A program made the position numbers and the translations under genes. 64,000 nucleotides of DNA from Odontesthes bonariensis (taxonomy: Eukaryota; Chordata; Actinopteri; Atheriniformes; Atherinopsidae): the NCBI RefSeq assembly GCF_027942865.1, contig NC_134524.1, positions 25,830,536 to 25,894,535 of the forward strand, given 5' to 3'. The notes under the pieces were generated by a model. It had not been told where the DNA came from and did not search any database. It was given only the letters and a program-made list of their open reading frames with translations. Positions 1 to 64,000 of the stretch are shown here, one piece after another; position 1 is the stretch's first letter, and every line of letters begins with the position of its first letter.

Positions 1-3000
1 AGGGTGGGATGAGAGGGAACTGAAGCGAAGGCAGACAGCGTGAACAACGTACGCGTCTCTGTGCCAAGCGGGATCCACAGGACGGCGCAGCGGTGCCATC
101 TGCTGTCCTGCAGCTGCAGCTTCCGCGCGCTCATCTCCGACAACTCAACCCATCTTCATGAGGAGTCACCCCATGAGGAATTCAGATACATACTGACTGT
201 TGTTTCTGTCACATTTTTACTTAGAATTCGTGAAAAGTGCACAGAAGCAGGCTGGTGGTATCTGTGGGTTTGAAAGAAAATGGATTTTCAAAAAAATCCA
301 TTGCGAGAAATCAGCGGTTCATATTCTCATAACCCTGAAATGTTGTTTTTTTTTTTAGTAATCCAACACGGAACAAGGTAATGAGTTTAATATGCTGAAC
401 GTCACTTTGTTGATGCAAATGGAGACTGTCTACAGGAGAAACTCGGGTCCTGTGTCGCTCATTGTTAAAGAGTCATGCCTGTTATTTTATAATCTCAAAC
501 TTTTTTGGCAAATTCAAGGGGAAACTTGAGCATGGTCTTCCTTGTCAGTAGAGACTCTCTATATATTTTATAGAACTATTATATACAGTATAAATATACA
601 TATAGCACTTTTCAAGGTGCTAGTGCAACCTAAAGTGCTTTGTAAAGTAAGAATTTAGATGAACCATGATGGAAATAAAAGATCTATATAAATATAAAAA
701 GTGAATGAATTAATGGCTGAAAATACAAAATTTAAGAGACTGAAATAATTAGGATAGGGCAAAAGACTGCTTTTGCTGCACTTTTCTTTTCTTTTTTGGA
801 CTGTGCACATTGAGGAGGATTGAAGTGTCAACACACAGCCAAACTGAAAACCTACACAGACCAAAGCCTGATCTTTGACTCACACCACACACTGGAACAC
901 AAGCTGACCGTCATCAGAGCTCCACAACACCAGGCTGAGAAATAAGAAATTTGTCTTTCCATATGTGGCAGGAGTATCCAAAAAACTTTCAAAGGATTTT
1001 CTCCAAGCACAACCTCCTGCATTTCAAGCCCAACAACACACTCAGACCAAAAGCAGTTCAACCGAAACAGACCTTTGTGTTGCGGGAATAAAAATAAGTG
1101 CTTCACAAGTGCATGGGAGAACACAGGAGAGACAGCTCCTCGGGCTGAGACTCAGCGGCACACCTACATCTTTTTTTGAGAGCAGTCTGGACAGAGAAGA
1201 ACGATAGTTTGAGGAAAGAGTTAGAGAAGCTACTCTTAATCTTAAACAGGGATAAAAACACATGGGCACAGGTCATCATTTCGACGGCCTTTCGGGTGAC
1301 ATGGCAAATGTCTTCGAGAGCAAAGACGAGAAGTCCAGCTTTCTTTATTCAAGCTCTTGTTGCAGTCCAAAAAGTAATTTAATTAGCAGGAACAAATCTT
1401 CAGAAATTACCACTAAATTTGATATAACTTTATACCGCATGATTGTTATTGCAAAATGCCCTGACAATGAACACATTTGTATCATTTCATGGTATATAGT
1501 GTTACATAAACCTTTATTTACCTTGAGCACAGCACCAAATTGCGTGTCTGATGCAGTGTGCAGTTGGTGATATGGAAACTGATGAGTAAAAGGATGCAGA
1601 GCTTCATGGCCCCCAGCGGCTGGTATAAACAGGAGGCTTGAGGCAGACGTTAGGGGATGACAAAACGGATGTTTATCCACCCACAATGAACAAATACCGT
1701 CACGGCACACTCAAGGACCCCAATCTCAGAGGCAGCAGGAAGTCTGATGGCAGATGCCTCTGAGATTTACTGGCAGCCTTTTATAAAACACCACAAACTC
1801 CTCCCAAAGCTCTGCCATATAACAGGGTAGTCCGAATCCCCCCCAAACCCACCAAAAGATCAACAAAATGAATAACACACATCAAAATATTTTAACTAAT
1901 ACATTTTCATAAAAAATAGGACACTATTAGAGCCATTTCACGTACTAAACTTCAAACTAATATCTTAATTGAGCAATCCAATACCTGTTACCCCCCCCTC
2001 CCCCCTTCTTAATGAAGACGTGGCATCTTTCTGAACCTTAACCTTAAAACGGGGTTCAGGTGGTGACTTTTAGCTTGAACACCCAGGAAAAGGATACAAA
2101 AGAGGCTTCAAATTCAAATATCAGTCTTTCATTTCAGAGATTGTATCATTAAACAGTCATTCTTATTGGCATGGCCAAACCTTCCGTCCTAATGTGTGAG
2201 AGGCAACTATCAAAGCACCACCATTAAAACGCATTCAGTCTCTGTGTTTGTGCAGTCATTTTAAGCTGAAAGAGCAGTGTGAGTACTGAAGACCTTCGGC
2301 ACAATCCGTTGCCGCATACTTTTCAAAGGTTTCATTAATGTTTGTCAGTGAAACTGTACTCTCATCAGAAATGAGCACAGCGATAGAAGAGGAATTCCAT
2401 TAGTTGAGTGATTCATCGACTCGACTTTGTGCTGCCTGTGCCGGAACGGGAGAAAATGGACACCCTGCCTCCATACAACACTTCTCAACCTTCATGGTGA
2501 GTTGGGAGATCCTGGTTCCTGAGTTCACCAGAGAGGTGTTTGTGTCCACACTCCCTGTGACAGCTAGCTGTCTCAACTCTCCTCATCGTGTCACTTTTAT
2601 ACATAATTTGTGATGTCAATATACAACCTCAATTCCGCCCTCATTCTGGCAACAAAACATCGACAATAGTTCAACAAAATACTGACACAATTGAGTTCTA
2701 TACTGAAGTTAGCAGATACTACGACGGTGATTATTCTTAACTCAGGCTTTTCTCTTCAGGCTCCGTGCATGCCCACATAAAAAGAGACATTTAATGTGTC
2801 ATTTTACACTTCAGACAAGAGAGAAAACAGGTTATTAAGTTGATATTTGCCAGCATTACAGCTGAGCGTAAACTTTATCAGCAGTATAAGCCAAACTTTT
2901 TAGAAAACTGGGATAAGACATAAAAAACATATAGCTCATTTATAACCTACTGAAACCACTGTTCCAACGGTAACGTGACATTTAGCCTATCTAGTTTGAT

Positions 3001-3049
3001 TCAAACTGCAAACCTACTTTGGTGGTACAATGTCAGATTCAAAGGGTTT
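1..3049. other. Non-coding stretch, no gene recognised
   Basis: The first 150 bases are GC- and CpG-richer than the rest and could be the edge of an exon or promoter, but no open frame there resembles a known protein. From about 300 to 3050 the sequence is AT-rich, with homopolymer T runs and short unconvincing open frames. If human gene order holds (SORCS2 next to GRPEL1), part of 1-26 kb could be SORCS2 flank or intron on the minus strand. I see no SORCS2 exon. Confidence 0.4.
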
Positions 3050-3688
3050 AAACCTACGGAAGCCCAGAGCGGATGTGGTACATATAAACTTTTTTTTGAT
3101 GGTTTTCTCGAGATAACGAGATAATTGTGTCGTTATCTCGAGAAAACAATGATCGTTTTCTCGAGATAACGAGTTAATTTACCAATGGTTTTCGAGGCCA
3201 CTTTTTCTCCCCAGTCCGCCCCTGTTTATGTGTGTTTCTGGCAAAGGTGTACCCATTTTTACCCCCTTTTCATTGAAAACTGAATAAAGTAGCCAGATAC
3301 GGCTGGCTCGACTGCAGCTCAATAGGCGTTCAACTTACTAACCTGTCCTTCTCGAGATAACGAGAAGCGATAACGGCATGATTGGTGTGTGTTAAACCTG
3401 ATTCCACTCTTCAAATGCTTGTCACACCATTTGCTTTGTGCATTTTCACAAGCAGAATTGTTACACAAACGCTCCACATTCCATGTTTGATTCATAGGCT
3501 ACTTTATTCAGTTTTCAATGAAAACTGAATAACACATATAAACAGGGGCGGACTGGGGAGAAAAAGTGGCCTAGAAAACCATCGGTAAATTAACTCGTTA
3601 TAACGACTAATTATCTCGTTATCTCAAGAAAACCATCAAAAAAAAGTTTATATGTACCACGGCCGCTCTGGGCTTCCGCACAAACCTA
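3050..3688. mobile_element. MITE with long terminal inverted repeats and CTCGAGATAACGAG module
   Basis: The left end (from 3057) and right end (to about 3678) are inverted copies over roughly 180 bases, beginning CGGAAGCCCAGAGCGG. The same 7-base word AAACCTA stands on both sides (3050-3056 and 3682-3688), which suggests a target-site duplication, with three unmatched bases before the right copy. The arms contain repeated CTCGAGATAACGAG words in both orientations. There is no open frame worth noting, so this is a non-autonomous DNA transposon. A 7- to 8-base duplication would suit hAT, but the superfamily is not settled. Confidence 0.75.
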
Positions 3689-6600
3689 TCCATCCATTTT
3701 TTACACCCACTTATTTTATACTTACTGTCCCAGCCGTCATTGGAAGAGAGGCGGGGTTGATTTGATTTAATATCAAAATGATGTCACTCATCAACAATGA
3801 ATTTTGGTTCAATTCAGCCATTAAATTTCCAACATCAAACACTGATTTTCTGTGAACACAACAATCCAACGTTATTCGATAGACATAAACATCCAGTTCC
3901 TCTGCCTGATGACATTTAAATATTTTTAGGCTGATTGCTGTTTAGGATGCAATCAGAAAAAATAAATAAACAAAGTTATGTTGCTTTTTCTTTTGTCCAT
4001 ACAATTTAATTCAACATTTAACATAAACTGCTCTGGTTACAAGTCTAAGTCAAGTCTAAGTGGCCATTTTAGTTCATCCAACATTACAGGCCACATGGTG
4101 CTCATCTTTATCAGACAAATTCTCGCATTGATGAACATGGGGCAACATGGGGTTCGGTGGTCCACTACCAAGCAGCTCATGAATCAATCTCAATAAAAAA
4201 CAAAGTTAAAACTTTCAGGCAAAACTCACTATGGTTTTACCAATACCGAGTATTTTCTTCGGCTATATGCCTTTACAGCCTCTCCAATTTCAGCAGTATG
4301 GTTACAACCAATACTCAAGATATTCAAATGGTGCCACAACAAGTGCTGATTACAGCCTCGTGAAAGTTAGCTGCATGGCAACAACCAGTTATTCCAAACA
4401 ATCAAATTAAGAAAACACATGAAAATGGCCCCCAAAGGAAGACTGGCAAGCTCCCATCACTAAAAGGCAGCCCAAAGAAGCAAGTGAACAAGGTTTTAAT
4501 AACGGGTAATAAAATTAAGCTGAAGTCAGTGCATTCAGGCTGCTGCAGCTATGAGGGGGAGCCAGGAGAGAAAGCCCGCACATACTGATTTATTAGCAGA
4601 AAATGTCATTCAGCATGATCAGGCCTGGAGAAGAGGAGGGGGGCAGGGAAGACTAAAAAAAAAAAAAAGAAAAGACAGATCCAAAAGAGCTCCCAGTCCG
4701 GATCTAAGAACAACATCCCTGTGAGCGGATCAGACCAGGACGCCACAGTTTAGTCCTGAGAGTGATTTGTAAATCCTACTGAGCAATCAGCTTAGAGGCT
4801 GTTGGTCCTGACTGGTCACTTGGCTTGTTTTAATTCCAGCTCTTGGATTTTAATTGAGATATATTTTTTTTCTTCTGTTCTGTACTGCTCATTCAAATGA
4901 TAAAAAAAAATTAAATTGTGTGACGTCCGTCCACTGCTTCACTGCCTGTGTGTGTTGGTGACCAGCTGTCCAAGAGGTCAGAGGTCACATTTGATCCAAC
5001 AAAGTAATGGCTTTCCTGCTGTATCTGTCTTCCAATCCAATTAAGGGTAGAAACTGGATTAAATCATGACTTGGTTTGTCTGGATTAGTAGGGCAGCTGG
5101 ATGTTTATTCAAGGATTTAAACAAGGATCTGCCTTTTCATACCGTTGACAAGTCGTTCTTTAATCTATTTTTGTTCAATATCTTCTATTTTGCATTGATT
5201 TTGCAGATCTTAAATTATAATCCGTAAATAAAATGTTTAACATACTGTAACAGGACTGATCAGTACCAGGGTTTTCTTAGAAGACGGCAGGTTATGTGCC
5301 TGTGGTAACATTTTCTATCAACAGCACCGTGCACTGCAGTTACACTCGATATGATGCGATGGGTAAACGTGATGATGAAATCAGTACACATTGTTCCTGA
5401 CATCAGGCTCAAATGTCATTTAATGAATCGACTTTTACAGAAGCAATCTGGTAAAGTGGGCTATTCCTCCGGGGCCTCAGACCCTCCGGGGCCCCAGAAA
5501 ACCCAGGTTTTCTCTGCGACAGTTAAATTAAGGAAATTAGATTTATTCCTGAACATAGCTACTCTAAAAATAAAGAAAGAAATAAAGAAAAAAAGAAAAC
5601 AATAAAAACAATAAAAACAATTTTCGCTGCTTTTAAAGCTCTTTCGGACCTTATGTTAAAATCTAACATTTTTTCTAAATAAATATACATTAAATGAATT
5701 AATTTCACAAACAAATAGGTTTTCTCTGGGCTCAAAGGTCACTTTACGCCTCCTGATTCACGAGCAAGTTCATTTGTCCCTGTGTCTGGAGTGTGGTTAG
5801 TGAGTTTAAATCCAATTTTAGAAGGTTTATTCATATAGTCCTGGACACACATGACCATTGGGCCATTTTTTTATTATTATTCTAATGTGTCTTTTAATTG
5901 CAGTTGAAGTAGGTTTGGGTGAAGTACTTGTGAGCAGTCAGTGTGTTACATCCAGTTGGAGAATCAAAGAGGGAAGTGTCACTGAGAAGCTAAGCTAAAA
6001 GCTAATCCGAACACGGGCAGAAGGGAGCAAATTTTCACCATCAAATCTAGAACAACGCAAACCTCCAAAAAATGTCATCGCAGCTTGGGCAAACACTTGA
6101 TGTTGGGAGCTTTATATTGCGTTGTTTCTGCATCCAGCAGTTGCTTACTTTGCACTGGAGATGGTATTTGATGCCCCTGCATCATGTACGTTAGATATTC
6201 GGTCATATTTGCACCCAAGAACTGCCTCATACAGATTGTTGCTCTCCCCTCTCTGACCCTCTTTTACTTTTCTTTTCTTTTACATCAGTCAGATCCCCAA
6301 ATAACAACCAGCATTGAGTAATATGAAACAGCAAAGAGAGACGGCTTGAGATTCAGCAATTCCAGCATGCTTCCAATATTTCATAGTTATCATTTTCCCT
6401 TTACTCTAGATTTTTTTTTCAGCCGAAGACCCTGTGAATATGCCGTGTGCCTTGAAAACGTTGAATAATTCAGTTGGCATTAATAATAAGTATGATCATG
6501 AAAACTTTACCTGAGTGTGATGTCGACAGAATTCCGGATCAAAACACAGCTTTGTTATCTGGATGACCTGGCAGGACTTTAAATTAAAGATTTACTCATG

Positions 6601-7960
6601 ATCTTGAGGTTAAAAAAGTCTCTCTCCTGACTTCAATCTGCAGTCTTCTTCACATACACACCGGTGAGGCGTGTGATGGCAGTACATGGACCCTCCGTGA
6701 CCTCTGTTGGCGGCATTCTGCCTGTAATTGCAGTTCTTGAATTGCAGCCAAACAATAAATATTTCATCTCGTTGTGGAAATGTGTGAGCGTGTGTTCCAG
6801 TGTGTGTTAGATTTTTGAATCAGAATTTAACTTTTTATGCCAATTTTTTTTTTTTCTTCCAGTAAATTTGGTTTCATACGAAACAATTTGAACTAAGAGG
6901 TCGAAATGTAAAACAGCCATCAGGAAAATTTCTTAAAAATTGTTTTCTTTGTGCTGATGATTCTTCTTCTTTTTCCTCAACTCCACCCACGTAGTTTTGA
7001 AAGCCTAATCCCAACCGAACAACAACCAAAAAGCCCAACTGAACGGGGATTTATTATTAATGAACTTCAGAATTAAAGTAAAGCAATGGATCGAACTGGA
7101 GCTGAACTCAGAGAATGAAAGAAAAAAAAAGTGAGACGAATGCAAGAGAAACCAAGAAGAGCAAACTATTTTCATTGTGTTTCTCTGTTTTTTTTTTTAT
7201 CCGCTTGAATACATTTACCTGCATCTGCTTGCAGGCCCTGTAATTTTCAAGCATTAAGGGACACATGAGGTGACAGGTTGCCTGAGGTGGATATAATTTC
7301 ACTGCCTGGAACCTTATATATGTGATGGATTTTATGGCAATAACAGTAATGAGAGCGAAACATACAATTAGACTTGCTTCCACACATTCCCTAATTGGAA
7401 TAATTTAGACTGAATTACGGAGAAGTTCAGGGGCATATTCTCCGGGGCATTTAAGAGCACATTACAGCACAGAACATTGTTCTTCTCGTGTTGGCAGCAC
7501 ACACATAAAAAAATCAAGGGATCACTCAGTTTCCCAGTGCCAAGCTAATAACATGACGAGCCTGAACAGAAAAGGCACAGAAAGCCTGCGTAGGTCTTTT
7601 GCCTGTGACTCAAACGTGAAACTAATGCACATTAATCTTCATAACATCCAATTATCCTTGAAAATTTCATGATGAACAAAGCTCGTCTCCTGAAGCCACT
7701 CAGCAGCCGGCTAACAAGCTGGGCTCCTGCAGTCCAAGGTTCACTTCACCTTGAACCGTTTCTCCACTCAGAAGATGTAAGACGGGCTTTGCTGATCTGA
7801 TACCTCTCAGCTTCGGCATTTCAATGTGGCCCATGATATATCTACTGGATTTAGTTTGCACAGAGGTAAGGAATATCCCGTCTGGAATTCGACTGTGAAT
7901 TTGCAGCAGGGTTTTTGAATTATCTTCTTTTTTTTTTTTGGCACATATGTCAAACTTAAA
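3689..7960. other. Non-coding stretch, mostly unique sequence
   Basis: No exon with a recognisable protein is seen. About 3690-3750 resembles the edge of a common teleost dispersed repeat (CATCCATTTT followed by tail sequence). Bases 6300-7850 are low in obvious repeats and could include conserved non-coding elements, but that cannot be judged without an alignment. Poly-A and poly-T runs occur at 4655, 4870, 6845 and 7190. Confidence 0.4.
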
Positions 7961-7963
7961 GGG

Positions 7964-8356
7964 TTGAAGGGTTACAGTGGGGTTTTTTCCCTCTTTTCTG
8001 TCTTCTCAGACCGCAGCTGGTCGAGGCGGATGGCCACCCTTCCTGAGTCTGGTTCTGCCAGAGGTTTCTTCCTGTTAAAAGGGAGTCGTTTCTCTCCACA
8101 GTCGCCTCAGGCACGCTCAGGCCGGGAGATTGGACCGAAAAAGAAAAAGTTTTCAGTGCAATCTGTTGGTTTCCTTCACTACGAAATTGTTTTTGAATTG
8201 GCTCTATATGAATGAATTGGATTATTTTGAAATTAATTATGATTACAATGAATTGAACTCCAATTGGCTTGAATTGGACTTAATTATCTAAGTGCCTTGA
8301 GATGACATTTGTTGTAATTTGGCGCTTTATAAATAAACTGAATTGAATTGAATTGA
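7964..8356 (+). mobile_element. LINE 3' end (Rex1/L2-like untranslated tail)
   Basis: The segment has the order typical of a teleost LINE 3' end: a piece around 8025-8110 with GGCGGATGGCC and GGTTTCTTCCTGTTAAAAGG, then a tail with GTGCCTTGAGATGACATTTG and GCGCTTTATAAATAAA, ending in tandem AATTG units. An inverted copy of the same tail lies at 59290-59470 and a short forward copy at 58055-58105. The coding part is absent, as expected for a 5'-truncated insertion. Family naming is from memory. Confidence 0.7.
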
Positions 8357-9211
8357 AAGGGGAAGTTCGTTTTTTTTAAACCTGGACCTTATTTCTGGCA
8401 TAAAATACGTTCATCTACTCATCGAAAAACTTTGGTGAAAGTCAGCGTCCTTCGGACACTATTTAGATCACTCGAGATCCGCGCATATAACGGGAGTGAA
8501 CAGGGCATGGACAATACAGCCTCTAAATAAGACATTATCTGTCTTCATTTCACCAATACTTAAATATGAATGAACGCGTACTATTGCACTGTTAGTTCAG
8601 AGCTGCCATGTTGTTATTGTTGGGGTAAAGTCATCAACCCACACCGCTGCAGCACAGCTTATTTACTCCGTGCTCTGTGACGGTCAGCTAACTTCACACG
8701 GAGTTTGCTACTGATAGTTTTGTGCAACATGGCAGAATATTCATTAGATTTTGGCGACGCAGACGACGACTTTGAGTACGATGGACGTCCTTACCGTTTT
8801 GAGCCAGAGTATATGGATGAGGAGCTCCTGGAAAGGAGGATGCAGAAGCAGAGAAAGGAAGAGCTGGCCAGAGAGCAACAGACCGCTGCGAGTCCGCGAA
8901 GCGATGCTAAAAAGGTGTAGAAAGCCTCTAATAACAACAACATGGCAGCTCTGAACTAACAGTGCAATAGTACGTGTTCATTCATTCATTCGGCTTAAAG
9001 TAATGGTGAAATAAAGACAGATAATGCCTTATTTAGAGGCTGCTTTGCCTGTGCCCTATTCACTCCTGTTATATGGATATACACGGATCTAGTGATCTAA
9101 ACAGTCCCCGAAGGACGCCGACTTTCACCAAAATGTTATCGATGAGTAGATGAAAGTATTTTATGCCAGAAATAAAGTCCAGGTTTAAAAAAAAACGAAC
9201 TTCCCCTTTAA
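8357..9211. mobile_element. TTAA-flanked DNA transposon (Kolobok/piggyBac-like), non-autonomous
   Basis: Long inverted arms of about 210 bases begin AGGGGAAGTTCG and end CGAACTTCCCCT. The right flank is TTAA (9208-9211). The left flank is TTGA, one change from TTAA. The arms match the ends of the element at 16185-17405. TTAA duplication is typical of piggyBac and Kolobok. The interior carries a small open frame at 8729-8920 but no transposase. Confidence 0.75.
8729..8920 (+). CDS. Short acidic ORF inside transposon, P2X7-C-terminal-like N-terminus
   Basis: A 63-codon frame starts MAEYSLDFGD and contains PYRFEPEYMDEELLERR, then a charged helix, and stops after DAKKV. The word FEPEY-x-DEEL resembles the start of fish proteins annotated as P2X-purinoceptor-7-like, which continue into a Cys-rich zinc-binding domain. 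That domain is missing here. The frame lies wholly inside the TTAA transposon, so it is best seen as the truncated leader of the transposon's own or captured gene. The 5'-extended frame from 8705 has a less natural start. Whether it is translated is unknown. Confidence 0.4.
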   Translation: MAEYSLDFGDADDDFEYDGRPYRFEPEYMDEELLERRMQKQRKEELAREQQTAASPRSDAKKV

Positions 9212-12200
9212 ATTCTGATGCAAATAGCCAGGATACGGTTGTAAGTGCACATCTTTAAAGCAAAGAAGAAGTCAAACTTTTTTTCAGTAATGGAAGAGTT
9301 AAACATATTTTTGCAGATGGGGAAAAAGCCTGGCAGTGCTGCTGACCTATTCAAGTCAGGTTGTGAGATGCTGATTTCCCAGTTGTGTGTCAAGTCAGCT
9401 CAGCAGGTTCACTGTAAGGGAGCATCCGATAGCCCATTTGAAAGTAATTTGTGTGTGTTCCTCTTTCTCTGCCTTTTATGTACTGATACTGATGCACATG
9501 TTAAACTACTGACCACAGGATGTTTCACTGAAAACACTAAATTTCAATAAAGGTGCTGCGTTTGGGGCCGGAAGAATTGGTTATTTTTTTTCCCCATAAC
9601 ATAAACATGCTCAAATGGAGGCTCTGAAACTGAGGCGCAACAAATTCATTCACCAAAGAGACGAGACAGATTCAATTCTACCATCTGCAAGACAGCTGGT
9701 ACTCTCATTCTCGTCATGTGAGGGTAACATCTGCACTCCGGCCAAAATTTTTTACATATCTAGTCTAAGAATTTCTTGTCTGGAGAAACCAGTGTAATGC
9801 CAATGCATGTTGTGGCTCACAGTAGTTTAACACACTCTTATTGGCAATGGGAAAAGATTTAATCGACTTGTTTTAGTTACTGTACCCTCGTTTAAAATCC
9901 CATATCAATACATTTACTTTTGGTGTGACAACTGTTTATTTTTATTGGCCAAGATCATTTCCTGACCCTACACTATGATGAAGTATGAAATAAAACTCCT
10001 TGAACCTGTGAAAAGCACACATCCAACACAGTTTAATGCGATGTTCCACCCCAGTAATGAGGCACCTGATGATTAACCTCGCTGAACTGCAGAGGAGTAA
10101 TTATCTCAAGAATCTTGACACACTTTCAAGTCCTTATGCACACACATCCACCACTACACACATTTATTCACATCCTTGTATCCTTTCGAGGTCCCACCAT
10201 TATCATAATGCATTCCCTAGCCTGCTGTCTAATTTAATAACTAATTCCAAAACTTTAAGATTACTCTTAAATTAATGTAATTCTAAATCGAACTGTAAAG
10301 ACGAGTTTTGACTTTCTAAAAATTCCTTGTTTTGTCATGTCAACCATTTTGGTCCCCAAAAAATAAACCCCACAAATATTGAGGACTCCAAATGTCTGGA
10401 CCCACTGAATAGAAATCCAAATTACGCACACAGACGCCACCCCTTACCCCCTAAGTATTTCATATCTCGCATGGTCTAAAAGGTGTGACCGTCAATTTGC
10501 AGCCACACAGGGCCAGTCCTCTCATCTCTCCCTCCTGCGGTCACACTCTGTCATCCCAGATTAAAAGCGGTGAGGTTGATAACTCACCCTGACTGGTGGA
10601 TTGAATGCCTCTGTGTTCCTTATCACCACTCATGCATGAAGAGACACACGTGTACCGGACGAACGTACATGAATGTTTTCATGTCCCACGCATCCATGTA
10701 GAGACACTTACACATAGTGGACCGTGCTATACTTCCTCACACAGAAAACGCTCTTTATTCTCATCCTCCTCAATGGATTCCTCAATTCCTACCATTTTTC
10801 CTATTTTAAAACCAACGTTAGCATAAAAGTTTAACAGGGAATAGCCCTTTGAATGGATAGTGGTTCATGCAAAGTGAAGCATAACCTTGTGTTGAGTACA
10901 AGGAGTCAGGTCACATTAGTTCATAAAGGCAGGTACCCCGTGGTTGAAATCTTAAAGCCCCGCTAATGTGCTGCTAACAGACGAGCTACCGAACCAGCAT
11001 TCAGATCATCTCATCCATGTTGTCCCCCCCCCCCCCATGGGCTGACCCATTTGAATGGTGTAGTGTTGTGTTCTCAAGCTGTGGTCCGGTGAGGAATGCA
11101 CAGAGCGCCGCTGCATGAGCGTTTAATTCTCTGAGCAGTCACGCTGTCCTAATAGGTCTTCAAGGATGATGGGCTAATGTTAAGAAAATTCTCTCAATGA
11201 CGCTCAGGGTCGCCATAGTCAGTTACCACGAAACATTTATTCTTGCAGCGAGGAGACAAGTCTGCGCAACACATCAGGAAGCTGACACAGAGTTGTCTGA
11301 GTTCAAAAAATTATACTATCGCTATTTATGTCTTCTATTATGAGATCACCGGCCACACAAGGTTATGTGACACATTCAGAAAAGCAAGGTTCAGACAGAA
11401 GATACAAAAGTACCAGTGTGAAGCCTTCCAAGCATCCTAGGTTTCTAACAAGACAGGAGAAGGAAGCCTCCCCCAGCACACAGTCACATACTTCCAACAG
11501 CTAATCAGAGACAGCACTGCGTGTAGCTGCATTAGTCTGTTTGAAAAAAAATATAATTATGTGTTCTTCTTATCAACTGCATTGCATGGCTAATGGAGGA
11601 GGATTTTTGTGAAGACAGGCTCAGATACTGATCAGTTCAGTTCAATTCATGTACGCAGTGAAAACTCATATCATCCTCAAATACATGCATGTCAGGTTAA
11701 GTGGGGACTCTAAATTGACCCCAGGAGTGAGTTTGTGTGTTGACGGTTGTTTGTCTCGTTTGTCTCTCTGTGGCCCTGTGATGGACTGGCGACCTGTCCG
11801 GGGTGTGTGTGTGTGTAAATTGTTTTTTATCTCTTGCTAAATTTCTTTGTTAAATGTATCTGTTGAATTTTATTGTTATTTATTAATGTAAAGCACTTTG
11901 GTCAACCCAGGTTGTTGTAAGGTGCTATATAAATAAACGTGACCTTGACCTTGACCCTGTGACCCTGAGATACATTAAGCGGGTATAGAAAATGGACGGA
12001 TGCAAACTCATATCATGTCATTTTAGGGCCTTTTCAATAGGAAGATAAATGCCATAAAATATTTCAGAGAAATCCATTGATTATCTCTGGACAGCAATTG
12101 GCGACAGTTGGAAGGAAAAAGAAAAAATCATTTTAACTTAAAGAAACTTTTGGCAGACCTTTGGCCTCAACCGGTTCAGTTGAGACAGTCCAGTCTCACC

Positions 12201-13440
12201 AGATAACATGTAACAGGATGCCCTTTGTCCCTGTCTGGTGTTTATATTTATCCCCATGTCCAAAAGCCAATGAATCCCAACTTTGCCTGTCAGGTAGTTT
12301 TTAGTGACATGACTGGAATCACAACCCATGAGCGGTACATTGTGCATCATGCAGCTATCTCTCACTGAACATGTATTTATTCTTACACTAACAATGAAAA
12401 GTGCAAGGACATCGTAAAATGTGCAGGATGATTCTAGCAATTTCTTGCATGAAGGAACAGTGCCTTCAGCTATCTCTACCTTCCTTCTTATAAGTGTTTG
12501 TGTTGTAACCTTGAACAAAGGAAATAGCGATGGGAGAACGAATGAACGAACGAGTGAAGAAGAGGTGCGTGCTCCCCCTACTGGATCCCCGAGGCATTAC
12601 CAAAAGCAGCAAATATTTAACCCGCACAGATGCGGCTCCACGTCACTGGTTTGCTTTCCTCTTTCAAATGCACAGGCGGTCCTGGCTAGATATACTGGGC
12701 GATTTACAATCCTTGCATGACGTGATGCCTCAATTCTAATTCTAGTTCAGCAAAACTAAAAATCAAATACAGCCGTGGCTAATAGCAACATATTAGCAAG
12801 AGGCTAATAAATAACCCATAGCCTACGTCACTCACGGCACTCATAGAAATCTGTATCCCTTTATCTTTTGCCCGTTTCTCCTCTTCTTCTTTTCTTCTCT
12901 TTCTAAACGGGGCACCTGATGGCTTCTTTGGTCTTTTACCATGATGATGATCCATGATGACTTGACATTACTACCCATTAACATGGGAAAAGCAAAGGCG
13001 CTCGTGCGCCCTCACATAGAGTGCGCCCTTGGCGGTCGCCCACGATGCCCATAGCAAAAACCATCCCTGTTCAAATGCAATCATGTTAGTATTAAAAATG
13101 CATTTACATTCAACACAAAAGGAAACTGCGTTCGAACTAACAACTTTCTAAAAACAATCAGTTATTTTAGTTATGTCTGTCATGTCACATATCACATTTG
13201 CTATTAAATAAACACTTGCAAGACATGAAAGGTGGATATCATCAAGTGAGAAGATGTATAGAAATGCACAACACTGGCATGCTGACCAATCATAATTGTT
13301 CCCTTAACGCTGTGTAAATACCACAGCAAATTTTTCAACCTTCACTGTGAAACTTCAACATTCTGTGCTGTGGACCAATGTTGCTGCTCCATGTTCTGCC
13401 ATGAGAGCAGGTTAGTTGAGAATGGAGAGAGAAAATATGA
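9212..13440. other. Non-coding stretch with scattered repeat pieces
   Basis: No gene is recognised. The region is AT-rich, with a poly-C run near 11023 and a teleost repeat at 11690-11995 listed separately. Around 12980-13050 is a short GC-richer piece that may be a repeat fragment. Open frames here, such as the minus-strand one at 12138-12518, have no familiar motifs and no consistent splice context. Confidence 0.4.
11650..11995 (+). repeat. Teleost dispersed repeat interrupted by a LINE-like tail
   Basis: Words at 11690-11800 (CATGTCAGGTTAAGTGGGGA, then CCTGTGATGGACTGGCGACC) and at 11975-12000 (AAGCGGGTATAGAAAATGGA) belong to a very common fish repeat. They are separated by about 150 bases carrying AAAGCACTTTGG and GCTATATAAATAAA followed by GACCTT units, which is the form of a LINE or SINE tail. 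I infer that the tail inserted into the older repeat. Family names are not assigned. Confidence 0.6.
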
Positions 13441-13444
13441 GATT

Positions 13445-13830
13445 TGAGAAGCAGCCCAATGAAAACTGGGCAGGTTGTTCGGGCAAGCGGCAGCACATCA
13501 GAAACATGGCGCTCTGGCAGAGTCAGACATACCTGCAGAAAGCTACAGGGAGAGAGGGGAATGAACTACAGGAGGCAGACAAACAAAGTTAATAGTATAC
13601 AATTGTGGCATAACTGCATGCTTTGTGAAAGAGGGTAGTGGAGGCTGCAGTAGGAGGCAGGTGCTCAAGGGAGGTCCCCAAACAGCCTGTAGCAGCTTAG
13701 CTAAAGGATGGTTCAGGATCACCAAAGCAAGCGCTAATTATAAGCTTTATCAGAAAAGGAAAGTTTTCAGACTAATCTTTAAAGTAGAGAGAGTGTCTGC
13801 CTCCTGAACCGAAAATGTTGGCTGGAGGTG
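13445..13830 (+). repeat. Rex1/L2-derived 3' region fragment
   Basis: The stretch 13630-13810 (GGAGGCTGCAGTAGGAGGCA, then AGCTTTATCAGAAAAGGAAA and GTGTCTGCCTCCTGAACC) closely follows a widespread teleost LINE-derived repeat known to me from other fish genomes. No intact coding frame remains. The left boundary is uncertain. Confidence 0.55.
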
Positions 13831-15285
13831 CCGGATCGAACATTTTCCTTAGAAACTGTTTGAAGCAATGATGTTTTTTGTGTCATATTTGAACATGGAT
13901 ACTTTTTGACTACTTCAAAGCAAGCGATAAGTTTATGGTGTTTGTTTAGAAAAGGAAGATAATTGACCAGACACCCTTTTTGTTCAGCTTTTACCAAATT
14001 TCCTTTACCCAACTCATTTTAGAATCTGTCCAAATTTGTATCAATCTCTATCAATTTATCAGTTTAAAGCTCCCAAATATCTATAACCTATATATAATAC
14101 GATATATGGTATCAGCTGTCAGCGTGTAGACTGAGCCAGTTGCAAATGATGTGATAATTGTTGCATCAAATAGATGACGATAGTCTTGGAAAAATGATTA
14201 TTTGCACTAGGGCTGTTTAGTCCATATGCTATGGGTATTTTCCAAATGTTAAGGTGTGAGTATTAAAAAAAACATGCAAAAAAGGCCAGTTGAACTCATT
14301 TTGGGCGCTGTTCTATGTCACACACAGTCGCATTGTAAGCTAAGTGAAATGTCTTCAGGCTGAGCCCATGGCAAGAACCCTTCTGTGAGGCTTTCAGGCT
14401 TTTCACAGCAGCTACGAACACTCATGCCTTTTAGATGACATCAGACTTGATATAAAAAGACGCTTTATATAAACGATTTTTGTTTCACCAAACCCACTCC
14501 AGACTTAAGAATTCTTATGGCCCATTGCTTACTTCAGCAAAACAGACATCAACCAAAGTGGTTTTCACAACTTATAGCAACTCGGGATGACAAAGGCACA
14601 TTCAATTCTCCTCTAAATTCTAAAAGATTGAACCCCATTTCGCTGCAGCAGCAGACAACACTGAACCTGTTTTATTCTGTCAGTCCTTAAAGATAATTTT
14701 TGCTTTGGGAATTCTCACCATATATTTTCATTTGTCAGATTTCCCCGGAGAGCCAGGCCACAATTTCTACTGCAACTCCCACTCAATCAAACCCCCCCCC
14801 CCCCCCCCTCTGGTTTTTATTTCCAACACAGCTACACATACGGGCACAGGCGCAAAAGCATCCCCTTCTTCAACCTCACCTCCACGTCCCCCTGGATTTG
14901 AGGTGAGATACTGAAATGTTCACTGCTGTAACAATGCTAACTGTGACAGATCTCAGATCTGTTTACTGCTCAAGCAAAATGTCTTACCTGTTGATAGGAG
15001 AGAGGTGGCAAAGAAGAAAGAGAGAGAGAAGGTGGAAGGGGATTAAGGGAGTGTGTGTATGTGTTGGTGTGGATAGCATGAAGAGGCATGTTTGTCTGCA
15101 GGGGTGAGAGGAAATGATGCACTGATATATCAAGAAATCTAACAGTGGCTTATCACCTGGAGTTACTCCATATTCAAGATCAGCTCAAAGTCTTCTCCTA
15201 AAGTAGAAGACTGGGGCAAGAGTCACAGAGGAGGAACCAATGTGCAGTATGTCTGATTTTAGTTTAATAACAACCACTAAAAGCA
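13831..15285. other. Non-coding stretch with poly-C run
   Basis: No gene recognised. A pure C tract occurs around 14792-14809, and GT-rich and AG-rich low-complexity pieces at 15010-15090. The remainder looks like unique AT-rich intergenic DNA. Confidence 0.4.
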
Positions 15286-16158
15286 TTAAAGGGACAGTTC
15301 GCCTCTTTTGACATATGACATCCCATGTTAGCAATATCATTTATGAACATTGACTTAACCCCTGCTGCAACCTGTGAGCCGAGTTCCAGCTGAGTTTTGG
15401 CGAAGGTTGACGAAGATTGCTAGGGTCCCGAAAATAAAGCGTCTTGCTTCTCAAAACAATATGCATTCAAAAGAGTAATACATTTGCAAAATCGTCCCTC
15501 CAGAAAAAGTCAGACCTCACAATCGCTTGGCGCTATTTTCTCTCTACCTTCGTATCAATGCGTGCAGCCACCTAGCGATAGCCGCGCCTGTTACGGTGTT
15601 TACTGCTCGGAAGCAGGGGACTGCTCAGTCTGCACTTCGGTCTGCACGGTTTACATAGCCCGTGGTACTAAAGGGACATGGAGGGATTTTCTATTTTGCG
15701 AGATCTCGCAAAAAGTATTGCGGGATCTCGCAAGACATCAAATCCGTTCTTGCATGTAGACATCTTTATATGTTAGGCCAATACTAAAATAGAAATCAAT
15801 AAACTTCTCCCAGGGATGATGGGGAGGCTCCTCCATCACTGTGTCTGTTTTACTTCCGGTTCACTGAAAAAAACTTTTGCGAGATCTCGCAAAAAAAAAA
15901 ACCCTCCATGTCCCTTTAGGGGCTCCGTACCGTAGTGATACGAAGGTAGAGAGAAATAGCGCCAAGTGATTGTTAGGTCTGACTTTTTCTTTTTCTTTAT
16001 TTTCGGGACCTTAGCAAACTAGCCGGACTACCTTCGTCAACGCCAAAACGAGGCTGGAACTCGGCTCACAGGACGCAGCGGGGGGTAAGTCAATTTTCAT
16101 GTTGCTTATATGGGATGTCAAACAGCTTTATGTCAAAAGAGGCGAACTATCCCTTTAA
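15286..16158. mobile_element. TTAA-flanked MITE, outer element of a nested pair
   Basis: The left end at 15290 (AGGGACAGTTCGCCTCTTTT) and the right end at 16154 are inverted copies, each bordered by TTAA (15286-15289 and 16155-16158). The inverted arms extend well inward: the words around 15360-15430 recur inverted around 16000-16080, and 15520-15560 recurs inverted around 15935-15975. The arms are split by a second element at 15668-15919. No transposase frame is visible. Confidence 0.85.
15668..15919. mobile_element. Nested MITE with 18-bp terminal repeats and GCGAGATCTCGC palindromes
   Basis: It starts CTAAAGGGACATGGAGGG and ends with the exact inverse, an 18-base perfect terminal repeat. 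Just inside each end lies the palindrome GCGAGATCTCGC flanked by T and A runs. A third, one-base variant follows the left copy (near 15720). The element interrupts the inverted arms of the surrounding TTAA MITE, so it is the younger insertion. It has no open frame. Confidence 0.8.
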
Positions 16159-16180
16159 GATATTGCAACTGTGGAGATAA

Positions 16181-17409
16181 TTAAAGGGGAGTTAATTTAA
16201 TTTTTTTTAAACCTGGACCTTATTTCTGGCATAAAACACGTTCATCCACTCACCGATAACAGTTTGGTGAAAGTCGCCATCCTTCAGACATTATTTAGAT
16301 TTCTCAAGATCCACATATATCCGTATAACGGGAGAGAACAGGGCAGAGACAATACAGCCTCTAAATAAGGCATTATCTCTCTTTATTTCATGTTGTTGTT
16401 ATGGGGGGCTATTGGGGGGCTTATAGGGGGCTTTCGACACACGCGTCTAGTGGGATGACTTCATCAATGCGTGCCGCTGCAGCACTGCTCATTCATTCCA
16501 TCGTACTCAAAAGCCGCTTTCGGACTGTAGGAACCATTGGCAGTTCTAATAACCTTTTAATCCGCGGGGCCGTTTTCTCCCGTGTTTGGACATACAGGAA
16601 CTCGGGGCTTTCTCCCTTAGTTCCTATAACTATTTAGCTCCTTCTCCGAGGTCGGGTCTTTTCATGGTTCTATAGAACGAATCTAACGGAGGTGTGTGGT
16701 GGTTGGTAGCTACGCCCCATGTAATTCTATCACGGCTGAAATGTTTCCTCATATGACACAGACACAACCAGCGGGTGTTTAATAAGTTAACTTACACTGG
16801 TCTCATTTGTCTGCAGCGCTCTGCTCTCCTTTCTTCCTTGAAATAAAAAAGTATCGTCTCCTGACTCTCTCTGTGAGCTTTTCCAGCTTCGATATTAGAC
16901 GCCTGATGTGATTGTCCATGATTAATATCACCATCATGCAGACCATGAACACAGTGGCCTCCCCGCTCTCCAAATAAGCTTCTTGGTGGTGTTTTTTCTA
17001 CTCTCCTTACTTTTACCGTTTTATTTTGTGTTTGAATGTAGCGCTAAACGGCTAACACGTCACTGAAACAGATGGCTGCGCGCGGCGCATCAGTCCCTAT
17101 CAGGTCCCGACTCATGTGCGAATGCAGACTGAAACAGTTCCGCTGGGGAAGGATAGTTATCAGAACGAAATTCGAGGAGGGTAGTTCTGATAACTACTTT
17201 CTTAGAACTGTATGTCCGAAAGCGGCTAATGTCGTGGTCCACATCGTCAAAATCTGATACATATCCTGCTGCACAAAACTAGCAGCAGCAAACTCTGTGT
17301 GAAGTTAGCCGACTGTCACAGAGCACAGAGTGAATAAGCTGTGCTGCAGCGGCGCGCGCCGATGACCAGAGACAAGGTCCAGGTTTAAAAAACCGAACAT
17401 CCCCTTTAA
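16181..17409. mobile_element. TTAA-flanked DNA transposon, second copy, carrying a nested MITE
   Basis: It is bordered by TTAA at 16181-16184 and 17406-17409, with ends AGGGGA and TCCCCT. The left arm (16200-16390) matches the left arm of the element at 8357-9207 with a few percent of differences. The right arm is shortened. Words around 17260-17340 (AGCAGCAAACTC, GTTAGCCGACTGTCACAGAG) are the inverse of interior sequence near 8660-8715 of the other copy. An unrelated MITE sits at 16512-17227. Confidence 0.8.
16512..17227. mobile_element. AGCCGCTTTCGGAC MITE, copy 1
   Basis: Terminal inverted repeats AGCCGCTTTCGGAC at 16512 and its inverse ending at 17227 bound a 716-base element. It is a near match to 40771-41498 along its whole length, including the subterminal word CAGTTCT-AATAAC. 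Target duplications are not clear. The insertion lies inside the TTAA transposon. Confidence 0.8.
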
Positions 17410-17594
17410 CCTGAAGCGCCGCTACAACAGTCTCACAGAAGTTTGAGAAATTGACAAAGAAAAAAAAGCATAATCATTGCATAATAATTCTCTGGTCAGA
17501 GAAATGGATTCTCAATTTTTGGGTTTTTTTGTCCTTGCTAGTGGACATGAAAACAGCAACATTGAGCAGTGCAGTCTCACATCCCATCCAAGTA

Positions 17595-19089
17595 CAGCGT
17601 TGTGTAAAAATCTTGAGCCAGCGCTGATTTCTTTATATTTTCATATTTTGCTTGTATCAGAGGATTGTTTTCTTGTTTGATAAGCCACTTAAGGAATACA
17701 GGAACAAAGACACGTCATTTGTTCCCATTTCTTCAGTTGCATGTATGAAAAATGACAAAGACAACACTGTTTGACAAATGGAATAGTATTTTTGCACAAA
17801 CAAGGTGATTTTCTAAGAGCTATTAGCTGAAAAGTATCTCAGCATGGTGTGCAGCGTGTCTTTAAAGAAAGAAGTGGAGAACAAAAGAAGAAGCGTCAGG
17901 CCTAAAAAACTATCTACAGCAGATTAACAGTATCTGAAAGTGAGGACTTTGAGAATGAGGAAAATATCCAGCAAGGACCTGAGAGATGCATCTGTACCTT
18001 CAGTTGATTCATCTACTGTTCACTGAAGCCTCATCAGAAATGGTTTCCATGGAAGGGTGGCTGTCAGGAAGCCATTCTTAAGGAAGGGAAACAGGGAGAA
18101 AAGGCTGAGCTGTGCCAAAGGACACAAGAAGTGGACTGAAAATCAGTGGCGACAGGTCTGATGGAGGGATGAATCCTCCCCAGAGCCCGGACCTCAACAT
18201 TATTGAAGCAGTGTGGGGTCATCCTGACAGAGAACAGAATCAAAAGGCAGCCGACATCCAAAGAAAGGCTTTGGGATGTCCTTCAAGAAGCCTGGAGAAC
18301 TATTCCTGAAGACTTCTTAAAGAAATCAAATCAAAATCATCAAATCAAATTTATTTGTACAGCACATTTCATGTACAAAACAATTCAAAGTGCTTCACAT
18401 AAAAAAAAAAGCATTGCAGCAGGGAGTGTAAGAAGCATTACAAATACATAAAATAATATAAAGAGAAACAAATAAAATAATTTAAATGAATTTCAAAAAA
18501 AGCAACGGTCCAGATAAGTTAAAAGATAGCGTGCAGATTTCATGCATAGACACATGAGAAAAGAAATGTTTTTAACCTGGATTTAAAAATGTCTACATTT
18601 GGTGAAAGTTTAATCTCCACTGGCAGTTTGTTCTACTTGTTTGCAGCATAACAGCTAAATGCTGCTTCTCCATCTTTAGTCTGGACTCTGGACTGGACCA
18701 GCTGACCTGAGTCCTTGGATCTAAGAGCTCTGCTGGCTTTATATTCTCTGAACATATCACAGATGTATTTTGGGCTTTAACTGTACTGGGATTTGTAAAC
18801 CAACAGCAGGCTTTTAGAATCTATTCTGTGACTGACTGGAAGCCAGTGTAGAGATAAATGACACAAAGCTTGTCTCAGAGGGTTCAGACTTTGTTGGAGA
18901 ATAAAGGTGCTCAGACCAAATATTATCTTTCAAGCTAGTTAGAATTGTAAAAACTCTGTTTCTGTTTTATTTACAGTATTTCTATTATTATTGCACATGA
19001 TGGAAAAAAAAATCCCTGTACTTATTTCCCGTTTTCCTGGTAATATATAAAGAAATAAGGGGGTGGCTCAAGATTTATGCAAAGTACTG
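17595..19089. mobile_element. Tc1-like transposon relic, split by a LINE tail
   Basis: The ends are inverted matches (CAGCGTTGTGTAAAAATC at the left, the inverse of CAGTACTTTGCATAAATC at the right), each bordered by TA, the Tc1/mariner target. Inside, 18170-18320 encodes transposase remnants: the QSPDLN-like core (AQ lost) followed by EAVWGH and WRTIPEDFL on the plus strand, broken by frameshifts. An insertion at about 18324-18855 separates the last part. A second relic of the same family is at 60275-60840. Confidence 0.8.
18324..18855 (-). mobile_element. L2-like LINE 3' segment inserted into the Tc1 relic
   Basis: It begins with tandem TCAAA units and AATTTATTTGTACAGCACAT, the tail of a teleost L2-type LINE read from its 3' end. 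It then runs through sequence matching 39131-39640 of the LINE in the CCDC96 intron. The related Tc1 copy at 60.6 kb reads straight through the insertion point, so the site before insertion is known. Confidence 0.8.
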
Positions 19090-20320
19090 TACATTACCAA
19101 GCTGGAAGTGTTCTAAAGACTTTTTCTTTTCATTGCAATGTATTTTTGCACCTAACAGCCTACACAATAAGACTCCTGTCACTGTACATTATTATGGGTC
19201 GCACCGACAGTGGCGTTTGTCGAATCTATTCTGGCCACGTTTTCTTTGTTAGTGAATGTGGCGCTCAGCAGGACGACATGTGCTGCCGCTGCCTGTCAGA
19301 GCAAGAAAAAAAACTATGAATAGAGTCTTCCTTTGAGATGTGCGCTGCTCTTTGGGTGTCACTGTCACTCCCTCCAGGTTTTGTTGTGCGTTGTGCATCT
19401 TTTCCCTCTGCCAAGCCTCATGTCAGCCAACACACTACCAGGCTATTCATTAAAACCTTGGCCTGAATGCCCCCTGCTGGTGGTCCTCACACTATGCCCC
19501 TCAGAAACTGTGGCAATCGCCCGACTCAAGCGAGCTCCTCTCACCCTTTGTATCTGATCTGTGTAAACAAACATTCCCACGGTAATACTGCGAGAGTCTT
19601 GTTAGTGTTGTTTGAAGGAGATGCAAAAGGGCTTGGAGAAGGCCCCCAAACATGAATTATTAAAAAATCTGTGAATATGTTGTCTTTGAGTTTCGGCGAA
19701 TAAAAGTGAATAAATTGAATTTAAAACTAACTCCTACAATCTATATCCACCCACCCGCTCTTGACCTTTCTTCCATTACAAGGGAGCTTTGTAGCTCTGT
19801 TTATTTTCCTCTGTGCCCTTGTGTGATTGTGCTCTGCCGGCGTCTGAGCCCCTCACTTGTTTGAGACCGACTTACATCAGCCCGCCCCTCCATCCCCTGC
19901 TTTTTTTGTCCTGCTTTTATACCACGTTGCCTTTTAGAGGCAAAGAGCTTCAGAATCTCTGGTAAACAAACAGACAGCTCTATCTGCCACGCCATCCCCA
20001 AGGCTGAAGGCTTACAATGACTATTCATAAGGACTAAATCCTCAACCCAGATAAGCACCCGGCAAACGCTCTCACCGTGTGTCCCCAGGCAAACTCTAGA
20101 AAGGGAAAAACAAGGTGGAAAAGACCTGTCAGTAGTTTACATGTGAAAGGGAGTTTGGTTTTAAAACATAATCCCCCTAAATAGCTTGTTGGAAATTGTC
20201 CAAACAAGCTTAAACACCCTTTGACAACTCAAAAACCTGCAAAGTTGTGCTGTGAAACGACATTTTTGAGTAATTTCCATTTGTTCCTGATGTTGTATAA
20301 CAAAACACTTAAAAAAAAAG
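19090..20320. other. Non-coding stretch
   Basis: No gene recognised. Short open frames at 19333-19655 and 19801-20058 have no familiar motif and are probably chance. Confidence 0.4.
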
Positions 20321-20870
20321 TATTCAAACACCTCTGCATTTTCCTGATTTTGTAGCATTACATCCTAGAATTCAAGTTAATATGTTTCGGTATTTTTTAT
20401 GATTTTTTATCAAGTACAGGAGCGGGTTGTGTAAATAAAAAGCTGTGACGCCACAACCAACTTATTGAGAAAAAGGCATCTCGCAAAAAACTCACAGACT
20501 CAAAGGCAGCTGTGAAGGAGCTGCAGCTCCACAACAGACAGAACCACTAAGAACACTTTAAGCTGAACATTCCCCAAAGCTGGGTTTAATGAGAAAAGGA
20601 AAAAATAAATAAATAAAACGACACAAAAGCAGGTTTGGAGTTTGCCCAGAGGAATCTTGGATGACTTCCCAAACACGTGGAAGAAGATTCAGTAATCGGA
20701 TGAAAAATGCTGCCTCGAGCAAACCCCGTCTATGAAGCACGGTGATGACAGCATCATGCTGTGGCGATGTTTTCCATCAGAGGGGCCTGGTCAGTTGGTC
20801 AGAACTGAAGCAATGATGAATAGTGCTGAACACAGTAGCAGGGACGAAATATGCTGAAATGCCCCGATGG
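20320..20870 (+). mobile_element. Tc1/mariner transposon relic
   Basis: Words at 20740-20800 (GGTGATGACAGCATCATGCT then GTGGCGATGTTTTCCATCAG) correspond to the conserved GSIMLW-CF part of fish Tc1 transposases. The upstream 20500-20600 and 20640-20720 segments fit the same gene with stops and frameshifts. Ends are not defined. Confidence 0.55.
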
Positions 20871-21639
20871 TACTGCTCTCCTCTTTCTCACATGTGCTAG
20901 AGCTGAGCAACAGATAGCATCTGAAGTCCATGGATGGCTGAAGGGGGAAGAGTGAAACCCACCCCTGCTGGTTGGAAGGCGACCACAGCTGGATGATGAG
21001 TAGAATCAAATCCTGTTCATCCTTCACCAAATGTGTTATTTTTCCAATCTGACAAAGTTTTTCCCCAAAGAAGAAATGTGAGTAACTCGTTGAATGCAAA
21101 GAGCGTCACGCAGCGGCATTTCCGATCGATAGTTTGTGAAACAAATTTTTGGGTTATAGCGTTGTAACATAATTAATGAACAGTTTAAGCCGTTTACAGT
21201 TTAATTCCCATCAACTGTCAGGAGTGTGTTACCAGCAGTGAAGTCATTTGGAATTCTGGTATTTTGGTTCAGGAACATCGACTTTTTACAACAACCAGTC
21301 TGCACAGCAAACACACAATTTTCAGAAAATTATTAAAGATCACATACTTTAACGTTTTTCCTTTGCGGGCGTCACCTGCATCATCGAGGCCTCTGAGCTG
21401 ATCAGGATCACCGATGAACGTCAGGGGAAGTTCTCCCTTTAAATATCTCCTCAGATGATGAAGATATGGACATAATTCCTCATGCAAGTTGTAGGCATGG
21501 AGAGGGTGATGATGAGAGTGAGCTGACTGACCTTTAGTCCAGCAATCGTACATTTATTTCAAGCTCAAACCACAGGGGATGCTGTAAATGCTTTAAATAC
21601 ATCCTGCAGGACCAGCTGGACAGAAATTCACCAAATCTG

Positions 21640-22345
21640 GTGGATCTGGTGAACATTAACATGGGGCAATTTTCCTCCGATTGTTCTCATATTGCATCAT
21701 TCTTTTTGCTGATGTTACACTCCATTGTTGGTCTTCCTTTAGGATTTTGGTTTATTTATCATTCTGTCATGCATCATGACTGCTGTTTGTCACTCTATCT
21801 TCTCTCTTCCTTTTTTGATTTTCTTTGTCTAATATTCTTTCACTCTTCTCTTTCATCATTCCATTTGTTTTTATCACTATACTCTCTCTCTCTTCATATT
21901 TTTTTATCTATCACTGTCGTCTGCCTTCCAACATTCTCTTTTTGCTTGTTCGTCACTTTATCATCTCATAATTTGTTAAATCCTCATTTTTGTTGATCCA
22001 GTGTTCGTTGCTCCATCATTTTTTAGCACTAACATTTTCCATCATGTTTTGTTTAATAACTACCATCTGTCTTCCAACATTCTTTTTATTTATCACCCAA
22101 TCATCTCTCCTCCATCATCTCTTTATTTATCACTCTTTCATTTTTTTTCCAATATTTTCCTTTATGTACATCTGTTGTATTTTTTCTTTATTTATCACTC
22201 TATCATCTCTTTTCTATCACTCTTTTTGTTAAATACTACCCTTTGTTTTCCATCATTTTATCACACTATTGTCTGTCTCGATTCATGCTTTTTATTTAGC
22301 GCTCGATCACTTCTATTTCTTCCCTCCATCATCTCCCTTTAGATG
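21640..22345 (+). repeat. Pyrimidine-rich degenerate tandem repeat
   Basis: About 700 bases are almost free of G on the plus strand. Imperfect repeats of TTTATTTATCACT, CATCATCT and TCTTCCAACATTCT recur every 35 to 60 bases. The open frames at 21640-21996 and 21990-22342 are by-products of this composition (Leu, Ser, Phe, His-rich) and not genes. Confidence 0.75.
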
Positions 22346-22879
22346 AGAAACAATGTGAAATGTCAAATTTAGGGGCTGGAAACTAAAAGTAGTTCTCTTT
22401 AAAGACTATTTCTAAAAGAAAAAAATGAAAGAAAATAATATAATAATTCATGTAAGAAATGAATATAAAGAAATGTTATATATATAAATATAATATAATA
22501 AAAAATTATCTATATTTGCTTTTCTACAACCGGCTTTTGTGTTGATGTCAATGAAAACTAGATTTTAAAAAATAAAACACATTTTACAAGTCGATCACAT
22601 GCTTTGCAAAACTTAAGCAACTTCATCTGTTGAATTAATCTGAAATGGATTTAACTTGAACTGGAAATACTCAGGTAATCAAGAATTGTCCCCCCGCCGG
22701 CTGCAGCTGCACCCTCAGTCCACATGGAGGCACAAGCAGAGGGTTTAAAGATGCGGCCTCCACCAGAGGATGTCACTATGTCACCCTACACATATGAAAG
22801 CACCATAAGAATACTCTGTTGATCAGCTGCAGTCTCGCAGCTGTTTGTGTTGGTGCTACCATGCTGTATTTGTGAATGA

Positions 22880-23530
22880 CATCATCAAGAAAACTATGCA
22901 TTTATTGAGCTCATTACATGTGCATATGCTGACCAAAAATGTCTGGGGATGGATGGACATCCTATTGAGTTTTACATATTCTTATGGGATGATCTTTGTC
23001 ACAATAAGAGGAATTAATACATGATAGGAAATTCTTAAAGGAAAACCAGTTTGATCTTTCAGAAAACTGATGGATTAAAGTTCATATTTCAGCATGGCAA
23101 CAGCCTGAAAGATACTACTAAAGCAACACTTGAGTGCTTCTCTGGGAAAAAAGATACAATAGAATCTTGGAATGACCTCGTACACACCAAGACCACAATT
23201 CAATTGAGAATCTGTTTTATGACTTAGGGATTGCTGTCCAGCAGCAGAACCCATCCACCACGAAGGAGCTGAAGCACTTTTGCCTAAAGGAATGGGCAGA
23301 AATCCAAATGGTTAGATGTACAAAAACAAATTGTTTTTAAAAACCAGAGGAGTTCATGGTGGACGCAACGACTACAGGGTGTCCAGGTCGTATGGCTGCA
23401 GAACAAGCTCAAAACATAAGCCCTGCACCACTGTCATTGACATTTGGTGTGAGACGTCTGTACACAATTCAACAAAAACACAAGAAACTTGTGCTAAAGA
23501 AAAAATGGAACAGACACAGTGAATAATTCC
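22880..23530 (+). mobile_element. Probable DNA-transposon relic (Tc1/mariner-type)
   Basis: Bases 23080-23330 resemble a decayed transposase reading frame (for example GTCCAGCAGCAGAACCCATC then ACGAAGGAGCTGAAGCACTT) with several stops. No terminal repeats were identified, so the family is tentative. Confidence 0.35.
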
Positions 23531-23869
23531 CAATAAACCCTATATAGATCAGTGAGCAGCGCTGACCAATATGTCATTGGGGTCATCAGGTGGGAACCCC
23601 CTTTCATCAGTGTTTGGTCTGGTTGGGCCCACAACACCTCCAGGAGGCCAGACAGTCATCACTGGAGTCCCAGAGTCACTCCCCTAAAGCCAGGAGGTAA
23701 AGATAAGAAGGAATGGGATTCAAACCCTGGTTCGGGTAGGGGGTAATGAAAGTATAGAGGATGCCAGAGGTGGAGGCATGACAAGACACACTAGCAGATT
23801 CAGCAGACAAACTCACCTAAACAGTCCACCAATCACTAAAAAAGCCAGCAAAAACAAGGCCATACAGGC

Positions 23870-24235
23870 CAACTTTTCTAAAATGGCCACCTGGTTTCAA
23901 AAGGCTCACATGGGCCACACCCTCCACTTAAATATATCCTGGATTTCTTCCTTGCCTCTTCCAAGAGTCTGTTTTCCCTAAGTGCTCCCCCTGCTGTCCC
24001 CCAGCTAATATTGCTTCTTTTAATCCAATCCACTGACTGGACTTTACTGCCTCATCTGACATTTCCTTCACTATTTTCCTCACACTATGTCAACTTACAC
24101 CCAGCTCCCTCAACAATGAGACAACAGACTTTGCAACAAATCCCCTACATCCTACTTCCACTGGACATATCCTAACTTTCCATCCTCGCTGCTCTGCTTC
24201 TGCCTCCAACTCAAATACAAAGTTTTCCGTATGTG
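23870..24235 (-). pseudogene. LINE reverse-transcriptase C-terminal fragment
   Basis: On the minus strand 24215-24110 reads E-A-E-Q-R-GWKVRICPVEVGCRGFVA-KS then a Leu-rich helix and a stop. This GWKV-PVEVGCRGF signature is one I associate with the C-terminal region of reverse-transcriptase polyproteins in fish LINEs. Downstream minus-strand pieces to about 23870 continue with stops and frameshifts. It is a dead fragment. Confidence 0.55.
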
Positions 24236-24394
24236 ACCATTTCATGTTTTGCTGTGAGCAAAATCAGACATTTGTCCTTTAGCTGAGGATCTTTGCTTTG
24301 TGTTTGCAGTGCACCACCTACAGTCTCAGATAGGCGAAGTCGGATAGCCTATATATTCCACATGAAATAACGGAGGAACAAATTCTGACTGCTT

Positions 24395-24840
24395 GCTGGG
24401 TGAGGCTTTTTGCATGCGATGAGGAACCAGTGAAACAGTAACAGTCGCGGGAAGGTGGGCAGACAGTCAGAAGTTTAGGTAATCTGCAGGAGAAGCTTAG
24501 CTGGAGACGGTTCATACAGAGGAGGCCGGTAAGAAACACTGGAGAATGGGGCGCTTTGTGGCCAACAGGAGAAAACTAGGAAACACAGGAGAAGGAACAC
24601 TGGACAAGAGCAAACATACTTTGGATAAGCCACGGAGCAGCCTGATTACCACACTGAGGTATCAGACAATCTGGCAGAGACTGGGTGCCCATGCTGATGC
24701 TTAATAGGAGCTCTGATAATGAGGCCAATTAGCTGAGGCTCCACCCAGAAGGAAGGATTCCAGACCTGCCCAACCTATCGCACAGCTGAAAGGAAAAAAC
24801 ATCCAGGCACCAACTACCAACTCATAACCATGACACATAT
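24395..24840. repeat. Dispersed retro-repeat fragment
   Basis: The segment shares words such as ACAATCTGGCAGAGACTGG with 41815-41835. The general form (AGGAACACTGGACAAGAG, then GAGGCTCCACCC) is that of a common teleost repeat whose other pieces appear at 40620-42000, 48300-48400 and 60120-60260. Boundaries are not established. Confidence 0.5.
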
Positions 24841-26640
24841 AGAAGTCATACAGCTTCTTTTACTGATTTACACCTCATGGAGAGCTTCTTAAAATAACTC
24901 AAAGCAACAACTAAAGTTGAACACACTTCTCTCGGTGAGACCATTTCATTGAAAAGGCTTTAACTTGCTGTTAGAAACTAATCAAAAAAGTGAAAACATT
25001 TATCCAGTGGAGCAGCCATGCCCTCCGTACTACAACTATCCGGCTGCCCAAGTCACTTCTCCATAAAGCACCAATCAAAAGTCTTTTAAGAGGCTCATTA
25101 ATAACAGACATCAAAGTGCTGTGCCTCACCTCATTATGTGAAAAAAAAAACATCCTAATGAGGAGTCTGCTCTGCCTACTGCAGAATGAGAGGAGCAATT
25201 TGCCTCTTTCATTTTTCCCCATTGAGACGGAGAGTGAGACAAGTGCTCAGGTGGAATTGTGGAGCTGAGGACAAAGTAGAGAAAAATGACATCCCTGTCA
25301 ATTAGCTCTGCCTTGTTATATGTGCACTGGGAGAAGGTGGGAGGCAGAGATGCAGGAAATAGCGAGGATGATGGCGAGTGCGTGCGAGGAAGAAAGAGAT
25401 GTTTTTGGGTTCTTTTCATCTAAGCTACAGCTGATTAATTGACTGGGAGGAGACAAAGTGACAACATATCTTTAAAGTAACAGGCTGTAGGTGGGAAAGA
25501 GGAGGCGCACCTATTTGATTGTCACAACTTGCCGAATAGATCCAGATCAGCACATTTGATTTTACATGGCTCCCTGATTGAGTCGGATTATAGCCTGATT
25601 TGTTAAGAGTTAGTTTTGTGGCATTTATTTCTAAAGCTGTTTGGAGGACATGTCAAAAATTCCAAGACCCGCAGGCAGACAAAAATGATTCTCTTCAACA
25701 ACAGACGAGAGGGCTTCATGGGTGTTCAAAATCAGTCCTTGCAAGTATTTTCTTTTTTTTCTTTTTGAGAAAGAGACTACAGGAGGATCGCTGCATAAAT
25801 GCTCACATGCTCTTTACTGATCAGTGAGGAAAGTTGCTGCTATGCCGTCTTTTATTTAAAAAAACCTGTTGCGCTGTACTTCTTCACACTTGGACCTTGC
25901 ACATCACTGCCTGCTTACTTTCACCTTATTGTGTTGTTTAGTTTTTTTTTTTTTTAGTTTAGTTTAAACTTAAAGGCTCTTTTTTTTGCAGGACTTTTGA
26001 GAGACTTCAAACATCCTCTTTACTGAGGGGACACTATTTTTGTTTGTAAATGGAAGAATAGCAGCCTATATTAAGTGACTTCTGGTGTTCTTACATGTGC
26101 CTGCCTATCTCCTCAGTGTGTGGTGTACTTTTATCTTTGAGAGTGGGTGGGACCACCGCCTTAAAGGGACCACCAAGGTTTTGTAAAGGTGACTCGCTCT
26201 CTTTAAATGGAAAAATAGCTACTTCTAACTAGTTGTAGTATTCAAACAGTTGTGTAATATATCATATCATTCCTATTAATAAGAATGACACCATGTATCG
26301 CTTTCATTGCATTTCTGGTAGGACTGTAGTGTTGACTAGAAGGAATACGGTTAAGTGTATCTAAAAGGCAATTACAGACAGGAGTTTGGTTTGATGAAAT
26401 ATTAAAACAGCTTGCCATATCGCTCAGCTGAGAATTACCAAGCGTTGAAGTTCTTTTTTGGCCTTTAGCTCACTGTCTTTGCTGTAGATCTACTGCACAT
26501 TTTGAGTTCAATAACCACGGGATGAATAACCTTCTGTTTGGTAAGTGTCGAAAAAAAAACTGTCCTTGGTCACATGTGTAGCATTCACCTTTGACTGAAA
26601 CTCAACCAAACTAGTGTCGTCGTCAAGCGCTTTAATTAAT
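24841..26640. other. Non-coding region upstream of GRPEL1
   Basis: No gene recognised. Bases 24960-25600 contain few repeats and might include conserved regulatory sequence, but nothing in the sequence proves it. T-rich runs occur at 25750, 25940 and 25980. Confidence 0.4.
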
Positions 26641-26771
26641 CCGATTGGCCGTCTGAGGGAGTCTTTCCTCATACTCAGTTTTGATTGGCTCAAACGCTGC
26701 CTTCCACACATCATAATTGTTCATCCCGTCAGCGTGTGCTGCAAGGAAGAGTTTACTTGTACATTTGGAAA
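26640..26771 (+). promoter_or_regulatory. GRPEL1 proximal promoter with inverted CCAAT boxes
   Basis: Two ATTGG words (inverted CCAAT) at about 26643 and 26683 lie 90 to 130 bases before the GRPEL1 start codon, with no clear TATA box. Paired CCAAT boxes without TATA suit a housekeeping promoter. The transcription start is not visible. Confidence 0.5.
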
Positions 26772-29048
26772 ATGGCGAGCTGGTGTGTACGAGCAGTGAG
26801 ACAGAGCTACTCACTTGTAGCTTCACCTGCTTTAATAAGGTAAACGTCACTTATTGTCGACTTCATCCTTTGAAATGTGCTTTTACCGAAACGCTTGGCT
26901 CGCTTTAACCAGAGCATCAGCTCTTGTCAGCTCACGGCTGGAACCAGCTAGCAGCGTTAGCTTTTGAAACCTACCATAGTCCTCACTGTTGACCTTTACA
27001 GACCGTGGTGCCGGGTATTTGTTGTTTATTTTGGGTGTTTTTTGTTGGACGTGTTCTAGCTCACATGTAAGCATAACCACCGTATGGTGTGTGACATTGT
27101 TGGCATGTCATTGCTAAAGCGGGCGGGTGATGACATAACATACTGGGATTGTGAAGGGATGGATAGAGTTGATGCTAAGCTAACGTTCAACCTGTGTTAC
27201 TACATTTTCAAATAGAATAATAACGGTGGAGTTGGTGTTTGAGTTGTGTGCGCGTTGAAGCAAGAACGGCTTTTGTTTGACTGTAGCTTCATATTAATTA
27301 AAACCAGGATTTTCTGAATGGAGGTGCGTGTCATGTCCTCACCTTGTTCTGTTGGTTAAAGACAGATGATGACATAAGATTCTTCTCCAATTTGGACTGT
27401 TTACTTGACACTGTATTGTAATACTATTAGTGTAAGTAGTAGTAATAGTTAAGCTGACTGTAAATCATCCAAAGAGAAGTATTGCCTTCATCTGTCTTCA
27501 CTGTTAAATCCTGGTTTGGTTTGTTTTGTTTTGTTTTTTTACTTATATGAATAGTGAGTCACTTTAATTTATTTGTACATAATTTTTTTGTTGTTGTTGT
27601 TTTGGTTTTTATTTAACACAGAGGAGAGGACAGAAAAATAAGCAGAAAGAAGGTGATAACCTGCATTAAATGGCTCCAGGCAGGGACACGAAACAGGACT
27701 TCTAGTCGTGGTGTAAAGTTACATCGATCTACATCAATACATCGGACGGCAATCAGCAAGCCAATATCATCAATCCAGAATGAAAACATCAATCAGACAT
27801 CAATACTTTAATGTTTTGTGTGACGTGCCTTTATTTTGAAAAAAAAAAAATTATTGCAAAATTCCTCTGGCTCATCCAAAAAATATTTTGTTTGTACAAA
27901 TAGGAATGTATTGCTCTTGTAGCTTCTATTTACTTTATGTGGAAGTAGTTGAAGCTTAAAGTACATACCGTACTACTGTCAATCGCTGGCTCTTGAATTG
28001 ATTTGAATCGAAATTGTTTCGTGGCAGAATTGGTGATATTGGAAAGTATCAAATCATCCATTGAACCGATATAATAATGTATTGTGGTTTGATTTACACT
28101 GCCAGCTTCTAGCCTTTGCACATGCTCTGGCGCAGGGCTGCTGCTAGAGCCAGTGCTAAGTTGGTTCTAGCTAAGAACTGTCTGGATGTTTCCACAGACA
28201 TAGAGCCACAACAGAGCTAAGTTATTATATCGCTTTAAATGTTTTAACATCACAGGTATAGTTCCTTAACGCTCTTTTAAACAGCAGTTGGTGTTTGTGT
28301 ATTCTCTCTGCAACGCTGACTGGTGTTTCCAAACGCTAACCGGGATTTATGAGCGGTGAATTTCTACTCATGAAAGGTGACAATATTAAAGGAGACATAT
28401 TATGCCCTTTATCCACCAGCTGACGTAATTTCCAGAGGTCCTGATGAAATGTGTTCGGTATTCTTTGGTTATGAAAGCATGAATGTTGCTTCAGCAAAGT
28501 TGACCATTATCCTTACCGTCCAGAGCGTCTCCGCGAATGCTGTGCACGGCCACCCAGCAGAAGAATGGCCAAGGACCAGAGGAGGAGGCTGACAAGCCAG
28601 AGCAGAGTGCAGGGGAGAAGGCCCTGGTGGAGGAGAAGACCCAGCTGGAGGAGCAGCTCAAAGAGATGACAGTAAGTCAGAACTGGCCTCGGCTCAGTGG
28701 GATCCTCCAGCTGCACTTTCCTGATGAACACATTGAAGAAACGGGATTCTTCTTTCACCTCAACCTTTATTAAATGACATGTACCGCTACTAATCCCACA
28801 TTCTACTAATGAGCTGATGAACAAGCTTTCAGTTTGCTAAAACTACCAAATCCAAACATTTGGATTCCTGCTTCTCTAATGCCAGGATGTGCCGATTATG
28901 GTTTTTTTTTTTTTTTTTTTTTTTTTTTTCTTTCCTGTTTACTGTAAATCGGACAAAGGAAGCGATTTAAAGATGTCCCTCTGGGTCTTAGCAGATCAAA
29001 TGTACGTTACAGACTGCATCAGTTCACTAAAAACAGATATAATCACTA

Positions 29049-29080
<32 letters not shown>

Positions 29081-29592
29081 CAGTATCGCTGTAGATAACC
29101 GTTCCTTCACCAACAAAATAAATGCAGTGATAATTGAGGTATGATTATTAGATTCACTACTGTTGTTTAATCTCTGTACATCTCCGTATGTAGACTCTGA
29201 GAACTCAAGGGGACATTGGCCATCATGATTCCATGTTTATCAAATCAAAAATCAAATCAAATTTATTTGTATAGCACATTTCATGTACAAACAGTTCAAA
29301 GTGCTTTACATAAAATAAAAGCATTGCAGCAGGGAGTGCAAGAAGCAGTTTATGAAAGAAACTGCTGCTCATGACTGGTTACAGTTTATCCTGCACTTCA
29401 TTAGACGATGCACATGACATTTTTAAACTGTCCTTCTGCTTTTTTAACAGGAGAAATATAAGAGGGCCTTAGCAGACACAGAGAACCTGAGGATGAGGAG
29501 TCAGAGGATGGTAGAGGATGCTAAATTATATGGTAAAAACTTCTTTTCATTTTAACTTTCTGCTTCTTCACACGCTCAGTTTGCAGCACCTT

Positions 29593-29630
<38 letters not shown>

Positions 29631-30372
29631 ATAAAAAAGGTCCATCAGAAATGGATCAAATAATCTGCAGTTACACACTCCCACCACTAGGTGTCCCAAA
29701 AGTCCAACTTAAGCCTTTTCCTGGTGTCTCTATTGAATAGTTGAACTGTTTGATTGGTGTACTTCAAACTTTAATCAGTTTTCTTTTTTCTTTATGTACT
29801 TTATTTTTCTGAAAAAGGGAAGATGTAATAATGACATTTATTGTTGATTAAACATGTAATGCAGCTGCATAGTGTTTTTTTTTTTGTTTGTTTTTTTTCT
29901 TGTTAATGGTTAATGCGTAACTACAGATAAGTATTCTTTGTATGTGTCATCGTGTGAAAACGTGGCTCTTGATGCAGAACATTTCTGCCCAAAACTCATA
30001 CCGTCAACCATCTTTCTCTCTCCAGGGATCCAGGGCTTCTGTAAGGACCTGTTGGAGGTGGCCGACATCTTGGAGAAGGCCACAGAGAGCGTGCCCAAGG
30101 AAGAGGTGACGAGCCAGAATCCTCACCTGAAGAACCTGTACGACGGCCTGGTGATGACCGAGGTCCAGGTCCAGAAGGTGTTCACCAAGCACGGCCTGGT
30201 CAAGCTTAACCCAGAAGGCCAGAAGTTTGATCCCTACGAGCACGAGGCCCTCTTCCACGCTCCCGTAGAGGGGAAAGAGCCCGGCACCGTCGCCATAGTA
30301 ACCAAAGTGGGCTACAAGATTCACGGTCGCACCCTCAGGCCGGCGTTGGTGGGTGTCGCCAAAGCCCCCTAG
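26772..30372 (+). CDS. grpel1: GrpE-like 1, mitochondrial nucleotide exchange factor
   Basis: GRPEL1 is the matrix nucleotide exchange factor for mitochondrial HSP70 in the TIM23-linked import motor. Four exons join in frame: 26772-26839, 28524-28671, 29451-29532, 30026-30372, all with GT-AG ends, giving 214 residues (human 217). Exon 1 encodes an Arg-containing, acid-free presequence (MASWCVRAVRQSYS). Exon 2 gives the LCTAT-QKN segment and a Glu/Lys coiled coil. Exon 3 carries the YKRALADTENLR core of the GrpE long helix. Exon 4 holds the head domain with CKDLLEVADILEKAT, NPHLKNLYDGLVMTE, KFDPYEHEA and GYKIHGRTLRPALVGV. Nothing is missing. Introns carry an L2 tail (29241-29350) and homopolymer runs. 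A polyadenylation signal AATAAA is at 30666. The identity is secure. Confidence 0.97.
28902..28930. repeat. Poly-T run in GRPEL1 intron 2
   Basis: About 28 consecutive T from 28902. A matching A run of about 26 at 29054-29080 lies 150 bases away. The pair could fold back or mark the edges of a small retro-insertion. Confidence 0.7.
29241..29350 (-). mobile_element. L2-like LINE 3' tail in GRPEL1 intron 2
   Basis: TCAAA-type units, AATTTATTTGTATAGCACAT and AAAGTGCTTTACATAAAATA followed by GCATTGCAGCAGGGAGTG match the tails at 18324 and 39131. Only about 110 bases are present, as usual for a 5'-truncated LINE copy. Confidence 0.75.
29597..29633. repeat. (TA)n microsatellite
   Basis: Alternating TA for about 28 bases followed by imperfect continuation, in GRPEL1 intron 3. 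Confidence 0.8.
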
Positions 30373-30690
30373 AACTGAAGTGGCCCCTACGTAACGGTGG
30401 GATCAGCATTGTTGCCTGCGCGAAGGATAACCCCGGATAGATGCTCAGGGGGCCGCTCATGGTCCCGCCACCCTGTTCCCACAAGCCCGTCCCATCTTCC
30501 ACCATCCTGAGGTGCCTCAGAGAGGCGGCAACCCAACTGAACTTTCTAAGTGGACAATATCAAAAGGTTTTTAAGAGATACACTTTGTCTGGCATGGGAC
30601 TTTTTTTTTTTTTTTGTCATAAGTCATGTGAGTTGAGTTCTTTCAGATAATGTCAAAGATATTTAAATAAAAAGTCACCAGATCACCGGC
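30373..30690 (+). other. grpel1: GRPEL1 3' untranslated region
   Basis: About 300 bases follow the stop codon up to the first AATAAA (30666-30671), which is the likely cleavage signal. A T run lies at 30600-30616. Confidence 0.6.
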
Positions 30691-33600
30691 CGAGGCTCTC
30701 ATGTCTGTTCTCAGGAGAAGAAAAAGCAGGTTGGATAAAAGACGAGTGTGGGCGTACACACCAAAGTCTGTGTCATTCCAGACTGTTGGTTAGAGCCCGA
30801 ATAATAATATTAATTATCTTCAAGTGAACTTTTACGAGTTGGAACTTCATTCTTTGAATAAATCGAGGAACGCCTCTGGAGATGTGATGGAACGGTTGAG
30901 TTGTTACTCTGCTCTGAGGTTCGCTTCCCAAATGGAAGTTTGGCTTAAACACATTTGTCTTGGTCACGTGGACACGACCGGGGTCAGCTAAAGCAACCTC
31001 AGCCAGTCTAACATCTCACGGTTTGGCTCGGTAATGATAACCGACGATGTAACGATCTGTGAACCAGTGTGACAAATTGTGTGTGGACTCGTGTCCAAAT
31101 ATTACAGCACCAGAATAAAACGATTCGTATTGAAATCCTTGTTGGATGAAGTGTCTTGACTCTACACGGGACACGTCTTCACCCCCAGGCATTGTTATTT
31201 ATTTTTTTTCTTTGTTTAAAACTTGTTTGGCAGGAAGTTTCCGCAGCTAGTACGATAATCTTGTGGATATTTAAAGCCATTTAGAACACCAGTAATAGAA
31301 TGACTGGGTCTGCCACAAAATCAGCTAATGACCTAACAGTCGCATTACACGTCCTTCCCATAGCAATGTGGATGTGGTGAGAATTCCAAACTGCATTAAA
31401 CAAAACAATTGGACGGACTTTCTTTCTTCGTGTTTCTCTTTAAGGGGCAGAAAGTTTTTTTTTTTTTTTGTGGAATTTGTCAATAATAAAACATTTTCAG
31501 ATTGAGTGACCCTCTACTCTTTAAAAGTGTTGCTCAGAACTGTTTAGGTGAGGTATCGCCTGCTTGTATTTTCCCTGAGTCCTGAATGCAGGTGGAGGAC
31601 CTACAGTCGCGCGTCAGTAAAAGCTGAAATACTATTCTGTAAATGCACTTTTATCGCAGTCCTGTGTTTAGAATCCCAAGTGGAAGCAAGTTAAAACTTT
31701 AATGTTTTAACCAGATGTAACTGATCATCAGCTCAGTGGAGTAACTGACTCCATTCATTCCATTCAAATGCTCACCTTTTTGGTTTGGTTTAGCTGTGTT
31801 CATTCTTTCATCCAATTTTTATCCAAGGTTTTATTTCACTTTATAATGCAGCTTTGCTGTTCATGTGATTTTAATCTGAATGTAAAAAAGTAGAACTCGA
31901 TTAAACTGACAATGACTTTTTTTTTTTTTTGAAGATCCAAAGTTTAACTGCAGATTTTTTAATTTCCTTTCACCTAAATCGTTTTTTCAAATGAAACTTT
32001 TTTTTTTTTTTTTTAGATGCTCTCCCTCTGCTTCAACCCACCTGATTCAGATGAAATAGATTTCTGCGTTCTGCACAAGCCTGCTAATGATGTATTGATT
32101 TGAAGCAGGGAAGCATCTAAAGCCCGCAGGACAGCGGCCCTCGAGGACCCGGATGTGGACCTCCGTGGCTTAAACCCACCGAAGAGGAAACGGGACTTTT
32201 TTTTTTTTTAACACAGCTCCACACGTGCCTTTTTGTGCAATGACAAAGTAACAGAGAATTAAGACTGGTACCATGGCTGGAATTAAAATGCTGCTTTGTG
32301 ATCCAAAAACATTTCTTTTTTTTTATTACAAAAGCTATAAAAATTTCCATGACACAAAATACTGTACATTTCACAAGTCACTAATTATACCCCCCCCCAA
32401 TTTATCTTACAAAATTATTAACATACGGTGACACAAGTAAGCAAACCCCCTCCCCTCACTTCTTGAAAAATATCTGTTCCACTCTCTCCTTCTACATCTA
32501 GTTTCCAGGTTATTCTTTGAGCAACCCGGAACATTTGGTTGCACCTGCAGAACAATGCCTCAGTCTGTCGGGTGGAAAGCATCGCCGCCTTCATTAGAGC
32601 AGTCCAACGTGGTAAAAGGGTTTGTGTTGAAGGTAAAATAAAAAAGAAATCATGGATAAAATCCACACCATCTCTATTTTACAGTATTGACACGAAGCTC
32701 GTTCTGCTGCTGAGACGTTTTCCCTCCATCACCGACAGCTGACAGAACTCTGAGTCCAGTTGGAATATGTTAACAAATAAAAAAGAATAAAAACTGATTT
32801 AAAAGGAATGGACCCGCATAGAAAAAACAAAAAAAATGTGAGAAAATTTTATTCGCACCCTTTCTGTGTTTAGAGTCTGTCTCTAAACCCACTTTGACTG
32901 CCAAACCGCTGAAGTCCCTTAAAAGCTCCGTGCCATCGATCAGTGGGTTCTCCCGACTGTAAACGATGAATACTTGTGCCGAAAACATTTCGAAATAAAA
33001 AAACAACACGTCCAGGAGTCCCATTGGCTCGCCCTGGAAGACGGCTCATTAACATCAACGGTGTTCAGGACGGGCAGCTGGGCGTTGTAGATTATATCCA
33101 AGCAGGAGGGAAAAAGTGCACTTGTTGGGGCCTCATTTCTGCCCTGGTTCACGACGCATTGGTGCTCGAGTCGCAGTGTGTTTAAATACGGGATCGGGTC
33201 AAACTATACAGTGTGTGTGCGTGTCTCTCCCAGTGTAACCCGAACGCTTTTATCGGTAAAGTATTAATATATCCGTTACTGCACAGCGGTACGTGGACTC
33301 AACAGTTTGTTTTTTTTTAACCATAATGGACACGCAACCGATCCATACTCTCAGTGCAGATAGTGATTTACATGCTACAATAATCAATACCACAAAAAAA
33401 AAGGCAAAGGGACATTTTTTTTAAGCAACCCCAGCTACCACCACAGTGTTAATGCCACTGAAGACCTGCGTTTAAACCTCTAAAGTGACTACATTTCAGT
33501 CAGCACATGTTCCAGCACCACCAGCTCACACCTTTCCTCTTTAATTCAGCTCTCCTGCTGACAAGCTGGGGGCGCAAAGCTGCATGACAGCCATACTTCA

Positions 33601-34442
33601 GCGCTGTAGCTAACTTACACATTTGTCGTTTTGGGTTTTTTTCCGACTGTATTGTACCGTGTGTGAACAGAGAAGAAAAGTCATTTCACTGACACACTTA
33701 AAAACTCAGATCTGAAAGGTCCGGCACGCGACTCTAAATCTGACTTTGTTCGGTTTTTAATCGGCACATTTTCCGGACATTTTCATTCCATTGACTGGCC
33801 GCCCCACATGCTGATACACCGAATCATCTGAAGTACTGAACTTGCAGCCGTCTTCATTTCAAACCGCCAGCTCTTGCTGAAAAGGTCCCGAGGCGTGTTT
33901 TAAACTGACGAACGCCAAACAAAATACACCAAACCGGATAGTTAGAGAGAAACTCACGCTGTTGATTTTTTTTTTTTTGTGTCACCGACCACTTGTGAAA
34001 AACACTTAGAAAAAGCCTTCTTTTCAGCACGACCTTTGCCCTTGAGCCGTTTGAATTTAAAGGAATATTTCTACATTAATATCTGCAGGGGAGCGTGTCG
34101 CAGGAACACTAGAAACGACTGAAACTGCTCGTTCTTTTTGTTGTTCTTCTTATTGTCATTTAGAATCACTGGCGACCCAAAACTGTCACTCACCGCCGTC
34201 CCTTTCAAATGCAAAAATATAGTCTTAGATTTGTTCCTTTACCTGGTATGAAAATATACTTTTTAAATTTATTATTTTTTTTCCAGTGGGACATCTTCTT
34301 TTTTTTTTTTTCCTTTGCAATGTACATATTCACAAATTCAACCCTGAAAAAGAAAAAACCTAAAAAGGATGACAGCCAGAAGTTCTGCCCTTCCCGTTTA
34401 TGAGCTGCCATCAGCTTATTGTTAGCGACCCAAACCGGGTTG
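30691..34442. other. Intergenic DNA and TADA2B 3' untranslated region
   Basis: GRPEL1 and TADA2B converge here. No further gene is recognised. On the minus strand AATAAA occurs at 34273-34268, 170 bases past the TADA2B stop, and again at 32327-32322. A short or a 2.1-kb 3' untranslated region are both possible. Many T and A homopolymers are present (31457, 31917, 32000, 32200, 33970). Confidence 0.4.
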
Positions 34443-37400
34443 CTACGAGGCGTCTCTGGATATCCAGCCGCTCTCTGTGAGGAAGGTGAGAATGCGCTTC
34501 TTGAGGACCTTGTCCAGGTAGCTGGGCAGCCGGCTCTTGGCCGGGATGCCTTGCCTTTTCTGCAGGTGATCTTTGATGATGATGGTTTTGACAGTCAGGT
34601 AGCGCGTGGGGCTCAGGTTGAGAGAGTTACACAGCACCTTCTCCCTATCCGACAGTAGCTCAAAGCCCGTCAGATTCTCAATCGCTGCAAACTCGCCATC
34701 TTTGCCCTCTTCTTTGATCCCTCCTCCAACCCCCAGGCCCCCAGCACCGCCTCCTCCACCACCGGCGCCGCCCCCGATTCCCAACCCGGAGCCGAGGCCG
34801 CCGCCTGAGCTGCCGCGTTTGGAGTTGACCACGCTTTTGTTCTCCTTGCGTTTCTCCCGTTTGTGGCGTGCGGCTTCGTATTCAGCGGACTCTTCCAGCC
34901 GTGCGATGCCGTTGCGCCGGTAGCGCTGCAGCTCGCGTACTTTGGCCCTCAGCACTCGCTCTTTGTGCATGTTCTCAAAGAACTCTTCAAATTCCCGGTG
35001 CGCCATGAACTGGCAGAGCGCCCGCAGCCGCACCCTCTGGTCCTTCTCTTCCTTGGTGATCTTCCTTTTGGGCGTGCTCGGAATGGGACCCGATCCCGCC
35101 GCCGCCATGGAGCCCGATCCGACGGCGCCTCCGCCGACTCCCGCTCCCCCGGCGGCACCGGAAGCACCTCCAACTCCCAACCCTCCCGGTTTCTCCTTCT
35201 CCTTGTCCTTCTTGTCTCTGCCGAGGAACGCGGGCACCAGGTTGTAGTCTCGGGCGATGTTCTTCCGTCGCTGGCGTTCTCGAAGCTTGCGCACATACAT
35301 GTCCACGTGGGCACGCTTCATCTCAATTTCCACGTCTTCGTCGTCGTAGTTGACCGAGAGCCCACTGATGAGCTTCTCGGCATCCTGGTCGTACTCGATT
35401 TCATAGTCGTCCCGCAGCGGCATGTAGCCAAGCTGCTGCTGCTCAGCCAGGCTTATATCCAGCGGGGGGAGGGGCGTGGTGAGGCTGGGCGACAGGGGGC
35501 CCCCGCTCGGACAGGTGTGGTCAGTCACCCGGTTGGGAATATTGTCAGGAATGCAGGCTTTGCCCAGGTTACCGTGGATGTACATCGTGACATAGTGTTC
35601 CATGACCTCCTGAGGAGTTCGGGATGCTCCGACATGAGCGGCCATATCCTCCTGGAAGAGAACAAAGCAGAAGCCGTCACGAAACGACCGACCAATCGCA
35701 TTTAAGTGAGCTGTGGCTGCACGTAGGTTAACCATGTGGACACATTGGGTAAAATATCAGCAAACGTCTGACTACAATTAAGCTTTTTTTTTTTTTTAAT
35801 GCTTTTCTAAAATCCCTGTGGCTGGCAGATGGAGAGAGAGGTATTGTGCTGTGATCCTTTATTAATTAACCCATTAGGACCTGATGCAGGCCTGGGATGG
35901 CAAAATCCAAAAATGAATTCAAAAGTAGTGTATAGCCTTTAGCATTTAGTTTTATTTTAAATGTGCTGCCATATGAATGAAAGTGCCATAACATTTGTTG
36001 TGCAAACACACTTTTAACATCAGCATCTTTCTGTAGTTTTTATGTAGAAGCCTCGCTCCACTGTCTGTTTCCTTGAATGACTTGCTGCTATCAGTTGTGT
36101 GTTTTGCCTTTAAGTGATATTTTAGACTGGAACTACTACGCTGAGAAGACAATTCAACTTGGCTGTAAATGCAGGAGTTTTTTAAAAAAATGTATTTTGA
36201 AATACATGCTTTTACGTTGAAACAAGTAAAACAGGAAGTAGCACCGGTTAGCTCCGAGGGCTTCACACAGAGACCGAGGAGCACCTGTAACGGTGATGTT
36301 ACCTGCTAGTTTCTTTTTATTTTATTACTCCATGCTTCGTGGTGTTTGCTGTAACTGTGTGAATGTGATGCATAGGAGAAGTGGAAGTTAAAGAATCCTA
36401 GTTCTGACCGTGAAGATTGACTCTGCCGTTGGTTGAGAAGCAGGCTAAAGTGGCCAGTATTACTTTGATTATTTATTGGTACCAGCGACAATGCTAAGAG
36501 TGCTATTTCTTTAATGATTACAACAACTAATGTTGTCTTTTACTTTGTTTACTTGAACATTTAGTTCTACGTTGTTGATGTGGCGTTAATAAACATCTGT
36601 GAAAAGAACCGGAGTCTTGCATCCAATCAATGTGTGGCATATTGGCAGAGTTTACAGATGACTTTGGTTCTGTTGACACCACTGGGCAGGAGGCAGGGCC
36701 TCGTGGACAACACGGGCCAAATAAGAACATTCACATCATTCCTGTTCGTGCCATCATTTGTATTCCTGTGACAAGTTTTAGTTGCACTTAATTTTGTTGG
36801 CCCAATGAAACATTTGCATTTTTCTTTTCCTTTCTTTCAGGAGTGCCAAGTCATTAAGTCGGTAACTGTGTATCAGCTTTATAAAAACTATTTCATTTAT
36901 ATATGTAGACATGAAGAAGCAACTGTTATCATGCAAACTCTATTGTTTCTCCGGCATTAAAGGGATAACAAAACATGGCCAAATCGTAATCTTAAACGTC
37001 AGTATCCCTCCAGAATTTCCAAATCTGTGCATTCCTGCCATTTGCCACTTTAAAGTATACTTCGTCTGTGGAGTTTTTTGTATATTCTAATGTTTCCTTC
37101 ACACTGCGTTTTTTCTTGGTCGACGTTTTCTCAACGTTATCCATCCTGCAGCGTCGCCTTCACAGGGAGAGTTACCCCCAACAAAAAGGCCAATGTGACT
37201 TTGTTGAGTTACATGGTGTCAAGGTAAAACTGTCAACATCTTTTTCTTTCCACGAAGCTTCAACGTTACTTAAATGGTAAGGAACAGGACTGATGTATCT
37301 ATGGGGATTTATGAGGTTTATACACTGAATTTGAGTCTGCGCTATACCTGCTGTACAGTACGGTGCAAGAAAATCTATTTAGTGCAGAAATCCAAGTTTA

Positions 37401-38129
37401 AGATTAGGTGAGTGTCTGATAGATTTATATCAAAATAAACTATAGACGTTCATATTTCCTACCTTCCTCCTACAGTGTTTGTATTGTACTACTGATCTGA
37501 GTAATATCACGTCTCTATGACTGTTAATATTCCTTGGTAAATTGCTACCAGTGTGTGTTTGTGTGCCATCTCATTTACCTTTTTTTTTTTAAACATGAAA
37601 AACTGTACCTTGCTTAAAAAAACGGGTCTCCTCTACTGTTTTGGAAGGAACAAATTACAGGGGTTCTGCTGTCTTGTTTTTACGACAGGGTCAAAGTAAT
37701 TAAGACTGTAAATTTTCTATCCTGAAGTCGCAAACGTTATTCGTAATATTACCGCTCGTTGGCAACCTGTGTCCTGTCCACACGCGCCAGAGCTAAAGTC
37801 TTGTTAGCATGTCATAAGAAGTACAGAGGTAACTTGAGTGATTAAATAAAGTCATGTACCCAGTTTCCAAATCCATACTGCTCGATAGCATCGAGTAACG
37901 ACTGCTCTTCCCTGCTAGTCCATCCTCCCTCTGCCTCGGGACCCCAGAGAGAGAACCGACCGCCGTCGACCTGCTGGTAGCCGTGCCATCTCCGGTGATT
38001 ACCGATTTCTGCACCCGCTGAGAAGCACTCCGGGCACAGCTCGATATCCGGGCAGTCGGTGCACCGAAGCCGCAGGTTTGTAACATCTGCAAGGCAGTTA
38101 ACGCAGTACTTCTTTCCCAGGTCGGCCAT
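34443..38129 (-). CDS. tada2b: Transcriptional adaptor 2B (SAGA histone acetyltransferase module)
   Basis: TADA2B is the ADA2-type adaptor of the SAGA GCN5/PCAF acetyltransferase module in the nucleus. Two coding exons on the minus strand, 38129-37860 (90 codons) and 35651-34443 (402 codons plus stop), join at FGNW|EDMAAHVG with GT-AG ends and phase 0. The product is 492 residues (human 420). The start MADLGKKYCV matches the family; an in-frame upstream ATG at 38213 is unlikely. Domains: ZZ-type zinc finger about 8-58 (CVNC, CTDC, CPEC, H-RR-H), SANT 66-117 (GGWTSREEQ), the conserved middle with RKNIARDYNLVPAFLG, and SWIRM about 411-492 ending ESGWISRDAS. The extra length comes from two Gly-rich insertions, about residues 245-280 and 365-402. 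The gene is head to head with CCDC96. Confidence 0.97.
35652..37859 (-). other. tada2b: TADA2B intron 1
   Basis: The 2.2-kb intron has a donor at 37859-37858 and an acceptor just before 35651. No other gene is recognised in it. Minor open frames such as 35952-36284 have no known motif. Confidence 0.8.
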
Positions 38130-38391
38130 CTTGCCTGGCTCCTGCTTCTTGTTGTTGGAGGCAGAACTTCGCGCCTGCGCACAGCGAGCCTCGCCAGCGC
38201 GAGCCCGACACATCCCGCTTGTTAATATTCATGAGAATGGGCGAGAGTGCCTCCGATTGGCTCTTGTGCCCAGTTTCCAGGACAACGGAAACTAAACGAA
38301 CTGTTTCATTTACTACAAATTTGCGCGATCCTTATAGCTCCTGATAAATTGGAAAAGATTATTATTATTATTATTATCATTATTATTTAAA
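38130..38391. promoter_or_regulatory. Shared TADA2B/CCDC96 bidirectional promoter
   Basis: Only 262 bases separate the two start codons, which point away from each other. The segment has an inverted CCAAT box at 38256-38260 and an X-box-like site at 38273-38286. It is CpG-containing on the TADA2B side and ends in an ATT trinucleotide run (38358-38388) next to CCDC96. No TATA box serves TADA2B. Confidence 0.75.
38273..38286 (+). promoter_or_regulatory. RFX X-box-like motif
   Basis: GTTTCCAGGACAAC fits the X-box consensus RYYNYY-N(1-3)-RRNRAC exactly, with a 2-base spacer. It lies 106 bases before the CCDC96 start codon. RFX factors drive many ciliary genes through such sites, and CCDC96 is ciliary, so a real function is plausible. 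Confidence 0.6.
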
Positions 38392-41300
38392 ATGGACAAA
38401 GAGAATGACGCTGAGAAGGAAACATTAGAGGAGAACAATTCTCCTATTGATCAAAAAACACAGTCACATGACTTAAGTGTTGATTTTGAGATTGGCAGCA
38501 CTGATGACAATGAACCTTTGGGGTTAAATCCTGAGACTCCAAAGAGGGAGACCCCTACTCCTGCACAGGAGGAAGAAGAGGAGGCCACTGCTGGAGCTGA
38601 AAACAAAGAGGACATTTGTTGTGAAGGGTCCATTCTCCAGCTTCTCCAGGAGCTGTGCAAGCAGAGAGATGAAGCCAGTCAACAAAGCAGACAGCTGCAG
38701 ATGAAGTTGGCCGAGTACCTCAGCAAGAGGACCAGAGACGACAGCCAGCTGGGGAGGGAAAAGCCTGTGACAGATCAGCTGCAGGAGTATGAGAAGTACA
38801 TCAATATCCTGAATGATTTGAAGCAGCAGCTCTGTGCTGATTCAGAGTCAGCCCAGCGGCAGGCGGAAGAGCTGAGGTCACAATCCCAGGACAAGCTGGA
38901 AAAGGTTGGTGTGTGTGTGTAGGGAGGACAACTGAACTTTCTTTGAGCACGTCCTAAGAACTACAGGCATCTTTGACACTCTCTTGACACTAAAAATGCT
39001 GCAGTTGATTTGCAATTATGTGTGTCATACATGGAGTAACAAAAGCATGATGATTCTAAAAGTTGAAGAAAGTTTATTTGTAGAATAAGCAGAGGATGGA
39101 GTACCGAATGAGAAAAACACCACGGTTAAAATCAAAGTCAAATTTATTTGTAAAGCACATTTCATGAACAAAACAATTCAAAGTGCTTTACATAAAATTA
39201 AAGCATTGCAGTGGGGAGTGGAAGAACCATTAAAATACATAAAAGAACATAAAAAGAAAGAAAATAATTAAAAGGAAATTAAAATTATTAAAACAAGCAA
39301 CAGTCCAGATAAATTTAAAGATATCGTGCAGATTTCATGCATAGACATATGAGAAAAGAAATGTTTTTAACCTGGATTTAAAAATGGCTACATTTGGTGA
39401 AAGTTTAATCTCCACTGGCAGTTTGTTCCACTTGTTTGCAGCGTAACAGCTAAATGTTGCCTCTCCATGTTTATTCTGGACTGGACTAGCTGACCCAAGT
39501 CCTTGGGTCTAAGAGCTCTGCTAGGTTTATATTCTCTGAACATATCACAGATGTATTTTGGGCCTAAACCGTTCTGGGATTTGTAAACCATCAGCAGGCT
39601 TTTAAAATTTATTCTGACTGACTGGAAGCCAGTGTAAAGATTTTATAACTGGTGTGATGCGTTCAGATCTAATCTGATTTAATGAGCCATTCGCAGTTTC
39701 ACTGTACCGGCTGTGTTTTCTTAGACTTGCATGGTTTAATCTATGAGACAAGTATATGCTACTGGCAGGATCAATCGGACGCTAAAACTCTAGCAGCAGC
39801 GTTCTGGATGAGCAGCAGATGTTTAATGCTCTTTTTGGGAAGTCCAGTCAAAAGACCATTACAGTAATCAAGTCCACTGGAGATGAATGCATGGATGAGT
39901 TTCTCCTGGTCTTTTTTGGAGAGGAAACCTTTAATTCTGTTGATGTTTCTGAGATGGTAAAAAGCTGCTTTGGTGACAGCTTTGATATGGCTGCTGAAAG
40001 TCAGATCTGAGTCTATCAACACTCCGAGGTTACGAACTTGGCCAGTGATTGTAAGGTCCCGAGTCTCAAGATATTTACCAACGCTGACCCTCTTCTTTTT
40101 GCTCCCAAACAGAATGATCTCAGTTTTGTTTTCATTTAATTGTAGAAAATTCTCTCTCATCCAGGTGTTTACTTCCTCCAGACACTGACACAGTATGTCT
40201 GCTGGGCTGCAGTCGTCTGGTGACAGAGACACATAAAGTTGTGTATCATCTGCATAGCTGTGATAATTGATGTTAAAGTTCTGTAATATCTGACCCAAAG
40301 GGAGCATATACAAGTTAAACAGAAGAGGTCCAAGAATTGACCCCTGGGGGACTCCACAAGTCATGGCCACTCGCTCAGATTCATAGCCAAGTGTAACAAA
40401 ACAACTCCAACCTTCTAAGTAGGACCTCAACCAGGACTGCTCCAGAAAGTCCAACCCAGCTCCAGCCTGTGCAACAGGATTCCGTGATCTACAGCATCAA
40501 ACGCAGCGCTGAGATCCAACAGAACCAGGACTGAAACATTACCAGAATCAGTATTCAACCTAATGTCATTTAACACTTTGACAAGAGCCGTTTCAGTGCT
40601 GGGATGACGTCGGAAGTCTCATGCCCGAAAAGGGCTGTACACACAAAAGAACCCAAATGCAGATAGGGACTGAGTGGGAAGATCAAAAAACTGTTTATTA
40701 AGAGGAGTGGCTGGTGTGTGTGTCCAAAGAGGGTTGTATCCAGTTCAGGTGCTCACTGGGGAGAAACAGAAGCCGCTTTCGGACTGTAGGAACCTTTGGC
40801 AGTTCTAATAACCTTTTAATCCGCAGGGCCGTTTTCTCCCGTGTTCGGACATACAGGAACTCGGGGCTATCTCCCTTAGTTCCTATAACTATTTAGCTCC
40901 TTCTCCGAGGTCGGGTCTTTTCATGGTTCTATAGAACGCATCTGACGGAGGTGTGTGGTGGTTGGTAGCTACGCCCCATGTCATGCTATCACGGCTGAAA
41001 TGTTTCCTCATAAGACACAGACACAACCGGCGCGTGTTTAATAAGTTAAACTTACACTGGTCTCCTTTGTCTGCGGCGCTCTGCTCTCCTTCCTTCCTTC
41101 CTTCATGAAATGAAAAAGTATCGTCTCCTGACTCTCTCTGTGTGAGCTCTTCCAGCCTCGATATTAGACGCCTGATGTGATCGTCAATGATTAATATCAC
41201 CATCATGCAGACCATGAACACGGTGGCCTCCTAGCTCTCCATATTAGCTTCTTTGTGGTGTTTTTTCTTCTCTCCTTACTTTTACCGGGTTTTGTTTTGT

Positions 41301-44300
41301 TTTGTTGTTGAATGTGGCGCTAAACGGCTAACGTAACACGTCACTGACGCAGACGGCTGCGCGCGGCGCATCAGTCCCGATTCATGTGCGAATGCAGACT
41401 GAAACAGTTCCGCTGGGGAAGGACAGTTATCAGAACGAAATTCCAGTAGGACAGTTCTGATAACTGCGTTCATAGAACGGCTCTGTCCGAAAGCGGCTAG
41501 CGTGTCAACAAAAGGTGGTTCAAGGGTTCCGTGGAAATCCCACTTAAAATCTAGTGGCTTACAGAGAGATCCAGATGGAGTGCACTGAGGGATGGGGTTG
41601 TCCAAGGCTGTGGTGTGAATGATCAGGAATAGTTGTGTGGTAGGCATGGCCGGCAGACAGCAGCAGCAAGCTAGTAACTGGGGAGAATGGAAGTCCACAA
41701 AATAAGAGCAACACCTCAAGGATAAAAATACAACGGCAGTTTAGTTATTGAGAGTAACACTCAGGGGGCCACAAACTCAAAAGTGGGCCTTGATTACCAC
41801 AGGTAACTGTGAGACAATCTGGCAGAGACTGGAACTCTGCTACTGCTCCTTAAAAAGCCAGCCAGCAATGGAGGCAGATGGACAACAGGTGTGCAGACAA
41901 GAGCATGCCAGACTCCGCCTGGACTTCCTGGATGCCTGCTCCGCCCCGTCTTGAACTCAGAACACACCACAACCAAGTGACTCATGACAGGAAGCCTGAT
42001 TGAAAGTTATCAAGACTTCTACTTTTATTCAGAAAGCCATTGAGCTGGTTAAATACAACTTTCTCAATAATCTTGGATATAAAAGAGAGATTAGCGACAG
42101 GTCTGTAGCTGTTCACCATGGAGGCGTCTAGAGTTCTCTTCTTTAGGAGTGGCTTAGCAGTCTTTAGTGACTTGGGAAAAATGCCTGATGCCAGTGAGCT
42201 GTTAACTATTCGTAGGAGATCACATTCTACTGAGGTAAAAACAGTTTTAAAAAATTCAAATGGTATTATGTAGGGTGCAAGTTGTTGATTTCAGATGCCG
42301 AACTGTTTCCCTAGGATTTTTAAATCAAAAATATTAAATCGTGACATAATGTCAGAGCTATTTCTAGGTTTTAGACACAGATTAGTTTTCTTGTTTGTCT
42401 GTGTTGCATGAAGGTTTTGTCTCATTGTTTTGATTTTTTTTTTGGCTAAAAAAGTTGGCAAATTCATTACATTTCTCAGTGGAGAGGAGGTCTGGGTTTG
42501 ATTCTTTTGGAGGATTTGTGAGTTTTTCAACCATAGCAAACAGAGTTCAAGAATTGTTGACATTCTTATTAATCATTTCAGATAAATGCAGCTGTCTGGC
42601 CTTGCACAGCTCATTGTTATAACTACGCAGGCTTTCTTTGTACAGCTCATAGTGAATCTGAAGCTTTGTTTTCCGCCACTTACGTTCAGCTTTCCTGCAT
42701 TCTCTTTTCAGGTTTTTGACTGTAGTGCTGTTTCTCTGTGGTGTTTTCTGTTTGATCAAGGTGCTCTTGAATCTTATCGGTGCAACAGCTTCCATTACAT
42801 TCAAAATTTTCAAGTTGAACTGATCCAGCAGTCCTTCAACCGACTCTGCACTCATTGTTGGTAACATAACTATGGCCTCCCTAAACTGAGCACTCGTTTT
42901 CTCATTGATGTACCTCTTCTTGACTGAGAAGCTGGTTGTTTGAATGTTCTGAGTTATCAATAAATCAAATAATATACAAAAATGGTCAGAAAAGAAATCT
43001 AAATTGTGTGAAATTATGAAGTCATTAACTAACAGTGACTTATTGGACAGAGACCTAATATTAAGTAAGGCTAGCTTTGTGGAGTTTACACTGGTCTCTG
43101 TTGTATTCTGAGTTGTACACGGTACCGTTAACAGATTAGATAGATTCACCCAGCAAGTTGGCTGTTTTCGATTCCTTCTTTTACTAACCAATACAGGACT
43201 CCTACTGGGTCCCAGCTTGTTCTCAGAACAGCTGTCAGTAGTATGATTACTATAGCAGGGACCCTAAACAGAAAGGGCTGATTCAGGAGCTTCATTTCCC
43301 ACTGCAGGCTGAGAGTATAGGTCTGGGATATTTGAGGCTTTAACCTCACATCACAAAAAAAAAAAAAAAAAAATATTGATTTAATTAATCTGTCATTTTG
43401 ATCAAAAAGAAAATATATTATTTCTTTATAAAGCAGGCTATGACTTGGGGTTTGTGAGTGTCACACAAATAGCAGATCTCCTTCTCCTTCACACTGCACA
43501 GCAGGTGCACATTTTGTGTGTGCGCCACCCAAGAGCCAGAGAGAGAGTGTGGGCACCCGTTACAGAGCTGCCCATTGTTGACCAAACCGCCAGTCTGTGC
43601 AACTCAAAGATCGATTGACGATTACCTCAAAACATGATACATTTAGTTAGATTTTGGTTGTCATTTGCTGAATACATCCTTATCACGATCATTGCGGGAG
43701 AGAGGAAGGAAGAACAGGAGGACAGAGAAGAGGAGATGAGACGTTTAACGGCAGATTGCGCACCAAAACAGCCGGAGAGATTAAGAAGAGGAGAGTCTCA
43801 GGTGAACAGTTAAGGCGTAGTATGTGGCTGTTTGTGTTCACAGATCAAAATGAGCTACCAGAAGGAATGAGCTCATCAGTTTTCAAAATCCAACAAAGCG
43901 TTATCAGCAAACAAGGGAACCTGAACTGGAATTATTGTGTCTATTATGATTACATACAGTGCAAGTCATTCTATGCACATAACAATTTTACTCTACAATA
44001 ACTTGAAAATGGTTCAATGGCAAAAGTAAAAACACAATCTTTTCGCCAAAAAAAACATTATAGAAAAACTGAATACATCACAATAATCTGTCATAATCAT
44101 ACAATTAAATAGAAAAGCCCCCTTCCCATAAATAAATGTGAATATAAATGTATCTGTCAACACAGCAACTCACTGTGCTCACAGTGCAGTGGGTTCAGTA
44201 ATGTCGTGTATTCTCAGCCGAAATGTTTTTTTTTTCTATTTAGACAACATCCTCTTGGATAATTAGTCTATGTTTTGTCCACGCTTTCAATTCAATTGAT

Positions 44301-45727
44301 TTAATCTCCTGCTTTGATTCTCGCATGGCAAACAGGCCTAAATACCACAATGCCCATGAACCTCGGCTGAAACAGAGAAGAAGCATGCAGTCAATGCTAC
44401 CTTATCAGCTACCTAATCTTGGCTTTCCACTCGTCATTTGAACGTGTCTTTGTTGTGAATTTAATATTGGTTTACGAGGTTTGCAAATCTTGGCATAGCG
44501 TTTGTAATGCATGCTCTACACAGCATCTCAATATGTTTGGAATCAAGTTTGGAAATTGATTGTTCTATGGCTTAATTTCTCATTTTCTAAGTGTTACAGC
44601 GCTAATGAAAAATAATAAACTAATTCAGAGGGGCTTTCATGGTCCTGTCTCTGGGGAAAAAATGAGTACAAGGGACCCACTCATGCTGCCATGTAAAGAA
44701 CTGGGTGGAGGTGACATGCATACTGAACTCTTAAGATACTGCTCTCAGCATTATTTAAAAAGGGGATGACAAAAATATATATATACATTTTGCCAAATAC
44801 ATCTTGGAAGCCTGGTCAAAGCAGTCTTTGTCATCACATCATTTCAAAAGATCATGTAGATTTATTGATTTGTTTTATCCATGTCCTTAGGTGGAAGATG
44901 AATGGCGAGCATTAGTGGCGCTGAAGCGGGATGCAGCTGTAACAGCCCTAAGCCGTCACCTGGGTAAAGAGGCAGCCCAGGCCGAAGTGGAGGCAGTCCT
45001 GACTGCAGAGCAACTTCGGGAGGATGAGCTGACCAAGACATGCCTCAAGCACTTCAAGCTCAGGCTCAAGATCCGCAGGCTGGAGGCAGAGCTCCGTGAT
45101 GCGGAAAAGCACGGCGGAGACCCGCTACAGATCCAGTTTGAGCAGCTGCAGGCCGAGAGGCTGGAGCAGAAAAAACAGGCCGAAAAGGAAAGCGAGGAAT
45201 CGCTAAAGCTGCAGAGGAAGATCAGCAGCTGCTTGGAGGTGAGTCGATGAATGCACGTAACACAATTTGAGTCAAATTTCACATTTCTGTGTGTGCGTCA
45301 CAAAAATACCACGATTCGCTTTGTGAGTAGCGGTGTCAACATGGTGTTTTTGCTGCCGTGTCAGGTCCTGTCAAGTGTGAAAGAGAAGCTGCACTGGAGC
45401 CAGATGGAGGTTAAGGGCAAGCGAGAGCGCCTGGAAGAGGTGGAGGCCATGTTGGCCAGGAAGAGGGACCTCCTGACCCGAACCAAAAAGGCCCGAAACA
45501 GCCTGCAGAAGGACAACCTGAGGTTGAAGGAGCGCCGTGGACTCCTGGGGAACAGGGTCCTGCTGCGGGACTTTGAGGACACCGTGGAAGCCTCGGACCA
45601 CCTGGAAAAACATCTAGAGAGTCTGAAGAGCCAGGAAGATGATATTATTCGCAGCTGTGGCAGATGGAGGAAGAAAACTGGAGACAGTGTAATGACGAAT
45701 GGCAAAATGACCAAAGTTAACGTCTAA
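38392..45727 (+). CDS. ccdc96: CCDC96 / CFAP184 coiled-coil ciliary protein
   Basis: Three exons, 38392-38904, 44891-45238 and 45365-45727, join in phase 0 with GT-AG ends to give 407 residues. Residues 1-75 are acidic and disordered (EEEEEA). From about 78 on the protein is almost all coiled coil rich in Lys, Glu, Leu and Gln, ending with the family-like block [24 protein letters not shown]96 (CFAP184) is an axonemal protein that works with CCDC113. The position beside TADA2B agrees with human 4p16. The human protein (555 residues) has a longer acidic N-terminus. Intron 1 is 6 kb and repeat-filled. The true C-terminus is supported by an ordinary TAA stop. Product identity rests on family resemblance plus synteny. 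Confidence 0.9.
40615..41995. repeat. Dispersed repeat inserted in the LINE and itself carrying a MITE
   Basis: Bases 40640-40720 (ACCCAAATGCAGATAGGGAC, then AAACTGTTTATTAAGAGG) and 41805-41990 (AATCTGGCAGAGACTGGAAC, ending near CATGACAGGAAGCCTGATTG) belong to one repeat family with other pieces at 24395-24840 and 60120-60260. The MITE at 40771-41498 splits it. Insertion order is therefore LINE, then this repeat, then the MITE. Confidence 0.55.
40771..41498. mobile_element. AGCCGCTTTCGGAC MITE, copy 2
   Basis: It is 728 bases with the same 14-base terminal inverted repeats and the same interior as 16512-17227. The minus strand has an open frame of 110 codons (41221-40889) rich in Arg, Ser and Glu, with a hydrophobic start and a conserved look ([17 protein letters not shown]). 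It may be a remnant of the parent transposon's accessory protein. Confidence 0.8.
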
Positions 45728-46820
45728 AGTTGAGCATTCAAGTTACAATGGAAATGAATATAGGGGTTAGAATAGAGACTCTGAGCTTTGATTTGAGGGT
45801 ATATACAACCAAACCGAAAGAAAGGTTTGAGAGTTTCCACTTTTTGCTATGTAGGAGATTCTTTTTCAGGGCCCAAAAACCATTTTCATGGAGAGCTATG
45901 AGCTTTTTTTCTGCTATACAATTTAGAGACAGTGGGAGCATTAGGAAAAGAAAGGTGTAGAGCACTCTTCGGGTGGAAGGCATCTGAATATCCAAGACAA
46001 CCATAAAGGGAAGACTTTGTGCAAACCAATGCAGATAGTTCAGCACAAGTGTGGAGACAGCTTGTAATGGCTTACACTCCATGTTAAACGGCTGAGCATT
46101 TGCAGGGTGATGGCATGTGTGAAAGCTACCCATTAGATTTTTTTAAAAGAAGAGGAGGTATATTCTGCATTTGCAGATCTTTAACTGATAAGGCTACATT
46201 TCACTTGCTGAAGACAAAACTAAACACTGGAAGCAAACAGCTGGAGGCAGCTGCAGCAAAGTCCTGGTAGAACTTCTCAAAGGACGAAACCCAGTCCTCG
46301 GGCAGTTATTGCCCGCAAAGGATCCTCAATTAAACACTAAAATCAACATGGTTATGTTCGTTTCTCCTATTACATTTGAGAACCTTAAAAAAAAAGCTTA
46401 TATCAAATAATTGTAATTTCAAAACCCTTCCTAACTTTGGATATGAAAACCCTCAAAATAAAGCTCAGCCTGCTCTTTAAGTCTCTATTCATTACATAAC
46501 TTTGTTAAAAAGTAGTAATAACAAATCTGTTTTAATAAACAGCTAGTGGTACTAGAAAAATGTGTGAGTTTCCATATATATTCAAATATGGCTGAACATA
46601 CAAAAAAAAAATATCAAAGAATCTGAAATATCACCCACAAATCTTCAAGCAGAGCTATGGAGCAATTGGCTCAACTTGTTTTTTTTTTTCAATATATTGA
46701 ATTCAAATTAATGAGGCTTTATTGTTGAATGAATTTTTGAAGAAAATAAAAAAAATAAGTACATAATGAATAAAAGACAAAAATGAGTTGACAACCCTAT
46801 TGAAAAGTTGAAAGTGTGGT
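45728..46820. other. CCDC96 3' flank, non-coding
   Basis: No further gene is recognised. The nearest AATAAA on the plus strand is around 46459, so the 3' end of CCDC96 is not fixed by the sequence. Confidence 0.4.
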
Positions 46821-47362
46821 TGTGATGGAGTGACCATCACTAGGGTTGTGGGTCTGTTCTGACTGTCACGCCAAGGAGCCTGGCTCTTTGGTGTAGTGGT
46901 CAGAGCCCCAGTTTAGTACCCAGAAGGCTGGGGTTCGAGTCCCGGCGGCGCAACTCTACTCCCCTTCGCTACAAATGGTGTCAGAAGTGGGATGGCTACC
47001 GTGAGGTCATCGGAAGCGTACCCATTGTGTATAATTCCATGTGAGGGACCCCCCAGGATTGGTGACCCCGGTGCGAGGGACCCCAGTGATGGGTGAAGCA
47101 TTGATGATAGGGCACACTGGATGGGAGAAGCGTGATGGGCCTCTGCGTGAGGGACACCATGAGTGTGTGAAGCGCACCGGTGCGCTTCCCGAACGGGAAG
47201 GCAGTGTGATGGAGTGACCATCACTAGGGTTGTGGGTCTGTTCTGACTGTCACGCCAAGGAGCCTGGCTCTTTGGTGTAGTGGTCAGAGCCCCAGTTTAG
47301 TACCCAGAAGGCTGGGGTTCGAGTCCCGGCGGCGCAACTCTACTCCCCTTCGCTACAGTGGT
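46816..47362 (+). mobile_element. Complete TRIM retrotransposon with tRNA-like LTRs
   Basis: Two direct repeats of 153 bases (46821-46973 and 47205-47357) look identical by eye, begin TG and end CA, and are flanked by the 5-base duplication GTGGT (46816-46820 and 47358-47362). A primer-binding site TGGTGTCAGAAGTGGGAT (46976-46993) starts two bases after the 5' LTR. From memory its 18 bases match the 3' end of vertebrate tRNA-Leu(CAA) including CCA. A purine-rich tract (GAACGGGAAGG) precedes the 3' LTR. The 231-base interior has no coding capacity and contains repeats of GAGGGAC. The LTR itself carries Pol III A- and B-box-like words. Whole element 537 bases: a terminal-repeat retrotransposon in miniature, mobilised by other elements. 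Confidence 0.92.
46889..46942 (+). promoter_or_regulatory. tRNA-like Pol III A and B boxes in 5' LTR
   Basis: TGGTGTAGTGG (46889-46899) fits the A-box consensus TRGYNNARNNG and GGTTCGAGTCC (46932-46942) fits the B-box consensus GGTTCGANNCC. Start-to-start spacing of 43 bases is tRNA-like. A D-arm-like stem GGCTCT/AGAGCC and an anticodon-arm-like stem CCCCAG/CTGGGG can be drawn, but the T-arm and acceptor stems are poor, so this is not a working tRNA gene. The same boxes recur at 47273-47283 and 47316-47326 in the 3' LTR. Confidence 0.75.
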
Positions 47363-49198
47363 GTGGTTCAAATCTGCATGAATGGGGGAGCCCCGTTTCC
47401 ACTATGCAGTCCGGTACGGGTCGGTTCAGAACGGTTCGCTTATTTCAGTCTTTCCACTACCATGAAAGCGTACCGGTCCCATGGTACCCGTTACCATTTT
47501 TGTAACACTTCTGCTTGGGGTACCTAGCACACAGGACCGGTTCCAGGCTCTGCTCTCCGTTGTTGGTGAGGAGGCTGTGCAGCGGGAGCAAAAACAAATA
47601 GACCCCTCTCACGCTCCCAGGTACATTTGATTACTCTTACCTTCTCGGTCGACATAGCTTGCACCTTCTGACTCCTCGCCGGTTCGTCAACAAACGTGAA
47701 ACGTGAAAGCGAAAGGGTGTTGTATTCACGACAGTGTAACCGTACATTACCTCCAAGCCTGTAGGGGGAGCTCCATAATGGGTTTTTGAGAAGTTACATT
47801 GTATTGCTTTAAGTATCCTTGCAACAACTGGGCTGATGACATCACATGCAGTGTTAACAGGTAATACGGGCGCATTCTCTCTCTTTAGGGATTTAGGGAA
47901 ACTCGCAGCTAAAAGTTATGTTCATGAGAACTCTGGGATGAAGAGAGGGGGGTGCAGATACAGAGTGATATGTCAAGAAATACACATCCGTGGTTATAAA
48001 GCACTGTAATCTGTCCTCTTTTTACTTTTGCAACTATGTCTGAATCCCCATTACTGCCTGGACCGTACACCCTGAAAGCTGTGTAGGGTGTGCTGGAATA
48101 TGTTCCAGCAACCATGTCTCACATAATTCTGCATTCCCAATAATCCTGCTGTGTCGTCACGAGGGCTCCAAACTCATCCACTGTTCACTCGTGATCTCAT
48201 CATATTAATCAACGGAGGAAACGGCTTAAAATTCCTCCTTTCTTTCTGTTTTATCCCCACCCCACAGCCCAGACATCTCTTTGTCACGATTCATTGGGAA
48301 TACGAAAAGATGGGGAAGAGGACCCAATCACATGACCACCAGAGGAAGGAGGCGAAGACAAGCCGTGATGGTAAATATCTGCTTTATGAAAAAGAAGCCA
48401 AAGGTGCTGCCGAGGCAGCAATGATTTACTACGAACAAAACTCTGACAGAGCAAAGGAAGGCTGAACTGGCAAACCTACTGACCAACAGAGAAACCAAAA
48501 GAAGGACAACAGTGATATGGCAGGGGAGAGTGAAAACCAAGGGACACATATACTAGTGTGGGTGCAAGTGAGTAATCATAATGAGCAACAAGTGGAAAGA
48601 AGGTGTGAAAGAAGAAGGGCAGCTGAGGGCATCCAGGGATGGTGGCAGGAAACAGCACAGACACGAACTGATAGCTAAAACTCAAGACGGAATCAAAAAA
48701 ATCATCCCAGCAGTGCAGCATTCAAACCAATGTAAAATGAACATAATAATAACAATGAATAAAAATGAAAAATAAAAAAAATTCAAATTTGTGTGCACGT
48801 ATTTCATATTATACGTGTGTGTGTGATGAATACACGAGTCTGTTTATTAATCAAGAGTGTGGATTTACAGATGGATCCCTACAGATGGAGCTCTATAGCA
48901 CTGTGTCATCACGGTCATTCCCAAAAGGTACTAAAACCCATCAAAAGTAAAACCCTTGTTGTTGTTTGGGTTGATGTACAAATGATCTAATAACTGAACT
49001 GTTTTTCTTATTTGGAAAGTTAAATATGTAACAACTTGTTCCTTTCTTTTTATAGTAATTAAACATCCCTCATGCCTGATCCATCAAACTACCTTTGCCA
49101 AGAGAAGTTCTCTTATGTAGTATTTGCGTACTGCTCACTGGTACACGTCAGTTATCAAGCTACAATTTATGCTTAAAAAAAATCCATGAAAATCCATT
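47363..49198. other. Non-coding, repeat-bearing
   Basis: Bases 47388-47600 (CCCCGTTTCCACTATGCAGT and ACGGGTCGGTTC) resemble the end of a fish hAT-type MITE. Bases 48280-48420 (AAGAGGACCCAATCACATGA) belong to the dispersed repeat also seen at 60120. No gene is recognised. Confidence 0.4.
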
Positions 49199-49360
49199 TT
49201 TATTGTTTGCTGAAACACATAGAAAAAAACAAGCGATGACGACAGATCAGTCTACAAAAAATGCGTTACTGAACAAGGGAAAGCAGGAGGTTGCTTGTCA
49301 CTTGTGTTCCAGCATAATTGGGCTGAAGAGCTTGAATCTCATCGGCCTGATGCTTCTTCC
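49199..49360 (-). other. 3' untranslated region of the chemokine-like gene
   Basis: On the minus strand the stop codon at 49363-49361 is followed after about 160 bases by AATAAA (49204-49199), a plausible polyadenylation signal. Confidence 0.5.
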
Positions 49361-49729
49361 TCATTCATCTTGCACGTGCTGCTTCAGCAGCAGATCCTGG
49401 AACCTCGGCTGGAAGGAGTCGATACAAAATTCGGTTTTATCTTTCAGGGTGACACTGTAAGGAAAAAGCCATATAGCCTGCAGTTAGTATGAAGTACGTA
49501 CAACACAATGTTTATTAATGATTATCAATGAGAAGTTCCTGATCCTTAATGTTGAAAAGGTTTCAAAGAAGCATGAATCAATCTCTTTCACTGCATGTCC
49601 ATTTTTGAATGCAGAAATCTTACTAAATGAAGCGGGCACAGCCAGGTGACAACTCCACGTTGATGGATTCTACATCCTTTGTTTCTATGTTATTCCAGCT
49701 TGATGGGGGGCGACAGACACACCTCAAGG
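49361..49729 (-). other. Chemokine-like domain 3 (exons 8 and 9)
   Basis: Exon 8 (49729-49624) reads LRCVCRPPSSWNNIETKDVE, with the third cysteine in SPGCARFIY. Exon 9 (49454-49361) reads VTLKDKTEFCIDSFQPRFQD, then LLLKQHVQDE and stop. If spliced to exon 7 the residues before the CXC motif are TLR, close to the ELR of neutrophil-attracting chemokines. Confidence 0.8.
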
Positions 49730-50364
49730 CTGTAAAATAAACCTTATGTTGATTTCTTATGTTGACCTGAAATGGCTGGCATTTTGAAACCAAACAAGCT
49801 TTCATGAGCTCATAGCCCTATATTTAGGGTCGTCTTATTTACAGGTCAATTACAGTCTTGCAGCTTTCACAAGATGACAACTGATTAACTTTCAACGATG
49901 TCAACAAAGCACAAAACAACAAGACATGGAAAGCATTTAAGATACCTGGAGGTTGTAAGACAGAGTCTGGCTGAAGACCTGCATTTGAAAAGAGGAGTTC
50001 AACCAACAATTTTTTTTCTAGGCTTTCATCATAAGACCTGTAAAGATAGTGGAGAGTGTATTAGTTTTAACAGCAGAAGAGACCACATGCAACCAGTATT
50101 GACAGATCTCTTTTTTCACGGGAGCCTTTTTTCCACTGTTGGGATTCCTTTTCAAATCTCCCAATCTCAACAGCTGCTATTTGCGTCAGTGGAATACTTT
50201 CTCAACAGTAACAAGACAGGGATGATTTCTTTTCCTAATCCACAACGTTAAAGTTTTCCCTAGAATGCAAACTATTCCACAAACAGTCTCCCTATAGTCT
50301 CCACAGAACTTTAATCCAATAAGCAATGCTTCAATAATTTCCCAAACTGGGATGAATAAAGTAT

Positions 50365-50439
<75 letters not shown>

Positions 50440-53400
50440 ATGTGTGTGCAAACTGCACAAAAGAAAAGATTGAGGCATGGTCTGAAGCAATTCACTTTTT
50501 ATATTATCACGTAACCACTGACTCAGTGGGGTTACATAGCAGATTATTGGCCAAATTACAATAAGACTGAGTTGCTCCTTATTTGATTAAGGGTAATTAT
50601 CCTTGGATATATGGCGTAGAATGAATCGGATCAGAGGCACAAAGCATGTCATACTCCGATACGATAGGTGGCGCAGTACCCATTTCAACTATTGCAAGTA
50701 GAGCCACTTCCGGTTGACCGCTTCACCACCGACAACAACAACAGGAAACTCAGGCATTCGAGAAAATGGCGAACGAAGAGTAAGATGAAGCTACGTCCTT
50801 CTATATTTCGTCTGTGATGAGCTGCTTATTGCAAAAACGCGATGCACAACGACACATTCTCCATCGCGTTGTTTGTTTCTTTCCGACGGCGGCGACAGCA
50901 ACAGAAATATCGTCTCTTCCGACTTTTGGTTCACGACCCCGGGAAGAAATCTCGAGCATGCGCAGAACGCAAAGTCTATCACCACGTGCTTCACCGTCTA
51001 CAAGCACGTTTAATTTGACTTTCTCACAAATAACGAGTAATCCGATCTGATCCAATTTCTTGTCAGATTAAGGTGTCTTCATGAACTTAATCACTCATCC
51101 AAGTTATAATAATTATCCAAGGATAATTACCCTTGCTCAAATAAGGAGCAACTCAGTCTTATTGTAATTTAGCCAATAATCCAATCCTTTCAGTGCCATG
51201 TAACCCCACTGACTGTGATATGAAGAAGAATACAAATAGTAATTATTTTTTAAATTTTTTTATTCATCATTTTATTCATTGCATAAGGTATTATGCATAA
51301 AAACGTACTGACGGTGTTCTGAAAAACAGATGGACGCTGAAACAAACTGTGACTTTGATGACTATCTTATTAACCCATTAAAACCCAATGAGTCCTCCTT
51401 CCGTAGGAACTTAGTGTCCTGATTTACTCAGAGATATTTCAGCCTAAGCAGCATCAGTAGTAAGGAAGTTAACATTCTTACTGGAGATCTTTGTCTCTAT
51501 ATCAAAGAGAGAGAAGAGCTCTGTCAGAGAGACAGGTCTCCAGGTGGCAGCCTGCTGTAGATATGCATTATGCAGCGTAGGTATGGAAGAAGAAAAATAG
51601 ACTCTTTTGCCTGTATGACCAAAATGTCTCCTTTCAACTCTAGTTGCTTTCTGTCTAAAATACCCATCACACATCAGGTCTCCTTTTTTCAATCTTACAT
51701 TTGTACTTCAGGAGGGTTGAATGCAGTCGTACACACCTCCCTGCCGCCCTCTAGTGTCACACTGGAAAACAAGAGTTAGATTAGATTGCATTTCAGTTTC
51801 CTCAAGTTTAATAATAATAAAAAAAACTTTGAGTTCGGAGAAATTTACTGCAGACCACCATTTGCACACGTCACTGTGTTGCAAGCACATTTTTCAGGTG
51901 ATGAAAACGGCTTTTTTTTCTAAATTGAAATCTCTCATTTGCAAAAATGTTCAGTCCGTTTTCTGTGGCACTCCAACTTTTGGTCAAACTGTAAGGATGC
52001 TTAAAATTAGTTTAGACCTAAAATGGAGTCTTGTCGTGTCATACTAAAGGGTTTAGACATGGTTCAGATTGGGAGACGTTTCTGTGTGCAGGATCCTTCA
52101 GCTCACATTTTATGTCGGAACGAAAGCCGAGCCACAGAGCTCAGGAACTATCCGTAGACATGGAAAGATGGGCCATCTTGCCGCACAGTTTTCAAATGAA
52201 CCCTAATAGCATAAGGAAAAATATATATACGCTTGTCAGTAAAACTGGTCGGTAAAATCGAGCTATTTGTGGAGAACACTGCTTATCGCCTGTTAACGTC
52301 AGCAGCAGCCTCATCCTGGGAGGGATTCTCAGATTCAGGGCCAGGGTGACTAGGCAGAACTGCCAGCTATATTAACTCTGGGAGTTCAAAGAAGAAAACC
52401 TGCTCCAGATCGCATATGAGCTGAGACCTTAGGCACAGTTCACATTTTAGCTTGACAATGAACTAATGCAAAGAGCTAAGACAACACTGGAGTGGCTAAA
52501 AGTTAAGTCTGAGTGCTGTTGAACGGTCCAGCCAAAGCCCAGACTTAAGCCCCACATCACGTGTGTGGAGGGACCTCCACATGGAATTTGACGGGACCTG
52601 CTTCGAAGAGCGAGATCCATGGGCCAAACTAGTAGAAAGACCCACCCAAGAGGACCAAAATCCTAATGTCCATTAAAAGGGTGCCTGTAAAGTACTGAAT
52701 TTAAGGTCTGAACAATTTTAAGGGAGATTACAGCTTTTGATTAATAAGAACTAAGCAACATTTCATGAATGTGTTTTCACTAAGTCAGTATGGGTTATCA
52801 AATGCAGTCATAAGTGGTGTCCTGTGAACACATTTAGGGCTTCAATTTGTAAAATTTTATAAGTATATCATCTCGGACAGTCAAATAGCACTTACATGAA
52901 TTCAGTTGAACTGCATTTTTCACTGGGGGGCCAAATACTAATTTTTTTGACACGGGAGGTTTCAGAAGGATATCTCTTTTCTCTCTCTTTACAGCGACAG
53001 CCATCAACAACTTGGGGGAGAGAAAATATATATATATATATATATTATAAATTTTATTTTCAGGAGGTTGACTTTGAAAAAAAAAACATTCTTACTGGCT
53101 TTCCGAGCGGCGTCTTCACTGTCCTCTCGATGCTCGAGGATTTCCAGTTTCTGAAGCACTCTGCCGAGAGACAGGTTTGAACAGAACTTCCTTTTGTCTT
53201 TCTGGTAGATGCTGTGAGGAAATGGAAAGAAAAGCAAATCAATCACTCCTTTTCTTTCTGAAATGATACCACAGCTATGTGAATTACTGTGTTAAGAAAT
53301 GTCCACGAGACATTGTACACAAAACAAAATGCTAGCTCTCGTCAGTTTTCATTCTTTATGCAATGCAGTGTGATACCATTGTATCAGCTGTGTTGGTCCC

Positions 53401-56400
53401 ACGCGAGGTAAACACTACCAATTTTTCTGCTGTTAAATAAAGTACAATTTCAATATTTTGGCAGTCCAGATAGGTGTTTTTTTAAGTGAATAAATAAAAC
53501 AAATACAATCAAAATAGTGTTCGCAGGAGCCTTACTAAATTAGGGGAGGACAAGAGTAGGATTGAATGTTCACATCCAGGGACTCCACTGCCTTTGGGTC
53601 AACGTCATTCAAGTTTATCATGAGTAAATCGCAGGTTTTGCAAAGACCTGTAAATCCACAAGAGACCATGATCCACAAAATCCGGCACAATTCTGTTATC
53701 ATGTTAAATGGACGATGGAAAAACTCACCTTCGTCGGTGATGGAATCAGAATTTAGTTCATCTAGTTGCTCCTTTAATGTGAACGGAGGGGGCGCAAGCT
53801 GAGTGATCTTGGGTAATACTGTGGTTGGGTTCTGATCTCCAGCTTGGCCCCCTGGCAGTCCAACTGAGCCCTTTGTACCTGAGTCCTTTGGTGGTCGAGC
53901 TTGGCCCCCTGGCAGTTCCAGCAGGGACTCAACCTTCGACCCTGCTGGGCCCTTTGACCCTGCTGAGCCTATTGGCAGTCCAGGTGAGCCCTTTGGCCCT
54001 GTGACAGGTTTGGCTCCAAGTTTGAACCAGGAGCTGTGGGTGTGTTGAGTCATACATTCTTATCAGCAAATCAACTTAGGGGAAATTTTCACTCAGAGTT
54101 TGTAAATGTTTTTTCCTATAAGCCAGGAAATGGATTGCACATCAGATATTTGATTGTTGATCTACAACATATAGTTACTCTCAGACTACTATTACACTGC
54201 AGCAGCTTGGATCATTATGTTCTGAAAATGTTCTGAATACAACTGCTGCAATCTAAAGCTACCATATATTCTGTACCAAGTATCGTGCATACTTACAGAA
54301 TGTCCTCAAGGGATGGCATGGAGTTGAATGGAGGCACACAAACTTCCCTGCCATCTGCCAAAAATTCACTGAAAAATAGAGGTTAAAGTGTTTACAATTC
54401 GTTCATCTGATCCTGTTTACTTGAAAATGAACTAAATGTTATCTCAGTCATTATACTTCTATGTTATATGATGTGGTACCTGAAATGGATATATGCTATA
54501 ATGTTAAGGTTCTACATTATACTTACATTATCATTGTCATTTTTTTGTAAACCGTAAAAATGTTTGTTTGCTCGCTCGAGGTGGTTTTTATCTGTTTCAA
54601 AAAAGACTTGTCGTTCATTTTGGGGACAGGAAATAACTTTATAATGTGCATCTGACTGGGTAAAGATTAATTTGATGTGACTCACCAGCTGTTTCCTGTC
54701 TGAGCGGACAAACAGTCAATGCATGTGAATAACCGGCACGTTCCCCAATGTTATGTCTCGCCTGAGATTAAAGTAATTGTTGAGGAAGAGCTCTTTGCAT
54801 TTTCCCCTTCTGAGTGTCTACTACAGTTGATTTTTCCTGATCCAGGTTTGTTTTTGCTCAGAACAAATACTTCTTCTACTATATTACCAGTTGTACATGA
54901 GTTTTACCTAAGATTTTTGTGTATGTTGGTCAGATCCTGGACAAGCCCCCATTTAGTGCATTTTTACAAGCAGAAGCGGCACTAATTTGGATTAATTTTT
55001 TAAAAATTGGATTGAGGTTTTGCAATTTTACATTAACTGCCACAGTTATCAAAAATAGTCTATAAACTAAAGTGGCAACAATGTGATCCAGTTATTCTGG
55101 CATACTGATCCAGTTATTCTGGCACTTACATATATTCAAATGAAGCGCATGTTTTACTTGGGTACAATTTTGACTGACGAATGACTTCAGAGGTCTCAGT
55201 GGGCAGCTTCATCTTATTCTTATTTTTGCAGCGGCATCCGTGAAATCGTTCACCTGATATTCAATGAAAAAAGAATCATATGTTTACAAAGATACTCATT
55301 AGTGCTCTCAAAGATTGGCAAAGTGTTGTACGAATTATTACTAGTTTGACTTTCATTTAAAGACACAGCTATATGAACTATGAAAGTATTACAAGGTAGA
55401 TATTACAATACTTGTAAAAGTCTGAAAATAAGATTAGAATGATCAAATCAGTGCAAAGCAAACAATTTCTCACAAATAACGAATAATTTTACTGAAAGTA
55501 TTGCATCTGCCATATGTAAATTTGCACTATAGAACTTGAGCATATGATACGAAAAAGGCTCACTCTGACCATGAACAGGAGAAGGGGCTATCTTGGGTAC
55601 CACTGGATTATAATTTTCCTGGTCTGGTCTTTCCGGTTTGGGTAATTGGGGAATCAGATTGAGTGGTGAGGATCCCTGATTGGTTGGTTCAGTCGGCTGT
55701 TCGGTTGGGCGGTTTGACTTTGTGGGCAGCTGTGTACCAGGTTCAGAGCTGGTCCAATGAGAGTCATCTGGAATACGCAGACAGAACTCCCTATGATGCA
55801 TGGAAGTGTCAGGTCGAGGTGTTGTGTGTTCCCTCGACTCTGTGCCTGTGAGGAGTAGAAGCGCACCATGAATGATAAAGCAGCAGAATAAATACACTAG
55901 ATCGGTAGCGGGCTCTTCTTTTGGCTACACGTGTACTTTGTATTTGCATCAATAGCCCTGCTTTAATGACCTAAAATTCACACAAGCTCAACTGTTTGAA
56001 GTTGGGATGAATGACTGAAATATTTTCAAGAGCATAAAAGCAGTTCCATATAGGTTATGTTGAAGTGTTTGAAAGACTAACAGTCAAACTCTTGCTGCCT
56101 AGCAAAATTGTAAGTCAGTGGCCTTTGGTGAAAGCAGTTATCTAACTTCCCATAAGCCCACAGTAATTTCACCTAAAAAAAAACCTTCAGAATTCACATT
56201 GATCGTGACATACATTTCTACATTGGATTACTTATCGGTCGACTGGTTTAATTTTTAAGCAAAAGACATTTAAAGCTTCTTTCCATAAACAAATATACAT
56301 TCAAATGAATGAAAACAAAATAAAAGAATGAAAACGTGACTGCATATCCATGTCCATTTAAGAATAAAACAATTTGGTGTTTCTAGCAATCGTATTCATA

Positions 56401-56633
56401 TCATAAATGCATTTTGTGCCGATAATATTGAATCATAGCGACAAAATTTCTCGAATGTTAAGACTTCTTTTCATTTGTGATGAGGACAGTGATGCAAAAA
56501 CAGCCTTGTTCTGAGTAAAAGAAAAGAAAATTGTGCAATGTAGTCTATAAAGAAATCAGTCATTGAACTCACTCTCTTTAGTTGCTTGGAGCAGAAGAGT
56601 CACAAAAAGCAGTCTGCTGGCGATGAAGACCAT
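49361..56633 (-). CDS. Candidate secreted poly-chemokine (three chemokine-like domains)
   Basis: Nine minus-strand exons join in one frame: 56633-56573, 55845-55570, 55253-55130, 54368-54297, 54033-53729, 53647-53536, 53211-53096, 49729-49624, 49454-49361. All have GT-AG ends, and the summed length (1266 nt) gives 421 residues and one stop. Order: signal peptide (MVFIASRLLFVTLLLQ), Pro/Thr-rich segment, chemokine domain 1 (CRC...C...C), Gly/Pro linker, domain 2 (CKTC...C...C), domain 3 (LRCVC...C...C). Each domain has four cysteines and is split by a phase-2 intron after the third one, as in chemokine genes; units begin and end in phase 1. The start has A at -3 and G at +4. Neither domain 1 nor 2 has its own stop, and I found no convincing separate signal exon for domains 2 or 3. 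Exons are read by eye; joining 53.1 kb to 49.7 kb is the least certain. Separate or decayed chemokine genes remain possible. Confidence 0.65.
50038..50135 (-). pseudogene. Possible further fourth-cysteine exon
   Basis: 98 nt with acceptor and donor, phase 2-1, encoding GKKAPVKKEICQYWLHVVSS. The VKKEIC-W pattern resembles the last chemokine exon, but no intact CXC exon precedes it. A MITE and a microsatellite occupy that space. It could be a decayed copy or chance. Confidence 0.3.
50365..50438. repeat. (ATCT)n microsatellite
   Basis: About 18 uninterrupted units in the intron between exons 7 and 8 of the chemokine-like gene. Likely polymorphic. Confidence 0.95.
50521..51214. mobile_element. 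MITE with CAGTGGGG ends in the chemokine-like gene intron
   Basis: The left end CAGTGGGGTTACAT (50524) and the right end ATGTAACCCCACTG (to 51211) start inverted arms of about 100 bases (shared words GAGTTGCTCCTTATTTGA and GGTAATTATCCTTGGAT). The flanks are ACT on both sides (50521-50523, 51212-51214), a possible 3-base duplication. There is no transposase frame; the superfamily is uncertain. Confidence 0.8.
51482..51930 (-). pseudogene. Degenerate additional chemokine domain between domains 2 and 3
   Basis: A fourth-cysteine exon at 51761-51699 (VTLEGGREVCTTAFNPPEVQ) has good splice sites and phase 2-2, exactly like exon 4. It is followed by a possible linker exon at 51654-51482 (phase 2-1), like exon 5. 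Upstream, 51930-51815 has a CAC motif (TGTGCTTGC at 51889-51881), but the frame shifts before WWSAVNFSELKV and no clear third cysteine or donor follows. I read this as a decayed domain that is skipped. Confidence 0.5.
52440..52740 (+). mobile_element. Tc1-like transposase relic
   Basis: Bases 52485-52660 follow the end of fish Tc1 transposase genes: the words for EWLK, then ERSSQ-QSPDLSP and the downstream RDLH-GICFEERDPWAKL, with stops and frameshifts. Only a fragment remains. Confidence 0.5.
53096..53647 (-). other. Chemokine-like domain 2 (exons 6 and 7), CX2C
   Basis: Exon 6 (53647-53536) reads GLCKTCDLLM, then DPKAVESLDVNIQSYSCPPLI. Exon 7 (53211-53096) reads YIYQKDKRKFCSNLSLGRVL and a charged helix (EILEHREDSEDAARK). 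It lines up with domain 3 at VES-(L/I)-(D/N)-V and at C-x-x-x-I-Y. The first two cysteines are two residues apart, not one. Confidence 0.7.
53729..54033 (-). other. Exon 5: Gly/Pro-rich linker
   Basis: About 101 codons, phase 2-1. After SWFKLGAK come imperfect collagen-like Gly-X-Y and LPGGQA repeats (VTGPKGSPG, GSAGSKGPAGSK, GLPGGQAGDQ), then PPPFTLKEQLDELNSDSITDE. The DNA contains a repeated GGCCCCCTGGCAG unit, so the linker may vary in length between individuals. Confidence 0.7.
54297..55253 (-). other. Chemokine domain 1 (exons 3 and 4)
   Basis: Exon 3 (55253-55130) begins ERFHGCRCKNKNK and carries the third cysteine in PSKTCASFEY. Exon 4 (54368-54297) continues IEFLADGREVCVPPFNS, the usual DGREVC fourth-cysteine block, then MPSLEDIL. 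The C-terminal helix runs into the next exon as SWFK. There is no ELR before CXC. This is the clearest chemokine fold of the three. Confidence 0.85.
55570..55845 (-). other. Exon 2: Pro/Thr-rich segment before the first CXC motif
   Basis: This 92-codon, phase 1-1 exon lies between the signal peptide and the CXC motif. It is rich in Pro, Thr, Ser and Asn (NRPTEQPTEPTNQGSS, KIAPSPVHG) with one cysteine (REFCLRIPD). It resembles an O-glycosylated stalk. In CXCL16 and CX3CL1 such stalks follow the chemokine domain; here it precedes it. Confidence 0.7.
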
Positions 56634-59600
56634 CGTGGAATCGGATCCAACTGGTGTCGAGTTCTGAGTTTCACTCAGATGATATGCAGCTCTTAACTTT
56701 TTAGGAAGCTCATAATCTGATTCAGCAGCAAAGAAGGAAGGAAGTTATAGCTGAAGACTAGGCAACAAAATGTTCTGTTACAACTTCTATGATTTGTCAG
56801 ATGATTCTATTGAAAGTTCGGTGATGAATGATTTACATTTTGCTTCGACGAACCTTGGGGGTTTCAAGACAAACTATCAGTTACACAAACAAAGCGAATG
56901 CTGTTTTTTAAAGATAGCTAAATGAGGCCATCTCATATTTCTCTGTCTTAAAGGACTGGTTCATTTAAAATAGAGACATTCAACACTGTTAGGTTCCATG
57001 GCTCATTGTTTCAGGCCGGTATTCACACTCATACTTACAGAATTAATTAAATGCACTGGCCTGATGATGGACAAAGGAGGACTTATTTTCCTCATGTCAG
57101 CCTTTCAGTTGTGGAGCTCATAAATACTGTACCATTTCAAGGAAAAGTCCATATTAAACCAATCACAATCATAAAGGAAAGACTTCATTCTTGATATCAA
57201 TTTCTGTGTCCGTTTATTAAACCTTACAATTTGTCTGAGCTAAACTTATTATGAAACACTTTTCTGCTTTAAGTTTGTACAACAACCAAATGCAACAGTG
57301 AACACAATTCATCGCTCTCACCATTTATAATCATAAGACTTGATCCATAAAAAAAGAGAAATAAAGACTTTTTAGGAGGATTAGGGGCATTTGGGGCTTA
57401 CGTAACATTTTAAACTCTTAAATCTAAAACTTACATATCCTGTTAGCGTGTCCTTTTGATAATATCGACAGCTGAGTCATTTAACATTGTCAAAAAAAAA
57501 AAAAATTTTATTAACATGTTACCTAATCACAGATGTGAATTACAGGGTTTTCAAATGTTTAGAGCTTATCGGGTGAGAGCTATTTTCTAACGATGTCAAC
57601 ATAAATCACATAATAAGCCACACAAGTCTATAAAGTTGTCTGTTCACATTATTTGCAATACAATCCCAATACAGGAGGAAAAACACAGCGGAATTTTACA
57701 AAAACTCAAAGTTTATTCAATCGCAACATTGTCCTTCTGGAGATACTGTACATGAAGGATTCTTTAAAGACCTCGATGGAGCGGCACCAGAGTATAAAAG
57801 TCACCTCACCCGGAAAAGGGAAACTGGGCACCCTGCTGGAGCCAGGCCTGAAACAACCTCGCCCCCCTCGGATCTGGATCCTGGGGCCCCAAAGAAGAGT
57901 CAGGAAGCCACTGACCGGCAAGGTTGTTTCAGGTAAATTGGCAAATTCTCAAGTCTTACTTTAAATTAAACGCTTACGAATGATGAAGTTGTTGTGGAAA
58001 TGCCAATATAAGTCACATATACAGTACCTTATGCCAAGTGTTTATTATTATTATTTAAGTGTCTTGAGATGACATTTGTTGTATTTGGCGCTATATAAAT
58101 AAAAATGATCTTTATTGGCTCTTTATTGTCGTCATAACAGCATGTCATCATGAGTGCTATTGAAGGGAATGAACAAACAACCTATATGACCATTTTAGTT
58201 TGTGAAAACTTGCTGATCTGAAAATATGAGGCCGAGGGAGACATTCTTTCAAACAGACTTTTTTTTCTTTATTTTTAGCTTTTATAATTTCATGAAGGAG
58301 ACAACTCTGAAATGATACCTCGGACCCATTTATCATCTGGGTGAACACATATTTTCATTCCTCTTCTGGTGGTCAGCCTATTAATGAGAAAATAAGATTT
58401 TACACTGTTAGCTGTAAACATTCCTTTACAATAAAAACACTCATACTGTTTTTTCTTTTACTTACACAACAGCCTTGATAGGACACCCATAAGTTATTGA
58501 GTAATCTGCAATGTGTGATCGTGGTATTCTGATGTTAGATAATGCCAAACAGCATAAAGTATTGGTTTGTTAGCATTCTGCTTTTATTCACATTTTACAC
58601 AGTGACCAGACTTTTGGGGATTAAGACTGTAGCACGTGTCTCCAGTTTTGCTCGCCAATGCACAGAATAGCAATACTGACAGGTACAGACTGATTAATGT
58701 AGTCTTGAGTGTCCCCACAGGCTTGCTCAGGATATAAATTAGTTACTCCAATGACACCAGCTGCATGAGAACAAAAATACACCATAGGTACATTTACACA
58801 GCACCTGTGATATCTATCAAAGTACAGTTCAGCAGCTCTGCCACAGTTTTAAATTTTAAGAGGCTTCTCTAATTTCAGTTCTAGTCCGTATTATCACAAT
58901 GGAGAAATCTCTAATTGATGGTTATATTGTGATTATTGTGATTTCATTCACCTGAGAAGCTGCTGATATTTTGTCTGGCTTGATGAACAAATATGAACAT
59001 TAATGTAAGCATTCTCAAATGGCGCTGCCCTAGAGGCAATAGAGAAAGTGCTTCTTCTCTGCATGAGGTTATCAGTGTCTCACATCATCGTGGGGGAATT
59101 TTGGTCCTCTCTTCTGTGCAGTGTTGCTTCAGTTCATTAAGATTCGCACCATCTGTTTATGCACAGCTCTCTTAAGGCCCCACCACAGCATTTCAATCAG
59201 GTTGAGGTCTGGACTTTGACTGGACCATTGCAACACCTTGATTTTTTTTCCTTTTTCAGTCGTTCAGTTGTGGATTTGCTGCTGTGTTTGGGATCAATTC
59301 AATTCAATTCATTTTTATTTATATAGTGCCAAATACAACAAATGTCATCTCAAGGCACTTAGATAATAAAGTCCAATTCAAGCCAATTGGAATTCAATTA
59401 ATTGTAATCATAATTATTCATAAAATAATCCAATTCGTTCATATAGAGCCAATTCAAAAACATTGAATCATGTAAAAGGATCATTGTCCTGTTACATGAC
59501 CCACTTTCAGCCAAGCTTTAGCTGACAGACAGAAGGCACATTTGACTCTAAAATACTTTGGCATACAGAGGAGTTCATTGAGGACTCAATGACTGCAAGG

Positions 59601-59999
59601 TGCCAGGTCCTGTGTCTGCAGAACAAGCCCAAAGCATCAGCCCTCCTCCACTGTGTTAAGCCCTCAGCTTTGACTTTAAGCGTATTCTGATATCAAAATG
59701 TCCAAAAAAGATTTTTGATTGTTTTAGTGAAAGAGTGTGCAGGAATTGGTGCAGAATATGATAAATGAAGGGTTGTTGTGGAATCTGAATGCTGGATAAA
59801 ATACTAATTTTGTAATGACTAGTTTGACTCAATGGTGGCAGTGTTGTGTTACCATTGCAGAGCTCAGACTCAGATGCAAAAAACGTCAGAGATGATTCAG
59901 GTGTTCGGCAGCTGGCTGCAGTGTCACTGCAAAACATGACTGTCTCTGCCACAGCAGCAGGAAATAAGGCAGTTTTCTGGTAAAAGTTAAGTTGATTCC

Positions 60000-60031
<32 letters not shown>

Positions 60032-60110
60032 GGCTGATAAGGAACCCCACTCAGATGAATACATCTTAATGCATCTTATCCAAAATCACATCATGATGTG
60101 AGATACTATT
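56634..60110. other. Upstream flank of the chemokine-like gene, non-coding
   Basis: No gene is recognised. A GC-rich patch at 57770-57940 has an open frame on both strands and a donor-like CAG|GTAAAT at 57940, but no familiar domain; it may be a retrotransposon leader. LINE tails occur at 58055-58105 and 59290-59470. A poly-A run lies at 60007-60030. Confidence 0.4.
59290..59470 (-). mobile_element. LINE 3' tail
   Basis: TCAATTCAATTCA units, TTTATATAGTGCC and ATGTCATCTCAAGGCACTTA match the inverse of 8170-8355. Only the tail is present. Confidence 0.7.
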
Positions 60111-60274
60111 TGTTATTGTTATGGATTTTGGAAGAGCTGGAAGTTGAGGACCCAAATGCAGGACTGAGGAGGCGAGGGCAGCAGGTGATGATGAAGGCTT
60201 TATTGATAACCAAACCACAGGTGCTGCCAAAGCAGAAACAAACTCACACAAAAAAACTATAAACTAAACTTAAA

Positions 60275-60840
60275 CAGATGCATCTGGACCTTCAGTTGAT
60301 CCATCTACTGTTCACTGAAGCCTCGTCAGAAATGGTCTCCATGGAAGGGTGGCTGTCAGGAAGCCATTTATAAGGAAGGGAAACAGGGAGAAAAGGCTGA
60401 GGTTTGCCAAATGACACAAGAAGTGGACTGAAAATCAGTGGCGACAGGTCTGATGGAGGGATGAATCCTCCCCAGAGCCCAGACCTCAACATTACTGAAG
60501 CAGTGTGGGGTCATCCTGACAGAGAACAGAACAAAAGCAGCCAACATCCAAAGGAGAGCTTTGGGATGTCCTTCAAGAAGCCTGGAGAACTATTCCTGAA
60601 GACTACTTAAAGAAATGACACAAAGCTCGTCTAAAAGGGTTCAGATTATGTTGAAGAATAAAGGTGCTCAGACCAAATATTGACTTTCAAGCTCGTTAGA
60701 ATTGTATATAGTTTTGCCTTTTATACTGTATTCAAATTTATGTTTGCACATGTTATAATAATTTGCTTGTTAATTCCCATTTTCATGGCAATATAAAGAT
60801 AAATTACCTTTGCAGGGTCATTGATTTAATTTCAACTTCA
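60275..60840 (+). mobile_element. Tc1-like transposon relic, second copy
   Basis: It matches 17990-18325 and 18855-18960 of the Tc1 element at 17.6 kb (words GCAGTGTGGGGTCATCCTGA, CAAGAAGCCTGGAGAACTAT), but without the LINE insertion. The left part is truncated by another repeat ending near 60260. Confidence 0.8.
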
Positions 60841-60865
60841 ATTATGATCTGCATTTTTAAGAAAT

Positions 60866-62720
60866 TTGTTTGGAATTAGTTCAAATGGAGAATTGGAGAA
60901 TTTTGAGCATGGCAATGAATCTGGAAGGTTCCTAGCAAATCAATTAAAGATAAACAAAGAGAAAACAACAATCTCTTCGGTTAGGGATTCGGAAGGAAAT
61001 ATTACCCATGACCCTGATGTAATCAACAATGCTTTTAGGATCTTCTACAAAGCCTTATATTCATCACAAAATGATCCACCAGACAGAAACATAGATCAGT
61101 TTCTTAGTAACATCAACCTCCCAAAATTACAACTCGAACAGGCCACGGCTCTGGATTCACCTCTCTCAACAGGAGAACTCCATGAAGCCCTTCAACATAT
61201 GCCTAGTAACAAAGCCCCAGGACCAGATGGTTTTCCAGCTGAGTTCTACAAAGAATTTTGGACTGTTTTGGAACCTACATTTCACAAAATGGTTTTACAA
61301 GTCAAGGAGAATGGCAGATTATCCCCTAACATGAACTCTGCTAACATTATCCTTCTACAGAAACCAGGAAAAGACCCTGTACTTCCATCCAGCTACCGCC
61401 AAATATCACTAATAAAAGTAGACCTCAAAATAATCTGCAAAGCTCTCGCCAAAATAATAGAAAAAATAACTCCCCTTATAATACATCCTGACCAGACAGG
61501 TTTTATAAAGGGTAGACACTCATCCACTAACACACGCAGACTAATTAATCTCATAGATTATTCTACCATCAACAACTTGGAAACCACAATTGTCTCTCTA
61601 GATGCTGAAAAAGCATTTGATAAAGTTAACTGGAAATTTTTATTTGCAGCATTAAACAAATTCGGGTTTGTTTCGTACTTCATTAATTGGATAAGGATAC
61701 TATATAGCTCCCCAAATGCATGAGTCAGGACAAATGATCAAATTTCTCTAAGCTTTAGTCTGCAGAGAGGTACCAGACAGGGTTTCCCACTTTCACCCAC
61801 ACTTTTTGCCATCTTAATCGAACCTTTAGCAGCTGCTATCAGACAAGATGGAAATATTAAAGGCATCCATCCCAAAAATATTAAACATAAAATAAGTCTT
61901 TATGCTGATGATGTATTACTTTTCCTTCAGAACTCAGAGACATCTCTCACTCACACGATCACACTCATAAATAAATTCTCAGCACTTTCTGACTACTCTA
62001 TCAACTGGTCTAAGACCACAGTTCTGCCCATCAACTGTAGTTTCAAGAATACACCTGCTATCACTTTACAGTCAGGAAATATTAGATACTTAGGCATAAA
62101 CATTTCCTCCAGGCTGTCAGAGCTAACAAAGCTAAATTATGTTCAACTCTTAAAGACAGTAGAGGATGATCTCACTCGTTGGAAGTTGTAGCAGTCACAG
62201 TGCCGTGTGGATTAAGAGTTTTTCAAACTTTGACAAAACCAACATTCCTGTGGGGGATGTTTACGTATGTGGATATAAACCAGATCTTCATTTTCTTTCC
62301 ACAAAGGAAAAAGAGACAGAAACTGCCTAATTTACGTTCACCTTCTACCCTTTTGGGAGTGAAAAATAAGCAACAGACACTTACAATAAAAATTGGGATA
62401 GACTCTAACGAACAAAGAACTCACTCTTGGAAAAGTGGGACACTTACTATCTTATCTGGACCATAACTCGAAAGTTGACACTTTAACACCCCTTTTCACC
62501 AGCAAACCGACCAGATGGCTACATACGAACTGAGAAGACTTCATAAGACTCACTTTTAGTCGAATATTAAAACTATATTAAATGTGTTTGATAACCGTGT
62601 ACAATTTCTTTCAGGTTTCCAGCTTGATCACAAGACGCATATAGAGACAATTTGTACGATTCTGGCTTAAATATTGACGAAGAAACAAACTTGTTGGAAA
62701 ATGCCCAACCTGCCTGATGG
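60866..62720 (+). mobile_element. L1-type LINE ORF2 fragment (reverse transcriptase)
   Basis: The frame 60866-61723 carries the L1 signatures NKAPGPDGFPAEFYK, SYRQISLI, HPDQTGFIKGR and SLDAEKAFDKVNW. One in-frame TGA (61721-61723) interrupts it. The same frame then continues with RGTRQGFPLSPTLFA, SLYADDVLLF and IRYLGINIS to about 62190. Thereafter frames break, and a Cys-rich remnant appears near 62690. The endonuclease half and the 3' end are missing, so it is dead. Confidence 0.85.
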
Positions 62721-64000
62721 AACCACATTGCCCCCTAGTGGTCTGCAGTGTTGATTAGTTGAACATTTAAATCCCAGAGGACTCAGTAAAATGGACAAGC
62801 TATATGCAACTATTAACTTCTAACGATGTCCCTTCGGTATCTATTTGGTATTTGTTTGGTGTCCCCATTGTTAACACAGAAAATTAACATTGTGTGGTTC
62901 GCTATTCATGTGTCACGATTTTATAGATATCCATCTGAATTTTGAAGTCATAATTGTCTTTATCATGTGTGTTATTTTGATGTCTTTATATTGCAAGTCT
63001 ATGTTATATCTTTAATCTGCATATCTTAACAAGATGTGGTGTTTTCAGAATCACCGAGACAAATGTTCTATGAGATGGGAGTAATGGAGAAACACAGAGT
63101 TCTTTGTCTCATCCAGAAATCCAGATATAGCACAGATCACCTTACACAGACACCCAGTTAAACATGCACACAGTTCAAGCATGTCATTGGCTGAAAAAGT
63201 AGTGTAAGCCCCGCCTCCGAGAGTCAAAACCCGGAACCCGCGAAAAACACTCTCTCTCTAGTTCTCTCGTTTGCTGGCTCGCTTCAGGCGTCTTGTCTCT
63301 TGTTTCTTGCGCTCATGTTGTTTTCCAGAAGCACGCTCTTGTTTTCAGAGGGAGAACAATGGAGAATTGATCAGATGAGTTGCTCAGAGAGATTTGAAGA
63401 GCACGGAAAGATGAGAGTATGAGCCGTGCAGAAGCAGGACCCAAGGAAAGACGAGAGGATGAAGCCCTCCATGACCAAAGAAGGACCCAAGGGAAACGAG
63501 GAAGACCCGAACAAAGAAACAGATTGAAATACTCTGAAGATGCACGTTTTACGTGTTTTTGTTCGTCCCTCGCCATCCACGTCCTTCTACGTCGCACGTC
63601 CTAACCTCCGCTGTTTCACGCCATCATCACCTTTTTCTACCAAGAAGCCAACTCCAAGCAACCTTTTATTAATCTTCTGTGAACTTAAGTTCACTTCATC
63701 AGAGAAGCAACGGACCCACACCACTTTCTCAGAAGATTCGATCATCTAACAGCAAAGCCCTCGACACCATCGTCCCCGTTTCCCGGTGGAAAGGAGCAAC
63801 TGAGAAGCTAAAAAGTCAGCCACCACAGCCAGGAAGGCCCAGAGAACGGAAGAGAAGTCCCCTCGGACCCCGCGTGGCCGCTGCCGTGTTCCGACTAAGC
63901 AGAACTTCAGCACAGTAAGACCGACCCGTTTTCACCTTAAAGTGGGTTTGATGGATGTCTCGAGGCTTTCACAGAATGATAAATTAATCCGAAATGTCAG
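62721..64000. other. Unrecognised right-edge region
   Basis: Bases 62721-63180 are AT-rich and non-coding. From about 63190 the sequence becomes GC-richer with CT-rich runs (CTCTCTCTCTAGTTCTCTC) and open but unfamiliar frames (63313-63597 minus, 63419-63604 and 63679-63918 plus). It resembles the untranslated leader of an LTR retrotransposon or a gene whose body lies beyond the window. Neither is shown. Confidence 0.35.

Follow-up and report, generated by a model that had tools for sequence, protein, structure and literature searches.

Chemokines are treated as single-domain ligands, and their combination is attributed to separate genes and non-covalent dimers. A minus-strand locus of Odontesthes bonariensis raises the question of whether several chemokine domains might also be carried by one polypeptide, as the initial annotation proposed when it read nine exons as one gene with three chemokine-like units. 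We address it within the 64 kb stretch of DNA analysed here (henceforth the window), its immediate flank and the 945 Mb genome (187 contigs). The locus is real and larger than first described, and its sequence makes it a candidate for a gene with four units, here termed D1 to D4. We consider it likely that positions 56633-49361 contain a single 12-exon minus-strand gene coding one secreted protein, in which the four chemokine-like units share one signal exon; this is a joint estimate for the single gene, the duplication of a module within it, its architecture and its likely function. Should the transcript exist as predicted, several immune signals could be carried or released by one molecule, and the four-unit fusion would constitute a natural test of linked domains as multivalent ligands, decoys or precursors. 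The gene would also show that intron phases permit the repetition of chemokine domains inside one gene, and gene-by-gene surveys of chemokines may split or overlook such loci.

Structure of the predicted gene

The full model (Table 1) has 12 exons, 1542 bases including the stop codon and 513 open codons. All introns are bounded by GT-AG and join compatible phases, and across the 12 exons there are no stops, frameshifts or lost splice dinucleotides. The predicted protein starts with a secretory signal, as judged by hydropathy, on an exon of its own with a phase-1 donor; this is followed by a Pro/Ser/Thr-rich segment, D1, a long Gly/Pro-rich linker and then the closely spaced D2, D3 and D4. The first exon of every unit runs from phase 1 to phase 2, with the intron directly behind the third cysteine in all four units; a phase-2 intron just past the third cysteine is what is expected of chemokine genes. 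An AATAAA hexamer starts at 49204, past the stop codon.

Table 1. Exons of the predicted four-unit gene (positions are those of the window)
Exon	Position	Strand	Phase	Content
E1	56573..56633	-	0 to 1	Start codon and signal peptide MVFIASRLLFVTLLLQATKE
E2	55564..55845	-	1 to 1	Pro/Ser/Thr-rich segment, ~95 residues, 22% S+T, 18% P
E3	55130..55253	-	1 to 2	D1 first half, CRC...C
E4	54297..54368	-	2 to 2	D1 fourth cysteine and beginning of helix-like stretch
E5	53729..54033	-	2 to 1	D1 end and long Gly/Pro-rich linker
E6	53536..53647	-	1 to 2	D2 first half, C-X2-C (CKTC)...C
E7	53096..53211	-	2 to 1	D2 fourth cysteine, helix-like stretch and short linker
E8	52896..53010	-	1 to 2	D3 first half, GCRC...C; absent from the earlier nine-exon model
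E9	51699..51761	-	2 to 2	D3 fourth cysteine; absent from the earlier nine-exon model
E10	49946..50037	-	2 to 1	D3 helix-like stretch and short linker; absent from the earlier model
E11	49624..49729	-	1 to 2	D4 first half, CVC...C
E12	49361..49454	-		D4 fourth cysteine, helix-like stretch and stop codon

The nine exons of the earlier reading do have GT-AG ends and are free of stops when joined, giving 421 codons if E2 ends at a second possible donor, 55570, or 423 with the stronger donor at 55564; its single signal exon, its Pro/Thr segment (Pro/Ser/Thr-rich in the full model) and its phase-2 intron just past the third cysteine of each unit are likewise retained. All three of its units exist, but three is not the complete count, as the three open exons that it skipped (E8 to E10) code for a fourth unit, D3. 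The splice sites of these exons match those of the others in quality, with acceptor scores of 14, 14 and 14 and donor scores of 8, 7 and 7 of 9. Furthermore, an exon with the phases of E10 is required because E9 ends in phase 2 and E11 starts in phase 1. The first exons of D2 and D4 have the weakest donors in the model (5 of 9), and the donor of E5 is a full consensus match (9 of 9). The linker coded by E5 contains imperfect repeats with a spacing of 57-63 nt. The endings of E2 and E5 look alike by eye, but their score is reached by 20.5% of 1000 shuffles, and we rejected the idea that the two exons are duplicated linkers.

Scans for first exons of such units were compared with shuffled sequence. 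Strict splice cut-offs, which retain only two of the four real first exons, gave a mean of 0.033 matches and a maximum of 2 in 300 shuffles of the gene region, and a mean of 0.25 matches in 60 shuffles of the whole window. With cut-offs that were loosened after this result, so that all four first exons pass, the 64 kb window yields on both strands, counted by exon end, four matches, which are the four units (that of D2 being listed from 53728, i.e. through intron 5). None of 500 shuffles of the gene region reached four matches at these loosened cut-offs (mean 0.056, maximum 3), and 74 kb of real flanking sequence gave three, none of them chemokine-like by eye.

Splicing and possible isoforms

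The alternative that survives best, though we consider it unlikely, is that the locus is mainly expressed as shorter isoforms and that the four-unit protein is rare or absent. Such products could be a three-unit form made by splicing E7 directly to E11, a junction that is phase-compatible and open, or proteins that end after D1 or D3 through retention of intron 4 or intron 9, as translation that continues through the donor of E4 or of E9 runs at once into a stop. Among the internal AATAAA hexamers, which occur in introns 7 (53058), 9 (51276 and 51264) and 11 (49516), the two in intron 9 lie ~420 bases past E9, and together with the immediate stop they make a product ending after D3 possible. 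For intron 4, in contrast, neither AATAAA nor ATTAAA is listed. Skipping of E8 to E10 is also at odds with their splice sites, since the donor of E8 scores highest among the four first exons and the acceptors of all three exons are strong, and the unit that the E7-E11 form would omit, D3, matches Pfam better than the other three. Retention of intron 5, which consists of 27 open in-frame codons, would preserve the frame too.

Relation of the four units to chemokines

The whole predicted protein matches the chemokine profile PF00048 over three stretches with an E-value of 5.4e-13 (49.4 bits against a cut-off of 21.3). When the units are taken singly, D3 gives the best match of the four and exceeds this cut-off (27.0 bits, E 5.3e-6), whereas D4 (20.4 bits, E 0.00058) and D1 (19.3 bits, E 0.0013) fall slightly under it and D2 alone has no match to PF00048; D2 matches the CXCL16 profile weakly, at 13.1 bits against a cut-off of 27. 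The NCBIfam library, which is one of prokaryote families, gave no chemokine match for any unit. A profile of the four units recovers 39 sequences of solved structures at E <=0.01 (best 6.2e-9), all named as CXC chemokines or their chimeras or variants. Individually, D3 matches CXCL2, CXCL3 and GRO, D4 matches CXCL7 and GRO, and the best match of D1 is CXCL8, with an E-value of only 0.016. D1 (cysteines at 121/123/150/166), D3 (362/364/390/406) and D4 (451/453/478/493) have the C-X-C spacing and fit the canonical four-cysteine arrangement of CXC chemokines, to which these three units are related by sequence. The cysteines of D2, at 284/287/314/329, depart from it in forming a C-X2-C.

D2 could, then, be an unrelated four-cysteine segment with no chemokine domain, a reading that is marginally less probable than that of shorter isoforms. 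Its silence against PF00048, its C-X2-C and its lack of a match to D1 in pairwise comparison would all suit such an origin, as would its best match among solved structures, a designed TIM barrel (E 0.0053), which precedes CXCL10 (E 0.49). Yet CXCL10, represented by three chains with E-values of 0.49-0.75, is the only natural protein among the six structure matches of D2, and the score of D2 against D4 was not attained in any of 2000 shuffles. We infer that the chemokine fold is retained in D2, whose assignment rests mainly on D4: the two are 35% identical over 57 residues, their third and fourth cysteines are in register and an intron occupies the same place in both. A profile of D2 and D4 compared with one of D1 and D3 gives a weak relationship (hhalign probability 3.7, E 0.012).

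Probable duplication of a two-domain module

The similarities between the units are not evenly distributed. D1 and D3 are 49% identical over 53 residues, and the D2-D4 alignment has an E-value of 3e-8 for that single comparison. With 2000 shuffles for each pair, the scores of D1-D3 and D3-D4, like that of D2-D4, were never reached and that of D1-D4 was reached in 0.1%; the similarity of D1-D2 and D2-D3 is not significant, as 30% and 93% of the shuffles, respectively, reach their scores. The series of exon phases from E3 onwards also repeats itself, reading (1-2)(2-2)(2-1)(1-2)(2-1) and then (1-2)(2-2)(2-1)(1-2)(2-end). The pairing of D1 with D3 and of D2 with D4, along with the phase series common to the two halves, makes it probable that a module of two domains and five exons (D1+D2) was duplicated within the gene to give D3+D4. 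The in-frame duplication that had been proposed for this locus is thus supported, but the duplicated piece looks like this module and not like single domains. Under the simplest scheme, one gene would have contained a pair of CXC-type domains, A and B, and doubling of its five-exon module would have produced the order A-B-A'-B'. DNA likeness in register at matching exon ends is seen between 52888-52928 and 55122-55162 (78%) and between 49611-49640 and 53523-53552 (73%), though short two-copy DNA repeat families of this kind are often chance matches. A recent duplication in the assembly was ruled out, the modules being too diverged, with 58% and 54% nucleotide identity in the aligned domain codons.

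Comparison of the hand-aligned codons gave Ks 1.45 and Ka 0.48 for D1-D3 (52 codons) and Ks 1.89 and Ka 0.57 for D2-D4 (54 codons, with the stretch of the first two cysteines excluded). Per site, silent changes between the duplicates exceed replacement changes (pooled Fisher P 4e-5 on rounded counts), a contrast that is approximate and speaks of past rather than present constraint because Ks is near saturation. The pattern points to both halves having been maintained as coding sequence over a large part of their history. It also bears on the notion that the locus is a decaying cluster of chemokine exons, i.e. a once functional gene whose duplicated exons are no longer expressed. The available part of a zebrafish survey mentions chemokine-like exons beside or inside intact chemokine genes and considers that most of these exons may be pseudogenes (PMC2416438), and pieces of CC chemokine genes lie near the present locus; nevertheless, such decay is made very improbable by the excess of silent changes and by the intactness of all 12 exons despite a divergence of 42-46% of bases between the two modules in their aligned domain codons.

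Start sites and the extent of the transcript

Among 152 ATGs in the interval 57400-49455, 11 open a hydrophobic stretch, and the strongest of these is that of E1, with a hydropathy of 3.16 and a good phase-1 donor. A scan of parts of the region and of 3 kb upstream of it revealed three more signal-like candidates upstream of E1, at 59012, 57324 and 57312; these may be alternative first exons or parts of neighbouring genes. Introns 5, 7 and 10, which precede D2, D3 and D4, measure 81, 85 and 216 bp, and the shortness of the first two leaves little room for D2 and D3 to have promoters and signal exons of their own. We infer that a single transcript spans all four units.

The locus would instead consist of two or more tightly packed genes if D2-D4, or D2 alone, were made from a start of their own, for instance the ATG at 53702 in intron 5. 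This intron is 81 nt long, open and in frame, and the ATG reads MITELCRILWIMVSCGFTG directly into D2, with an 8-residue hydropathy of 2.46 and possibly a poor signal peptide. However, an arginine interrupts the hydrophobic core of this segment, whose hydropathy falls below that of E1, E1 has a normal phase-1 donor, and the donor of E5 scores 9 of 9. Past E4, no other hydrophobic start in the ATG scan is followed by a phase-1 GT: two more, at 50959 and 50088, lack one, and the latter is also out of frame with E10. We regard this arrangement as no more probable than decay of the cluster, and retain the single gene; the initial annotation is supported in giving it one signal exon followed by several chemokine-like domains, there being four on the present sequence evidence.

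Predicted product and its function

Without its signal the predicted mature protein has ~490 residues, a mass of about 54.6 kDa and a pI of about 5.8. It contains one N-glycosylation motif, no ELR motif and no transmembrane segment, as the most hydrophobic 19-residue windows lie in the signal and the best mean elsewhere is 0.77. Classical activation of chemokine receptors needs a free N-terminus ahead of the first cysteine. No domain of the predicted protein has one, because D2 to D4 are internal and D1 lies behind the Pro/Ser/Thr-rich segment of ~95 residues. This sits poorly with the earlier suggestion that the domains engage several receptors, at least in the classical manner, and favours a protein that acts as a multivalent ligand or scaffold, or else as a precursor requiring cleavage. 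The companion suggestion, cleavage into separate ligands, gains little from the furin-like motifs: the only one, REKR at residue 367, is located inside D3 and outside the linkers, which disfavours simple release by furin.

Its most likely role would be that of a chemokine-like ligand or scaffold that is soluble, mildly acidic, multivalent and devoid of an ELR motif. It may have several points of contact with chemokine receptors, chemokines or glycosaminoglycans and act mainly as a non-classical modulator; classical agonists would result only if proteases cut the linkers and freed the N-termini of the domains. That selection has maintained a natural secreted poly-chemokine, with four covalently linked CXC-type domains in the order A-B-A'-B' and an N-terminal mucin-like segment, either as a multivalent scaffold for receptors, chemokines and glycosaminoglycans or as a precursor yielding several ligands on cleavage, is a tentative proposal, which we hold with distinctly less assurance than the gene itself. 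Storage of chemokines as proforms, some of which are activated by proteolysis, is described in the available text of PMC6351468.

Relationship to known chemokines

The predicted gene shares with the CXC chemokines (PF00048; CXCL1-3, CXCL7, CXCL8, CXCL10) the C-X-C spacing, the third and fourth cysteines, a signal exon and the succession of a phase-1 and a phase-2 intron, and D1, D3 and D4 match them by sequence. It differs from them in its four units per frame, its mildly acidic character, the lack of an ELR motif and of free N-termini, and the C-X2-C of D2. A small single-domain protein with three or four coding exons is likewise not what is found here. In the human CCL15-CCL14 read-through locus neighbouring chemokine units occur in one transcript, each with its own start and signal, whereas the units here share one frame behind E1. 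The C-terminal mucin stalk and transmembrane helix of CX3CL1 and CXCL16 have no counterpart in the predicted protein. Both of these chemokines and the long zebrafish CXCL-chr24a/b/d proteins nonetheless resemble it in joining a Ser/Thr/Pro-rich segment to a chemokine domain; as far as the accessible portion of the zebrafish survey describes them, the predicted protein differs in carrying this segment ahead of its first domain, in lacking a transmembrane segment and in having four units (PMC2416438). According to the same portion, chemokine genes generally have three or four coding exons (PMC2416438).

Among other unusual cases, the Nile tilapia On-CXC1 and On-CXC2 also make atypical use of duplicated fish CXC exons, as two products with common first exons whose later exons come from different places; the sections of that report at hand mention no multi-domain product, unlike the four-unit gene described here (PMC7409096). 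The ORF3 products of piscine toti-like viruses combine a signal peptide and one chemokine-like domain in a longer protein, and in the part of the source that is available they are viral and have a single domain each, in contrast to the 12-exon cellular gene with four units (PMC8229945). CXCL17 has two CXC motifs and six cysteines in all, and as presented in the available part of PMC8320810 it is without repeated four-cysteine domains, again unlike the present gene. Nothing on such a gene appears in the accessible parts of PMC3568907, PMC4690017 and PMC8811506. Among the open-access papers listed in literature searches, judged largely by title and the opening of the abstract, none describes a multi-domain chemokine; this agrees with the initial remark that no such family has been described, and provisionally we regard the four-unit chemokine gene as not previously described. 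A search for relatives in viral contigs gave 33 pattern matches, none of which was confirmed.

Genomic context

A search of the genome with the whole protein for paralogs returned 12 places, which are its own 12 exons (13 candidates were scored, and distant paralogs could escape such a search). With D3 as the sole query four places were scored: two were exons of D3 itself, a third was the exon of D1, and the last, on another contig, was at chance level (E 7.6). The genome-wide search with PF00048 at E <=0.001 gave four places, none of them an exon of the four-unit gene, which is probably absent from this list as its single exons score too low. The neighbouring genes code for proteins with GrpE, ADA2-type and CCDC113/CCDC96 Pfam domains, and we take them, from these domains, to be GRPEL1, TADA2B and CCDC96; among open-access papers, judged by title, none links these flanking genes with chemokines by synteny. 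On the side opposite these neighbours, beyond the window, a motif scan read by eye revealed an array of CC chemokine-like exons on the minus strand, and the genome-wide PF00048 search matched one of them; the nearest CC chemokine pieces lie within the window, at about 58.3-58.6 kb.

Features within the four-unit gene

Intron 5 of the minus-strand, four-unit chemokine-like gene (window 53728-53648) is only 81 nt long and its frame is open throughout. It contains an ATG at 53702 with a signal-like start, from which the reading runs straight into D2, the second four-cysteine unit, and the product would be altered if this intron were retained or the internal start used. The preceding exon, E5, which encodes the end of the first unit and a long linker, carries a 43 nt stretch in three imperfect copies (window 53839-54001; spacing 57 and 63 nt), which encode Gly/Pro-rich, collagen-like text. 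With such repeats, the length of the linker may differ among individuals or species. Further downstream, intron 9, within the third unit, contains a 640 bp stretch (window 50542-51181) with inverted ends of 68 nt that are 96% complementary, and which resembles a small DNA transposon; a GATA/TATC microsatellite with a 4-base unit (about 50362-50440) adjoins it.

Genomic neighborhood

The setting of the four-unit gene is that of a CXC-type gene adjoining an array of CC chemokine-like exons, the nearest of which lie upstream of it on the same strand (window 58300-58600). This array extends past the window end; in window coordinates, its further members lie at about 92, 94, 107, 116-117, 124 and 138 kb. 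The array region also contains three almost identical copies of the reading RCCVNVPM.YFCS.AAGVIGVT.LYPEQACGDTQDYI.QS, which is perhaps part of a unit repeated there. Upstream of the signal peptide exon, the stretch at window 59012-58952 begins with a hydrophobic start and ends in a phase-1 donor that scores well (8); it could represent an alternative first exon of the four-unit gene or belong to the adjacent CC chemokine pieces.

Retroelement fragments and copies of the repeated reading (window coordinates)
Feature	Position	Strand	Basis
Reverse transcriptase fragment (RVT_1), retroelement	39774-40496	-	domain match
Reverse transcriptase fragment (RVT_1), retroelement	60848-61720	+	domain match
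RCCVNVPM...LYPEQACGDTQDYI.QS reading, copy in window	58803		
RCCVNVPM...LYPEQACGDTQDYI.QS reading, copies in flank	about 97731 and 120937
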